From Lantana camara (taxonomy: Eukaryota > Streptophyta > Magnoliopsida > Lamiales > Verbenaceae): a stretch of 64,000 nt of DNA. Shown here one piece after another: positions 1 through 64,000 of the stretch. How positions within the stretch are numbered: the stretch's first letter is position 1; every line of letters begins with the position of its first letter. The stretch spans positions 39,070,501 through 39,134,500 of the forward strand of contig CM074860.1 of NCBI GenBank assembly GCA_037501455.1, given 5' to 3'. The notes beneath the pieces were generated by a model. It was given only the letters and a program-made list of their open reading frames with translations, did not search any database and was not told where the DNA came from. Position numbers and translations under genes: made by a program.

Positions 1-453
1 GATTTGGGCTCAAATAAATGACTTTTGGCCCAATAAGATGAAATTAAAAGGTTTAAGGTCTAAACGATTTCTGAAAAATATAGAGTAAATTCCGTTGGAC
101 CCGAATCACCGAATCAAGTCCAATGGTGGTGTCGGAATTCAAATTCGAATTCCCGAGCTCATATTGGTCCCGAATGACCCAAACTCACCTAACTCAAGTT
201 AGGCCCAAACACATTAATAGTTCCAAGTCCTATTTAAATCCAACTCCAACAATTAATTTAAATTCATCCAAGTTCCATTCTCAAGTTGTCATGCAAGAAT
301 TCATATTTTACCATTTTGGATTTTAGTCAATTAAGTCACATTTTCAATCAAAGTTGGAATTAAACTCATAAAAGGGAAATTAAATCACATAAGTGCGTAA
401 GGTAAACTCTCTCGTGACGCATACCTGTACGATTTATCGGACGGGGCGTCACA
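1..453 (-). mobile_element. LTR A1a, terminal part (A family)
   Basis: This is the end of a long LTR that lies on the minus strand and continues left of the window. Its terminus (ctcgtgacgcatacctgt, then cggggcgtcaca) matches the ends of A4 (45124) and A6 (61187). Read on the minus strand, the LTR begins TGTGACGCCCCG. The next bases, ctctc at 454-458, would be the target-site duplication, but the partner copy is outside the window. What follows is the middle of a second A-family LTR, so A1a is nested inside A1b. No coding capacity is seen; the open frame at 123-326 is chance. Confidence 0.7.
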
Positions 454-3400
454 CTCTCAACCCCCACATATATACATAACATGAGTCGGGGGATCCCGCC
501 CGCTCCTTTGACGGGCCTGCCACTCAGCGCACCGTCGGCGTGGGAGAACTAAGTCTCCCGCACGTGGAGTCGTGTTGATGAGAGAGCCCGGCGACCCCAT
601 GGCCGACCCGAGATCACATACCACTCCTCCGGGGCCCAAACTTAGACTTATCAAACGAAGCTTAAACACAAGTCATATCACACTTATACACACTCACACT
701 TATCAAAGCTTTGCAAAGTAAACGAAAATAGTGCTTAGATACATATAAAAGTGTTTTCAAAGCCTCATAACAAACGGGATAAATCCCACAAAATACGTAT
801 CAAACACATATTTATATATATACATATATAAGTCGCATGCGAGTTCGAAATACAAATAGGGTCTTAGGTCATAATAACTAAAAGGAAAGAAAACCTCACC
901 TTTCCGACCAACCGAACCAAAGGAACCACCTCTACAACCTCGAGACAAACCTAAGAACAAAAGCAAAGAGCAAAGGACAAGCTTAGACTCAGGATGAACC
1001 AATAAGACGCTCGGTATATGCATATGGGTGGAAATGATGCATATGAAATGTAATAAGATAACACTTAGGTCACATGACATCATATCGAGATATATTGGAG
1101 CATAACTCACATATTTCACGTTCATAAACATCATGCAATGCATATAACATGTTATATAACAAATTAAGAATGCATACAACTCATACCAAAGAAAGGAAAA
1201 AGCATGCAAGGCAAGAAAATAAGTTATGAAGTCATACGTGCACATAAGAGGGCATTTAGTTCACATAAGGCACATTTTACGTCTAACGAATTCACAAACT
1301 TAGCACAACGCATATAACACATAATTCTAACATACAACATACCAATTTCAAGCAATGACAAGCCATAACATCACATATCATACATATAAACAAGCATTCA
1401 ACACCTTAGGAACAAGGTAGGGGAGGGAAACGAACAAAACGGACAAAGAAACAAAGTTCGGGCAAGAAAACTCAAGTTTTCCTGATCCAGGGCCGTGGAT
1501 ACTTTCAACAGAAACATCCCTGCTGCTGGATTCCTATCCACGGCCGTGGATTTGATCAAAGCCAAAAATCCACGCCCGTGGATCCGCTTCCAGTGACCAA
1601 AACTCGATTTTTAGCCCTCAAACTCACCAAGAACCAAAACCAAAACCATACTAACATCAAACCAACACAATATAGAAGATATATGCAGCAAAGATTCAAA
1701 GGTTTATGCCCTAATTCATACAAGAACCAAAGCTAAAGTGAGGAGAGGGAAGAGATGCATTGCATATTCATGCTCAAGCAAATTCATCAATGGCATGCTC
1801 ATAAATCCTAAACCAAAGCTCAAACCAAGTTCATGGATTCAAGACCAAAGCACTATCAAATCATCACATTATCAGGCCCTAACACGCAACAATAAAACTG
1901 ATCTCAATCATGCAAGAAAACCAAGCAAGCAAAGACATGAACGCAGCAGGCCATTCACTTCAAGTTTGAGGCTAAAACAGGGGATAAAAGCTTGGAAACA
2001 CATAACTAACATGTAGAACAACTAAAGCACATCATGTTCATGCAATTTCACACGAATTGGAGCCTAAGAAATCAATAAACCAATCCAAAAATCATGACAG
2101 CAGTTCGGTTGAAGGAGGAGCAGATTCGCAGCAGTTTTTCAAGCTCAAAACTCATCAATTCATCAAAGGGTTTCAAAGTCAATTCATCCATAACACATCT
2201 ACCAAGTATCATGTATCAAAAATGAAGCAAAACAAGTTCATATAATCAGTTTTTGAGCACCAAAACAGCCACAAAAAACCATTGCAAGGAAGGAAAGAAA
2301 ATAGGTCATGTCCTAACTCATATAACTCATATATGCAGCTTATATGAGGCATTAAATCAGGGAAAAACATAGCGTATTCATAGAACAACATGTATATTAC
2401 ATAACCATGCATTAGCACACGAAATTGGAGGCGAGAATTCAATCATTTGATCCCAAAAACGTGACAGCAGTTCATACCGGGAGAGCAGATTATAAATTTC
2501 AGTTTTCATGCCCAAAAGCTCAAAGTTTCAACAAAGTTATCGAAGAAGAAATCACCCTAACACATCTAGCATGAAGTATAAATCAAGAATGGAAGCAAAG
2601 AAGTTCATATAACCACCAAAGATGTATGAAATCAGCCCTAAATCCAACCTAAGACATGGAAGCAAGATTTGAACTCTAACCCTTCCTATTCATGCCATCT
2701 CCCAAACTCAAATTAAATATCAAGTAAAACATGAAATTCATGGATCAAATTCATCATATAATCATGGAGAATTCGAAAATCTACTTACCTTCAAGAGTTG
2801 ATGAAGTATGGGAGAGATCAAGCTCCAAAATCTCAAGCCACGGAGAAGGGTTTCTTCTTTCTCTTCTTCTTCTCCATTGCAGCAGCTTTTCCTCTCTCTT
2901 GGGGGTGTGTGGCTCGAAATGCTGCTGACAAGGGAGAGAGAGGGATGAGTCAAGCTCATATAAACCAAGGTTAAGGCTTAGGTAAGGTTAAATTGGGCCC
3001 ACAAAAGTAAGACTAGTCAAAGAAGGTGGCTTTAGTGCAAGCTTCTCATTCCTGGCAGAAAACGGGGGTCCAAAAAGGTTTATAAAAATACCAAACCTGG
3101 TTCAAATGTTTCCTTTCTTCGTTGCGAGTCCAACGCATCTTCCGAAATTCGAATCCGAATTCCCGAGCTCAAGTTATGGCCTCCGGAACACGAGGCGCGC
3201 TAAAACTAGTTAGGCCCTCATGTCCCTCGTCAAATACTTAAGGTTTAAAACCTCGAAAAAATAACCCAAAAACTCAAAACGAGCATGTAAACACATTTAT
3301 AATTCACATATATCATGCATTCCAAAATTTCACAAAAATCGGAATTGAATTCCAGCACATAACTAGCAAATTACGAGCATGCAAACTTAAACGTTTAAAA

Positions 3401-3554
3401 TTCAAAGTCCATAATATAAACAATTAATTTCATATAATTTCAAATAATCATATAAGCATTAAAATAACACTCAATTACATAATTAAATAATTTAAAGCGT
3501 ATAAAACCCTCTCGTTACGGCGTACCTGAAAATCCGAACGATCGGGATGTTACA
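454..3554 (-). mobile_element. LTR A1b, right part (A family), host of A1a
   Basis: This is the continuation of an A-family LTR on the minus strand. Blocks shared with A4 and A6 include the 'ggggccCaaactt' stretch near 630, the 'cgcatgcgagttcgaaatac' block near 835 and the terminal cgttacggcgtacctg ... cgggatgttaca. It ends in TTACA at 3554, and the following bases are B-family LTR sequence. The part inside the window is 3.1 kb, longer than A2 or A3, so LTR length varies widely in the family. Three copies of a 16-bp palindrome lie at 1485-1583. There is no gene. Confidence 0.7.
1485..1583. repeat. Palindrome cluster, word ATCCACGGCCGTGGAT (A1b)
   Basis: Three copies occur in 99 bp: 1485-1500 (two mismatches in the left arm), 1536-1551 (perfect palindrome) and 1568-1583 (one core change). 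The arms are ATCC/GGAT and the core is ACGSCCGT. The same design with other arms occurs in A2, A3, A5, A6, A7, C1 and C2. Confidence 0.8.
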
Positions 3555-6304
3555 ATATATTTATATGATGAAGGAGATCTTGATCTAAAATATTAGCAAT
3601 AGGATATAGCAAATATGAAACGGTTCATAATAATTTGTTAAAATAGGGATAGGGGTAATTTGGAATACTTGTAGAAACATGAACCGTCAATAACAAGAAC
3701 TTTAATGCCCGCAAGCTAGGCCTCTCCATCCTTAACTCCATAAATAATTGGTAAAACAGTACCGAGCTGATCAAGGCGCCGGTACTTTAATAAAATTTAA
3801 TACGATAATACCTCCGCTACTCCTTGGTGTCAATAGGGGATCAAACCCTGGAGACCATGAACACTATTCGGGAGGCAGCTATCTCTCCCTTAATCTCTTG
3901 GTGTGGAGTAGCTAACCTCCAGCCAAACCACTACCAAGAGTTGGTGGCAGTCCGCAGCACCAACAATACCCTCGGCCCGATACCTTCCGGGTAATTGCTC
4001 GCTACGGATACAGCCGGGACCCGTAACATGAATTAAGAACAATATTTTGCTTGCATAACCCGGAATCAATGTTTTGATAAAGTGGACTTGAAATATATAA
4101 CGTCCTAGCAAAACGTTGAGTCCGGCATGAAAGTATTTTTCCCTTCAGAGGGATATTGTAGTACAATAATATATATAGAGGGTAGTAAATCAAAATGATA
4201 GGTAGGCTTGGAAATAGTTTTTATATAGATACATATGTATAGCCTGATTCCAGTTGAAAACATTTTAACCCTCACCTGTACCGGTAGTCAGACATTGTAA
4301 TGTGGATTCCAGTGTGCTTGAAAGTATTGACTACTATAGGCTTAGGACTAGTTCTTTATTCTAATTAAATAAGCACATAAGGTGCAAATTTTGTAACACG
4401 TTAGAGAATTCCCGGTAAACCCTAATTTTAATCGTTTAAGGGAATTTAATTAATTAATCAGGTTTTATGAAGTCTATAATTAATCAAATATTTATTAATC
4501 ACATTATGATCCTAATTATAAGTATTTGAAATGGAATTTACGATTTAACTTGACAATGTAGGTCATGTTTTAGAAAACATTTACAAAATTGCCGATTTTC
4601 GGAAAATTTAGATAAAATCCTTCTTTAAAATCTCTCAAACTCAATTTTTAATTAATTTTACATTAATTTCGAAATAATATTAATACATGTTGACCAAAAA
4701 GTCAAAGTTACTATTAAAAACATTTACTATTCAAATTCTTAAGAATTAAACACTTTATAACAAAAAATTAAACACACACATACACACACTATCACAAGTG
4801 CACCATTATACATTCAAGAACATTATGAACATGTTCTTAGTCGTATGAATGTGTTCATATAAGTTCATGATCATTCTTATTCAATTTCATATTCATAACA
4901 TAAGATTTGAGACATAATGTAGCAAAATATATAAATTTCTTATGAAAAATAATTCTTAATTAAATTTTCTAAACATGCATTCATTCTAATATTCATGAAC
5001 ATATTTATGAATATATGAACACATATTCAAATAAATCCATATAATAAACATGCATTTTACTAATTAAATTCCTAACGTTAATTCATGAAATATAAATTCC
5101 TACAATATAAATTTCCTATCATGAATTTCTGAACATAATGTAAAGCATATAAAATATAAATTAAATTGCATAATTTAAATATAAAATAAGACATAAATTA
5201 AAGCATAAACTAAAGCACAAAAACTAACCTTGATGTCTCTTGGAGAGGGGGATTGTGGCGTGAGGTTGAGGGGAGAGAAGAGAGGGATTTGTGTGTTAGA
5301 AGTGAGGGAATTTGTGAGTTAGAAATGGTTCTCTTCGAGGGTATTTATAGGTAGTAATGAGAGACCTTATAACAATTTCTAAGAATATGTAAGAGATGTG
5401 AAAATCTCTACATCACACAAATGTGTGGAATCTATGTAGGAAATGTGGAAGTCTTCTAATTTACACAATTGTGTGGAGAAATTAAATAGAAATGTGGAAT
5501 TTCCTAACCTACACAAATGTATGGAATTTTATTAGGAAATTTGGAAGAATTAAATTCATTCATCTAAACTTTCTATTTTTAGAAAGGTTATTTTAGGAGA
5601 GTGATGTCATGAATGATGTCATAGTGAATAAAAATAAATATAAAACAATGTAAAATTTATTCAGGAGTCGAGAGACGAGAACTTGAATTGGTAAAAATAA
5701 TAAAAGAATGAGTGAAAAATAAGCTTCGTCATGATTATAAATGTTGGACGTTTAGGTTTCTTGTTTGAAAGTTATAAACGTTACAGATGATAAAAATCAT
5801 GATAAATTATATAAACAAAGCTATGAAGAGGTTTAAAGGTTGGGAAAATTATCATAGTTGGAGAAAAATTCAAGAAACGTTTTAAGTATAATTTTGAATA
5901 TTAAATGAAAGCTAATCGTTTATAATAAAATGATAATTTTTAAAAGGGAAAAATATTTATAAAATATGCTACGGTTGGAATCAAGTTTCGATAAATGCAT
6001 GAAAATTCATAAAATAATTCAAGGATCGTTTTGACTATAATATTGATTTAGAAAATGTTGGAATTCGGAAATCTCTAATTTTAGGGTTGAAGTAGGGTTT
6101 TTGGCCGGTTTTGGTTATTACGGGAGTTATAAAGAGAATTAAGGATTGGAAATGATGTCATAATTCATAAATTTTTGTAAGGATTTATTTAAACCCAATA
6201 TTGGATAGGTAACGATGTCCCGGAAAATTTCTACATTTAGGGCTGAATAGTAACTAGGGACTTTAAAAGAAAATTTTTTTGGCCCCAAAATCCGGGATGT
6301 TACA
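3555..6304 (-). mobile_element. LTR B1 (B family), truncated on the left by A1b
   Basis: The first 600 bases (gatcttgatctaaaatatt, then the 'ctaggcctct' and 'agtccgcagcaccaacaata' blocks up to about 4050) match 63514-64000 closely, with the same order and spacing. The right end, ccgggatgttaca at 6304, reads TGTAACATCCCGG on the minus strand, a typical plant gypsy LTR start. A1b interrupts the LTR at an AT-rich site. The body is AT-rich, with no open frame beyond about 75 codons. The lineage is not determined. Confidence 0.6.
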
Positions 6305-6437
6305 TTTAAATTGGGCTGACGAAAAAAAAATAATAATAATTTGGTAGGGGTCCGCCCCCTTTTTTCATTCTTTTTCTATTTTTACTTTCCAGTTGTTCGT
6401 TCTTTTTCCTTTCTTGGGTTTGTTTTAGCACCCTTGC

Positions 6438-7384
6438 TAGGGCTGTCAATGGATCGGATTTTAATCCGAATCGGATTTGAATCCGATCCGAAATTTAACG
6501 TATTCGACCGATAAAAAGTTCGATGGACCATATCCGATTATAAATATTCGTTATTCGAAATAAATGGATCGAATATGAAATTAACGAATCCGATCCGTTA
6601 AAGATCCGAATCCGAGTTAATAAAATATTTTATTAAAATTAATTATTATTATTATTATTATTTTATATATATATATATATATTTTTTTTTTTCTAATAAT
6701 ATTCTTCCACCATCTATAATAATATTCTTCCACCATCTATTTCAAAATAATATAGCATCTTTTATTAATAGGATATTTTTAAAAACATATATAAAAGTAA
6801 TTAGATAAACCTTTTCAGAGCATTTAGGGTAAGATTTCTCCTATTATTGCGCTGTCCAAGGAAGGAGATAGAGAAGGTTTGGGAAGGAGAGAGAGAACAT
6901 AACAGGGATTTTTGCAGCGCTGTTTGATTATTATTATTATTATTATCTTCCGATTTGAGTTGTGCATAAGAAAGTTTTTTTGAGATCTGGGGAAGGTCTT
7001 GCCGTTCAAAGTTTTTAAAAAGAATTTTCAGATCTGACAAAATTTTGAGCAGTTGGCTTGAGCTTGAGCAATAACAACGCGTGTTAATGTGAAAACCTTG
7101 CAATTCAAAGAAGTCCGCTAGCGAATGTACGCACTTTCTCAATAAATTTCATGTTCTTCCCGCTTCCAATTTGTGTTTTTTCCGATTCTTTTTTTTTTTT
7201 CTGAACGCACTGTTATCGGGTCGGATTTATCCATCGGATCATCCGATTCGAAACAACTCGAATTTGGGTTGGACGAATCCGAATCCTATAGGATCTGGAT
7301 TCGGATTCGGTTAGTCAGTTTTGTTGTCGGATTCGGCTTCAGAATTTTCGAATCCGATCCGAATCCGACCCATTGACAGCCCTA
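6438..7384. mobile_element. hAT-type non-autonomous transposon (MITE), 947 bp
   Basis: Perfect 15-bp terminal inverted repeats, TAGGGCTGTCAATGG and CCATTGACAGCCCTA, are flanked by an 8-bp duplication matching at 7 of 8 positions (acccttgc at 6430-6437, tcccttgc at 7385-7392). Both hAT hallmarks are therefore present. The subterminal 150 bp on each side are packed with variants of GATCCGAATCCGA in both orientations, as expected of transposase-binding subterminal repeats. The centre has an (ATT)n/(TA)n tract near 6641-6690. A 113-codon minus-strand frame (6801-7142) has no recognisable domain and is probably chance or a captured fragment. No transposase is encoded, so an autonomous relative must have moved it. 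Confidence 0.85.
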
Positions 7385-7700
7385 TCCCTTGCACCCAATA
7401 ATTTGTATTTGACACTAGTAGGGTTTTTTCAAATAGGATCAATCTCAACCCCAAATCTATTAAAAAATAAAGAAAATAAAAAAATTAATAACTAAAGTCA
7501 AAAGAAAATAAAAAAGTTTGGTCATATTCAATATTAGTCCATACAAGTAAGTACTGCTGTAAATTCATATAATAACAGTCCCATGTAACATGTATACTCC
7601 TACACACATCAAATATTTCTAGGAGAGTATGTCACATCAGCAATGTAATTATTAATGATGCAAACATTATAGGATTATACACATCGTGTAGAGAAAAATG
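7385..7700. other. AT-rich interval, nothing recognised
   Basis: This is AT-rich intergenic DNA between the hAT MITE and the next inverted-repeat element. I see no coding frame, RNA gene or repeat structure. Confidence 0.6.
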
Positions 7701-7704
7701 CAAA

Positions 7705-8115
7705 ATGGGATACCAATTATATCACACTTGCAATTTTGGAATATTTTTTTTTTTTATAAAAATTTAAACACTTTATCAAGAAAAATTTTGTAATTTTAGA
7801 ATTTCAATTATCGGAATCCGTTTTAATCGTCGAAAAACAGCGAATAAGCCACACTCGTAATAAAACAGGCATACGTGTTTACGATCCTGATGGGTATCTT
7901 ATCATTTAGTTCACGTGTTAAAATTCACCTATGTGTACTGCTATGTAATGTAGAACTTTCATCATTTACTCAATTTTTTCTGACGATTAAAACAGATTTT
8001 GGTGACCGACATCCTGGAATTGCAATAATTTTCTGAATAAATTGTCGAAAATTTCATCAGGAAAAAAAAAAAAAAGAAAATCTAAAATTACAAGTGCGAT
8101 ATAGTTTGCATCCTA
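7705..8115. mobile_element. Imperfect inverted-repeat element (MITE-like), ~410 bp
   Basis: The left arm (about 7705-7840, containing atatcacacttgcaatttt and gttttaatcgtcgaaaa) is mirrored by the right arm (about 7980-8115, containing ttctgacgattaaaac and aaaattacaagtgcgatata). The arms are about 130 bp with mismatches and indels, around a spacer of about 140 bp. A clear target duplication was not found, so the superfamily is open. Confidence 0.6.
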
Positions 8116-8323
8116 AATTTTCATTCTTCTCCAATTGTGTAAGTAATTATGAGATATCACGGTCCATCTAATCTAGAGACGCTTATCACTAATATGTCCA
8201 CATACTGTAGAGACACTTGTCTCATTACGTGATTTTGTTAGTTAAATTTTTTGTTTAATTTATTTGGTGTTAGGTTTTCCTAACGGAAATTTAGAATTAT
8301 CACCTTGAGTGGTATTTAAATTT

Positions 8324-8585
8324 AGGTTAATCTTCTTTTGCACCCCAATATTTGGGGTGTTTTGCATTGTAATACTTAATTTTTGAATTTTATACTTTAG
8401 TATTCAACCTTTGAATTTTGTTGCACTTAAGTGTCCAATATCAGACCTGTCATTTTCTTATTGGTCAATAGGTTATACGTGTCATTTTCTTATTGATCGG
8501 GAGCACTTAAATGCAATAAAATTCAAAAGTTGGATACTAAAGTGCAAACATATCGAAAGATTAGGATGCATAAGAAGATTAACCC
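8324..8585. mobile_element. MITE, 262 bp, with 9-bp target duplication
   Basis: The terminal inverted repeats are AGGTTAATCTTCTT and AAGAAGATTAACCC (one end mismatch). The similarity extends inwards through the TGCAccc/ggaTGCA block. Both sides carry the same 9 bp, tttaaattt (8315-8323 and 8586-8594). A 9-bp duplication fits the Mutator superfamily. There is no coding sequence. Confidence 0.75.
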
Positions 8586-8594
8586 TTTAAATTT

Positions 8595-9429
8595 TGAGTA
8601 TACTTCTCAAAATAATTTTTTTTTAGTTAACTCCCTATTCTAAAATTTAATTTTTGCTTAATTTCCTAATTATTCTAAAATGACTTAATTATCTTTCATT
8701 TAATCAGGTCGATGAATATCACGATAATTCCTCAAAATTCAAATATAATTATACAAAATCATAATTTTATATTTCATTTTCAAAAACAAGTTCTTCATTT
8801 AATAATTAAGTAACACTATAATTTCTCAAAACTTTTATATAGTGCTCAAAGTTCAAAAATAAATACTTCATATTAAGATAAAAGTTCTTAATTTAACATC
8901 TAATTGTCCTAACCCAATAATTCCTCAATACTTAGATATGATTCCATAAATTCAAATATTTCATATTAAGAGTAAAATACTTCATTAAGTTATTTTATAT
9001 TGCATATATGACACGACAATTCCTCGAAATTCAAATATATTTATACAAACAAAAATGTAAATACTTCATATTTACAATAAAATTCTTCATTTAACTGCCC
9101 ATTACTAAATAACTCAATAGTTCCTCAAAATTTAAATATAGTTCCACAAATGCACAAGTAAATATTTCAATTTAACATAAAAGGTCCTCATTCAACAACC
9201 AACGGTTCCATAACACAATATTTCTTTAATATTTAAATATAGTTCTGATAATTTAAATTTAAGTGCTTCATATTAAGACAACTAAGAGTAAATAGACAAT
9301 TTTATGTTAGTAGATAATTTTTTTAAAAAAATTGAAATCTCAAATTAGGAAGTAAATTAAAATTTTATTTGAATTGAGGAGTGAACTAAAAATTTTTATT
9401 CAAACGAATAGTTTTCTCAAAAAAATCCC

Positions 9430-9431
<2 letters not shown>
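8595..9431. other. AT-rich interval with recurring phrases, no gene
   Basis: The phrases 'aattcctcaaaattcaaatat' and 'aatacttcatatt' recur, much changed, at least five times between 8720 and 9260, spaced roughly 100 bp apart. This suggests an old, degenerate tandem repeat. No frame or RNA gene is seen. Confidence 0.4.

Positions 9432-9502
<71 letters not shown>
9432..9502. repeat. (TA)n microsatellite, ~70 bp
   Basis: This is an uninterrupted TA dinucleotide run of about 35 units. It is likely to vary in length between individuals. Confidence 0.95.
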
Positions 9503-9506
<4 letters not shown>

Positions 9507-9927
9507 AATTTGAGTTTAGTTGGCTCACTGATAAGTAATGCTTTTTGTAACAATAACAAATGTATATCAAGAGATTAGAATACAAAATAATATTAGCTTA
9601 AACTAACATAACCCCAAAGCATGCAATTGATGATTGGTTAGAAGGGTTTTGATAAATTCTCACATAATAATGCAATCTTTCCATCTATTAATTGATTTTG
9701 GTCAATTACTCAAAATTTGAAAACCATGTAATCTAGATTCTAGGGTTTTGAAAGAAGTTTATCATTTATCAAATATGTGCATCCATTTGCAAGAAATTTG
9801 AAATTTGAATGTTTATAAGAGGATAGCTGTATGGAATTAAAAGCATGGTACAGCGAAAGGTGGAAAGCGGTGGGCACCGACGTGACAAGAGTCTTGTGAT
9901 TGCATTCAAAACTTGTCCTTTTGGTAG
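9503..9927. other. AT-rich interval, nothing recognised
   Basis: The only open frames are two overlapping minus-strand frames of 66 and 78 codons (9740-9976) with no recognisable domain. They run into the foldback element and look like chance. Confidence 0.5.
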
Positions 9928-9937
9928 GGTAAAGAAG

Positions 9938-10098
9938 GGGAAATTCTTGTATGAGTCGGGTATAGGCACTGTTCACTACACCCGCCTCTAATACACAAGT
10001 AAAAAAATAATTTTTATTTTTTATTTTTATTTTTTATTATGTATTAGAGGCGGGTGTAGGGAACAGTGCCCTACACCCGACTCATACAAGAATTTTCC
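9938..10098. mobile_element. Foldback MITE, 161 bp, near-perfect arms
   Basis: The left arm (about 9941-9994) and right arm (about 10042-10095) are complementary over about 54 bp with only a few mismatches. They enclose a 47-bp A/T-rich loop. The ten bases ggtaaagaag lie directly on both sides (9928-9937 and 10099-10108) and look like the target duplication. A duplication of 9-10 bp points to a Mutator-type origin. A transcript would form a long hairpin. Confidence 0.8.
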
Positions 10099-10134
10099 GG
10101 TAAAGAAGTTAAGGTTTTAACCTAGATACAATTT

Positions 10135-10475
10135 TAATTAGGAAAAAAAAAACAAATTGCCATTTGAAATTTGCACTTTTTTGCAATTCAAAATCCTAAC
10201 AATTTTTATTGTAAATCGCCATTCAATCTTTGCATTTTTAATATATCGCCATCTAAATTTTTTTTATTAGTTTTGGCTAAAAAATATGACACGTGGTATG
10301 TTTATAAAATATATAAGTCAGTTGTATTTTCACCAAAACCACCAAAATAAATAATTAAATTTAGATGACGATATGTTACCAATGTAAAGATTGGACGGTG
10401 GTTTGCAATAAAAGTTTGTTTGAATGGTAAATTGTAAAAAGAAACAACGTTTGGATGACAAAAAATCTTTTCTAC
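10135..10475. mobile_element. Imperfect inverted-repeat element (MITE-like), ~340 bp
   Basis: The left half reads atcgccattcaatctttgca ... atatcgccatctaaatt. The right half reads aatttagatgacgatatg ... aaagattggacggtggtttg. These are imperfect inverted copies of about 130 bp meeting around 10290-10340. No clear target duplication was found. It is non-coding. Confidence 0.6.
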
Positions 10476-11160
10476 AATTTAATTATTTCGGGACGACTCT
10501 TTAGCATTAATATTTTATTAATTCTCCAATTGATGTTGTTATATTAAGTTCTTATTTTGTAATTGTGAAGATATATTTTACTAAGTGTATTGAAGAATAA
10601 TTTGAAATGTTGAATAGACAATTACATGTTTTGGATATATAATGTTTAGCTTTATTTTTGAAAATGCAAACCAGTTAGAGTAAGACGAACACAGGCAAAT
10701 TCGACTTGTCAGTTTGGTACGTTGATTCCATTTCATAATTTTAGCATTTTCGTAAAATTGATTGAAGTTGATCCCATCTGTTCCATTCGAGAAAAAGTTC
10801 GAATATGAAATTTTTTATGATACAATAAAAGGTTAATGTAATAAGACCAATGCTTTATACTCATGTTTCATTAATAAAACATTCCGCGCAAGTGTTATGA
10901 TTATTTTATAATTTGATGTATTGCAACATGAATTTTATGGATATCATTTTCAGAAAGATTCTGCCTCAATACAATTAATTACATGATATCTGGGATCATT
11001 TCACCCCACTACAAAATAAATATTTATATGTGTATACTTTTTTATGTTTTTTAGATTTTAAATTTAGAAATTAGTTTTTTATTCATATAAAATTAAAAAA
11101 ATATTATATTTATCCTTAAATATTTTTTATACCAATTATGGAATCGCCCTGGTTTAATTA
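10476..11160. other. AT-rich interval, nothing recognised
   Basis: This is AT-rich DNA without open frames above 60 codons, RNA genes or inverted repeats that I can see. Confidence 0.5.
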
Positions 11161-12085
11161 AGGGCCAATTTTTTAAAAGGACCAAATATTCCTAATATTT
11201 ATTCAAAACCCCCCAATTCAATTTTTATACATTTACAATCCCTAATACACAAAACATTTTTTCTAAACCCCCCAATCACCTAAAAAGTCTATGTTACCCC
11301 TATTTTTTTTACTTTTTCCACTCCATTTTTACTTCTTCCACACCATCATCTTCTTCCTCAAGAAATTCGCCGGAGCTCCGCCGCCGCCACCACCGGGCCG
11401 CCGCCGGAGGTGGTCCAAAAATTCTCGAAAAATTCATCGGGCACGTACTCCTCGTCCTCGTTCCATATCTTCGGTTAGTTTTTCAAAATTCCAAGCCATT
11501 TGTCCCCAATTTTAAATCTATAAATTTTAGATCTAAAAAAAAAAAACGACGATAACTCTCAAACTGCTTGACGAAAATCGAATCCGTTCCTTGCAATATG
11601 TTTATCATGTCTAGAACTTCAAGATCCATACCATTTTCGTCGAAAAATATCGCCAGACGGAAAACCCATTTTCTATTGAAATTTGTAGGTTTTCGGCGGA
11701 CCTCCCGGCGCCTTCTCCGGCCATTTTCAATAGACGTGATTGATACCAATGAAGTCGCGATGTCGAAATGAGTTAAAACACGTAGTCCCGTCTCCGGAAA
11801 GTGGCCGGAGACAGTGGCGGCGGCGCCGCAAGTGAACCTGCGGGTTCAACAGAAAAAAGATGAAGAAGAAAGGGGAAAAAAAAGGAAAAAGAAAAAGAAA
11901 AAAGGGAAGGAAAAAAAAAAGGTATTCGGGGTAATTTTTCAAATTAAGGGTATTTTAGTCTTTTTACGCGAAATAGGGGGGTTTAGGGAAACTTTTATGA
12001 ATATTTGGTCCTTAAAACATATAAAAAAACAATTTGGGGGTTTAGGAAAAGTGTTGTGGTATACTAGGACCTTTCATTAATTCTC
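11161..12085. mobile_element. Mutator-like element with GC-rich cargo (Pack-type candidate)
   Basis: The left end (11170-11285) has two blocks ending in aaccccccaat, the first starting ggaccaaatattc. The right end (11960-12080) has the same two blocks inverted: ggggggtttaggg ... gaatatttggtcctt, then tgggggtttaggaaaagtg ... aggacctttc. This gives compound imperfect terminal repeats of about 100 bp. The interior contrasts sharply with its surroundings: ccgccgccgccaccaccgg near 11380, a GC-rich stretch near 11690-11840 and a purine tract at 11850-11922. The three GC-rich patches look like coding sequence captured from a host gene, but I cannot name the donor. No transposase is present and the target duplication is unclear. 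Confidence 0.45.
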
Positions 12086-12139
12086 CGTTTAATTAATTGC
12101 TCTTTCTTAAATTTGTATAATGATAAGTATAAAACACTC

Positions 12140-12947
12140 TGATGGGGTCAAAACACGCTCGTCCCACGTTTGGACACGTGGCAACTCAAGATAACGACAC
12201 CTGTCCTCCTGTGATTAAGGCAGTCATACACGAGCACCCAAACCCCCCAAGCGCCAAAGTCCCACAGGGACACGTGCCATCCCTACTGCGCGCATGAGCC
12301 ATCAATGCTGCCGCTCTCTAACGAGCGCGATTCGCCATACCAGGCTAAGCTCTCATCTTTCAAGGAAGCTCTCTTCGAGCGCTATTCCCCCTCATGGACA
12401 CTTTCACTCCCCCTCATTGTATGAGCCTTGGCCCTCATCCCATAGCGGATTCCTTGGTCTCCAAGGCTCTTGGTTGACACGAGGTGCTCTTAGCCCTTGT
12501 TATCAACCCCCTAAAACGGCTCTCTGACACCCCGTACATGCCCGCACACCTACCACTGTTGCCAACATTAACTTTCACCAACTTTTGCAGAAGATTCCTA
12601 CTAGGTTTCTCTCATAGCGCCACGTGTTAGGGCAACACTTGGTCAAGACCACACGGTGCAAATGACCAAAGGGCCCCTGACCCTCAACTATAAATAGACA
12701 AGTTCATCTTCTCCACTGTAAGCAATCTCCATTACTGCACTTTTGCAACTTGTTTAGTTTCTCTTTCAGATCATCATCTGACTTGAGCGTCGGAGAGCCA
12801 AACTGGAGATCACCCCCAGTTCCCCCAGCTTGGCCTTCTGACTTTGCTTTGGTGTTTGTCTTAGCAGGTAGAACCCCCCATCTTTTCCGACGATCGTCAA
12901 CTGGTTTCCTCACCTAAACAAATTGTAAAGTGATTGGACTCTGCACC
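12140..12947 (+). mobile_element. 5' LTR of F, 3'-truncated by 18 bp
   Basis: It matches the 3' LTR (18561-19369) almost base for base up to ctctgcacc. The 3' LTR then continues ccatattcagacccatca, whereas here the integrase codons begin. The two LTRs differ at scattered single bases, roughly 96-97% identical by eye (not counted). The joint shares gcacc on both sides, which is microhomology. Confidence 0.85.
12688..12697 (+). promoter_or_regulatory. TATA box of the F 5' LTR
   Basis: ctataaatag lies in the LTR; transcription would start about 30 bp downstream (around 12725). The same box is kept in the 3' LTR at 19110-19119. A conserved motif follows at 12779-12795 (tgacttgagcgtcggag), in the presumed R/U5. 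Confidence 0.7.
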
Positions 12948-13746
12948 TAAACAAAAGAAGTTTGTCATTTTAGCCGTCGACTATTTTACCAAATGGGCCG
13001 AGGCTGAGGCTGTTTCGAAGATTACATTCAGGGTCGTGAGGGACTTCATTTGGAAAAACATTATCTGTAGATATGGCATACCAAGGGTGCTCATTTCAGA
13101 CAATGGATCCCAGTTCATAGCAGCTGACACACGAGAATGGTGTTCAGACTTGGGTATTGAGCAACGTTTTACTTCCGTAGGCCATCCCCAAGCCAATGGA
13201 CAGGCAGAAGTCACCAACAGGATCATTTTGCAGTATCTGAAAACCATGCTAGAAAGCAAGAAAAGTGAGTGGGCCGAAGAGCTACAAGGATCCCTTTGGG
13301 CGTATCGTACAACCCCACGAACGTTAACCGGAGAAACGCCATTTGACCTCTTGTATGGATCTGAAGCCATGATACCAGTGAAAATTATACACGAATCCGC
13401 TCGTGTAGCCTATTTCGAGCCCCAGGATAATGAAGTCAACAGGAGCCTGGAGTTGGACCTGCTGGAGGAGAGAAGGGACAATGCGTGGGCAAAAATGCAC
13501 AGATATAAGGCAACTGTGGCACGACAATATAACAAGCGTGTAAAAGAAATAACTTTCCAACTAGGAAACTTGGTCTTAAAGAAAGTGGAAGTATCCAAAC
13601 ATGTGGGAAAATTGGACCCCAACTGGGAAGGTCCGTTCAAAATCATACAAATCAGAGCTAACAACACTTACACCCTGGAGACATTGCAAGGCGAGCGCTC
13701 GCCTCGGCCTTGGAACACATGTAACCTCCGGCTGTTTTATGTCTAA
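12934..13746 (+). CDS. Integrase domain of F (open frame, fused to LTR)
   Basis: This is the retroviral-type integrase core of a Tat-lineage gypsy element, which inserts retrotransposon cDNA into chromosomes. The frame is open for 270 codons but has no ATG at its beginning: the first four codons come from the LTR. The N-terminal HHCC zinc domain is lost with the deletion. The catalytic triad is complete: Asp in AVDYFTKW (about residue 17), Asp in LISDNGSQF (about 57) and Glu in GQAEVTNR (about 93), with 35 residues between the second Asp and the Glu. The C-terminal part ends with the usual Tat phrase around RPWNTCNLRLFYV. No frameshift is seen, unlike the antisense ORF downstream. It is probably not translated as it stands; it is a polyprotein remnant rather than a gene. 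Confidence 0.85.
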   Translation: MDSAPKQKKFVILAVDYFTKWAEAEAVSKITFRVVRDFIWKNIICRYGIPRVLISDNGSQFIAADTREWCSDLGIEQRFTSVGHPQANGQAEVTNRIILQYLKTMLESKKSEWAEELQGSLWAYRTTPRTLTGETPFDLLYGSEAMIPVKIIHESARVAYFEPQDNEVNRSLELDLLEERRDNAWAKMHRYKATVARQYNKRVKEITFQLGNLVLKKVEVSKHVGKLDPNWEGPFKIIQIRANNTYTLETLQGERSPRPWNTCNLRLFYV

Positions 13747-14338
13747 AAGTTCTCTAAAAATGATGACGTAACAATCCCACTAATGGGCTCTATGTACTAC
13801 TTCAAATCTCAAGTAAGTTACAATACATTCTCCTGAATATTTCTATTCTACTACTTTTAAATTATGCAAGTGGATAAGACCCACGTCCCTCGTTTCTACG
13901 AGCGTGGTTGGCAATCAATTTCAATATGCACAATGTTATTGCACATGGGTTACGCTTGCCAGCGCTTTACTCCACGTGGGGGGACGCCCTTATAAGGATA
14001 GCCTGGTAACGCTCACAACCAACATGATGAATCGAAGAAAAACACAAGGGAAACCCTAGTAGGCCTTGGTTGTTAGTCACAACGCATTGCGCTTGAAAAC
14101 GGGATCGCTTGCAAGTCTAAAAAATCAACTAGTACAATCGCGTTCATTCAACGGTAACGTTATTCGGAATGAATTAACTCAAATCTTGAACACCAGGGCG
14201 TTCTCAAGGGGGTGATCCCCGCGCTCGTTCAAAAGCAGCCGATTTTTACAAAATTCTTGTTAAGACCAAGCTAAAAGTTCTCTGAGAAAGAAACTCACAC
14301 GCTTACCTGAAGGTCTGAATGGATTTATATGTACGAAA
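13747..14338 (+). other. F untranslated region after pol
   Basis: This is non-coding sequence between the integrase stop and the tandem array. No open frame above 60 codons is present. A gtaagt (13813) and short C-rich tracts are visible but no function can be assigned. Confidence 0.5.
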
Positions 14339-14775
14339 ATTTTCACAAGTCTTGAACGAGGGCAGCCTCTCAGTAAGACCCTCGTAGTTACTCAAGACTT
14401 AGTAAAATTTTCTAACTGTAAAAGCAAAGTTTTCACAAGTCTTAAACTAGGGCAGCCACTCAGTAAGACCCTCGTAGTTACTCAAGACTTAGTAAAATTT
14501 TCTAAGTGTAAAAGCAAACTTTTCACGAGCCTTGAACGAGGGCAGCCTCTCAGTAAGACCCTCGTAGTTACTCAAGACTTAGTAAAATTTTCTAAGTGTA
14601 AAAGCAAAATTTTCACGAGCCTTGAACGAGGGCAGCCTCTCAGTAAGACCCTCGTAGTTACTCAAGACTTTATAAAATTTTCTAAGTGTAAAAGCAAAAA
14701 TTTTCACAAGTCTTGAAAGAGGGCAATCTTCCAGTAAAACCCTTGTGCTTACTCAAGATTTAGCTAAAACAAGGC
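14339..14775. repeat. Tandem array of 90-bp hairpin units, ~4.8 copies
   Basis: Units begin at tttcac at 14341, 14431, 14521 and 14611 (exact 90-bp period) and 14702 (91 bp, more diverged, partial). Each unit is an imperfect inverted repeat. AAAATTTT, AAGTCTTGA and ACGAGGG on the left pair with CCCTCGT, TCAAGACTT and AAAATTTT on the right, around a 16-base loop. Changes such as aagtcttga to gagccttga in units 3 and 4 are not fully compensated. Tandem repeats in the 3' untranslated region of Tat/Ogre elements are known and can seed satellites. Confidence 0.92.
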
Positions 14776-15040
14776 ATATTTTACCAAGCATGTTGCACAT
14801 AATCTTAGCATTATGAGATTTTATTACAACAGGCACAAGGGAAAAATTCCGCAATCAAGAAAATAAAGAAAAGCATTATTATAGAAAAAGGAGAATTTTA
14901 TTGATTGGGGCTTTCGCCAAAGTTACAAAACAAGGACCCATGGGCCCTTAACATTCTTACAAGGAAACGACCTAAAATAGAGGAAGAGAAATTGCAACAT
15001 AAGTATTAAAAGGAATCATCAAGCTGCAGGAGCAACACCT
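14776..15040. other. F spacer between repeat array and antisense ORF
   Basis: AT-rich non-coding sequence. On the minus strand it would be the 3' untranslated region of the antisense ORF. Confidence 0.5.
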
Positions 15041-16693
15041 TCATCCAGAACCACCAGAACGTTTTGGGCCACGGGGCCTGTCGGCTCTTGGGGTATGTTC
15101 TTCTTGGTTCTGGGCTACTGGAGGAGGCACCAGCCTGTTGTTTCCCGGCGCTTGGGGAGCATTGGGCTCATTAGCCTCATTTGCGGGAGCAAGGGCATTT
15201 TCATCAATTGGAGCAAGAGCATTGACCACGTGCGCTGGAGGCTCATTTGCAGGAAGAACCTCGGAGGAGATAGGGGCAACATCAGCACCCTCATTTTGTT
15301 CTGCCTGAGGGGCTTCTACCGGAGGATGAGCCGCCATGTATTCATCCTGGATGAGCGTGACCAGGAAATTGTACTCAGGCTCGTCGATATTGGACTCAGG
15401 ATCCTCGTGGTCATCGTCCTCCTCAATGTAGTGCTCGTCGAACATGAGCCCCATGCCCTGCGCCTCGCGAATGGACGGATCAGTCAAACCCTTGTGGATA
15501 CCCTGCTCAATCGCCAAATTGAAGGCTTTTTGGGCCTCGTCAAGACAATGCAAAGAGGCCGCAAAGTTAAATTCCTTGGAATGGCAAAACTTGATGAGCC
15601 ACTCTTTGACCACTTGCTCAATGCGATGAGAAAGCTGGTTCATGGTATCTACGAATTTCTGCTCCGCCTGAGCAGCCCTCGTCTTCCATGAGTCACGATC
15701 GGCCGTGAGCTTTTCATGGCTCTCGTTGAGGTTATTGTACTGCGTGTGCCAACTCCTCCGAGCGGTTTCGGCGTTCTTGAAGTAATTCTGCAGCTCCTTC
15801 ATCTCAGCCTCCATTTTTTCGTGCTCTTCCTTAAGAGAAAGGTACATGGCCTTCTCTGTATCCAACTCTTCTTGGATTTGAATCATTCGAGCGTGCCATT
15901 TTCTTGTACTTGGCCTTCCAATCAGCATAAACTGAGGCACGCATTTGAATGTTCTTTGCCCTCGGAAGAACTTGCTGCACAGGCTCGAAAGGGCAGAAGT
16001 GTAAGTAAAAATTTTGGAAAAAGACATCTTTAGAAAATAAAATTCGAGGAAGAAAAAGGGACTTACAGAAATGAGGGCATGCACCATATCACTGGTGACC
16101 TTTTCAACAGATTCGGAGTATAGATGTTTATGGTCCGCTGTGAATTGGATCCTCTCGTATAAGCCCTCACTGATGGTTTGGGCGACTGTTCCATGCCTCA
16201 ATAGTACGGCACCTCCATCTGCGGAGCCTTTGTAGCTCCTATCCCCTTTGCGCTCAAAATCCCACAAATACTCCCCCTCTGAAGAGGAAGTGTCCCCATC
16301 GCCGCCCTTGGGGCCCTCAACCACTCGTTTGCCTTTGCCAGATATGGTAAAGGAATCCGGCATCCTTTTCCTCTTTCTGGAGGTTGAAGTGCTTTCTCCC
16401 TGAGGATCCCTGGTTGTGACGCTCGTCGGAGGCCTTGGTGGCAGAATTGGAGCGAGAATAATGGCTCCACTCACCTGAGAAGCAGACGGGACCCTTTGAA
16501 TCACCCTTGTGTCAAGATTGGGTGCTTGGTTATTACCACGGCCTTAGCTGGCGCTCGAGCCTGCCGCTTGTCTTTCCCCGCGTTCGTTGCCACGACCTGC
16601 GCCTCAGGGTGGTTGGTTTTGCTGATTACCCTGATTGGCCTGTCACCTGTTAGCATTGGCGAAACGGGCAGCGTGTCGGATTCCTCCAGCCAT
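15041..16693 (-). pseudogene. F antisense ORF, C-terminal part (coiled coil, acidic tail)
   Basis: The first codons read MAGGIRHAARFANANR. Three in-frame stops lie between 16693 and 16504 (tga, tga, taa, each one C-to-T change from an Arg or Gln codon). After that the frame is open for 487 codons. A basic patch (SRKRKRMP) and a Ser/Glu-rich stretch come first, then a long predicted coiled coil (EELDTEKAMYLSLKEEHEKM and following, about 16-15.6 kb), then a Pro/Ala/Glu-rich tail ending RGPKRSGGSG. A likely 92-bp intron spans 16066 to 15975 (minus strand GTAAGT ... TGCAG). Spliced, it would join LIS to VLPRAKNIQMRASVYADWKA, with a 1-base frameshift shortly after. This layout fits the plant 'putative gypsy type transposon' family (Transposase_28) found antisense in Tat elements. 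Its function is unknown. Confidence 0.7.
15975..16066 (-). other. Candidate intron in the F antisense ORF
   Basis: Read on the minus strand, the boundaries are TTTCT|GTAAGT (16067/16066) and TGTGCAG|CAAG (15975/15974). The interior is U-rich as plant introns are. Unspliced, the frame reads through a hydrophobic, atypical stretch; spliced, it continues in typical family sequence. Confidence 0.55.
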
Positions 16694-16822
16694 GATGATG
16701 TTTAAACCTAAGGCAAGAAAAAACAACGAGGGTCAGAAACCCTGAAGCAAACATCACAAAATACAAATTATAAATGCAAGTGAATAGTTAGCATCCCTAT
16801 CTACAAGTTAGTGCCCTAAAAT

Positions 16823-17881
16823 CTAACCATCTCTCTCCAAATCCCGAGCGGGAGGGTTGCTGAGATAATGGGGGTCGTTGGTAAGCCCGCAAAGGAACAT
16901 GAGTTCCGCATCATCTATCAAATCTTTGGCTTGTATCGGCTGGCCCTCGTCCCTCAGCGCTCCAGTCAGATCCTTAGCCCAGTTATCAGGAAAAGTGGGG
17001 CCTAAGCGATTCTTCACAAGGGAGCCCTTCCTGTGCAAGATCCACTCTCGTGATACCCCAAAATATCGTCCGTTGGGGCTTTGACAAAGATAAACTTCTC
17101 CTTCCAATCAGCTTCAGATGAGCCTTTGCCTGGACATAATAGAAGAAACCCACCTCCGGCGACGAGCACGGGGAACTAACAACTTGTAGCAAGGCATTGA
17201 AATTTGCTATTGAGGGCTCGTACCCGGTACACTCCATGAGGACCATGAAGCAAGTTATGAGGGCAAGTCCGTTGGGCATGATCTACGAGGGACATAGGTT
17301 CAAATTATTCAGAATATTGGCCACCGGGACCGGGATAGGAAACCTCAATCCCCCAGAGCTGATCGCATCTTTGTAGATAACCATCTCACCGGGGGGTGGG
17401 TGGTTGGTGCGCTCGTGATCAGCAGGAATCCGCCAGGAGAAGCACTCCTCCCAATATATTGGAGCCAGCATAGTCTTAATCTCCCCCAAGGTAATTGTGT
17501 TGGGGGTCTCATCAGGGGTACGTTCGGTCGCTTACATACCTGAGCCTTCACCCTCGTTGGACCCTTTGGCCTTCTTAGCTTTTTTGGGCCTCTGGGGCTT
17601 CTTCCTTTTGCCCTTGGCATGGGCTCTTTCAGAGGGCCCCTCTTCCCCCTCAGATTCAGGGGCCAGGGCAGCGACGGCCACGGTTACGGTATGGCGGTGT
17701 GGATGGGTGGCACTCTCCGTCAATGGCAACACCTCTCCTTGCCTCTCCGCCTCTAGTACCAGGTTCATTTCTTCAAAAGGGGCTCAACCCCATCCGGATT
17801 TCTTTCATCCATGGCCCTAACGGCCGCGTCCAACTCTTCGTCCCTAGGGGAACCCGGAGGAGATGAACTCTGGGTAGCCAT
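16823..17881 (-). pseudogene. F antisense ORF, N-terminal part (Transposase_28-like)
   Basis: It starts at ATG 17881 (MATQSSSPPGSPRDEELDAA). A frameshift near 17785 leads to a Lys-rich stretch (KGKRKKPQRPKKAKKAKG). An in-frame TAA at about 17534 and a TAG at about 17284 are each one C-to-T change from Gln. The core reads MVIYKDAISSGGLRFPIPVP ... LNLCPS ... IMPNGLALITCFMVLMECTG ... FFYYVQAK, the usual pattern of the Transposase_28 'putative gypsy type transposon' domain. Two further frameshifts lie near 17110 and 17070 around KEKFIFVKAP, and the frame ends DLERDG at 16823. An intron probably joins it to the C-terminal part (acceptor ccttag|gt near 16706). The protein's role in the element is not known. 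Confidence 0.7.
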
Positions 17882-18544
17882 CTCCTCAACCTCGCGGGCA
17901 AATTCCTCCACATGATCTCCGGAAATGATTTGAGAAGGATTTTCGGGAAATAAAAGGGTTCTCTTTTAAGAATCAGAAGGAGACGCAAAATTCAGGGACT
18001 TGGGGAAAAAAGGGAGGTGTATTGAAGACTAAATCCTAATCTGTTCTAAGGTTAGCAAAGTTAAAAAGATTTCACCGGAAGGTTACCTTGGGTTTTCTGG
18101 AAAGAATTGAAGGAATGTTTTGAATGCTCTGAAACTTGTTTGCAAGGAGTTTTCTGCAAATATGTGCTCTAAAGATATGTTTGCATAAAGGATGGAATGG
18201 ATACAGAATCCCTTATTTATAGGGATGGAAGTTGGTACGTTTCTGGAAAAAAATTCAAAATTGCAATCATTTCTCGCCTAGGAAACCTTTCACTTTATTG
18301 AACCGTCACGTACTTCCCAAGTTCCACGCGCCCCACGTGCATCAGCATTTAATGCTTAGACGCTCCAAGCGGCTAGAAGAAAGGACTGCATTTAATGCAT
18401 GGACATTACAAGCAGTCAGAAGAAGAGACCGCATTTATGGCGCAATCAGAAGGATGATCGCCCAACACGCCATGCCTCATACGAGCGCGATGCTTGATGG
18501 ATTGCACCGGTAGAATTCTACAGCCCTTATCACTAAGGACTATA
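17882..18544 (-). other. F region upstream of the antisense ORF (its promoter and leader)
   Basis: This is non-coding; short frames are chance. Read on the minus strand it carries a TATA box at 18223-18211 and a leader of about 300 bases before the ATG. The phrases gcatttaatgc and tttaatgcat recur near 18345 and 18390. Confidence 0.55.
18211..18223 (-). promoter_or_regulatory. TATA box of the antisense ORF
   Basis: The minus strand reads CCTATAAATAAGG, a near-ideal plant TATA box about 330 bp upstream of ATG 17881. It faces the LTR promoter, so F has convergent transcription units. Confidence 0.6.
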
Positions 18545-18560
18545 GAATTGGGGGGCAAAA
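18545..18560 (+). other. Polypurine tract of F
   Basis: The bases gaattggggggcaaaa lie directly before the 3' LTR start TGATGG. This is the primer site for second-strand DNA synthesis. Confidence 0.8.
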
Positions 18561-19387
18561 TGATGGGGTCAAAACACGCTGGTCCCACGTTTGGACACGT
18601 GGCAACTCAAGATAACGACACCTGTCCTCCTGTGATTAAGGCAGTCATACACGAGCGCCCAAACCCCCTAAGCGCCAAAGTCCCACAGGGACACGTGCCA
18701 TCCTTGCTGCGCGTATGAGCCATCAACGCTGCTGCTCTCTAACGAGCGCGATCCGCCATACCAGGCTAAGCTCTTATCTATCAAGGAAGCTCTTTTCGAG
18801 TGCTATTCCCCCTCAGGGAAACTTTCATTCCCCCTCATTGTATGAGCCTTGGCCCTCATCCCATAGCAGATTCCTTGGTCTCCAAGGCTCTTGGTTGACA
18901 CGAGCGTGCTCTTAGACCTCGTTACCAACCCCCTAAAATAGCTCTCTGACACCCCGTACATGCCCGCACACCTACCACTGTTGCCAACACTAACTTTCAC
19001 CAGCTTTTACAGAAGATTCCTCCTAGGTTTCTCTCATAGCGCCACGTGTTAGGGCAACACTTGGTCAGGACCACATGGTGCAAATGACCAAAGGGTCCCT
19101 GACCCTCAACTATAAATAGACAAGTTCATCTTCTCCACTGTAAGCAATCTCCATTACTGCACTTTTGCAACTTCTTTACTTTCACTTTCAGATCATCATC
19201 TGACTTGAGCGTCGGAGAGCCAAACTAGGAATCACCCCCAGTTCCCCCAGCTTAGCCTTCTGACTTTGCTTTGATGTTTGTCCTAGCAGGTAGAACCCCC
19301 CATCTTTTCCGGCGATCATCAACTGGTTTCCTCACCTAAACAAATTGTAAAGTGATTGGACTCTGCACCCCATATTCAGACCCATCA
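18561..19387 (+). mobile_element. 3' LTR of F, complete, 827 bp
   Basis: It begins TGATGGGGTC and ends GACCCATCA, followed by the target duplication cactc. It includes the TATA box ctataaatag at 19110-19119 and the conserved motif at 19201-19217. It supplies the 18 terminal bases missing from the 5' LTR. Confidence 0.9.
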
Positions 19388-19392
19388 CACTC

Positions 19393-19953
19393 CTCGCAAT
19401 ATTATACTAATTTAATCCAACTAATTTCAGACAATAATTACAGTACTTCACATGTTTAGAATGGAATTTGATAGACCTACGTTTAGGGCATGATTTTTGC
19501 TTAATATACAAAATTGAAGACTATTCTAGGAGTTTGAAGAAACAGATTAATCAGTAAATGTCCGATCACAAAATCGATTTCCAATGAATTTCCGATGGAT
19601 ACGCTCCTCAAAATTCAATAATATTTTTAGAATGATTATTATGATAAGATGGTTGATGATGCTTTTCTTTCATAGTGGATCTAGACTTCATGAGTTCGTA
19701 AATAATTGATATTGAGTTGGATTATCACCAAATGTACGAATATTATTCTCATATATGATGTGTGTAACATGTAAGCTTAATTTGTGATCAATATTGTAAT
19801 TTCTTGCTTATATTTAATTAGTAATTGAAAACTGAATATTTTAAATTAAAGATGAAATTTATGAAAAAATTATCAGAAAAAACAAATTGTTTTAGAGTGT
19901 TCAGTTTGCACCAAGTTGAGAAGTTTTTACTTTTCACAAGTAAATCGTGGCTT
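19393..19953. other. AT-rich interval between F and E, nothing recognised
   Basis: AT-rich DNA with no open frame above 60 codons. It probably belongs to the same host stretch as the sequence left of F. Confidence 0.5.
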
Positions 19954-20564
19954 TGATCATCTCTTATGATTACAGTATACTACTTGTCGTGGCTCGTACC
20001 CGTTTTCCCATTTGGACTTATCAGAGCGTGCCATCTGGTATCTTGATGGAGTCAATATCCTCCGCTAATGGTATCGAGTCCGTAATTAACCTCCTCCAAC
20101 TTTTACCGCTTCATGCCTCGACTGTCGGAAGCTCCAAACTATCGACCCTCGTCCCTTGACCCACTCCGAACGCGTAGCTGGCAAACCCAATATCCATCTC
20201 CAAAGAGAGTGGCCGACCAAGCATTAAATGCTTGGTAATAATGGGATACCTGTCAGTTTGAGACATCGGCACGTCGACGAAATTCATTCACTCTACACCC
20301 AATGCCTGCATTTATACCACAGGTAACTCTCTTCACCTACCACATTTACTGCACTCCAAACTCGATCATCTCAACTCGATATTGACTTGAGCGTCGGAGT
20401 GCCAACCCAGGTCTCACCCCCATCTTCCCTCAGTTGGCCTCGAGCTCATCCCCACTTTCATCTTTCTCAAATTTCGAGCGATATCTGCGCTTCCCCTACT
20501 CAACAAATTCAAGTGCTCAGATCAAAGTTCCGGATGACCTATCATCGGAAATTTAGCTCGATCA
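19954..20564 (+). mobile_element. 5' LTR of E (start tentative)
   Basis: The right end is well placed: gctcgatca at 20564 is followed by the primer-binding region. The left end is a guess from tgatcatctc at 19954, which mirrors the terminal gatca. It shares the motif tgacttgagcgtcggag (20383-20399) with both F LTRs. A TATA-like catttatacc lies near 20310. The 3' LTR needed to confirm the borders is outside the window. Confidence 0.55.
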
Positions 20565-20586
20565 TTTTGGCGCCGTCTTTGGGAAA
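20565..20586 (+). other. Primer-binding region of E
   Basis: ttttggcgccgtctttggg follows the LTR directly. The phrase tggcgccgtct-tgggaa is the usual one at this place in Tat-lineage elements. Confidence 0.75.
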
Positions 20587-20607
20587 CACTACAAAAAGTG
20601 ATTCTCC

Positions 20608-22373
20608 ATGGCCGCTCGAAATCTAGGAAGCACTCCCATATTCAATGAGAATGGCCGGGAGATCCTACCCTAAATACCTGCTCGGATCCCATCTGCACCG
20701 GCGACACCCCAACTTGTCTACTCGACGCTGCTGTTGCGGAAGGAAGAGAGCCTCAGATGCCGAAGTGCCCTCCCACTCGACCCATCGAGATCATACAACC
20801 CGCAACCCATTATCCCACTTTCGTCCAACAAGTACCCTATCACCATCTAGTCGGCTATTGGGCGGGGGTCGATCATCCCTCATATCACCCTTCTCAATAT
20901 TTCCCACCACCACCTCTGGTTGGGAAGGACGCTTGGAGACCAGCTAGCGAATGTCTCTCCATTCGAGCAGGCGACGAAGCTGATTCTCAAGCCCTTGCAA
21001 ATACCAACAAGCGTAATGCGGATAGCCTTGAGGGTCGAGAAGATTCTAGATAAAGAAGCTTCCACACCAACTCTCGGAGGAGGAATAATAGCCGTCGACG
21101 GTCTGACACTTCAAGGGAACAGGAGAGTCGTCGTAGCAACGTCTCCTATAGAAGATCTAGTGGATTGTTCGATCGATTGGGCCTGATTGGCCGACCCAAC
21201 CAGATATAGAGATCCAATCGAGGACGTATCGTGGGATCGAATGACCTCAGGAATCAATTTCCCCGATGAATCCTCGACAAGATTCCCGTAGGTATGATGA
21301 AGGCCAAGGCTCTCACAGCCGATCTCGTTCCCCTCGACACACACAATAGGGTAACATCAAGATCGACCTTGGCGATACTGCAGTGATCGGGAAGTCCAAT
21401 CTCCATTCTGTGATGAAATCATCGAGACCACGACAGAGAAAAAGATCCCCACAGGATTGCCCACGTGTAATGGCTTGACTGATCCCAAGAAACATGTGTC
21501 TAGACTCGAGATACAGCTCAGTATGTTCGGGCACTCCCTTAACATTTGGGCCAAGATCTTTGTTACCACACTCAATGGACCTACTCAAGATTGGTTCTTG
21601 AGGCTTCCACCTCGATCCATCCCATCCTACAAAGTCTTGGTCAAGCGTTTCATCGCTCATTTCTTTTCGATGAAAGGGGATAAGCTTCCCTCGACCTATC
21701 TTTGCACCATAAAATAAGGGGCGAACGAGTCTCTTCGAGATTTCTTCACTCAATTTTCACAAGTTATCATCAACACTGAAGATCCCAGTGTTGACCTGCT
21801 TATCCCCATAATCCATCAGGCTTTGACCAGCAATGACTGCTCTCGATATATAGTCCTTCAAAAACCAAAACATTTGGCCGGAATCCAAGTTGCTGCCTAT
21901 GACTGGATGCAGCTTGAGGAATTGGAAAATTCCCGACTCAGTCCCACACGTACCAAGAGGAATGATTCAGGCCGATTGACTAAGCCTGAAGGTCGTCCCA
22001 AAGTTAACGCACCCCTCGGTCAGACACCACGAAAGCATTATACATAGCTCACCCTACCGATCGATGAAATCTACAATGTCATCGACCCAAATCTCCTCAA
22101 GAAGCCAAAACTGATGAGGGAGACACCCAAGAGTCGAGTGAGCAACAAGTTTTGCAACTTCCATCAACAGAAGGGCCACAGCACTTCTGAATACAACACC
22201 CTACGCGAAGAAATCAAATGATTTATTAAAAGTGGACACTTGCTCGAGTTTATCAGAAAGATCGATGACAACGCTTGCAACCGAGAAAATAACGAGAAGT
22301 CTCCCGCTCGGCAACGACAAGCTAAACCCCCGACAGAGCACGATCCACATAATCGACCCTGCCTTGGTCCCAT
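20608..22373 (+). pseudogene. gag of E (decayed)
   Basis: This encoded the capsid-like structural protein that packages retrotransposon RNA in the cytoplasm. ATG 20608 opens MAARNLGSTPIFNENGREIL and meets a TAA after 21 codons; the frame then shifts several times. Recognisable parts are a Pro/Tyr-rich N-terminus (20757-20900), the Retrotrans_gag core from 21457 (GLTDPKK, FVTTLNGPTQDWFLRLPP, FIAHFF; a stop at about 21716 interrupts it, then ESLRDFFTQFS) and the C-terminal zinc-finger-like CNFHQQKGHSTSEYNTLREE near 22155-22215. Stops occur at 22045 and 22219. C1 interrupts it at 22373 next to RPCLGP. The sequence resumes at 36212 with DMIAGGPSG, the typical phrase just before protease. Confidence 0.8.
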
Positions 22374-23185
22374 TGCTGTAGGATTTTACTATAATTAAAA
22401 ACCAATTGTTCAAGTGTACACTGACATACGCGTAGCACAATAGGATTGAACCCACAGGGAAGGGAAATCAATCACTACTCTATATCCTTCTCTAATCTAA
22501 AGGCCAAACAAAAAGCAATTGGTGTTGTTATCTATTAATCTACTAAAGCAGAAATTAACAATTAACTAGGAATTAACGCAAGTAATACTAAAACACACTG
22601 TAACGCCCCAGTTTTTCAATTATGTATTTCATGATATTTGTGAATTATTTGATCAAGTGTCTACATGAAATTTTACCAACTTGTAATTTATGGCATGATT
22701 CATATTTAATTGATTTGTGTTATTTAATTTTCTTGACTTGAATAATTGCAATTATGATTTAAATTATAACTTCGTGAATTCAATTTCGTGAGTGTGTGTT
22801 TAATTCTCCGAGCATGATTTAAGTGATTTAGCATAATATATATATATTTAACTCCATATCCTTTTAGGTATATATATATATATATAATCATCTCCCATAC
22901 ATACTAAGTTGATACACCTCTAACTTGTAAATTCCCAAGAGACAAGGGCTTATGTACAAATAAGTTTTAATGCCAAGACTTTCATCCCACTTTAATTGTA
23001 TACCATACATAGATATATACACATATACATATATATCTTGCCTCATATATTACATATACATATACATACATTACCTTTTTCATTTCATTCATGAGATAAG
23101 CTCAAGAATCATTTCCTCGAGATGTGTCCCTTAGTTATTTTACCAAATGCCCGTGTGAGATGTGTCTGCCTTACCCGAGAGCTTC

Positions 23186-23231
23186 GAAACGCCCATTTCT
23201 ACTTTCAATTCATTTTTCAAACGGGCGTTTC
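23186..23231. repeat. Palindrome pair, word GAAACGCCCGTTTC (A2)
   Basis: Copies lie at 23186-23199 (gaaacgcccatttc) and 23219-23231 (aaacgggcgtttc). This is the smallest cluster in the series. Confidence 0.7.
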
Positions 23232-23739
23232 TCCCTCATATGAACTCCGATTGACCTGATTTTTGAGGCCACGGAAACCTCTTGAAGTCTAGAACAACCT
23301 CCAATTAGAATAACCTCAATAATCAATTCTTTTGGGTATCGCCATTTTCCCGACAAACTGCACTCGTTTAACTTCAAGCTTATGCCATTTTGTCCTCGCT
23401 TTGAACTAGAAAACGAGCCATATATCATCAGAAAGGTCTTTGTGTGTAGTTTCATTCCCAAAAAATAAAACACAATTCTGACTTCTAGAATTAAAGATAT
23501 TCCAGTTTTCCCTCAGCATGTACGTTTCCTAAAATTGGTACTTAATTGCTCAAACGTGATTGTGTGACTCCATGCCTTACATGAATTGAACTTGAAATGG
23601 TTAATGATATAAATACGTGACTTCTTGATATTAATTTCACCTCTTAGGTGTTAATTGGTTTTCATACATGCTAAGTGTCACTTGATTGCTTGTTTTATTT
23701 ATTTACATGAGCATGGCCGTACATCATACTTGGTCTCAT

Positions 23740-26025
23740 TGTTGGAAAACAGGAATCAGAAAGCAGCGGAAATTTAAAGAATTTTCCAACAAAAGGATCT
23801 TAGACTCGCAATCGTGAATCTAAATTCGTAGAGATCAAGAAACTCACTTGGGTAGTAGCTTTCTTGACACGTTTTGAGCCGCCCTCAAACGCGCTTCATG
23901 CGGTAATGGCAACCCGTTCCTCGAAATCACTTTCTACTTCAGAATCCATTGTAGGGATAACAATCCACACCAACCTAGATTCAATTCATGTTAGGGAAGT
24001 TCTTAACAATATAACATAAAGAAAGAAACATGAAACGAGAAAGGCATAATTGAAACTCCCTTCGAAAACCAGTTTTGCGAAAGTAGAAATCTGCCAGCCA
24101 TAAAACCCTCGTGAAAAAATTCATCCTTCAGGATATAGACGAACGGTTTTGGCCATCTTCTTTGGTTCGATTTTTTCACTCGTTTTCTTTCGGGTTCAGA
24201 ATCGTTTCATCATCCCTTCTGATCGTTTTGCTTGATCCCCACTTTTTGGTAAAGCTCGAATCTTCAAAACTTCTAACTTGAAGTTCTCTAGAGATAGTCC
24301 ACCAACTTGGCTACAATCTAACTAGTAAGGATGCTAGTTCTCTAGTTAGTGTTTAGGCTTAACCTAGGGTTTCATATATCTTGGAGAAAAGACGGTGTTC
24401 AACACATGAACCAAAAGAATTGTCAATTAGCTCTAAGGGGAGCTCGAGCTCCCCTATTTATAAGAAGGGGATGGCCGAAATTCTTAGTCCTTATGGACTA
24501 AGGATTTGGTCCCTCTCTCTCCTATTACTTGATCATCAAGTAATTTGACTTTGACTTTGAATTCAAATTCAAATCAACTTTCAAGAGAGCTAAAAACATC
24601 CAAACTATTTTTGGATAATTTTATACTTTATTTATTTAAAATAAATAACTTATTTTTATCTAATTAATTAATTCATAATTAATTAACTAGATTATTTTTC
24701 TCCAAAATAAGACTTTCTTCTTAATTCAAAATTAAACCAAAGTCTATTAAATAATTAATCACATTAATTATTTAACACAAAAATAAATATACACATATAT
24801 TTACACACGTGTGAGACACGTGTCACAAGGACACGTGTCACTCACGTGAGCCACACGTGTGGTTCACACGTGTGGAACCCTCTTGGCCCGATTAACTCGT
24901 TTAATCATTTTAAAGCCTCAACTCATGTAACCAAGTTGTTGTGTGTGACCCTCTAGGTTCTCAATTCAATTAGCAGTGACCCTAATTAATTAATTCACTA
25001 ATTAATTAATCAGTCCACAGATTAAACGACCATAGTCTAGCAACAGGTGTTTAACCCCTAGCTGAATTGGAATGTTCGGATTCGACAGAACCTTTAAGTC
25101 ATTGATTCATGTGAGATACAATCCTCCTACTTACTATCTCTCAACCAAGATCTAGGGTAAGGGAATAATTAGAACCCTAATAATCTGGTCTTAAAGCTAA
25201 GTGCATTTCATATCCATTTGATCTCAATCCAAGAAACCCTTTTCTTGATGTCTTGATCTACTGCCTTGGCCAATGACTCCATATGGCATATGAATGACTT
25301 ACACAATAAGAGATCACCTTGCAAATGCAAGTGTAGGTCCTTTCTTGATTCTCATTCACTTTCATGAATCACTTATGCAGCCCCAGCATAAGCCTTGAAT
25401 CAGTTGTCTAAGGCGACACCCTTTAAAGCTTATACCAAAGACTACAGAGTTAAATCATAAAGTGACATGGAACCTCAAGTCTAAGGATCAATTAATCACA
25501 TCAATGACTCGTGAGATATTTCCTAATCTGGAAGTTTCCATTTCCTGAAATTGAAACTTCCTTTCCCATTTAGGAATCTTCTCACACGGGGCACCTCAGT
25601 GAACTTACTTATTAAATTAAGCACCCTCATGTATCACACACGTATCAACTATACACTTTGCACCTACATGAAACAAGGTGGTCCTTCTTAAGGGCGTGAT
25701 CCCACAAGCAAGCCTTAGAGGAGTCAGGTTGACACTCCCACTGTCTGTAGGACTCATCGGCTTGGAGTATTTTACTAATCATGACTTATATGATATAGGG
25801 CTCGTTTCATGATCCATTTCACCTAAATGGTAGAGTCCTAAAGTCATCAGGATTAGGGGAGTTCTCACACATGCGCACATAATGGTAACACACAAAACAC
25901 GTATTGGCATATAAAGAAGTGTTTGCCTATGATCAATCGTATATTATTCAAAGATTGTCTGTGATACAAGAAAAGTCCCAAAGCAGATGACATCGAATCG
26001 GATTTCTAGGGCACTATTCCTAACA
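23740..26025 (-). mobile_element. 3' LTR of D, 2286 bp
   Basis: It runs from tgttggaaaac to ttcctaaca on the plus strand and aligns end to end with 31492-33778. Only scattered single-base differences are visible (such as aaaagg/acaagg near 23803 and 31544), so identity is high, about 98-99% by eye. It includes a six-fold CACGTG cluster at 24806-24872 and the palindrome-like gggagctcgagctccc at 24440-24455. Confidence 0.92.
24806..24872. promoter_or_regulatory. Cluster of six G-boxes (CACGTG) in D 3' LTR
   Basis: CACGTG occurs at 24806, 24817, 24832, 24843, 24854 and 24867, spaced 11-15 bp, roughly one to one and a half helical turns. Most are extended ACACGTGT. G-boxes bind plant bZIP and bHLH factors (ABA and light responses). 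The copy in the other LTR is at 32558-32624. Confidence 0.85.
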
Positions 26026-26089
26026 ATCTTCCACTTGCCCGTAAAAGCCATTTAGGTACTCTAAGTCCCATCTTCTCAAGATGCACTGT

Positions 26090-27470
26090 GAGAGCCTATT
26101 GACTTTGGGCGTTTCCAAAGTGGATCTGCTATATTCTCTGCTGATGTGACCCTCTTGTTTACACATCTCTTAGGAAACACCTTTTCCTTATAAAGTGATT
26201 CGTAATCACGTGTTCAGTCTCTTGGTGAGGTCTTGGTTCTCTTACTTGAGCAACCATCCTTTATTATCGTACAATATGATAAAGGAGTTGTTTCAAGCTA
26301 GGAACTTCATCTAACTAGTTAGATCGAGTTTCTTACCCAAACACTTAACTTAGGGTTATATAATACGACTAAGTTCTCAACTACGATAGTCGAGTTTTGT
26401 AATGTCCGTCCTTGGAACCCCTTTCCAACACATTTCATTACCATTCTTGTAGAAGTTGTATCCTTTCAATGATTTCATAATCATCTATGTTTGATAAATG
26501 GTTACATCAAATATCCTTCTTAACAACAAGATCTTTTGGGCTCTGTAAACTAATACATATCCTCATTTCTTTTCAAGTACTCTGAGGACATCCTTTACAG
26601 AGATCTAATGACCTTCTCTGAGGTCATATTAGATTCGGCCCACTACGCTTAGTGTTGCGCCATATCTAATTTAGTACATAAGATTTCATACATTATGCAC
26701 CCTTTCACTTAAAGGGATTTTTGGACATTCTAACTTCCTTAAAGTTATCTTAGGACACATACTCTTCAAGAAAGATGTTCCACTGTCCATACTAAACTCC
26801 TTTTAGTACCATGGTTATGTACTCATTTTGTGATAATCCATTTATGCTCTTAGATCTATCTTCTATAGATCTGAATATCGAGAATTTAGGATAATCACTA
26901 AGATCTTTCATGTCAAATTGTTTCTTAAACAAGAATTGGTAACTTTCACATCATCCTTGACATTCCTAATGAGAAGGATATCATCTTCTAAAGAACCAAA
27001 ATTGACTCTTACATCACTAACTTTCATATGTACACTCTGAGACTTATTCGACTTCCATCTGTGTCAAACGATTTGACTGTGGAATCGAATTGTCTAACTC
27101 CTAGAAGCCTTTATCAATCCACAGATTGACTTAGGGATTTGCATACCTTATGCATACTCCCACTGAATATGAGATTTATAGAAATACCTTATTTCAGTCT
27201 CTTTCAATCTCACATTGAACAAGATAGTTCTCATATTCATTTATCATATCTCATAGTCAGAATATGAGGATGTGGTAAACATAATCCAAATGGACTTTTG
27301 CATTTCAATCGTCAAGAAGGTTGTAATGCTTTCCATTTACTCGAAGCTCCACGAGCTTGATCCTATCAGGTGGATCAACCAAGGTCAAAACTTTGTTTGA
27401 GTATATGGAATCCATATTGGATTTCAAGGCTTGCTTACACTACTCAGATTCCAAATTTGACAGTGTCTCC
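26090..27470 (-). pseudogene. Copia RT and RNase H remnant in D
   Basis: Read on the minus strand, with stops and frameshifts: AMKS-like ALKSNMDSMYSNKVLTLVDP (about 27420-27350), then SICGLIKASRS (about 27130-27095), then DDILLIRN (about 26965; the family motif is YVDDILLIGND), then a stretch matching MKDLGEA-type sequence near 26910, and finally the RNase H end REPRPHQETEHVITNHFIRK (about 26235). These are standard landmarks of Ty1/copia reverse transcriptase and RNase H, in the right order and spacing. The catalytic frame is destroyed. No open frame above 60 codons remains. Confidence 0.75.
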
Positions 27471-29482
27471 TCTTCAAGTAATTCCTTGGCTATCTAGGAA
27501 CACGTTTTAAACACGTCTTAAGAGAAGGGTTTCACACGTGTACATACTCTAAAATTTGGCTAATTTTTATTAGATGGGCTCGTTTCTTCTATATGTGGCG
27601 TGGATATTTATCCTCAAATTTCTTTGAGGTCTGCTTGCTTGTCTTTCTTCTTTTATAGGAACGATTCCTTAAGAAAGATACATTCCTTGAGACAAACAAC
27701 CTTTGTCTAAGGGAATCGCAGAAATGATATCCAATATTGTTTGTATAAACTTGAACTCATTTCAAGCCTATCTCCCACTATCCTCTTCACTTAAGAGGAT
27801 TCCACTAAATTCTTGGACAAGAATAATTAGGGAATTTAGTGTGCCACATTGCATAGTGCATCTAAAGGACTGATTTTGGAAGGTGCAAAATTCAAAATCT
27901 CTAACTGCATATTCTGGGAGTTTATTCCTAGAATGATTATAAGTTAGTAAAGCTTGCTATGGAATGGACCATATCCTATAAGGTTTCATTCCCTCATTCG
28001 GAAACACTAAGGTGTTCTCGAATTAGTTTACTGAGAGATAATCCTATTATCTCTAAGATGACTAAGGATTTAGTTGCTAAGATATTGGCTATTTCGATCA
28101 TATCGATTTACCTATAACTTATGACTACTTCGGTTCCTAACCTCCTTTTTGAAATTCTAAGAATTTCATATAAGTTTCGAATTTGTACTTCAACAAGTAC
28201 ATTCATTCATAATGATTAAACTGACGATTGTATCTAGTGCTTACATTAAGCATCTTACACTCATCAGCATGGATCGAAATCCACTATAATTTTGGAACGT
28301 TCCATGTTTTACCTAAACTATGTTTCGGGAATGTTTCCCTTTAAGATAGGATTCATAGGAAGTTAACTCTCTAGGTTCATTTTCATAAAATGATCCTAAG
28401 ATGCCTAACTTGCTAATCCTTTTATGTCTTAACGTCCCAAAATAATTCGAAGCTTTGTCATCTCACTTACTTTTGTTATCTCGTTGTATGTTCAGAACAT
28501 TAGTGCTTTGAATCTTTGCACAACAGATTATGCATAATCAACTCAAGACTTGTGAATTCTATTCCTAGTAGAATTACTAAACGAGGTAACATTTTAGAGT
28601 ACTCATACTCTTTGCAGTTCCCTTTCAAAGTCCTTATTTGCTACCTTAGAAGCAAACGTCCAATTTGATCTCTAGTGTCTTTCGGGCGTACCCCTTACAT
28701 GCCCCTCCATTGGGCTCTTAAGGGTTTCTTCTTCTTTAGGCCTTCAAGCCTTTAACTTAGTGAGTCTAGAAGAAGAGTTAACCATCACGACCTTTTATTC
28801 CTTCTTAAGGATGTTCTCAACCATTATCAACTAAATGACTAACTATGCTACATTAGCATCATTCTAGTTGAGCATAAAGGGTTTGAATGATGGTGGAAAC
28901 AATGTAAGCAATCAGTGCATTGAGAGCTCTTTTCTCAGTTAATGATCGAGACCACAAGATCTTCAAATAAGATCTTTAGACCTTGTTCATGTGCACTTGT
29001 TTCCTCATTTGGAATATTGAATAATTCCACAATGTTATACCTTGTAACATTTTTATGAGGTGGTTCAATTGCTCTTAAGTGGTTTGGAGAAATCCATTCA
29101 CCTCAGATTGCTTCTCTTTTGGCCCGGGTCGAATTTTCATAATTGAAAACTTCGCCCTTTAGAGAACACCTTTCTCTATTCGGAATCTAAAACGAATTTT
29201 AGGATCCGAAGCCAATTTAGAGTTAGTTAGGACTTAGTCAACTCTTTTGACTTAAGGATGGATACGAATGGGTTTGCATTTCATATTGTAGAGAATCACA
29301 GAACTACAACCTAAATGCTAAGCAGAGAACTAGGTGAGCATGCTGAATAATAACGATATACATAAGATAAGGTCTTTAATCTAATGTAGCTCCCACTGTT
29401 TTTCAAAGATCTATAATTCCCAAAGATCTAAGAGGAACACGTTTCCCAACGGGTACTAAGATCCTAAGCATTTTACCTCGAA
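27471..29482 (-). pseudogene. D internal region, presumed decayed integrase and gag
   Basis: By position this should hold copia integrase, protease and gag. I could not recognise them confidently by eye. All frames are densely interrupted. Confidence 0.4.
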
Positions 29483-29800
29483 CCCACGACTCACGGACAT
29501 TCTAAGTAAAATCCTAGGTAGGTACAACTAACCAATTCTAACACCTTTAGAACTCTTAGTAATTGTTTTTGCATCACCTATCTTTCAATATGGACCCACG
29601 ACTCGTGCGACATCCATATTTACTTAGGCGTTAAGCTAGACCCATCAATCATAAGATCATGATCAAAACTTAGTTCGAACGACCCACGACTCGCGGACAT
29701 CGCCCTTGCCAAAATTAACCATGAAATATTGATCATTTAAAATGATCAATTAGGTAACTAGGAACTAATAAGCTCCACTAGCTATCCCACGACTCGCGGA
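29483..29800. repeat. Four dispersed copies of CCCACGACTCGCGGA in D
   Basis: Copies lie at 29483 (tcacgga variant), 29595 (tcgtgcga variant), 29683 and 29786, at intervals of 112, 88 and 103 bp. The core CCRCGASTCGYGG is nearly palindromic. The sequence between copies does not repeat, so this is not a simple tandem array. Confidence 0.75.
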
Positions 29801-30969
29801 TAATAACTAGCTTTACTTACTAAACTTAAAACCTATTGATGGAATGCTAGGAATTTAATTCAAAATATGTATCTCGAATTAAATACCTATTATTCGAAAT
29901 GAGCTTAATATTTAATGGGAATTTTTGAATCAACCGAAGAGTTGTTCGGTTCGACCTCACCAACATATATGTTATCCGATTTTATTAGTCTTGATTAATG
30001 CAAGTACAACTTAAATGCATTTCAAACAAGCACATAAACAGATAACATGTCCTAGCATGATACTAACATGAGATGATCATGGGTTCTACCTATCTTATGC
30101 GTGATATGTGGGAGCCACTCCACAATCACAAGTTCTAACATACATGCCACATAAACAGTTTAAATCACATAAGGGAAAGCGGTAACAAAATACGAACCCT
30201 ATCTCTATTACATTTTACAATTGAGATTCCCCTCCCTAACATTTTGAGGGGTCTTCACTTATGGCCTCCTTGTTACTTGAATGTGGCCCATCTTACTCCA
30301 TGGGTGCATTGTCTCCAAAATGAAAATAAAACCTCACCACCTATTCTACTCTCAAATTACAATAAAAAGAAAAAGACATAAAGTAATAAGGCTCAATCTT
30401 CATATTGGCCTTAGACAAATACACGGGGCATACCCCGGCCTCAAAAACAGTAATATGGAAAGCCACATAATAAATCACATAACAGTACGCACATAAGTGA
30501 GGCTCTGACCTCAATTGAAAAAACGCAACTATAGGGCTCCAACCCCAATTTAAACCATCCATGTGCATAAATTAAAACCATACATAAGTCTAAACCCATG
30601 ATCACCTAACATGCATAAATTGCAAGAATTTAAATTTAACCAATAAATTAAAATTCTCGCTTTAAGCTCTAATAGCTTAAAACACGACTTAGATGCAATT
30701 CTTGTTCAAGAGCCTTTTCAATAAAACCCGAATAACTATAAACCAATAAAATTCCAATTAATTTCTGAAAATTAATAATTTTATTCTTTCAATATTTTCA
30801 TAAAATAAAGTTTGTAATTTTTCCAAAATTTAAATCGATTAAATTTTCAAAATCCCAATTTAAATAATTATTTCAAAAATAATTCAAATTTGATAAAATA
30901 AAATTTTACAGAAAAATTAAATCGGGATTTCAAGGACCGAAAACACGAAAACACAAAAACGCGAAAACC

Positions 30970-31210
30970 GGGCCCGGAACCGCCCGGAACAAGAACCTGC
31001 TCGTCGCGTAGCGCGCGCGCAACATGCGCAGCTTGCTGCTGCTCGCGTGCGGGCGATGCCGGGCGGGTGCTCCCTCGCGGTTGCGGGAGCGTGCGGGCGG
31101 CTGTCCCGCGCGGTTGCGGGACAGGCGAGCGGGCGGGCCTAGGCGCGGGCGGGAGGGCTGGGCGGCGGCGACGGGCCTGGGCGTGCGACGTGCTAGCACG
31201 CCTAGGCTCG
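30970..31210 (-). other. GC-rich leader segment of D
   Basis: This is about 240 bp of very high G+C (gcgggcgg, cgcgcg and cctaggcgcg repeats) within AT-rich DNA. It lies about 280-520 bp after the primer-binding site in element orientation, so it would be in the 5' leader RNA. It contains short inverted repeats such as cgtgctagcacg (31189-31200) and repeated gcggttgcggga units (about 31077 and 31110). The open frames here on both strands are low-complexity Arg/Gly/Ala and probably not genes. Confidence 0.75.
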
Positions 31211-31477
31211 TCCTTTTCGTGTTCCGTTTCGTATTTTGGGTTTCTCCAAAACCCGGTTCAATCCAAAAATAAGAAAAATACGATTTAATATATTTCAATC
31301 AAAACGGTTTTCAAAAACACAATTTAAGAAAACAGTTTCAGAAAATTAAGAAAAATCATAGTTTCGTAATTCAGGCTTTCTAAAAGAACTCATGAATACC
31401 TAATTCGCATCTAAGCCTAAGAATTTCTACCAAATTCAGAATAATTGAGACGAATCAGAAACACGATTAACGAGGTG

Positions 31478-31489
31478 GCTCTGATACCA
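31478..31489 (-). other. Primer-binding site of D (initiator Met-tRNA)
   Basis: The minus strand reads TGGTATCAGAGC, two bases after the 5' LTR end. It fixes the element's orientation. Confidence 0.92.
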
Positions 31490-31491
31490 CT

Positions 31492-33778
31492 TGTTGGAAA
31501 ACAGGAATCAGAAAGCAGCGGAAATTTAAAGAATTTTCCAACAACAGGATCTTAGACTCGCAATCGTGAATCCAAATTCGTAGAGATCAAGAAACTCACT
31601 TGGGTAGTAGCTTTCTTGACACGTTTTGAGCCGCCCTCAAACGCGCTTCATGCGGTAATGGCAACCCATTCCTCGAAATCTCTTTCTACTTCAGAATCCA
31701 TTGTAGGGATAACAATCCACACCAACCTAGATTCAATCCATGTTAGGGAAGTTCTTAACAATATAACATAAAGAAAGAAACATGAAACGAGAAAGGCATA
31801 ATTGAAACTCCCTTCGAAAACCAGTTTTGCGAAAGTAGAAATCTGCCAGCCATAAAACCCTCGTGAAAAAATTCATCCTTCAGGATATGGAAGAATGGTT
31901 TTCGCTATCTTCTTTGGTTCGATTTTTTCACTCGTTTTTTTTCGGGTTCAGAATCGTTTCATCATCCCTTCTGATCGTTTTGCTTGATCCCCACTTTTTG
32001 GTAAAGCTCGAATCTTCAAAACTTCTAACTTGAAGTTCTCTAGAGATAGTCCACCAACTTGGCTACAATCTAACTAGTAAGGATGCTAGTTCTCCAGTTA
32101 GTGTTTAGGCTTAACCTAGGGTTTCATATATCTTGGAGAAAAGATGGTGTTCAACACATGAACCAAAATAATTGTCAATTAGCTCTAAGGGGAGCTCGAG
32201 CTCCCCTATTTATAAGAAGGGGATGGCCGAAATTCTTAGTCCTTATGGACTAAGGATTTGGTCCCTCTCTCTCCTATTACTTGATCATCAAGTAATTTGA
32301 CTTTGATTTTGAATTCAAATTCAAATCAACTTTCAAGAGAGCTAAAAATATCCAAACTATTTTTGGATAATTTTATACTTTATTTATTTAAAATAAATAA
32401 CTTATTTTTATCTAATTAATTAATTCATAATTAATTAACTAGATTATTTTTCTCCAAAATAAGACTTTCTTCTTAATTCAAAATTAAACCAAAGTCTATT
32501 AAATAATTAATCACATTAATTATTTAACATAAAAATAAATATACACGTATATTTACACACGTGTGAGACACGTGTCACAAGGACACGTGTCACTCACGTG
32601 AGCCACACGTGTGGTTCACACGTGTGGAACCCTCTTGGCCCGATTAACTAGTTTAATCATTTTAAAGCCTCAACTCATGTAACCAAGTTGTTGTGTGTGA
32701 CCCTCTAGGTTCTCAATTCAATTAGCAGTGACCCTAATTAATTAATTCACTAGTTAATTAATCAGTCCACAGATTAAACGACCATAGTATAGCAACAGGT
32801 GTTTAACCCCTAGCTGAATTTGAATGTTCGGATTCGACAGAACCCTTTAAGTCATTGATTCATGTGAGATACAATCCTCCTACTTACTATCTCTCAACCA
32901 AGATCTAGGGTAAGGGAATAATTATAACCCTAATAATCTGGTCTTAAAGCTAAGTGCATTTCATATCCATTTGATCTCAATCCAAGAAACCCTTTTCTTG
33001 ATGTCTTGATCTACTGCCTTGGCCAAGGACTCCATATGGCATATGAATGACTTACACAATAAGAGATCACCTTGCAAATGCAAGTGTAGGTCCTTTCTTG
33101 ATTCTCATTCACTTTCATGAATCACTTGTGCAGCCCCAGCATAAGTCTTGAATCAGTTGTGTAAGGCGACACCCTTTAAAGCTTACACCAAAGACTACAG
33201 AGTTAACTCATAAAGTGACATGGAACCTCAAGTCTAAGGATCAATTAATCACATCAATGACTCGTGAGATATTTCCTAATCTGGAAGTTTCCATTTCCTG
33301 AAATAGAAACTTCCTTTCCCATTAAGGAATCTTCTCACACGGGGCACCTCAGTGAGCTTACTTATTAAAGTAAGCACCCTCATGTATCACGCACGTATCA
33401 ACTATACACTTTGCACCTACATGAAACAAGGTGGTCCTTCTTAAGGGCGTGATCCCACAAGCAAGCCTTAGAGGAGTCAGGTTGACACTCCCACTGTCTG
33501 TAGGACTCATCGGCTTGGAGTATTTTACTAATCATGACTTATGTGATATAGGGCTCGTTTCATGAACCATTTTACCTAAATGGTAGAGTCCTAAAGTCAT
33601 CAGGATTAGGGGAGTTCTCACACATGCGCACGTAATGGAAACACACAAAACACGTATTGGCAGATAAAGAAGTGTTTGCCTCTGATCAATCGTCTATTAT
33701 TCAAAGATTGTCTGTGACATAAGAAAAGTCCCAAAGCAGATTACATCGAATCGGCTTTCTAGGGCACTATTCCTAACA
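31492..33778 (-). mobile_element. 5' LTR of D, 2287 bp
   Basis: It is the partner of 23740-26025. It carries the same six CACGTG boxes at 32558-32624. It is followed on the plus strand by the target duplication ctcat. Confidence 0.92.
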
Positions 33779-35833
33779 CTCATATTGAGTCTCGTCTCAC
33801 GAGTTTCCACTATTCCCTTCTTGTCCAGTTTTTCTCCAGGGCGGAGATCATGGATTTTTTGGGCACTTTCTTGTATCCTTGTCTTGTCCCGTCGCTCATC
33901 AGGTGAGGTTTAATTCTAGATATATAGAACCCATACAACCCCTATGTGATGTTTTCGGCCAAAATGTATCTATATATTTATAGTTTTCCAAACCCTAATG
34001 ATTTTCAACTGATTTCACGTAATGGATTGATTGGTTGATTGATTGGGCGAGTAAAGCATGTTCAATTTGGGCCCGAGGGTAGTGTATTGAGCCAACTGGG
34101 GAAGAAAGGGCTGACGGGTAACTCTTGCGCTATCCTCACCAACTTTGGGATAACCCCCGAATCCACTAGGAGATTAGTGGAGGAAAGAGTTCCGGGCATA
34201 GGGACTCATGAACCCTATGCCCAGTGAGATTGGGTGGTGGGGCCTTGCAATCCCACCATCACCGGAGGAAAAAGGGATTGAAACTGCAAATTGTGCACGA
34301 TAATAACTTGCATGTTCACTGAACCATGTATAATCTAAATATTGGTAATGTTCACTATCAGAGTAAGGTTGGAGAATTGCCCTCACTCGCCGGGCCACTG
34401 ATTGAATTGAATTGAATTGATTGTATTGTAAATTGGATAATGTAATCTCGGGCGAGAACTACCTTGTTATTTAAACTTATATTTCTTTCTTTTATAAAAG
34501 CTTACCCGAGATTATGACTTGCATGGTAATTGCGCTTATATTTATTTAAACCCCTCACTCAGTCTTTCACAGACTGACACCTCACATTTTCAGGTTTGGC
34601 AGGTTGAGTGGTAGGCGGGATCGAGTCGGTCTTTATTTTGCGTCTAGCACAGTCTTATGTATTTTGTTAATACATATGTATATTATTGACGCATATCTCT
34701 TAATTATGACTTGTTATTGAATAGTTGGGATTGTATATATGGAAATGTTGGATATGGACTGGAAATGGTGATAATGAAATGCATGAATATTATGCTTCTA
34801 TTTTATTGTTATATAAGTTGGTATTTGATTGAGGGTTAGTGCTGCCTAGCTAGTGGATTATTTTCTTTTGTCACCCGTTCGCTATAGTTTGGTTCATGTA
34901 CGGATTATCCATTTTGTATGTGGACTGAGCTATAGTGCGGGGGTGTGGCATCTCTACTTATAGAGGTGCGACACACACGAAGTAACTTCAGTAAACTAAA
35001 CAGGCAGGGGTAAAGTAATAAATCATACAATCAAGAGCTGATACGATACTTGTCTGACAAGTGTAATTCTACAACCTAGTCACTTATATTTGTATTACCC
35101 TCTCTCAAGGGGTAATCAAGTGCTCAATTAGTGTTCAATGTTTCTCTCGTAATCACCAATAGTTAATTAAACCATAGGAACAAGACTAGTGCAATTCAAT
35201 ATTATAGCAGCTCGGTATGGAATAAGATTACTATTGTATAAGCTAGGACCAAATCTCTTTGTATCGTACAACTTACAAGTTATGAAAACCATCTAAATTA
35301 CCATCACTCTTCGGTCTATAGGCAATTATGACACATGCTAAGGGTGATCAAGCCATCGCCAGTCAATTCAAACCTGTCTTCAAACTAAGAATTAACACAA
35401 GTCATTCAAGTATCATATCGAACATCTATCATGCAATCATAATCACTCCCCCTAGCCTTAGAGAATTAGCTACTCATAATTAAAACAATACTCATAAAAC
35501 TAAAGGAAATTACATTAAAATAAATCATATTCATCAATTCTAAACAAAGTCTCAAAAACAAAAGCATAAACATTCAGTGCTATCTAAAAACGAATCTAAC
35601 ATACGAAAACTAATCAAAACTAAAATCAAAGGAATTAGTCTATAAATTAAAGCAACAATAAAACGAAAGATCGTTCTAAGAATTCAATCCTTCCGTCTTC
35701 TCGAATTCTCTGAAAACTTCTGAAAAACCTTGTCTTCTCTCCAAACCCTAGGTCACGACCTGGAAGAAAAGCTCTCTCCAAAAAGACTCCAAAACGCACT
35801 AATATAGCAGCCCAAATAATTCTCACCGCCCTA

Positions 35834-36046
35834 GGTAACCGACATTACCTCTCCACGTACCATTATTGTTAACGCCCGTTACTGGTGAAATCGCAGTAAC
35901 GTTTTTATTAGTGGTAACGGGCGTTACCACTTTTCTTCTGCACAGGGGTAATGGGCGTTACTTCTCATCTCTCGTCAAAGCTCCACTCCTGTGTGTTGTA
36001 ACGCGGGTTACAACAATTGAACTCCTAAGTGGTAACGGGAGTTACC
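35834..36046. repeat. Palindrome cluster, word GGTAACGCCCGTTACC (C1)
   Basis: Copies lie at 35834-35849 (decayed), 35868-35882, 35911-35930 (perfect arms GTGGTAAC/GTTACCAC), 35946-35961, 35994-36015 (arms tgttgtaac/gttacaaca) and 36031-36046. In LTR orientation (minus strand) the cluster lies just upstream of a TATA-like GCTATATT at 35808-35801. Confidence 0.88.
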
Positions 36047-37435
36047 CCATTCTCTTCAAAAAATACGTGAAATTGCTTCGCTTCGCGGTTTCTCATCTCC
36101 AACTCTAAAATCACCTGAACGGAGCAAAATACATACATAAACACATCAAACAACACAAAAATATAATCAAATTACACTCAAAACCATGCAATTTCTACGC
36201 ACAACACCCATTGACATGATCGCTGGAGGACCCTCTGGTTGTGTGTCACCCCGTCTGCCCACACGTACAGGTTTGTGCGATGTGTGAGTTTAATTTCCAT
36301 ATTTGCATTTATTTCATATTAATTGATGCATTTATATTTGAATTATATTTCTTTTATTCAATTCTTATATGAATGTTTGAATTATTTGATAAGAACTTGC
36401 CTTATATGAACTTATGATGTGAATTCTTGCGATACGTGTAAATTTTGAATTAAGAATTTGAATACCAACCATGTTAATTGTGAATTATGTGATATATATG
36501 ATTTTAGGACTAAATTCTATAATTTAAACTTGTTTGGACTCAATTGAACTTTTGTTCAAACTTTTGGGCCATTTTGTAAATTGGCCACTGTTGAGTCATT
36601 GATTCATAACTTGAGCTCGGGAACTCGGATTCAAGTTCCATCATCTTTGTTGGACTCAAATCGATGATTCGGACCCAATGGAACAAGCCTTGTAATTTTT
36701 TGATGCCGTTTCGACCCCCCGACGATGCCGATTTTGGCCATACGTACCTATCTCGTACCTATGACCTACCTTGGAGCTAGAGGACTCATTCCTTTGTCCT
36801 TGCTTTGACTTATACACACAAAAAAATCTCTTTCTATCTCTTATTCAGCTGATACATGAACCAAATCCACGGGAAAAAGGAAGAGAGAAGCCAACAAGAC
36901 AAACCTCCATTGTTGTGTCCTTAAGCTCAAGTTTAGGCTATTTCTTGCTCCAATCTTTAAGGTAATTTAGGACTTTTGTTCTCCTTGTTCTTGTGATCAT
37001 TTTTCTCCATATGATTCATGCTTTAATGTTATCGATTCATGGATATGCTATACATGTTGAATTGTTAGGGTATTTGATGATTTGGAAGAACATGTACATC
37101 TCTTGCCTACTTTGAGTTTGGAGACTTATATATTGATCTATGTAGCCCATTTATTCCTTATACTTGCTCCGATTTGATGTTGTTTGAATGAGGTACGATG
37201 TTCCATTAATGATCTTTTGAGTTCTTAGAAGTTTTGGATGAAAACTCTTGCCTATTTTGCTCTCCTTCCTTGCCGGTTTGTTGTTGCACGTATGGAGCTG
37301 ATTTAGGGTGATTTTGTGCTTTGATTTTTGTGGTTTCTTTGATCCTTTACATCCTATTATGTTGCTACTTGGGTTATGAATGATGAACAGGGGTTACAGC
37401 TGCAAATTCCATGGAGAAACCGAAGCAAAACTTGG

Positions 37436-37610
37436 TGACACGATCGTATCTCAGGGGCTCAATTTTTTGTACTGAGACATGCCGGTGTCTCCTTTTATGC
37501 TTAGGGAGAGATATGGTCGTGTTTCAGCCTTGAATTTAAACCATTTTGGTTCCATACTAAGACATGAACGTGTCTCATTTTGTTCTTCGGAGGAGACATG
37601 ACCGTGTCTC
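37436..37610. repeat. Palindrome cluster, word GAGACATGACCGTGTCTC (A7)
   Basis: Five copies lie at 37436, 37474, 37508, 37559 and 37593. The arms are GAGACA/TGTCTC around a core of the form YG-NNCG. The fifth copy is the best. Copies are spaced 34-51 bp with unrelated DNA between them. Confidence 0.88.
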
Positions 37611-38569
37611 AGCTCTTATGTGTGACTGCTGTGCTTTTTCATTTTTGTTCGCTTGTTTTATTATTCTCTTACTTCATATAGGACTTTTAATTAGTATTAG
37701 CATGTTAGATTATGAGTTAAGTTGCTTGTATTATATTTTCGGATCAATTTGATATGATTTGTGTGAGATATGAATCGATATGCCTTAAGTGGTACGTTTA
37801 TGCACTCATATGCATACATTGCATTCATGAGCATTTCCGAGCGTCTAATTGGCACATGATTGAGTCTAAGTCTCGGGTTTTATCTCCTTTTGTTTCAAAG
37901 TCTCTTTCGGAAGTCACCGAGCCCCAGGTTTAGGTGTCCATTGCTTGTTTCGGCTCGGTCTCTACACTCTCTTTTGCTACAAAGTGAGGTTTAGGAAGTT
38001 TTATTTTAGTTATGAATCCTATGGCCTTTATGTGATGATTTCTCACACCGCATGCGACTATATACTTATTATATAGTTAAATACGTGTGTTTAAGCTATG
38101 TTTATGATCTTATGAATCCCCTTTGAGTTTATGAAATCGGTATAAGTATGAGCATACGTAAGCTTAAGATTTTGAATCCTTTTGTACGTTTATGTTATGT
38201 ATGAGCGAGGTATGCCCTGAAAGATGGGAAGTTGATTTGATTTTGTATGTTGGGCCCCGGGAATTATGGGTAAGGAATGGCTGGGACAGCAAGGGTCGTC
38301 AGGTTTGGCCTGTACATAGTTCCCTTTGAAGTTTCACGTGCGACTCTTGGAGGTTGGAAAGGCGTGATACTTTGAGCCCTCGGTGGATAATCGGGGAAAG
38401 GCATATTATGGGTTAGCTACCCCGTATATGTTTGTATTGTAGGCGGAGAGGGTTTGACTCCCAAACGCCAAGGATGTGGTGGTGGATTGGTATTTATGAG
38501 TTATGTATTTATGATATGTTATGAGGAGTTGGTGGAGGTCCGTACTCGCCGGACATATGTTTATGTTAT

Positions 38570-40018
38570 TGTTGAGTGTGAAATTTGCATGAATCTTAGC
38601 ATTAATTGGAGTATATTGTTGTGTTGTTTGATGCGTTATGTGTTTATTTTGCTCCATTTAGGTGATTATTGAGTTGGAGATGAGAAACAGCGTTCAAAGG
38701 TGAATTCACGCGTTTTTGGAGGAAAAAGGAGTAACCCCCGTTACCTCTTGGAAGAACAAAAAGGTTAACCCCCGTTAACAGACATAGGAGCATCACGTTT
38801 GGCGAATCAGACGTTACCCCTGGGCAGAAAGAAAGTGGTAACACCCGTTACCACTTATAAAAGCGTTATTGCGATTTCAAGGCAGTAACGGGTGTTAACG
38901 ATAAATGCACATGGATAGGTAACGCCCGTTACCTAGGGCGGCGAGATAAAAATTAGGCTTGCTATTTAAGTGCGTTTTGGAGTTTTTTTTGAGGGAGTTC
39001 TTCCGTTCGTGACCTAACCAGAGGAGAGAAGTTCTGGAGTTTTGAAGAGTTGTTCAAAGAATTTCGAGAAGACAAAAGGATCGAGTTCTTTATTAATTTC
39101 GGTTTTTCAGTTTAATTACTGCTTTAATTTCTCAAACTAATTCTTTTAAGTTTGGTTTTAGTTAATTTTTATGCTAGATTCGTTTTTCCAGATGTTTACT
39201 GAATGTTTATGAGTTTGTTTTTGAGACTTTGTCTTTATTTAATGAACATGAATTCCTTTAATGCAATTTACTTTAGTTTTATGAGTTTTTCTTTAATTAT
39301 GAATAGCTAAACCCCTAGGGCTAGGGGAGTGATGACGAATGTCCGATATGTACTTGATATAATGCTTGAATGACTCGTGCTAATTCTTAGTATGAAAAAT
39401 GGTTTGAATTGAATTGTGAAGGCTTGATCACCCTTAGCATAATCTAGAATTACTTGAGAATCGAGAGGTTAATAGTAATTGAGAAGGTTTTCATAACTAG
39501 TAGATTGTATGAATGCAAAGAAATTTGGTTCTGGTCTATACAACAGTCAATCTTTTTCCATGCCAAGCCACTAGAATAGGAATTGCACTAGTCTTGGTCT
39601 TGTTGGTTTAATTAATACATTGATGATTGCGAGAGCAACATTGAGCTTAATTAAATACACGGTTATGCCTTGACAGAGGATAATTCATATATAAGTGACT
39701 AGGTTGTAGAATTGCACTTGTCAAACAAGTATTGTATTGAATCATAATTGCATAAGTCATTGCCTCCCCTGCCTATTTAGTCTACTGAGTTTAATCAGTA
39801 TTTAAGTGTGCTATTTGTGTTTTGTTAGAGTTAATTACTTCAATTTTATTCTAGTAGATAGAAATAACAACTTGAATTCGTTCGGTCTTTAGATTAGAAA
39901 TAAGATATTGAGTAGTGATTGATTTCCCTTCCATGTGGGTACGATCCTATTGTGCTACGCGTATATTAAGTGTACACTTGCACGATTGGTTTTAACTTAG
40001 TGAATCTAAACCACAACA
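38570..40018 (+). mobile_element. Solo LTR C2 (C family), 1449 bp
   Basis: It starts TGTTGAGTGTG and ends ccacaaca. The target duplication is gttat (38565-38569 and 40019-40023). It is inserted in A7 and inverted relative to C1. It has a TATA-like tatttaa at 38963-38969. Near the 3' end is gtgctacgcgtatattaagt, which C1 shares. No internal region or coding frame is present. Confidence 0.9.
38731..38934. repeat. Palindrome cluster, word GGTAACGCCCGTTACC (C2)
   Basis: Copies lie at 38731, 38763, 38835-38854 (arms gtggtaac/gttaccac), 38883 and 38917-38934 (perfect arms aggtaac/gttacct), plus a decayed one near 38811. The last copy ends 29 bp before the TATA-like box at 38963. The word is the same as in C1. 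Confidence 0.88.
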
Positions 40019-40624
40019 GTTATGTATTGGTGGATTATAAATCGAGTGAGGATTTCTTTTAAGTATTATATGTTAAGTTTTGGAAATGAGTTGGTATGCA
40101 AAACCCTAGCTCGGTTCATGAGCATCTCTTTTGGTTATTTTTTATGCTCTATATGTACATGTGTGGGTGTGCGTTAGCCCCCTCACTCAGTCGAGTTTAG
40201 ACTGACCCTCTCCTTAACACTTTAGTTGCAGGTGACTCGAGCTAGGCGGAGAAGTGTGTCCTGAGGTCGTACTAGCTTGGATAGGTCGAGTCTGCATATT
40301 ATATGTCGCATTTTGGACACTTATGACTTATATATGAATATGAATTGTTACATGTTGGAGAATTATGAATTCTTATTATTTTGGGCCGTGTGGCCATTGT
40401 ATATATGTTGGTGTATGTTAATGAGCTCTATTTGGATCCTGATTCTTGCCTCCGCATATTTGTTTTACTGTTTCGCGAGCTCTATCTGTGTCTTAGTCCC
40501 GCTTAGCCTAGTATGTGTGTGTAGGTCCCCGTTCGCTTAGACGCTCATGTATGGAAGTTCATTTCATATGTGGGTTCGGGTTTAGGTGCGGGGGATGTGG
40601 TGACCCCCCACTTAGGGTGCTACA

Positions 40625-41200
40625 GGTGGCGACTCGAAAACAGCAAGGAAGAAAACCCGAAGAGAAGTGTCTTGAAGTTTCTTTGGTCCAAGAGAAGTGA
40701 TGAACGTTCGACCTATAGAGTCTTGGCGTGAAGAGGAAGTTGTATTTAGTAAAAATGATATAACTGATGTACCCCAGCCCTCAAGCGAAATGCCTAGTTG
40801 TCCTATGGTCGTTACGCTCGATGTGGCTAACTTTGCTATATCTCAGACTTTAATCAATAATGGAAGCTCTAGCAATATTATCATCTACTCCACTCTTGTT
40901 CGAATGAATTTACATGATAAATTGCTACTCGATCCTATTCGAACCCCCCTTATAGGTTTTGGCGGAGCCGAAGTCCACACACAAGGAAGCATTCGACTAA
41001 TAACCTTGATGGGTACACTGCCCCGACGAGCCACTCAAGAGATCGAATACCTTATTGTTGACATGCCCTCTACCTAAAACATCATTTTTGGTCGACCTGG
41101 CCTGATCGAGTTTATTTCCATCATCTCTACTTACCATCAGATGGTAAAATTACCCACTCCAGCAGGAATTGGCGAGATACGGTGTGATATTCGTACGTCT
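40625..41200 (+). pseudogene. Protease region of E
   Basis: This is the aspartic protease of the E polyprotein, which would cut Gag-Pol. Readable parts are MVVTLDVANFAISQTLINNG (40805-40864), then SSSNIIIYSTLVRMNLHD, PLIGFGGAEVHTQGSIRL, and after a stop at 41076, NIIFGRPGLIEFISIISTYH. The family's catalytic phrase is L-V-D-G-G-S-S; here the Asp is Asn (LINNGSS), so the enzyme would be inactive even without the stop. The next segment (41141-41370, to KRKK) is the link to RT. The upstream part, GDSKTARKK, rejoins the sequence at 36241. Confidence 0.82.
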
Positions 41201-41499
41201 TGGACATGCTATTCCATTTCAACGAAAAAGGTTAAACATCCAAACAAGAAGCAGATCCCAGTCCTTATTGCTGATCCTATGATCAAAGATGAGCTCGAAG
41301 ATCCCGAAGCAGTCGACCCTGAAAATTCCAAAAAGATGTGCTCATCACATGCAGCAAAAAGGAAAAAGTAGGAAGATAAGAAGCTTGAGTCTATAGAGGA
41401 ACTCGAAGAAATATAACTCATTCCGGGACAAACCTAGAAGATCACTCGCATAGGAACAAGTCGAAAGGGGAAAGAACAATGCATGCTAATGTAGTTTCT

Positions 41500-42190
41500 T
41501 CGAGACAACATCGATGTTTTTACGTGGAGCACTTCTGAACTCGTAGAAGTCGATAGGAGAGTGATCGAGCATCATCTCAACGTCGATCCATCCTATAAGC
41601 TAGTCAAGCAAAAGCTCTATCCCTAAAGTGACTCTCAAAAGGTGATAATCGAACAGGAGGTCAACAAACTCCTAGATGCTAGATATATTACTCCCATACA
41701 ATATATCGAGTGGCTTTGCAATGTGGTGCTTGTCCCAAAACCGTGAGGAAAATGGCGAATGTGCACCGACTTCACCGACCTCAACATGGTGTGTCCCATG
41801 GACCCATACCCCGCTGCCCAGGATCGACCAGTTGGTCGACTCCACGGCTGGGTGTGAACGGTTGAGCATGATGGACGCCTTTCAAGGTTATTATCAAATT
41901 TTTATGGCTCTCGAGGATGAGTCGAAAACCACCTTCGTGGTCTTCACCGACATCTATTGTTACAAAGTTATGCTATTCGGGCTTAAGAATGTGGGAGCTA
42001 TGTATCAGAGAATGATCAAGAAAGACTTCGAGTAAAAAATCGGGCAGACAATGGAAGTCTATGTCGATGACATGCTTATCAAAAGTGAGAAAGCCACCGA
42101 TCATCTCGATCACTTGAAAAGGGCATTCGACCTCTTGAGAAAGTATAATCTCAAACTCAACCCTGCCAAATGCACATTCAGAGTTGATGT
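41500..42190 (+). pseudogene. Reverse transcriptase of E, first part
   Basis: The frame shifts and has stops at about 41625 and 42034. Readable landmarks are: HLNVDPSYKLVKQK-like sequence near 41580; MCTDFTDLNMVCPMDPYPLP (41759-41820); IDQLVDSTAGCERLSMMDAF (41822-41882); GYYQIFMALEDESKTTFV; and YVDDMLIKSEKATDHLDHLK with the catalytic YVDD at 42060. It ends LNPAKCTFRVD where A4 is inserted. The order is normal for Tat RT. Confidence 0.85.
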
Positions 42191-45124
42191 GTACCACCCC
42201 GGAGAGGAGGGCACTACATCCCCCGTATCATAGCCCGATACGTGTAATGAAATGAAAACTCCGCAAACGCACCAACCCATTGCGAATTGGAGACAAACAA
42301 GATCTCACCTAAGCTAGGGGGTCTAGACCCTAATTCAGAGTGCGCAACAAAACCAAACATAAGTGGAAGCAACATGATCAATCCCATAAAGATACATGCT
42401 CAAAAGAATATAAGATATACATGCTATGCCACTCCAGGGCCAAATAAATTCTTACAAATTGCAAATTCGAGTCATAAACATAATCTTATACATAATTCCA
42501 AAATACTAGAGTGGATAAAGATGCAGAATGCAAAAGAGTCAAACAACTCGACTCGAACGACCCAAAGAAAAATTGCCGCCAAGCTCAAACCGAACACTGC
42601 ACCTGTAACTCAGAGAAAAATGGGGAACCAACAACGAGGGTCAGTCCTAAGGACTGGTGAGGGGGCTAACCCACACACACATACATATACATAGAAGCAA
42701 AGCATATTCAAAGTCATAAAATTCATGAACCGGGGCGTGGTTTTTGCAATCTAAAACATTTTAATCCCTTGATACTATATATATAGAAAAGAGTTAGGCC
42801 GGAGGCCAAAATCCACCAATTTTAGTAATTAGAAGTCCACTCCCATTTCACGAATCAAATTCAGAATCAAACTCATATTAATTTGGCGAGTATGAGTTTC
42901 AGACCAACCTTCTTCATATCAGATTCAAATACATATTTCAAATTCAAACGAAAACAAAATCAAACGTGCCTTCTTCCATACCAGGTGATAGAAGGGTTGT
43001 ACATACCCTAACTATCCAAACATCTATGTATGGGTCATAAGTTCCTTGACGCTCACGCTCGAGGATTCCATCCCCCAGTAATCTCCTAGTGGGTTCAGGG
43101 TTGATCCTTTCAAATTTGGAGAATACGCTCAGGCCAATCCCGTCGGCCCACTGCTGTCCCGGGCTTCCTGACTTGTAGACTCCGGGGCCTAAGTTCAAAT
43201 TCAAATTCAGAGTTCATATTCAAATCAAATTCGAAGACTTATCTTTCAAATTCGTATCTCGCTAAGTATTTATATTCATATCACACACACCAACCCCTTT
43301 TCAAAATAAATAAACGAAGACATATCTACGTATATATGTAAAAGCGTTTTACAATGGTTTCATTGTAAATGAGCCAATTCCCACAAAATACATACCAAAC
43401 ACATATCTAAATACATATATATATATATATATACGTAGGCCGCATGCGGGCTTAAAATACATTTAGGGTTGTAGGTCGTAATAACTAAAAGAAAGAAACC
43501 TCACATCGACGAATAAACCGAACAAACAAGCTCAAAGCATACCTACGGAGTGGCTCCACACCAACGAGCTACTCCACTCGGATAATATAAACACAAGAGA
43601 CAATGTTAAGACTAAAAAATAACCAAAGAAACACTCGACAAATGCATATGGATGCAAATGATGCAATGCGTGTTATATAAGTTCACACTTAGGCATATCG
43701 AAGCAAATAGCGTAATATCACACAAATAATTCATGAACTAAACACATGACACGTTTAATAAACTCATAACATAGCATATTATAACATATCATAAGCATCC
43801 ATAAGTTTAAAGTTCATAAGAGAGGCAAGAAAACACTAAATGTTTCATTTAAACGGTCATGTATTCCTATCAGATTTACACTTAGCAAACGAGGCCATAA
43901 CATTAAAATAAACAACGAAATAAGTCATATTATAACAATTAACATGTTATGATCATAATTGGGGTGGGATAAATCAAATATAATCAAGAAGAAACCAAGA
44001 AAAATAAGTAAATATTACATAACATTGCCACGGAGCAAAGAAACGGCTAAATGGAAGTCACCACTTAGCAGCAACTAAGTTCAAATTCATTCAAAAAGCT
44101 CGAAGAAACTCAAAGTTTAACAATGGTGGAACTTCATACACTTCGCACACATCAAATACAAGTTTATATATGTATCAAAGTACCTAGGGAGATCACATTT
44201 CATGCATCAAACTCCATAAAAATCGAACAACAGCCATTAATTCAAAAATGGAGCTTAAACCTAACTATTCATGCTCAAACTCATATCTTGCTCAAAACTT
44301 GATGAAAATTCACAAACCAAGGCTTAAAAGAACCACAAGGAAGTGGAGCACAAGAATATATGCTTACCTCTTGACTTGGTTGAGGAATGATGAAGATTGA
44401 GCTCAAAATCTCCAAGGGTGTGAATAGTGTTGGGTTCCCTTTTTCCTCTACTCTTTTGCTGTGTTTTTCCTTCCTTTCTTGGCTGATATTCTAAATGAGC
44501 AGATAAGGGGTTGATAGGGGCTTGATTTAGGTTTAAATGGGTCCAAGAATGGGGCCATTTGTTCAAGAAATGAGAGAGTTATGCCCAAAATACTTAAAGG
44601 TGGCGAATCGGCGCGCTAGGCTCGGGCAAATTTTGAAGATTCAAACGGGCTTAGAAAAATATAAGGCTTGTTGCATTGGGTCCAAATCACCAAAACAAGT
44701 CCAACAGGGGTCACAAAATTAGAATCCAAATTTCCGAGCTCAAGTTACGCTGCCGGAATCCAAGGTGTGCTAAAAACGTTTTAGGCCCTCAAGTCCCCAA
44801 AATCATAAAATGGTCAAAGACCACGCCAAACAAGTCCGAAAACATAAAATGAGCACATAAACAAGTTTATACACACATATATCATGCTTACCAATTTCTC
44901 ACAAAAATCAAAATCAGATTCAAAGGCAAACAATTCAAGTTCCAAGTCATACGTGCATAAACGTTCAAAATTCAAATATAAACACTTAAAAAGTAATTCA
45001 TATAATTCAAGTATAGCATATAAACATTATAATAAACACATAATTTCATAAATAAATAATTTAAAAGCACACTTAGCTCACTCGTGATGACATACCTGTA
45101 CCGTCGAAAAGTCGGGGTGTCACA
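42191..45124 (-). mobile_element. Solo LTR A4 (A family), 2934 bp
   Basis: On the plus strand it begins tgtaccaccccgg and ends cggggtgtcaca. Flanks are tgatg (42186-42190) and cgatg (45125-45129), a duplication with one change. It interrupts the E RT gene between FRVD and GEKFLGYTV. Family blocks shared with A6 are agtgagggggctaac-type (42657) and cgcatgcgggcttaaaatac (43441). I found no palindrome cluster at the expected place, so it was lost or never present. Confidence 0.88.
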
Positions 45125-46200
45125 CGATGGAGAAAAATTCCTCGGATACACGGTTAGCCAACGTGGGATCGAAGCTAACCTAGCCAAAATTCAAGCCATC
45201 TAACTCCTCCCCAAACCCATCTCAATTCACGATGCGCAACGTTTGGTGGGTCGAATCATTTCACTAAATCGATGCATCTCACGAACCTCCGAGAGAAACT
45301 TGCACTTTTTCAGGATTCTCCGTAACATCAAAGCCTTTGAATGGACGTCCGAATACGACCAGGTACTCGAAGATCTTAAGGCATATTTAACGTCTCTTCC
45401 CTTGCTTACAAAACTGATCGATGCCGAGTCATTGTATCTCTATCTAACGGTATGATCCAAAACCATCATCTTGGTCCTTATGACAATACGAGATCGAAAG
45501 CACCTTTCGGTTTATTATGTTAGTAAGATCCTCCATGGCCCAGAAGTACAATACCTCGAAATCGAGAAATTCGCTCTCGTAGTTGTACATAGCTCTCCGA
45601 AGCTTTGGCCGTACTTTCAGGTCCATCCTATAATTAGTCTGACAGATCAACCACTCAAGCAGGCTATGGAAAAGACTAAAGTATCGGGAAGGCTTACCAA
45701 ATGGGCGATCGAGCTCGAATAATTCGAGATTTTCTGTCGACCTCGGTTGTCCTATTAGGCTCGGATTCTAGCAAATTTTCTTGTAGAAAAAGATATACCC
45801 TCCAACCTTGAGCACGATGACACTCTCTGGACTCTTACGGTCGATGGCTCTTCGACCTCCTCGGGAGGGGGGGGGGGGGAGGGGGTTGGTATATCCTGCG
45901 ACAAACAACGAAGCGGAGTATGAAGCCCTTCTGACCGGATTGAAGATAGCAAGAATGCACAACATCAAGAAGCTGACAACCATTACCGACTCTCAATCGA
46001 TTGCAGGACAAATCAATGGAGACTATGAAGCTCGAGAGAAATCCATGATTTAGTAACTTGCCCTTGCGAAGAAGATCATCTCAGAATTTGAGGAATTTAG
46101 GCTTTATCAAGTTCCTCGAGAAGAAAATGCTCCAGCGGATGCCCTCTCGAAATTTGCCAACGGCTCACAAGGAACCAACAATCGATCTATAACTTTCATG
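45125..46200 (+). pseudogene. RT end and RNase H of E
   Basis: It starts GEKFLGYTVSQRGIEANLAK, the usual thumb-side phrase. After a frameshift, it continues with CISRTSERNLHFFRILRNIK and FEWTSEYDQVLEDLKAYLTS (45330-45390). Then comes the RT/RNase H connection (HLSVYYVSKILHGPEVQYLE, 45490-45560) and RNase H (LTVDGSS near 45830, NNEAEYEALLTGLKIARMHN at 45904, TDSQ near 45990, PREENAPADALSK near 46115). A run of about 13 G at 45867-45880 has broken the frame inside RNase H. Stops lie at 45453, 45720 and 46052. It is not functional. Confidence 0.82.
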
Positions 46201-46399
46201 ACATGTCCAAATCGATCGATAGACCAAGCCACGCGAAATGTCAATTCTGTAGATCGTGGAATCGTGCTGTTTCGATTGTTTGGTAATCTACCTCCGAGAT
46301 GGTGCTTTACCAGAAGATCCTATTGAAGCGAGGAAAACCAAGTATCGTTCCTTGAACTATTTCCTCAACCAGGAAGGTAGGTTGTACAAGTGCTTTTTT

Positions 46400-47460
46400 A
46401 TTGGCCCCACCAAGCGATGCCTCTTACCGTTCTAAGGTCAAGAAGTACTGACAGAAATCCATGAAGGAACTTGCGAAAATCATGCTGGCGGTCGATCCCG
46501 AGCTTAGAAAATATCTCGATCCGGATTCTATTAGCCTACTCTCCACAAAGATGCGTTCGAGTTCATGGAAAGATGTGATCGATGCTAGAAACATGACAAT
46601 TTATCGCATTAGCAGCCTGCAGAAATGATTTCGATCAACTCGGGGTGGCCATTCGAACAATGGGGGATCTATATCATTGGTTCATTCCCAATAGCCACTC
46701 GACAAAGATAGTTCGACATTGTAGTAATTGAGTACTTCTCCAAGTGGGTCGAAGCTCTTGCTGTTCCAAAGATTATGTTCCATGTCATTTGAGATTTCTT
46801 GTGGAAGCACATAATCACTCCATTTGGGGTTCTAAAGATCCTTGTCAGTGATAATGGACCTCAATTTTGCAACTCTCAATTGCAAGCCTACTACTCCAAC
46901 TTTAAGATTAGCCAGAGATTACCTCTGTCGGACATCCACAAGTTAATGGACAGGTCCAGGTCACCAATCGGCCCATCATACAAAAACCTTTGCACTCGAC
47001 TTGAAGCCAAGAAAGAACTCTGGGTTGATGAGCTGGAGGGAGTCCTCTGGGCTTATTGGACCACTCCTCGCATTCTGACAGGTCTAACCCCTTTGCTATG
47101 GTATATGGGTCAGAAGGCATCATACCAGCCAAAATCCTTCATGATTCCCCGCGAGCCTCTCACATCCAGCTCGAAGAAAATACCTAGCAACGAGCCTTCG
47201 ACCTCGACACTATAGAAGAGACCAGAGATAAGGGATATCAAAGACTGCAACAGTATCGAGCTACAACATCTCGATCCTACAATAAGAATATTCGACCATG
47301 TCTCTTCCAGATTGGGGACTCGGTACTCAAGAAGGTTGAAGTCACAAAGCATGTGGGCAAGCTCGCTGAAAATTAGGGAGGTCCATATCGAATCTCCAGA
47401 ATAGGAAGGAATCGATCGTATCATCTTGAAGATCTCGATCATGGAATGCTCATAACCTGG
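46400..47460 (+). pseudogene. Integrase of E
   Basis: Degenerate CERCDRC-type zinc residues lie near 46565-46585 with stops. The core runs IVVIEYFSKWVEALAVPK (46715), WKHIITPFGVLKILVSDNGP (46802) and, after a frameshift, the GQVQVTNR-type phrase near 46948, then WVDELEGVLWAYWTTPRILT (47022). The first catalytic Asp is replaced by Glu (VIEYF), the second is kept (VSDNG) and the catalytic Glu is replaced by Gln. It would be catalytically dead, as expected of the oldest element here. F's integrase, in contrast, keeps all three. Confidence 0.82.
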
Positions 47461-48003
47461 AGAAGTATTAGATATAAGATATTTTGTAGTTTGTATAACA
47501 TTTTAGTTCAATGAAATTACAAATTTACTTCTCTCGATGTATTGTTTTTTATTAGAGCCTCGGATTCGTTTAAATGAACTATAACATTTGTCGATAAAAC
47601 GTCATAAAATCGAAAGATAAGGGTTAAAGGCCCCGACATCTTCTCGAAAACATTGATATCATCAATTAATAAAAAGTTCATCAAACTAATAACACATCGA
47701 GAATGAACTTAAAAATATTTCATTACTAAAAGCTTAAAAAGATTACATATCAGAATTGAACAACCATTTCGACAAGGCTACTTCTCGATCATAAACTTGA
47801 ACAAACTTTTGAAATTTTCACTCGGGAGCCTAATACACTCGAACCCCTACCTATTTACAAATGGGTTTCGAGCCAACGACTAAATAGAGTCCACCCTTAC
47901 AGTCGAACTCCTAAAAGGTGCAAAGAACTCGACCCCAACAATCGAGTCCTTAAAAGATGGGTTAACTATCAGCAATTTTCAGAAGCACAGAGATAGGGCT
48001 TAC
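47461..48003 (+). other. E untranslated region after pol
   Basis: AT-rich, no gene. Phrases with 'ctcgaa/tcgacc' recur (47580-47960), perhaps a decayed counterpart of the F repeat array, but no clear period is visible. Confidence 0.45.
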
Positions 48004-48598
48004 ATGTTTTCTCTGGCTCAATTTTCACTCGGGCCACTAGCTGTCCCCTCTTCGATCGGCACCACGGCGATATCTCCAAAGTATGCAGGGAAGACCTCCT
48101 TGCGCTCGAGGGAGGCTTTGAGGTCAAAATCGAGCCAGGTACACTATGAATCCGAACTCATCCTTCGTCCAGTCAAGATTAGGGGAGGTTGGTCGGGCAA
48201 CAGGGTCAGCTGGTGGAGGATCATCTTGGAAGACTCAAATCATTGTTTGGTCATACTACTCGAGAAGATACCTCGGCTACTTGCACTTGAGCCAGGCACA
48301 GATTGAAGCCCTCCTCGACGTCCTGAAAGCTTATGATCGAACAGGCTTTTTGGGCTTTCGATTTTATGAATCTATAAGCTCCCTTCCTCTCCAATATTTG
48401 CGCGACCTGCTCGAGGCCATTTTACATCTCCTGATGGCCAGATCCTCTCCCTTCCTCTCACCCTCAACCCTGCCCTGATATTTGGCATCGAGTTCCTCCT
48501 GGACCAAGTTTGCGACCCTAGACTCTGCTGTCTTCAAATCTTTCTCGGCCTTTGACAGCTTCTTGATAGCATCCAGAAGGTTCTTGTCGAGCTCAGCC
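48004..48598 (-). pseudogene. E antisense ORF, C-terminal piece
   Basis: Read on the minus strand: coiled-coil sequence (ALQAELDKNLLDAIKKLSKA, EKDLKTAESRVANLVQEELD, down to about 48460), then after frameshifts an acidic, Pro-rich tail (near 48250-48150). It matches the plan of the F antisense ORF (coiled coil then acidic tail). A3 splits it from the piece at 50694; the joint falls within the coiled coil. Confidence 0.65.
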
Positions 48599-49383
48599 TG
48601 TAACGCCCCAAATTTCCGGCTTTCCAAGTACGCGAATTAATTTCCGAATATGCCTTAATTGTTATATGTCCTTAATTGGTCATTATTTTAAATTCGTGGA
48701 CTAAATTTCATATATATATATTCTTGGACCTAATTGACCACTTTCTAAACTTTTTATACTTAATTGCATAACTTACAAAATTTGGAGGATTTAATTGCAA
48801 AATGGGGTAATTCATCTCTTATAAGAGATGAATCGCGGTATGCATCTCACACACAACCTCTCTCTCAAATTTTCACCTAAAATCATCTCCATATTTGCTT
48901 TCTTTTACCGGGCCAAAAACATCATGGAAGGAGGAGAAGATTGCATCAAATCGATCAAGTTTTGCCAAGAAAATTGGGAGCTTTAAGCTTCTTCATCATC
49001 TTTCCTCTCTTTCTCCCAATATAAGACATGAATATATGAATATTTGAATTCATTATGTGAAGCTAGGGTTATGATTCTTATGGAATAACTTGGTTATATG
49101 ATGCTAGAAGCATGATTACAAGCTTTAGATTTGATTTCATGCATTAACTTTGAGGATTATGGAATTATATGATGAATCTATATATGCGCTTGAAGTTGAT
49201 GATTTGTGATGATCAAGCATGATTTGTGTGATTATATTGGTTTTTAGCATACTATAAGCATGTATACATCTTTCCCTTCATGAATTCTAAGGTATGGAAT
49301 TGATTTATGTAAGTTTGATGGATTTTGGAAGTGGTTCGTAGCTCCCCTGTTCTTCATCCTCTGTTCTGCATCTTCTGCGTAAC

Positions 49384-49580
49384 GGGAACGGCCCTTCCCG
49401 TTCCCTTTGTATTTGGGGAACGGCCGTTCCCATAATTTGAATAATGTGCCAGGCGGCAAGGACGGGAACGACCGTTCCCACTTTGTCTCACAGACGGGAA
49501 CGGCCGTTCCCATCTTCGGGGAGCCCGACCAGCGGGAACGGCCATTCCCACTTTACACTTAAACCTGGAACGGCCGTTCC
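49384..49580. repeat. Palindrome cluster, word GGGAACGGCCGTTCCC (A3)
   Basis: Six copies lie at 49384 (cccttccc variant), 49416-49431 (perfect), 49464 (one core change), 49496-49511 (perfect), 49534 (one change) and 49565-49580 (first base changed). Spacing is 31-48 bp. It is the best preserved cluster in the window. Confidence 0.95.
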
Positions 49581-50029
49581 CAGCCCTCTGGAAGTGCAGA
49601 AAGTTTCTGCATAAAATGGAGAAATCCAAATCCTTTTGTTTACCTTTAATTAACACTAATATGCTATTATATGATCAATAGCATGTCATAATATGAGTAT
49701 ATTATACTACATTATTCATTGCATGCTATCCCGTTATCTGAACATGCCGTGTGTTGTATCTGATAGTGTTATCAAGTTATAATCTAATGAGGGTACAATT
49801 GTTTTATTCCTTGCCAATGTATTCCAGAACGGAGATCGTGATCAATAAGCGAGTTCATATATTCGTGAATCGTCGTGTCAACCGTTAGCAAGCAAGACTG
49901 GTCATGCAAAGCCATGTACGTATCGTGATTAACGTGTCATTGTCCAGATCGTGTAAAACAATTCGTGACTATCGTGTTATCGTGATCATCGTGACTATCG
50001 TGCTATCGTGTAAACATGTTCTGTTGGCC

Positions 50030-50215
50030 AGGTCCTCCTTAGCGAGGGTGCTGGGCTGGTCTTCGGGCTGGCGGTTGTCCGTCCAACCACAAGAAGAACA
50101 AAGCCTTATCGTGTAGCTACGTTCTCCTGGCCAGGTTCTCCTTAGCGAGGACGCTGGGCTAGTCTTAGAGCTGGTGGTTGTCCGTCCAACCACGGGAGGA
50201 ACAAACCCTATTGTG
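50030..50215. repeat. Two-copy tandem duplication in A3, ~92 bp unit
   Basis: The phrases gccaggtcctccttagcgag / gccaggttctccttagcgag and tggttgtccgtccaaccac recur once each in the same order. The phrase 'atcgtg(a/t)' is also repeated many times at 49830-50280 as a short irregular repeat. Confidence 0.75.
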
Positions 50216-50693
50216 AGTATAGTGTTATCGTGACTGGTGAAGGCTCGCTACCTTCCCACTATCGTGTTATCGTGATTGGAATGATGTAGATATCAGAGTG
50301 ATGGAGTTATTCGGGAAATCGATATACATGTCGTGTTCTTGCAGGTACATTCTACGCGAGAGTCGAGCCCCTGCAGTCGAGCCAACACGGTGCATCTATT
50401 TATTTATCACTTCAAAGAAATTATTATTAATGTTACTTGTTATGTATTTAGGAGATGATAATGTATTGATATGTAAAATCCAAATATACATTACTTGATA
50501 AATAATCGATAGTATAACATGCTTCCGTTTTGTTCTGTTACATATATGAGTTAATATCGTCTAGCCTGTTGTTTTACTTGCACTGTCACCCGTTCGCTCT
50601 AGGTTGATTCATGTACGGACACTTCATTTCGTATGTGGATCGGCCTATGGTGCGGGGGTATGGCATCCTTACGTGTTGGGGTGCTACACAGCC

Positions 50694-51639
50694 ATTTCTC
50701 TCTCCGCCGCTGCCAACTTTTTGTCTCTCTTGGACAGCTCGATTCTCAATCTCTCAACCACTTTCTCGGATTCGGCTCTGGCCCATCGATGCATGAAGCT
50801 CCATTGAGTTATGCGAAAGTAATCCTGAGCCAACTGTAGAAAAGCGGGTGCTTTAGAACATTGAGAACAAGAAACACATACACTATGCTTCACAAACATA
50901 CTAACCGACATAAACTTTTGGGCCCCCTAAGCCTCGATCTCGTCATCAGAGAATCTCCGGCGATCCCGGTGGTCGACCTCAGTCTGAATCAAGCTAAGTA
51001 AAGCCCCGATCGTAGGATAATCTCGAGATGCTATGCTAATCCTCCTAGGCTCACCTTCACCATTAAAACTCCCCACACCACAAGGGAAATGGGGTTCCTC
51101 GATGGAGGGATATGCAAAGAAGGCCTTAATATCCGCTTCATTTACCTTTCAGGAGACCATTTCGGTCGGTCTCTGAGCAAGTGGGGCATCCGGACCCCCG
51201 CGAGCATGCTCACCACGTTTCTTGGGACAATTACCCCTCGAGCGGGGGTCAGTGGTCGAGAATGCTCCCCCACCTGCACATCTAAAATGGGCCTCAACGA
51301 TTGGGGGAATGGGGTGGCCAGAGTCTTTCTCCACTCTTACTCTTTGACTTGTCCCCTGTGACCTGGGACTTAGAGTGGTGGCGGCTATGGTGGTCCTTCT
51401 TTTGTTTCTTCGATTGGGGGGCTTCCGACTCAGCCCCCACCTTTCGAGTTGACCCCCGGGGCCTCGGGTGTCCTCTTCTTGAGGACCGCAGGGACAACCT
51501 CTACTGTAGCCCACTTTGCTGCTTCGACCTCCGCCTCGGTTGGAGGATGTAAATTCTTCTTCTCAGAGGTTTTCTTGAGCTCCTCCATCTTCTTTCTCCA
51601 AGCTGCCAATGCTACCGACATGATGTATGATTCTGCACC
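50694..51639 (-). pseudogene. E antisense ORF, middle piece
   Basis: Minus strand: MSVALAAWRKKMEELKKTSE (51621), Lys/Glu-rich, then frameshifts into a basic Ser/Arg-rich stretch (51500-51290), a possible intron, and at 50800-50690 the coiled coil WSFMHRWARAESEKVVERLR ... LAAAEREMA. This continues into the piece left of A3. Frame breaks are numerous. Confidence 0.6.
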
Positions 51640-51644
51640 ATAAA

Positions 51645-54600
51645 TGTGATACCCCGTCTTTTTGGTAATCCAGGTATGACGTCACGAGTGAGTTTAATTG
51701 TGTAATTGACTTGATTTTAATTGTAAATATGTGATGTTACATGCCTTATGTGTCAACTTGTATCTTATTTTAATTATATGCGCATTAGAATTTAATTAAT
51801 TGTACTTGGACTCAATTGTCCAATATTTGCAAATTAGGGACTTAATTGTAATTGGGGTGTTTTAGCCTTCGTGGCTACCTTGAGATCGGGAATTCAAATT
51901 TCAATTCCGACTTCGCCATTAGATTTTTTTCGATGATTCGGGTTCAATGGAACTAGCCTCGCTCTTTCCTGAAGCCGTTTGACCTTCCTACCGATTTATT
52001 TTCCAACCGAGGGAACCGAACCGAACCGAACAGAACCGAACCAGTTTTTCCTTGGCCTTATAAACCAAGCCACTCCCCCTCCCCTTCATTCTTGCTTTTA
52101 ATGTGATCAAGAGGAAGAAGAAAAGAAAAGAGGGTTTTCCCCATCTTCAACCTTTGAGCTCAATCCTCATCTCCAATTTTCGTCCGATCAACGATCCAAG
52201 GTAAGATTTGAACTTCTTTCCTCGTGTGCTTCGACTCTACCCGATTGAATCTTGTTTTTCTTGCTTGATTCTATGAACTTGGAGAAAATGATAAATAGTG
52301 CTAATATGTCAAAATTTTCTCCCTTGCTCTCATACTTGAATAATTTGTTCTAAGATTGATATATGTTGATCTTTGGAGCTTATTTGATGCATTCATGAAG
52401 GAATTTTGTTGTTTCCTTGAGTTTCCATGATTTGCCATTTTTGAAGCTTGATATATGTGTTCATGGCAACTTATTTAATCCTTGTTTTCATGCCTATTTG
52501 ATGATGGAATATGTTAGAGCATGTATATATGGACTTATGTATTGAATTTGAGGTGAATTGGTTGAGTATGCATAAAGCTGTGATGATTTTTGCTTCCTCC
52601 CAACGAGTACCCCTGCTGCTGAGCCTTTCTTCATACCCAGAACAGTTCCCTGGGTGGGGAACTTTTAGCTTGAAATTATCCCCAGGCAGGGACCTTGAGT
52701 GCAGAAAAGATTCTGGACTGTTTTCCCCGGGCAGAGAACTTTTGCCTTGTAATCTCCCCGGCCGGCTACCCCTTCATCCGAGCTCCGTTTGACCTAAATT
52801 TCGGATACGATCAACCTGTTTGAGTCTAGAACAATCTCCAATGAGAATCACCTTAAAATTCATTCTAGATTATGAGTTATAACCGATTTAATTTGGTGTT
52901 GCCACTTCGCCGAAATTTTGCACTCGTTCAACTTTAAACCTCTACCATTTTCGGATCGCTTTGAACCATGATTCGAGCTATATACCATTTGAAAGATCTA
53001 TGTGTCCAGTTTCATTTTCAAGAAAAAAAAACTTAATTCCCATAGCTCAAACTCAAGTTATGATCGTTATCCAACAGCTTGTCTGTTTCGGAAAATGTCG
53101 AGCTTTTTCCCTTTTTTGCTCGGAACCATTTCTTATGCTTTTGTTCCGCTTTTCTTGCATCTTTTCACCTCCGAACCCATTTATGTATGTGTATGTATTT
53201 GTTCTTATATGCATTTTTATGTCACTTAAGTAATGTGATTTGTTTGCACGAAACACATATACACCTTGTTATATATCTCCACTTTGTGAAATGCAATCCT
53301 TTGTATGAAATAAGTTTGAATATGAACCTTGATATGTATCCACCTCTTTTAAGTGCCTATGCATACGCCGTGCGTCTATGTGGTTCATCCTTGAGTCTAA
53401 GTTCTGTATTTTTTATCTTCAGTTTGTTCAGGTGCACCCGGGGTGGTGTTTCGTTAGCCGTGTTGATTCGGAGGTGGATCAATCGTCTCGTTCTCTATTC
53501 CATTGGTGTAAGGTGAGGTTAGGTTATAGTGATACCCTAAAGAAATGTGCTCGTTTTCTATGCATGCGGACTATAACCTTAAGTATATGTAAATATGTGT
53601 GAGATATGTAATTTTATGAACTTGTCATACGTTGGTAAGTACGAAACGCTATGTACAAGCCTATGTACGCTTATTTTATTTGATTTGGTTTGATTTGTTA
53701 TGTTTTGCAACATTAAACCACACTCCAAACCATGTGCCTCTTACTAGCCGAGAGATACGAATTAAGGATTTGACATTGAGAGGTATGAATAGCGTGGTGG
53801 TTGCAAGGTAAGGTTTGATAAGTAAGTTATAGTTTGTTAATGTTAAGTAGTGGGTTATGTTTGTTCTGTAATGTAATGTAATGATTTGTTTTTGAGTAAT
53901 CGGCCCTGGAGATTGTGGGTAAGGGAGACCCAGGACGACCATGGGGTCGCGGTTATCACCCCTGTGCATGTCTCTATAGTTTGATTCGGATTACCCCTGA
54001 TCTCACCAGGAGGTTTGGTGAGTGATGGAGATCCTGAGGGTTTGGAGTAGCTTGCACTCCCCTCACCTGAAATGGATGGTTAGGGTCGCGCAACCCTTCC
54101 ATCGCCGGAGAAGGAGGTTTGTTCTGTAATATTTCTTTTGTTTTGATTTGTAATGTCTGATTCGTACGAGGTACCCGGGATGGGATTTGTTACTCGTACC
54201 CGCTGAGTTATGTATGTAAGCTCTGTTAATTTAGTGAAACGGGAATAGACTCTTAATTAAGATAAAATATGGATTTTTTTGTAAGTATAAGCTATGATAC
54301 GAAATGTTTGATAAGATTTGATATGATAAGTATGTTTGATACGTGTGAATCCATTAAGTTAAGCTTTGTTCTATTTTGTTAAGAATTCCTATATATATAT
54401 ATATATATATCACGGGCAAAGTTTGGTGTGCAAAAATTATCCCAGAGTTCACGAACTGTGTGTTTGAATGTCTTTGCTCTCTCTCTCTCTCTCTCTCTAC
54501 ATATATATATATATATATATAGCGTGGGTGGGTAGCCCCTCACTCAGTCCGTGTGACTGACTCCTTCTCCCATTTTTGTTTTTATTGTGTAGGTTTGCAT

Positions 54601-55035
54601 GGAGTTCGAGCTAGGCGGAGTCTGTCGAGTTTGAGTCCTTGCATACACACTTCTGTAATTTGTATAAGTTTGGACGTTTGTATGGATACCATATGATTTA
54701 TTTTGATATGTTATATTTCGGGACAGGCTTCTAGGAAACAGTTGGAACCCCGTTTATATTTTTGATTTATGTTAATTTTCGAGATTAGGTATCTATGCTA
54801 GTTGAACCCGTCACCTGCTGCTTGTGATTATTATTGAAATATATGAATTTCTTCCGCATACGTCTTTCTTTTTGTTGGTTGGTTTATCTTGTAGGGACTA
54901 CGTTCCGCCTAGATTAGGTGTGTGTCTGTCTATCTCCCGTTCGCCTTTGCTTGGTTTATGTACAGGTTTCCCATCTCGTATGTGGATTGGGCTTAGGCGC
55001 AGGGGATGTGGTGACCCACCGTGTGGGGTGCTATA
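51645..55035 (+). mobile_element. Solo LTR A5 (A family), 3391 bp
   Basis: It starts TGTGATACCCCG and ends ggggtgctata (usual ACA changed to ATA). The target duplication is ataaa (51640-51644 and 55036-55040). It shares with A2 and A6 the block following the palindromes ('gagtctagaacaatctccaa' at 52821). It contains (AT)n at 54384-54411 and (CT)n(AT)n at 54477-54522. Confidence 0.9.
52645..52775. repeat. Palindrome cluster, word GTTCCCCGGGCGGGGAAC, CpG-decayed (A5)
   Basis: The copies are gttccctgggtggggaac (52645-52662), ttatccccaggcagggac (about 52675), ttccccgggcagagaac (52722) and ctccccggccggctacccc (about 52754). The core CCGGGCGG appears as CTGGGTGG or CCGGGCAG, the expected result of methyl-C to T changes at CpG. 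Confidence 0.75.
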
Positions 55036-55040
55036 ATAAA

Positions 55041-55528
55041 CAAGAAAAATCGACTAGGCACTTGTAAAATCATGAGAATGGAATGAAAAATAAGTGATGC
55101 TTCGAGGGATTCCGCTAAAAATACCGGGGTCAAAATATCTCCGCACCCAAGGGGCCATCCCCAGCTCGATCAACATCTGTGGGTCGATCATATCTCTCGA
55201 CTCCATGCTCCCCATGTCCCTTAGGCTAACCATCAAAGTATTGGGCCAACCCGGATTCCCCTTCGGAAGAGTAGCTCGAGGAATCCAACTCTAACTTGGG
55301 AACTTCAATCCGGGCCAACCCTCTTCACACCAGATGTAGACAAACCTCTACTTCCACCCCTTTTCGTTTGAAGAGGTCAGAGATCTCACAAGTCGAAAGT
55401 TAGTCTTTGATTGGAGTTGAACGTATTCCGACCCTGGTGCCGAGGTCTCAGATGTCACCGATGCCTGGAAGACCTCCGACAAACAGAAGATATTGGGGGT
55501 CACTCCGAAGCTTTTCAGTAAAGCCCTC
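55041..55528 (-). pseudogene. E antisense ORF, Transposase_28-side piece
   Basis: Minus strand: continues KWVEG from the right side of D2 with LYEKLRSDPQYLLFVGGLPG, then stops and frameshifts, and ends MIDPQMLIELGMAPWVRRYF ... SITYFSFHSHDF. It joins 57406-57569 across D2. Weak similarity in layout to the F antisense ORF; function unknown. Confidence 0.55.
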
Positions 55529-57400
55529 TATTAGGAATAGTACCTTGAAAGCTGATGTAATAGTCAGCTTAGTACTTTTCTTTTTGTAAATCACAGACAA
55601 TCTTTGAATAATAAACGAACTAAGGCTACACTTCTTTATATGTTCTTGTTTGATTGTATGTTTACTTTAGCTGTGCATGTATAAGAACTCCCCTAATCAA
55701 TATGACTTATAGGACTCAACCATTTAGGTGAAGTGGTTCATGAGACGAGCCCTAAATCACTTATGTCATGATTAGAAATCACTCCAAGCCGATGAGTCCA
55801 AAAGACAGTGGGAGTGTCGCTTTGACTTGTTTAAGGCTTGCTCATTTGATCACGCCCTTAAGAAGGACCACCTTGTTTCATGGGGTGCAAAGTGTATTGA
55901 TTGATATGTGCGTGATACATGGGGGTGCTTACTTATTCTAATTAGGTACATTGAGGTGTCCCGTGTGAGAAGATTCCTAAATGGGAAAGGAAGTTTCTAT
56001 TTATGGAAATAGAAACTTCCAGGTTAGGAAATATCTTACGAGTCATTGATGTGATTAAGTAGTCCTTAGACTTGGGATTCCATCGATGCTTTGTGGGCTA
56101 ACTCTACAGTCTTAGGTATGAGCTTTGAAGGATGTTGCCTTAGACAACTGACTCAAAGCTTATGCTGGGGTTGCACAAGTGGCACATGGAAGCATATGAG
56201 AATCGATAAAGGACCTACACTTGTGAAAGCAAGTTGATCTCTTATTTTGTAAGTCATTCATATGCCATGAAGGAGTTCTTGGCCAAGGTTCTTGATCGAG
56301 ATCAAGAAATGGGTTTATTGGATCGAGATCAAATGGATATGAAATGCACTTAACTTTAAGATCGAGATTACTAGGGTTCTGATTATTCCCTTGTCCTAGA
56401 TCTCGATTGAGTGATGGGATGTAGGAGGATTTTATCTCACATATGTCAATGACTTAAAGGTTCTTTCGAATTGAGATATTCTTATTCAGCTAGGGGTCAC
56501 ACACCTGTTGCTAGACTATGGTAGTGTGATCTGTGGACTGATTAATTAATTGGGAATTAATTAATTAGGGTCACTCGATTTTTGAATTAAGAACCTAGAG
56601 GGTCACACACATAAATCGATTAAAAGAGTTGATCGAACCAATAAATGATTGGTTGGGGACCACACGTGTGATTCACATATGTGGGACACGTGTCCTAGGC
56701 ATGACACGTGTCACGTGAATGTGGTGTTTAAATAATTAATTAGTGGACTTTAATTTGACTATGAATTAATATTGAAGTTCTAATTTGGAGATTTTAAGTC
56801 TAATAAATAATTATTTATGAATTAATTGAGTATTAGCTTCAAGTTATTTATTATGAATAAATAATTAATTAAAAATATCTAAAAAAGTTAGATATTAATT
56901 CTTGCTAGGCAAGTTGGTCAAAAGGAGACTTTTGGTCAAACTAGACAGTCTTTCTCTCCAAGCAAGGAATTAAATAGCAAAAGGGATAAGAATCCTATTT
57001 CATTAAGGATTAGGGGTTCGAACCCCTTAGCTATATATACAAGGTGTTCGAAACCCTTTGATGAGTGATAGACAATCTCCTTCTCCAAATTACTACACAT
57101 TAACCCTAGAGCCCAAACACTAAACATAGAACTAACATCATCTCTGTTTAGATCGTGATCGAGGTTGGTGTGGACTATTTCTCTAGAGGGCTACTTTTGT
57201 GGAGTCTTGAAAGATTCAAAGGAGATTGGGGACTTGCCGCTTGAAAAGCGTTTGTGGGCGGCTCAAACGTGTCAATAAAGCATCGATCTAACTGAGTTTC
57301 CTAGAACCCTATGAATTTAGGAGTAAGAATTGCAAGATTCGATCTTCTTTTGGAAAATTTTTTTAAATTCCATTGCATTATTGTTTCGTTTTTCCCAACA
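55529..57400 (+). mobile_element. Solo LTR D2 (copia, D family), 1872 bp
   Basis: It matches the D LTR in reverse orientation throughout: ttaggaatagt-ccttgaaagc at the start, 'cacagacaatctttgaataa' at 55588, 'gatgagtcc' and 'agtgggagtgtc' near 55800, and tttttcccaaca at the end. The target duplication is ccctc, exact (55524-55528, 57401-57405). The first bases are TA instead of TG. It is much more diverged from the D LTRs than they are from each other, and about 400 bp shorter. Confidence 0.9.
56663..56717. promoter_or_regulatory. G-box cluster in D2, four CACGTG
   Basis: CACGTG lies at 56663, 56687, 56705 and 56712, plus a decayed catatg at about 56676. It is at the position of the six-fold cluster in D. 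Confidence 0.8.
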
Positions 57401-57405
57401 CCCTC

Positions 57406-57569
57406 AACCCATTTACCATTGCATAAGAGTTCGACATCTATTGCAATGGACTGATCCTCTAGGTATTGAAGAACTCTAGCATTTCCTCGGGAATGGGTAC
57501 TCAGAAACCATTCTCGACAGCTAAAAAATTGATCGTTATACAGTTCTCGGACGGGTTGGTCATCCTGCC
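57406..57569 (-). pseudogene. E antisense ORF, upstream piece
   Basis: Minus strand: QPVRELYNDQFFSCREWFLS ... VLQYLEDQSIAIDVELLCNG, then KWVEG at D2. It continues into A6 on the other side, so its N-terminus is outside the window or lost. Confidence 0.6.
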
Positions 57570-60500
57570 TGTAGCGCTCGGAGTGGCGAGCCACCACATC
57601 CCCCGCACCTAGCCCCAAACACACATATGAAATAGAAATCCATACATGAGCCCAAGACTAAGCGAACGGGAACCTACACACACTCGCTAGGCCAGACAGA
57701 GCTATGACAGGACCAGAGCGAGCAAAACAATAAGCAGGCGGAAGCAAGTAAAAAAATTCAAGAAGATAAATCCACAAAAACGGGTTCAACTCTCCCTAGA
57801 AGCCTGTCCCGAATAATTAAAACAAGAATTCATAAGGTTCATACATAATTCAATAACGTATGCAAATCATATACAAAAGTGTATCCAAATGCAAATGAAA
57901 ATGCAACTCGAACTAGGTGCATCGAACCAAAACCAGCAAACTAAAAAGTTAAAAGGAGAGGGTTATCCATCGACTGAGTGAGGGGGCTAATGCACACCCA
58001 CACACGTATACATATAAAGCAAAGCACGTATTAAACAAAAGACTATGAACCGGGATAAGGTTTTGCTACCAAAACTATTTTTGAATCAAACTTGTACATA
58101 TTCATATCAAAATCGAACATAGCTTAAAAGAAAGGTTTTCATAATCAACATATCTTAACCGATTCTTATACCCGGCAAGTACAGGCCTTACACAATCTCC
58201 TCAATTCTTAACATAAATACAAAATGGAAAGTATAAATCATAAACAATCCTTCCCCATCAACGATGTAGTTCGGGGAGCAAGCCCTCACTACACATTACC
58301 ATACCAAAAACACACGGGCTAGATAATCCACATAGTACCTTCCCCGGTTATCCACCGAGGGCTCAAAGCACCACGCCTCCTCAACCTCCACGAGTCGTAC
58401 GTCAGTACTTCAAATGAGAGCGTGCACAGGGGTCATAACCAGCGACCCCGGGATCGTCCCGGGTCTCCCTTTCCCACATCTTGGGGGGTCCCAAATACAA
58501 ACCATAACATAACATATCATAACTCGCTACATATCAAACTTATCAAACTCATAACTTACATACCTTAACGGAGCATACCTTACCTTGCAACTTAGCATAT
58601 GCTATAGGCATACCTCGCTGTATCATCCTAATCCGTAGCTAGACACACGGTTTGGAGCATAGCCTTGTTGCAAAACATTAAGCTTACGTACGCTTATACT
58701 TATAGTTTTCAAAACCCGTAACCATTTGACAAGATCATAAACATATTGTATAAACACTTATCTATTATATAAATATAATAGTATATTCGCATGTGGGGTT
58801 GAAAATGAGCACATAAGATTGTAGGTCGCATTAACTATAAAGAAACAAACCTAAAACCTCACCATTTACCGAAAGTGCTCACGGAGGAGCTTTGACGACT
58901 AAGAAGAAGCTAAATTACGGAACCGACACCTTTGGAACTCAAATCTAAGAGAAATAAACATAAACTTATGACTTAGACTCAATCATGAACCAATTAGACG
59001 CACGGCGATATATAAGAATGTAAATGGATGCAATGCACGTTCTATACATTCGTACTTAAGCATACCGAAGCAATTAGCATAATATTACACAAACACTTCA
59101 TAAATTAAATACATAACACATTAAATAACCTCATAACACATCATGTTTTAACATATCATGAGCATTTTTAAGGTTAAAGTGCATAAGAAAGGCAAGAGAT
59201 GCAAGAAGACAACATACGTGTCACTTAAACGTTCATGCATTCGAGTCAAGTTTATACTTAATAAACGAGGTCTTAAAATTGAAATAAGTAATTTAACACA
59301 TCATATTACATCATATTAACATATTAGGATCATAATCGGGTTGGGAATTAACAAGAAAAATGGAATAAAAGCACAAAATAGGGCTTCTAGTGAAAATAGG
59401 CCAAAGCTGACAGTTTTATCGAAACGAACAAGCTGTAGGAAATCGGGCATAACATAGGTTTAAGAGATGGGAATCAAGTTTATTTCTTGGAAATGAAACT
59501 AGACAAATAGATCTTTCTAATGATATATAGTCTGAATCGTGGTTCAAAGGGATCCAAAAGTGGCGGAGGTTTGAATTTGAAGGAGTGTAGAATTTAGGTG
59601 AAGTGGTGAAACCAAAATAAAACGATTATATCTCACAATCTAGAACGAATTTTAAAGTGATTCTAATTGGAGAGTGTTTCAGGCACAAAGAGGTTGAACG
59701 TGTTAGAAAATCAGGTCAAACAGAGTTTGTATGAAGGGGTACCGGCCGGGGAAAAACAAGGCAAAAATTTACCCGGTCGGGGAAAGCAGTTCAGAAACAT
59801 TCTGTTCTTAAGGTCCCCGCCCCGGGACCATTTCAACACAAAAACTCCCCGCCCGGGGAGTCATCTGGGCAAACAAGTATGACACTCCAAGTACTTCATA
59901 AACATGCAATAAAACTCGAAAATGCGCACAAGAATTCATCAAACCGATCACAAATTCCACACAACAGTTTAATTAAGGAGGAGCAGATTATTAAACCAAG
60001 TTTGGAGCTCAAGAACTTAATATTCATCCAAAGGGTTCTAATGGAAAATCATCCATCATACTCCCACCAAGTGTTAAGTGTTAAAAATGAAGATGAACAA
60101 GCTCAAATGATCAATTTTTATGCACCAAAATAGCCATAAACACAACTAAGTCATGAAAACCAGAATCATCTCAAAATTTCCATATTCAAGTACAACCCCA
60201 AACCCTTATCAAATCTGATGCAAAGCATGAATTACATGGACCAAAACATGCATAAAAGAGTGAATAATACATAAATATACTTGCCTTTAAGGGATGGAGA
60301 AGTAAGAAAGTGATTAGAGCTAAAAATCACCAAAGGGCAAGGAGGGTTCTTTCTTCTCCTTTCTTATTCTTCTCTTGTACTGAATTTCTTTGACTTGTGG
60401 GTGTGCGGTTCGAATTTCAGGTCTTAAGGGAAGATAAGGGTTAACTCAAGGTCACTTAGTCATGGTTTAGGCTTGGTTAGGGTTAAGAGGGTCCCACCAA

Positions 60501-61187
60501 CTCAAGACTAGTCAAAGGGTGTCACTTTGGTCCGAGGTGCTAATTTCGGTGAAATTTTAGAGGATGAAATGAACTTAGAAAAATACAAGGTTTGTTAGGG
60601 TTAAAGAGGGTTGTGTTAGGGTTACATAGGCTTAAGAATGAGTTCATTTGGTTAAAGAATGAATTAAGTATGGCCAAAACCGTAAAGGGTGGCAAAGATG
60701 CACGAGGCTTACGTTTCGGTCAAAATACGGAGGTACAACTGTGCTTAAAAAAATACAAGGCTTGATTCCTTAGCTTCCAAATCTCGTTATGAGTCCGACG
60801 CTACTTTCGGAATTCGAATCCGAATTCCCTATCTCAAGTTATGGCCTCGGGAATCCGAGGCACGGTAAAACTCGTTAGGCCCTCCAATCCCAAAAATAAA
60901 GAAATGGTCTCCGACCAATTCGAACAAGTGTAAACGAATAAAATAAACACGTAAACAAGTTCGTGAATCAAATAATTCAAGTATATCACATATTCAAGAA
61001 GTTCGAGAATTAAAATCAAGTTAGAGAAATTAAATACAGAGGTTAAAACGTAAAACTTAAACAATTAGGGCATAAAGGGCACTTAAACAAATAAGTTAAC
61101 ATATAAATTAAATCGAAAAGGAAATAATACCTCAGTAAACCCTCAAGTGACATCATACCTGGCTTGCCGAAGAAACGGGGCGTCACA
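57570..61187 (-). mobile_element. 3' LTR A6 (A family), 3618 bp, with internal region attached
   Basis: It begins tgtagcgctcgg and ends cggggcgtcaca on the plus strand. The bases before (ctgcc) and after (atcct) do not match, but the bases after it form a polypurine tract on the minus strand. It is therefore the 3' LTR of a longer element running to the right, not a solo LTR. Family blocks are the 'gagtgagggggctaatgcac' segment at 57975 and 'cgcatgtggggttgaaaatg' at 58789. Confidence 0.85.
59738..59861. repeat. Palindrome cluster, word ACTCCCCGCCCGGGGAGT (A6)
   Basis: Copies lie at 59738 (ggtaccggccgggga), 59768-59785 (tttacccggtcggggaaa), 59812-59829 (ggtccccgccccgggacc) and 59844-59861 (actccccgcccggggagt). 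The outermost arm bases differ between the last two (GGTCC/GGACC, ACTCC/GGAGT), and each stays complementary. Confidence 0.85.
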
Positions 61188-63025
61188 ATCCTCCCCCCTT
61201 AAAAGAACCTGGTCCCCAGGTTCACCGCTCGAGTTTCAAGCTCGAACAACTTTCCGTATTCACCCAAGGGGTTTGATAACTTCTTGAAATCTTGATGGAG
61301 TAATTCCTCACCGCTTGATCCATGCTAGGAGCAACTAAAATGTTTCACACGACAGGGGGGGTCCAAGTTTGATTCATTACTTATCGTTTGATTCATTCCA
61401 ACTACTCAAGAGCTCGGTGTTACACGAATGGCATAGTTACTGAACTTCCACCACTCGCACCTTCTAACTCGAGAAGTCCCTTTGTTAGAGCTAAACCACT
61501 ACTCCTTGCTCACTCTGAAAGATCATTGTAAACACGACCCTCAACTTACCGCGAAAACCACGCACTCGAGCAAAATGCACAACAAATACACGCACGAACA
61601 AAACACACAACAAGCATACACACACGTAAGTAAAGCACGTGACAAAGTATAACCATTAAAATGCATGATGCACATGCCATGAATGGTTTGTGTACCGTTC
61701 ACCATTTCTTGGAGTTCTTCATATTGATGCGATTGAACGAAGAGTCAAGGTTGGGGATATAGAGCTCACTCCGGATTCCTCGACTTCGGTTTTCCTGAAC
61801 GGATCCCTAGCTTGGTGATTTCATTCCCCCCCTCCGAACTTCATCTCTAATTGACGATACTTAACCCTGAGTAATTTTCTTTTATCGTTTACAAATCCCC
61901 TAATCGGCATGAGGGATTGTTTCAATTCCTTTCCTCCGAAGTCTTTCATTCTCCTTTTAATCTTGAAACACCCTAAACTCGGTCGACAATCCTCGTATCA
62001 CAATCTCCGGTTGTCTTGAAGTTTCTCAATCCACTCTTTCTAAGTCATCCTTAATCCTTGTTTAGTTCAATTCCGGCTTCTCGGCATCCCTCCATTGTAT
62101 TTTGTGATCTGGTAAAGAGATACGCTTTCAGCATTATTGAGCAGTATACCCTAGAGGATACCTTTTCGCAATCTCCATCATTCTTCGAACACTTAGAGCC
62201 CTTTATTTCCCTTTCACATCTTCAAGAACTATTTACCCCGAGTTCCCAAGTTCTACCCCATTCTTATTTTCTTTTCGATATTCTTTAATAACAAAGCAAC
62301 TGTCTTACTTCCTTGGAAGATTTAAACTTTGAACTTCGTAGTCTCTCAACAATTCCCATTCCTCCATTTACTAATGATATCCGTGATGACTTTCTCGTTG
62401 ATGAGAAAGGCTCTCGCCATGATAACTTTGAATCGGTCAAGAAGCGAATCCTTCAATCTTTCTTCCCTTATTCCGGTTAAGCTTTCCAATAAGGCTCTCC
62501 TTCGTCGGATAATTGTATACTCAAGGGAGGATGAGCTATTAATCTCTTTAATGCATCACCATCTACTCGGTCTTCATATTCACATTGAATGGTGAACCAA
62601 TCATTTCACCTCCTAGGAATTGGGTTCAAATACTTGTTCCCGGTTCCACTTCTCAGTTCAATACCCTCTTGGTCACTCATCATTGAAGAGGCCTGCCTTC
62701 TCGAATTTCAAACCGATGCATCAAGTAAGTAAGAACGAGACTCACTTGATGTAGTACCAATCTTCTCCATTTGCTTAAGCCCTCAACTTCTTGCTATATC
62801 TTCAATCGAATCTTCAAAGTCGCCACTTTCGTCTTATCCCGGTTTTCAGCATCACGAAGGAAGACTTCTCTCAATCACAAACTATCACGAAAACATTAAA
62901 CTTATGCATGTCGGGTTAGAATTGCTTATGTTATGTGCCACATTATCACCCATTAAACAAGGAAACAACAAAGAATAGCAAAATAAAATACACATCACGA
63001 ATAGCAATGTGAGATGGATGCTCAT
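61188..63025 (-). mobile_element. Internal region of the A6 element, with polypurine tract
   Basis: The minus strand reads CTTTTAAGGGGGGAGGAT directly before the LTR start TGTGACGCC, the usual arrangement in Del/Tekay-type gypsy elements. The rest should be the 3' end of pol or untranslated sequence. I recognised no pol domain; the plus-strand frames at 62058-62288 and 62329-62595 show no known domain. It is interrupted at 63025 by B2. This is the only internal sequence of the A family in the window, so it is the best handle for classifying it. Confidence 0.6.
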
Positions 63026-63466
63026 TGTAGCGCCTCCCCAGCACTACAACCCCGCACCGCAATACTCCCTGAGTGGAGGTTAGACCCAACACCCAGGAAA
63101 TACTACGGCGAATGGTCAGGATAATATGAATGGAGTATGTGACACAGTGCAGCGGAAGATAAAGAGATTCAACTTTACCAATGAACGGGGAGGATAACGT
63201 ACAATGAGCAAGGATTATCATTATTGATCAAAGTAGTTTGCAGAAGAGTACAACAGGTTGACATGCAAGGACAAAGTATGAGATGGTTTGTTTCTACAGA
63301 GAGTAGGTTCAAGACAGTGTACTCGTAGGATCGGATCCAACCTACGGTTGTAGTGCTTCAAGATACCTCTAGTTGTCATTCATTGATTCCTGAAATCATG
63401 CATTTTAAAAATAGGCGAGAGGGTTAGTCAAAGTGACTAAGTGAAGGGGGTATGAGGGTTTATAGA

Positions 63467-63516
<50 letters not shown>

Positions 63517-64000
63517 CAAGAAGATCTTGATCTACAATATTCACAATAGGATAAAGCAAATAGGGAACGGTTCATGATATGTGTAAAACAGGGATAGGGG
63601 TAGTTTGGAATATTTGTAAAAATATGAACCGTTTGTAACAAGAACTTTAATGCCCGTAAGCTAGGCCTCTTCATCCATAACTCCTTAAATAATTGGTAAA
63701 ATAGTATCGGGCTGATCAGGCTCCGATACTTCAATAAAACCAAGAATATTAACTCCACTACTCCTTGATGTCAATAGAGAATCAAACCCTAGAGACCACG
63801 AACTAGATTCGGGAGGCAGCTATCTCTCCCTCATCCCTTGGCGTGGAGTAACTAACCTCCAGATAAACCACTACCAAGAGGTGGTGGCAGTCCGCAGCAC
63901 CAACAATACCCTCGGCCCGATACCTTCCGGGTAATTGCTCGCTACGACTACAGCCGGGGCCCATAACATGAATCAAGAACAATATTTTGCTTGCATAACC
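63026..64000 (-). mobile_element. LTR B2 (B family), partial
   Basis: It starts tgtagcgcctcccc after ctcat (63021-63025, candidate target duplication). From 63514 it matches B1 at 3562-4050 nearly base for base in blocks. A (TA)n run at about 63471-63513 precedes the match; A1b is inserted at the corresponding point in B1. Cut by the window end. Confidence 0.65.

Follow-up and report, generated by a model that had tools for sequence, protein, structure and literature searches.

Paired short palindromes with changing words in long terminal repeats of a plant genome

In the VANDAL transposons of Arabidopsis, dense short motifs in non-coding DNA vary between relatives while their copies evolve together; the motifs of VANC21 (YAGTATTAY) share a single orientation, and the VANDAL elements holding them encode VANC (PMC5735166). 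The clusters described here share these general features, but consist of dyads paired at distances of 31-34 within long terminal repeats (LTRs), and only gag-pol domains occur in the one internal region read; the link to VANDAL/VANC drawn by an initial annotation of this DNA is best taken as an analogy. Template-switch hairpins (PMC8794818) show comparable compensatory stem changes and short-loop inversions, but the cases treated in the passages of that study, in rRNA genes and microRNA loci, have neither a fixed pair spacing nor a transposon array. The kissing loops of Ty1, which serve packaging and dimerisation (PMC5454406), offer a parallel as self-complementary sequences in retroelement RNA, whereas here the units are many, show no G.U preference and are known from DNA alone. 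Palindromes and plant LTR retrotransposons have been brought together before (PMC6911290), but there as favoured insertion targets, and here the palindromes lie inside the LTRs. The Tekay/Del lineage shares with the element examined here gag, protease, reverse transcriptase (RT), RNase H, integrase zinc-binding and SH3 domains and the sequence EESTWESE, but the passages on that lineage in PMC3350952 do not mention paired LTR palindromes. Searches of the open-access literature listed no description of such pairs within plant LTRs, and PMC11302176 has the searched word in its reference list only.

Clusters of the window and an element with such clusters

The window, meaning the whole stretch of DNA analysed, is a 64-kb part (C6:39070501-39134500) of a 1.27-Gb plant assembly. 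The palindrome clusters that the initial annotation reported in its A LTRs are genuine and greatly exceed chance expectation; several details are corrected here. Six near-palindromes of GGGAACGNCCGTTCCC type (GGGAACG-NN-CGTTCCC) make up the A3 cluster (49383-49582), and under a unit rule that demands fully complementary arms and one CG or more (N5-[CG/TG/CA]-NN-[CG/TG/CA]-N5) the window contains 13 units against 0-1 per Markov shuffle (n = 10 shuffles), or 26 against 3-15 when one arm mismatch is tolerated. Among the words listed by that annotation, GGGAACGGCCGTTCCC of A3 occurs twice in the window (49416 and 49496) but not at 49384, and those of A1b, A6 and A7 are present, though only once each (1536, 59844 and 37593); the words given for A2 (GAAACGCCCGTTTC) and A5 (GTTCCCCGGGCGGGGAAC) have no occurrence in the window. 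A2 comprises two decayed copies, and A5 is decayed. The core, thought to be a constant ACG-S-CCGT, has a narrower invariant part, CG-NN-CG, and in A5 and A6 a C precedes the CG. Two clusters with units of the GGTAACGSSCGTTACC type, A8 and A9, had been absent from the list. All are placed in Table 1; LTRs of the window were recognised by a start motif (A1b, A2, A3), by flank similarity or by the downstream anchor block described below, rather than by coding parts.

Table 1. Palindrome units, clusters and anchor blocks in the window (positions count from its first letter)
Feature	Position	Strand	Remarks
A3 LTR start	48599..48610	+	by motif TGTAACGCCCCA
A3 pair 1, unit 1	49383..49400	+	CGGGAACGGCCCTTCCCG
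A3 pair 1, unit 2	49415..49432	+	32 from unit 1
A3 pair 2, unit 1	49463..49480	+	centre CGACCG
A3 pair 2, unit 2	49495..49512	+	32 from unit 1
A3 pair 3, unit 1	49533..49550	+	
A3 pair 3, unit 2	49565..49582	+	32 from unit 1
A1b cluster	1485..1583	-	word AATCCA; 3 units, two of them 32 apart
A2 pair	23184..23233	+	word GAAA; two decayed units, 32 apart
A5 cluster	52645..52770	+	word TCCCC; decayed pairs at 32 and 31
A6 cluster	59736..59861	-	word TCCCC; fourth unit imperfect
A7 cluster	37435..37610	+	word GAGACA; units 37559 and 37593, 34 apart
A8 cluster	35833..36047	not assigned	word GGTAAC; pairs at 34
A9 cluster	38729..38934	not assigned	word GGTAAC; pairs at 34; inverted A8 relative, 76% identical
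A7 anchor block	37804..37898	+	80.7 bits; profile seed; ends in 3' splice-site-like tract
A6 anchor block	58944..59034	-	67.8 bits; profile seed
A1b anchor block	950..1057	-	67.5 bits; profile seed
A5 anchor block	53338..53424	+	54.4 bits; profile seed

Other repeats were seen in the same DNA. Two inverted stretches of the GGTAAC family (34988-36206 and 38570-39788; 76% identical) stand on either side of the A7 LTR, a 103-nt tandem duplication lies downstream of the A3 cluster (50004-50209), and a 90-nt tandem repeat at 14336-14769 (4.8 copies, 91% matches) is mostly open in one frame (14264-14716).

One element with such clusters was characterised at other loci. Two loci, L001 and L002, lie in direct orientation 7.3 kb apart, are 99.8% identical over 2,457 nt (a second such comparison, L003 with L004, gives 99.9% over 2,463 nt), and are the LTRs of one element; they start with TGTAACACCCC, measure about 2.6 kb as judged by the primer site, and are followed by that site, TGGTATCAGAGC. 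Between them, the internal region L028 contains a gag/protease frame and a frame with Pfam matches to RT, RNase H, integrase zinc-binding and SH3 domains, giving in this one element the gypsy order of gag, protease, RT, RNase H and integrase (the last by its zinc-binding domain). Near the end of the pol frame, EESTWESE fits the Tekay chromodomain motif EEXTWEXE, and QVLRNK agrees with a further Tekay motif, (K/R)-X-(L/T)-R-X-(k/r), at three of four set places, the first being the exception (PMC3350952); the Pfam chromodomain had no match in L028 at E 0.001. By its domains and EESTWESE the element is Ty3/gypsy and Tekay-like. Autonomous members had been suggested as a place to look for DNA-binding protein domains, but this one internal region offered only those of gag-pol, and among its 14 longest frames shown the longest other sense frame is 99 aa.

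Pair spacing, words and the position of clusters

A property that had escaped the initial annotation is that units stand in pairs, their starts 31-34 bases apart, in all word classes identified. Same-word pairs of units 18-60 apart numbered 45 in 14 LTR stretches, several of which share a flank group, and 25 of the 45 have a distance of 31, 32 or 34. Such a pair is present in 13 of the 14 stretches, the A2 pair (32) having failed the script rule and been seen separately. Markov shuffles of the 14 stretches (n = 20) yielded 0 pairs, and 198 kb of random loci yielded eight at any distance of 18-60. A spacing of 32 (31-33) characterises the words GGGAAC, AATCCA, AAATCC, TCCCC, GGACA and GAAA, and one of 34 the words GGTAAC, GAGACA and GGTGAC. 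Successive pairs follow one another at variable distances, mostly 37-73 and once 26. The spacer is often T-rich right after the first unit (ATTTTG), and a CGACCG centre marks seven of the 31 first units, compared with one of the 31 second units; both asymmetries give the module a direction.

Throughout the genome, the pattern CGGCCGN{12,42}CGGCCG matched 16,017 places, compared with 1,318 for its reverse. The first 50 matches listed include 17 at 32, two at 31, eight at 48, seven at 42-43 and five at 29; judged by their letters, half of those at 48, and the two at 26, are other repeats. Among 50 listed matches to exact GGTAAC units, 5 of 19 gaps below 200 equal 34; among 50 to exact GGGAACGGCCGTTCCC (GGCC centre), 1 of 9 equals 32, exact copies being rarely 32 apart because the partner unit usually has another centre. 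Matches of the pair pattern in IMG/VR, on three contigs, were rejected as GGGAACG-rich or isolated sites foreign to these LTRs; two IMG/VR contigs (L005 4700-4900, L006 3560-3720) are GGGAACG-rich in both orientations and unrelated to plant LTRs. Dense arrays of CCGACGGAATTCCGTCGG-type palindromes (L009 8876-9726, L027 4100-5300) appear to be an unrelated repeat.

Exact words are abundant: GGGAACGGCCGTTCCC occurs 15,128 times in the genome (reversed control 0), GGTAACGNNCGTTACC 5,070 times (control 1) and GGTGACGNNCGTCACC 61 times (control 1). Twenty places on C1 with the exact 16-mer (L029-L048) were read. When grouped by flank, 31 unit-masked LTR stretches fell into eight groups at 250 bits (A7 joining A8/A9 through overlapping window stretches), and the word does not follow these groups. 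GGGAAC is found in four of the eight (A3, L001, L031, L048), whose mutual similarity is at most 224 bits, a weaker resemblance through which these groups may owe the word to a shared ancestor. Close relatives may have the same word, as in L001 and L003 (76.6% identical), A8 and its 90-94% identical relatives, and A8 and A9 (76%). Conversely, L001 holds two words, since AAATCC..GGATTT, with a G-rich centre, directly follows the GGGAAC pairs (LTR 983-1104; locus 1543-1664) and forms pairs of its own at about 32, as well as being present in L003 and L034. Arms are therefore not distinctive of individual LTRs, as had been claimed; a word that serves several groups and close relatives, and that can share an LTR with another, is not an element-specific name, and the suggested element-specific recognition code is weakened, as it also is by an internal region (the one read) with gag-pol domains alone.

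Clusters with different words nevertheless share a position. Downstream of the cluster, a block of about 100 nt is common to seven LTRs with different words, which were used as profile seeds: A1b (AATCCA), A5 and A6 (TCCCC), A7 (GAGACA), L016 (GGACA), and L001 and L003 (GGGAAC). Its 3' end is a pyrimidine tract, mostly followed by YAG, that resembles a 3' splice site. The profile further matched five more loci of the L001 family, L050 (GGTGAC), L048, L034, L049 and four places in L051, one of the four weakly (E 0.0024). The block thus spans six flank groups and five word classes, from which we conclude that the clusters are homologous and that their arms have covaried. The profile search found no anchor in A2, A3 or A8/A9, and for the L031 group only the weak match at L051:4285. 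Within 900 nt upstream of four anchors (L051:6643, L051:9132, L027:614 and window:43666, the last two themselves weak, with E 5e-5 and 2e-4) there was no recognisable cluster, the sequence being AT-rich or without pairs, as judged by a script that also missed the decayed A5 cluster. L001-family LTRs have a brief conserved stretch and AAG|GTGAGG after the anchor block, and ahead of the cluster GTAAGT or GTATGT, which resembles a 5' splice site; this flanking by 5' and 3' splice-site-like sequences is conserved in most of eight aligned LTRs and suggests introns inside the LTR.

Complementarity and conservation of the arms

The claim that the dyad is kept while its letters change is supported by homologous clusters with different words, by compensated changes between corresponding units, and by the genome-wide counts at arm position -3. 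There, 15,128 G..C (GGCC centre only) and 5,070 T..A combinations stand against 53 + 53 mixed ones; as the counts are copies of few families, they demonstrate linkage rather than 20,000 events. Double compensated changes distinguish A5 (GTTCCC..GGGGAAC) from A6 (ACTCCC..GGGGAGT) in corresponding units, and A8 (TTGTAAC..GTTACAA) from A9 (TGTTAAC..GTTAAC); A7 (GAGACA..TGTCTC) and L016 (AGGACA..TGTCCA) are 80% identical in their downstream flanks. The outer arms of three A6 units, AC..GT, GG..CC and TTT..AAA, are unlike one another and each complementary. In 22 rows of the A8 family the outer pairs of four of six units read A..T, T..A, G..C and T..A, whereas the second unit is not complementary at the outer pair and the sixth only in some rows. 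A further palindrome, GAGTACCCGGCCGGGTACTC, adjoins TCCCC units at C1:4044440-4044520.

Complementarity of the outer arms was measured by shuffling right arms among the units of one LTR (1000 shuffles). In 13 LTRs with 55 units, complementary combinations numbered 38 at -5 (33.5 permuted; 7 of 1000 shuffles reached the observed value), 28 at -6 (21.4; 12 of 1000), 26 at -7 (17.7; 3 of 1000) and 23 at -8 (19.2; 97 of 1000). In 36 LTRs with 177 units, 152, 7, 0 and 159 shuffles of 1000 reached the observed values at -5, -6, -7 and -8; in the nine LTRs with words other than GGGAAC (33 units) the corresponding 30, 93, 307 and 692 mark the signal as weak outside GGGAAC. One random LTR per group, in six draws, gave fractions of 0.004-0.044 at -5, 0.006-0.023 at -6 and 0.002-0.16 at -7. 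We also assembled a set of 31 modules from 59, one misregistered module and otherwise near copies having been removed, with some flank groups still represented twice; its positions -1 to -5 are biased by the selection rule and -6 to -8 are unbiased. In this set unit 1 is complementary at -6 in 20 of 31 modules (12.9 permuted, fraction 0.0005) and unit 2 at -7 in 14 of 31 (8.1, fraction 0.0015), with no excess for unit 2 at -6 (9 of 31 against 11.2). Complementarity of one unit with its partner in the pair did not exceed permutation at -5 to -7 in the 31 modules, and at -8, on the inner side, was 16 against 12.5 (fraction 0.08). The outer arms thus differ between units of one LTR and yet stay complementary within units, more than permutation allows. 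The uniformity of arms within an LTR, as first described, holds nearly so at the inner four positions but fails at -5 to -7, and the proposed homogenisation of copies correspondingly applies to the inner arm and not to the outer.

Units are strongly conserved in one family. Pairwise identity of the GGGAAC units in eight L001-family LTRs is 1.0, 1.0, 0.96 and 1.0 (one unit per GGGAAC locus being exact by choice of loci), compared with 0.90, 0.81 and 0.96 for the spacers and 0.65-0.96 for unit-free 20-nt windows; the second word, AAATCC, is less conserved (0.76-0.96).

Interpretation of the paired dyads

An explanation is needed for the pairing, the spacing, the homologous position of the clusters, the compensated arm changes and, in one family, the strong conservation of units. 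We tentatively favour, with somewhat less than even confidence, a selected cis-acting array of paired dyads that would bind protein dimers and change its letters by template switching. Its building block would be two dyads (arm, CG-NN-CG, reverse-complement arm) with starts 31-34 bp apart, or about three turns of B-DNA. A homodimeric DNA-binding protein may occupy each dyad; the host probably encodes it, given that gag-pol domains alone occur in the single internal region read. Both dimers of a pair could bind cooperatively on the same side of the helix, and LTR transcription might be driven or protected by the array. With template switching between arms, an altered arm would serve as template for its partner, such that the dyad survives a change of letters, and the changed word would persist once a paralogous factor reads it. 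A spacing near three turns, conserved centres and words reused across groups point to dyad sites for paired protein dimers, and outer arms that are complementary within each unit fit hairpins or the copying of one arm from the other by template switching (PMC8794818, PMC8604942); taken together, they favour a mixed account in which selection keeps dyad, centre and spacing and template switching moves the letters. Against it, a sequence-specific dimer does not predict that the outer arms of neighbouring units differ and yet are complementary, 34 bp is 3.2 turns rather than 3, and the directionality conferred by the T-rich spacer and CGACCG centre is needless for a pure dyad. The shortfall of unit 2 at -6, the weak signal outside GGGAAC, the single gap of 32 among nine for exact GGGAAC (GGCC centre; 50 matches listed), the origin of the genome counts in few families and the four anchors lacking a cluster also count against this array.

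A rather unlikely alternative is that of tandem stem-loops of RNA (or single-stranded DNA) in the LTR transcript, with variable stems, a conserved C(GNSC)G loop and two hairpins per module. In retroviruses, hairpins downstream of the splice donor act as a packaging/dimerisation signal, and these stem-loops could, for example, be such a signal of the unspliced genomic RNA. Stems compensated unit by unit around a constant centre would be expected of them, as would the strand orientation of the spacer and the CGACCG centre, and the L001-family cluster lies between splice-like signals, with a 3' splice-site-like anchor in several groups. Hairpins, however, need no rigid spacing of 31-34. Wobble pairing, considered as evidence for RNA, was discarded because G.U is no commoner than A.C: mismatches in 31 modules number 16 for G.T+T.G and 29 for A.C+C.A, with sense orientation presumed and the strand of A8/A9 not fixed. 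The minimum-energy fold moreover joins unit 1 to unit 2 in four of five modules, but complementarity between units does not exceed permutation; a long hairpin between the two units was likewise rejected as a maintained feature for want of an inter-unit excess at -5 to -7.

A mainly mutational origin, in which template-switch correction of quasi-palindromes combines with slippage or recombination that multiplies units, would dispense with function altogether, and we consider it unlikely. Hairpins that show compensatory changes and loop inversions can arise and persist through template switching (PMC8794818), which also homogenises the arms of inverted repeats (PMC8604942); here GGGC and GCCC centres coexist among the units of one family, and arms reach beyond the word, although these centres and the double changes are seen among units rather than placed on a tree. 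Such a process leaves unexplained the 31-34 spacing across word classes, the constant CG-NN-CG and the greater conservation of units than of flanks. Simple descent, with few old subfamilies each duplicating a fixed palindrome and covariation arising as a founder effect, is improbable: the words common to L001 and L003, to A8 relatives and to A8/A9, and the flank similarity retained by GGGAAC groups, agree with it, but the double compensated changes in A5/A6 and A8/A9 and the within-LTR permutation results do not.

Returning to the favoured array of paired dyads, these LTRs provide thousands of sites in one plant genome at which a precise paired-dyad architecture is kept while its letters turn over, a natural experiment on the ways in which transposons may change cis-regulatory words without loss of function. 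If the letters move by template switching, that mutational process would be shaping a functional DNA array. A bolder extension, which we regard as quite doubtful, is a rewritable self-complementary address carried by a large retrotransposon group, a dyad-based system of LTR recognition in which any word serves provided that arms and neighbouring copies match. If true, it would be set apart from the element-encoded VANC system, and elements, by changing their word, could shake off or gain a reader without giving up the machinery.
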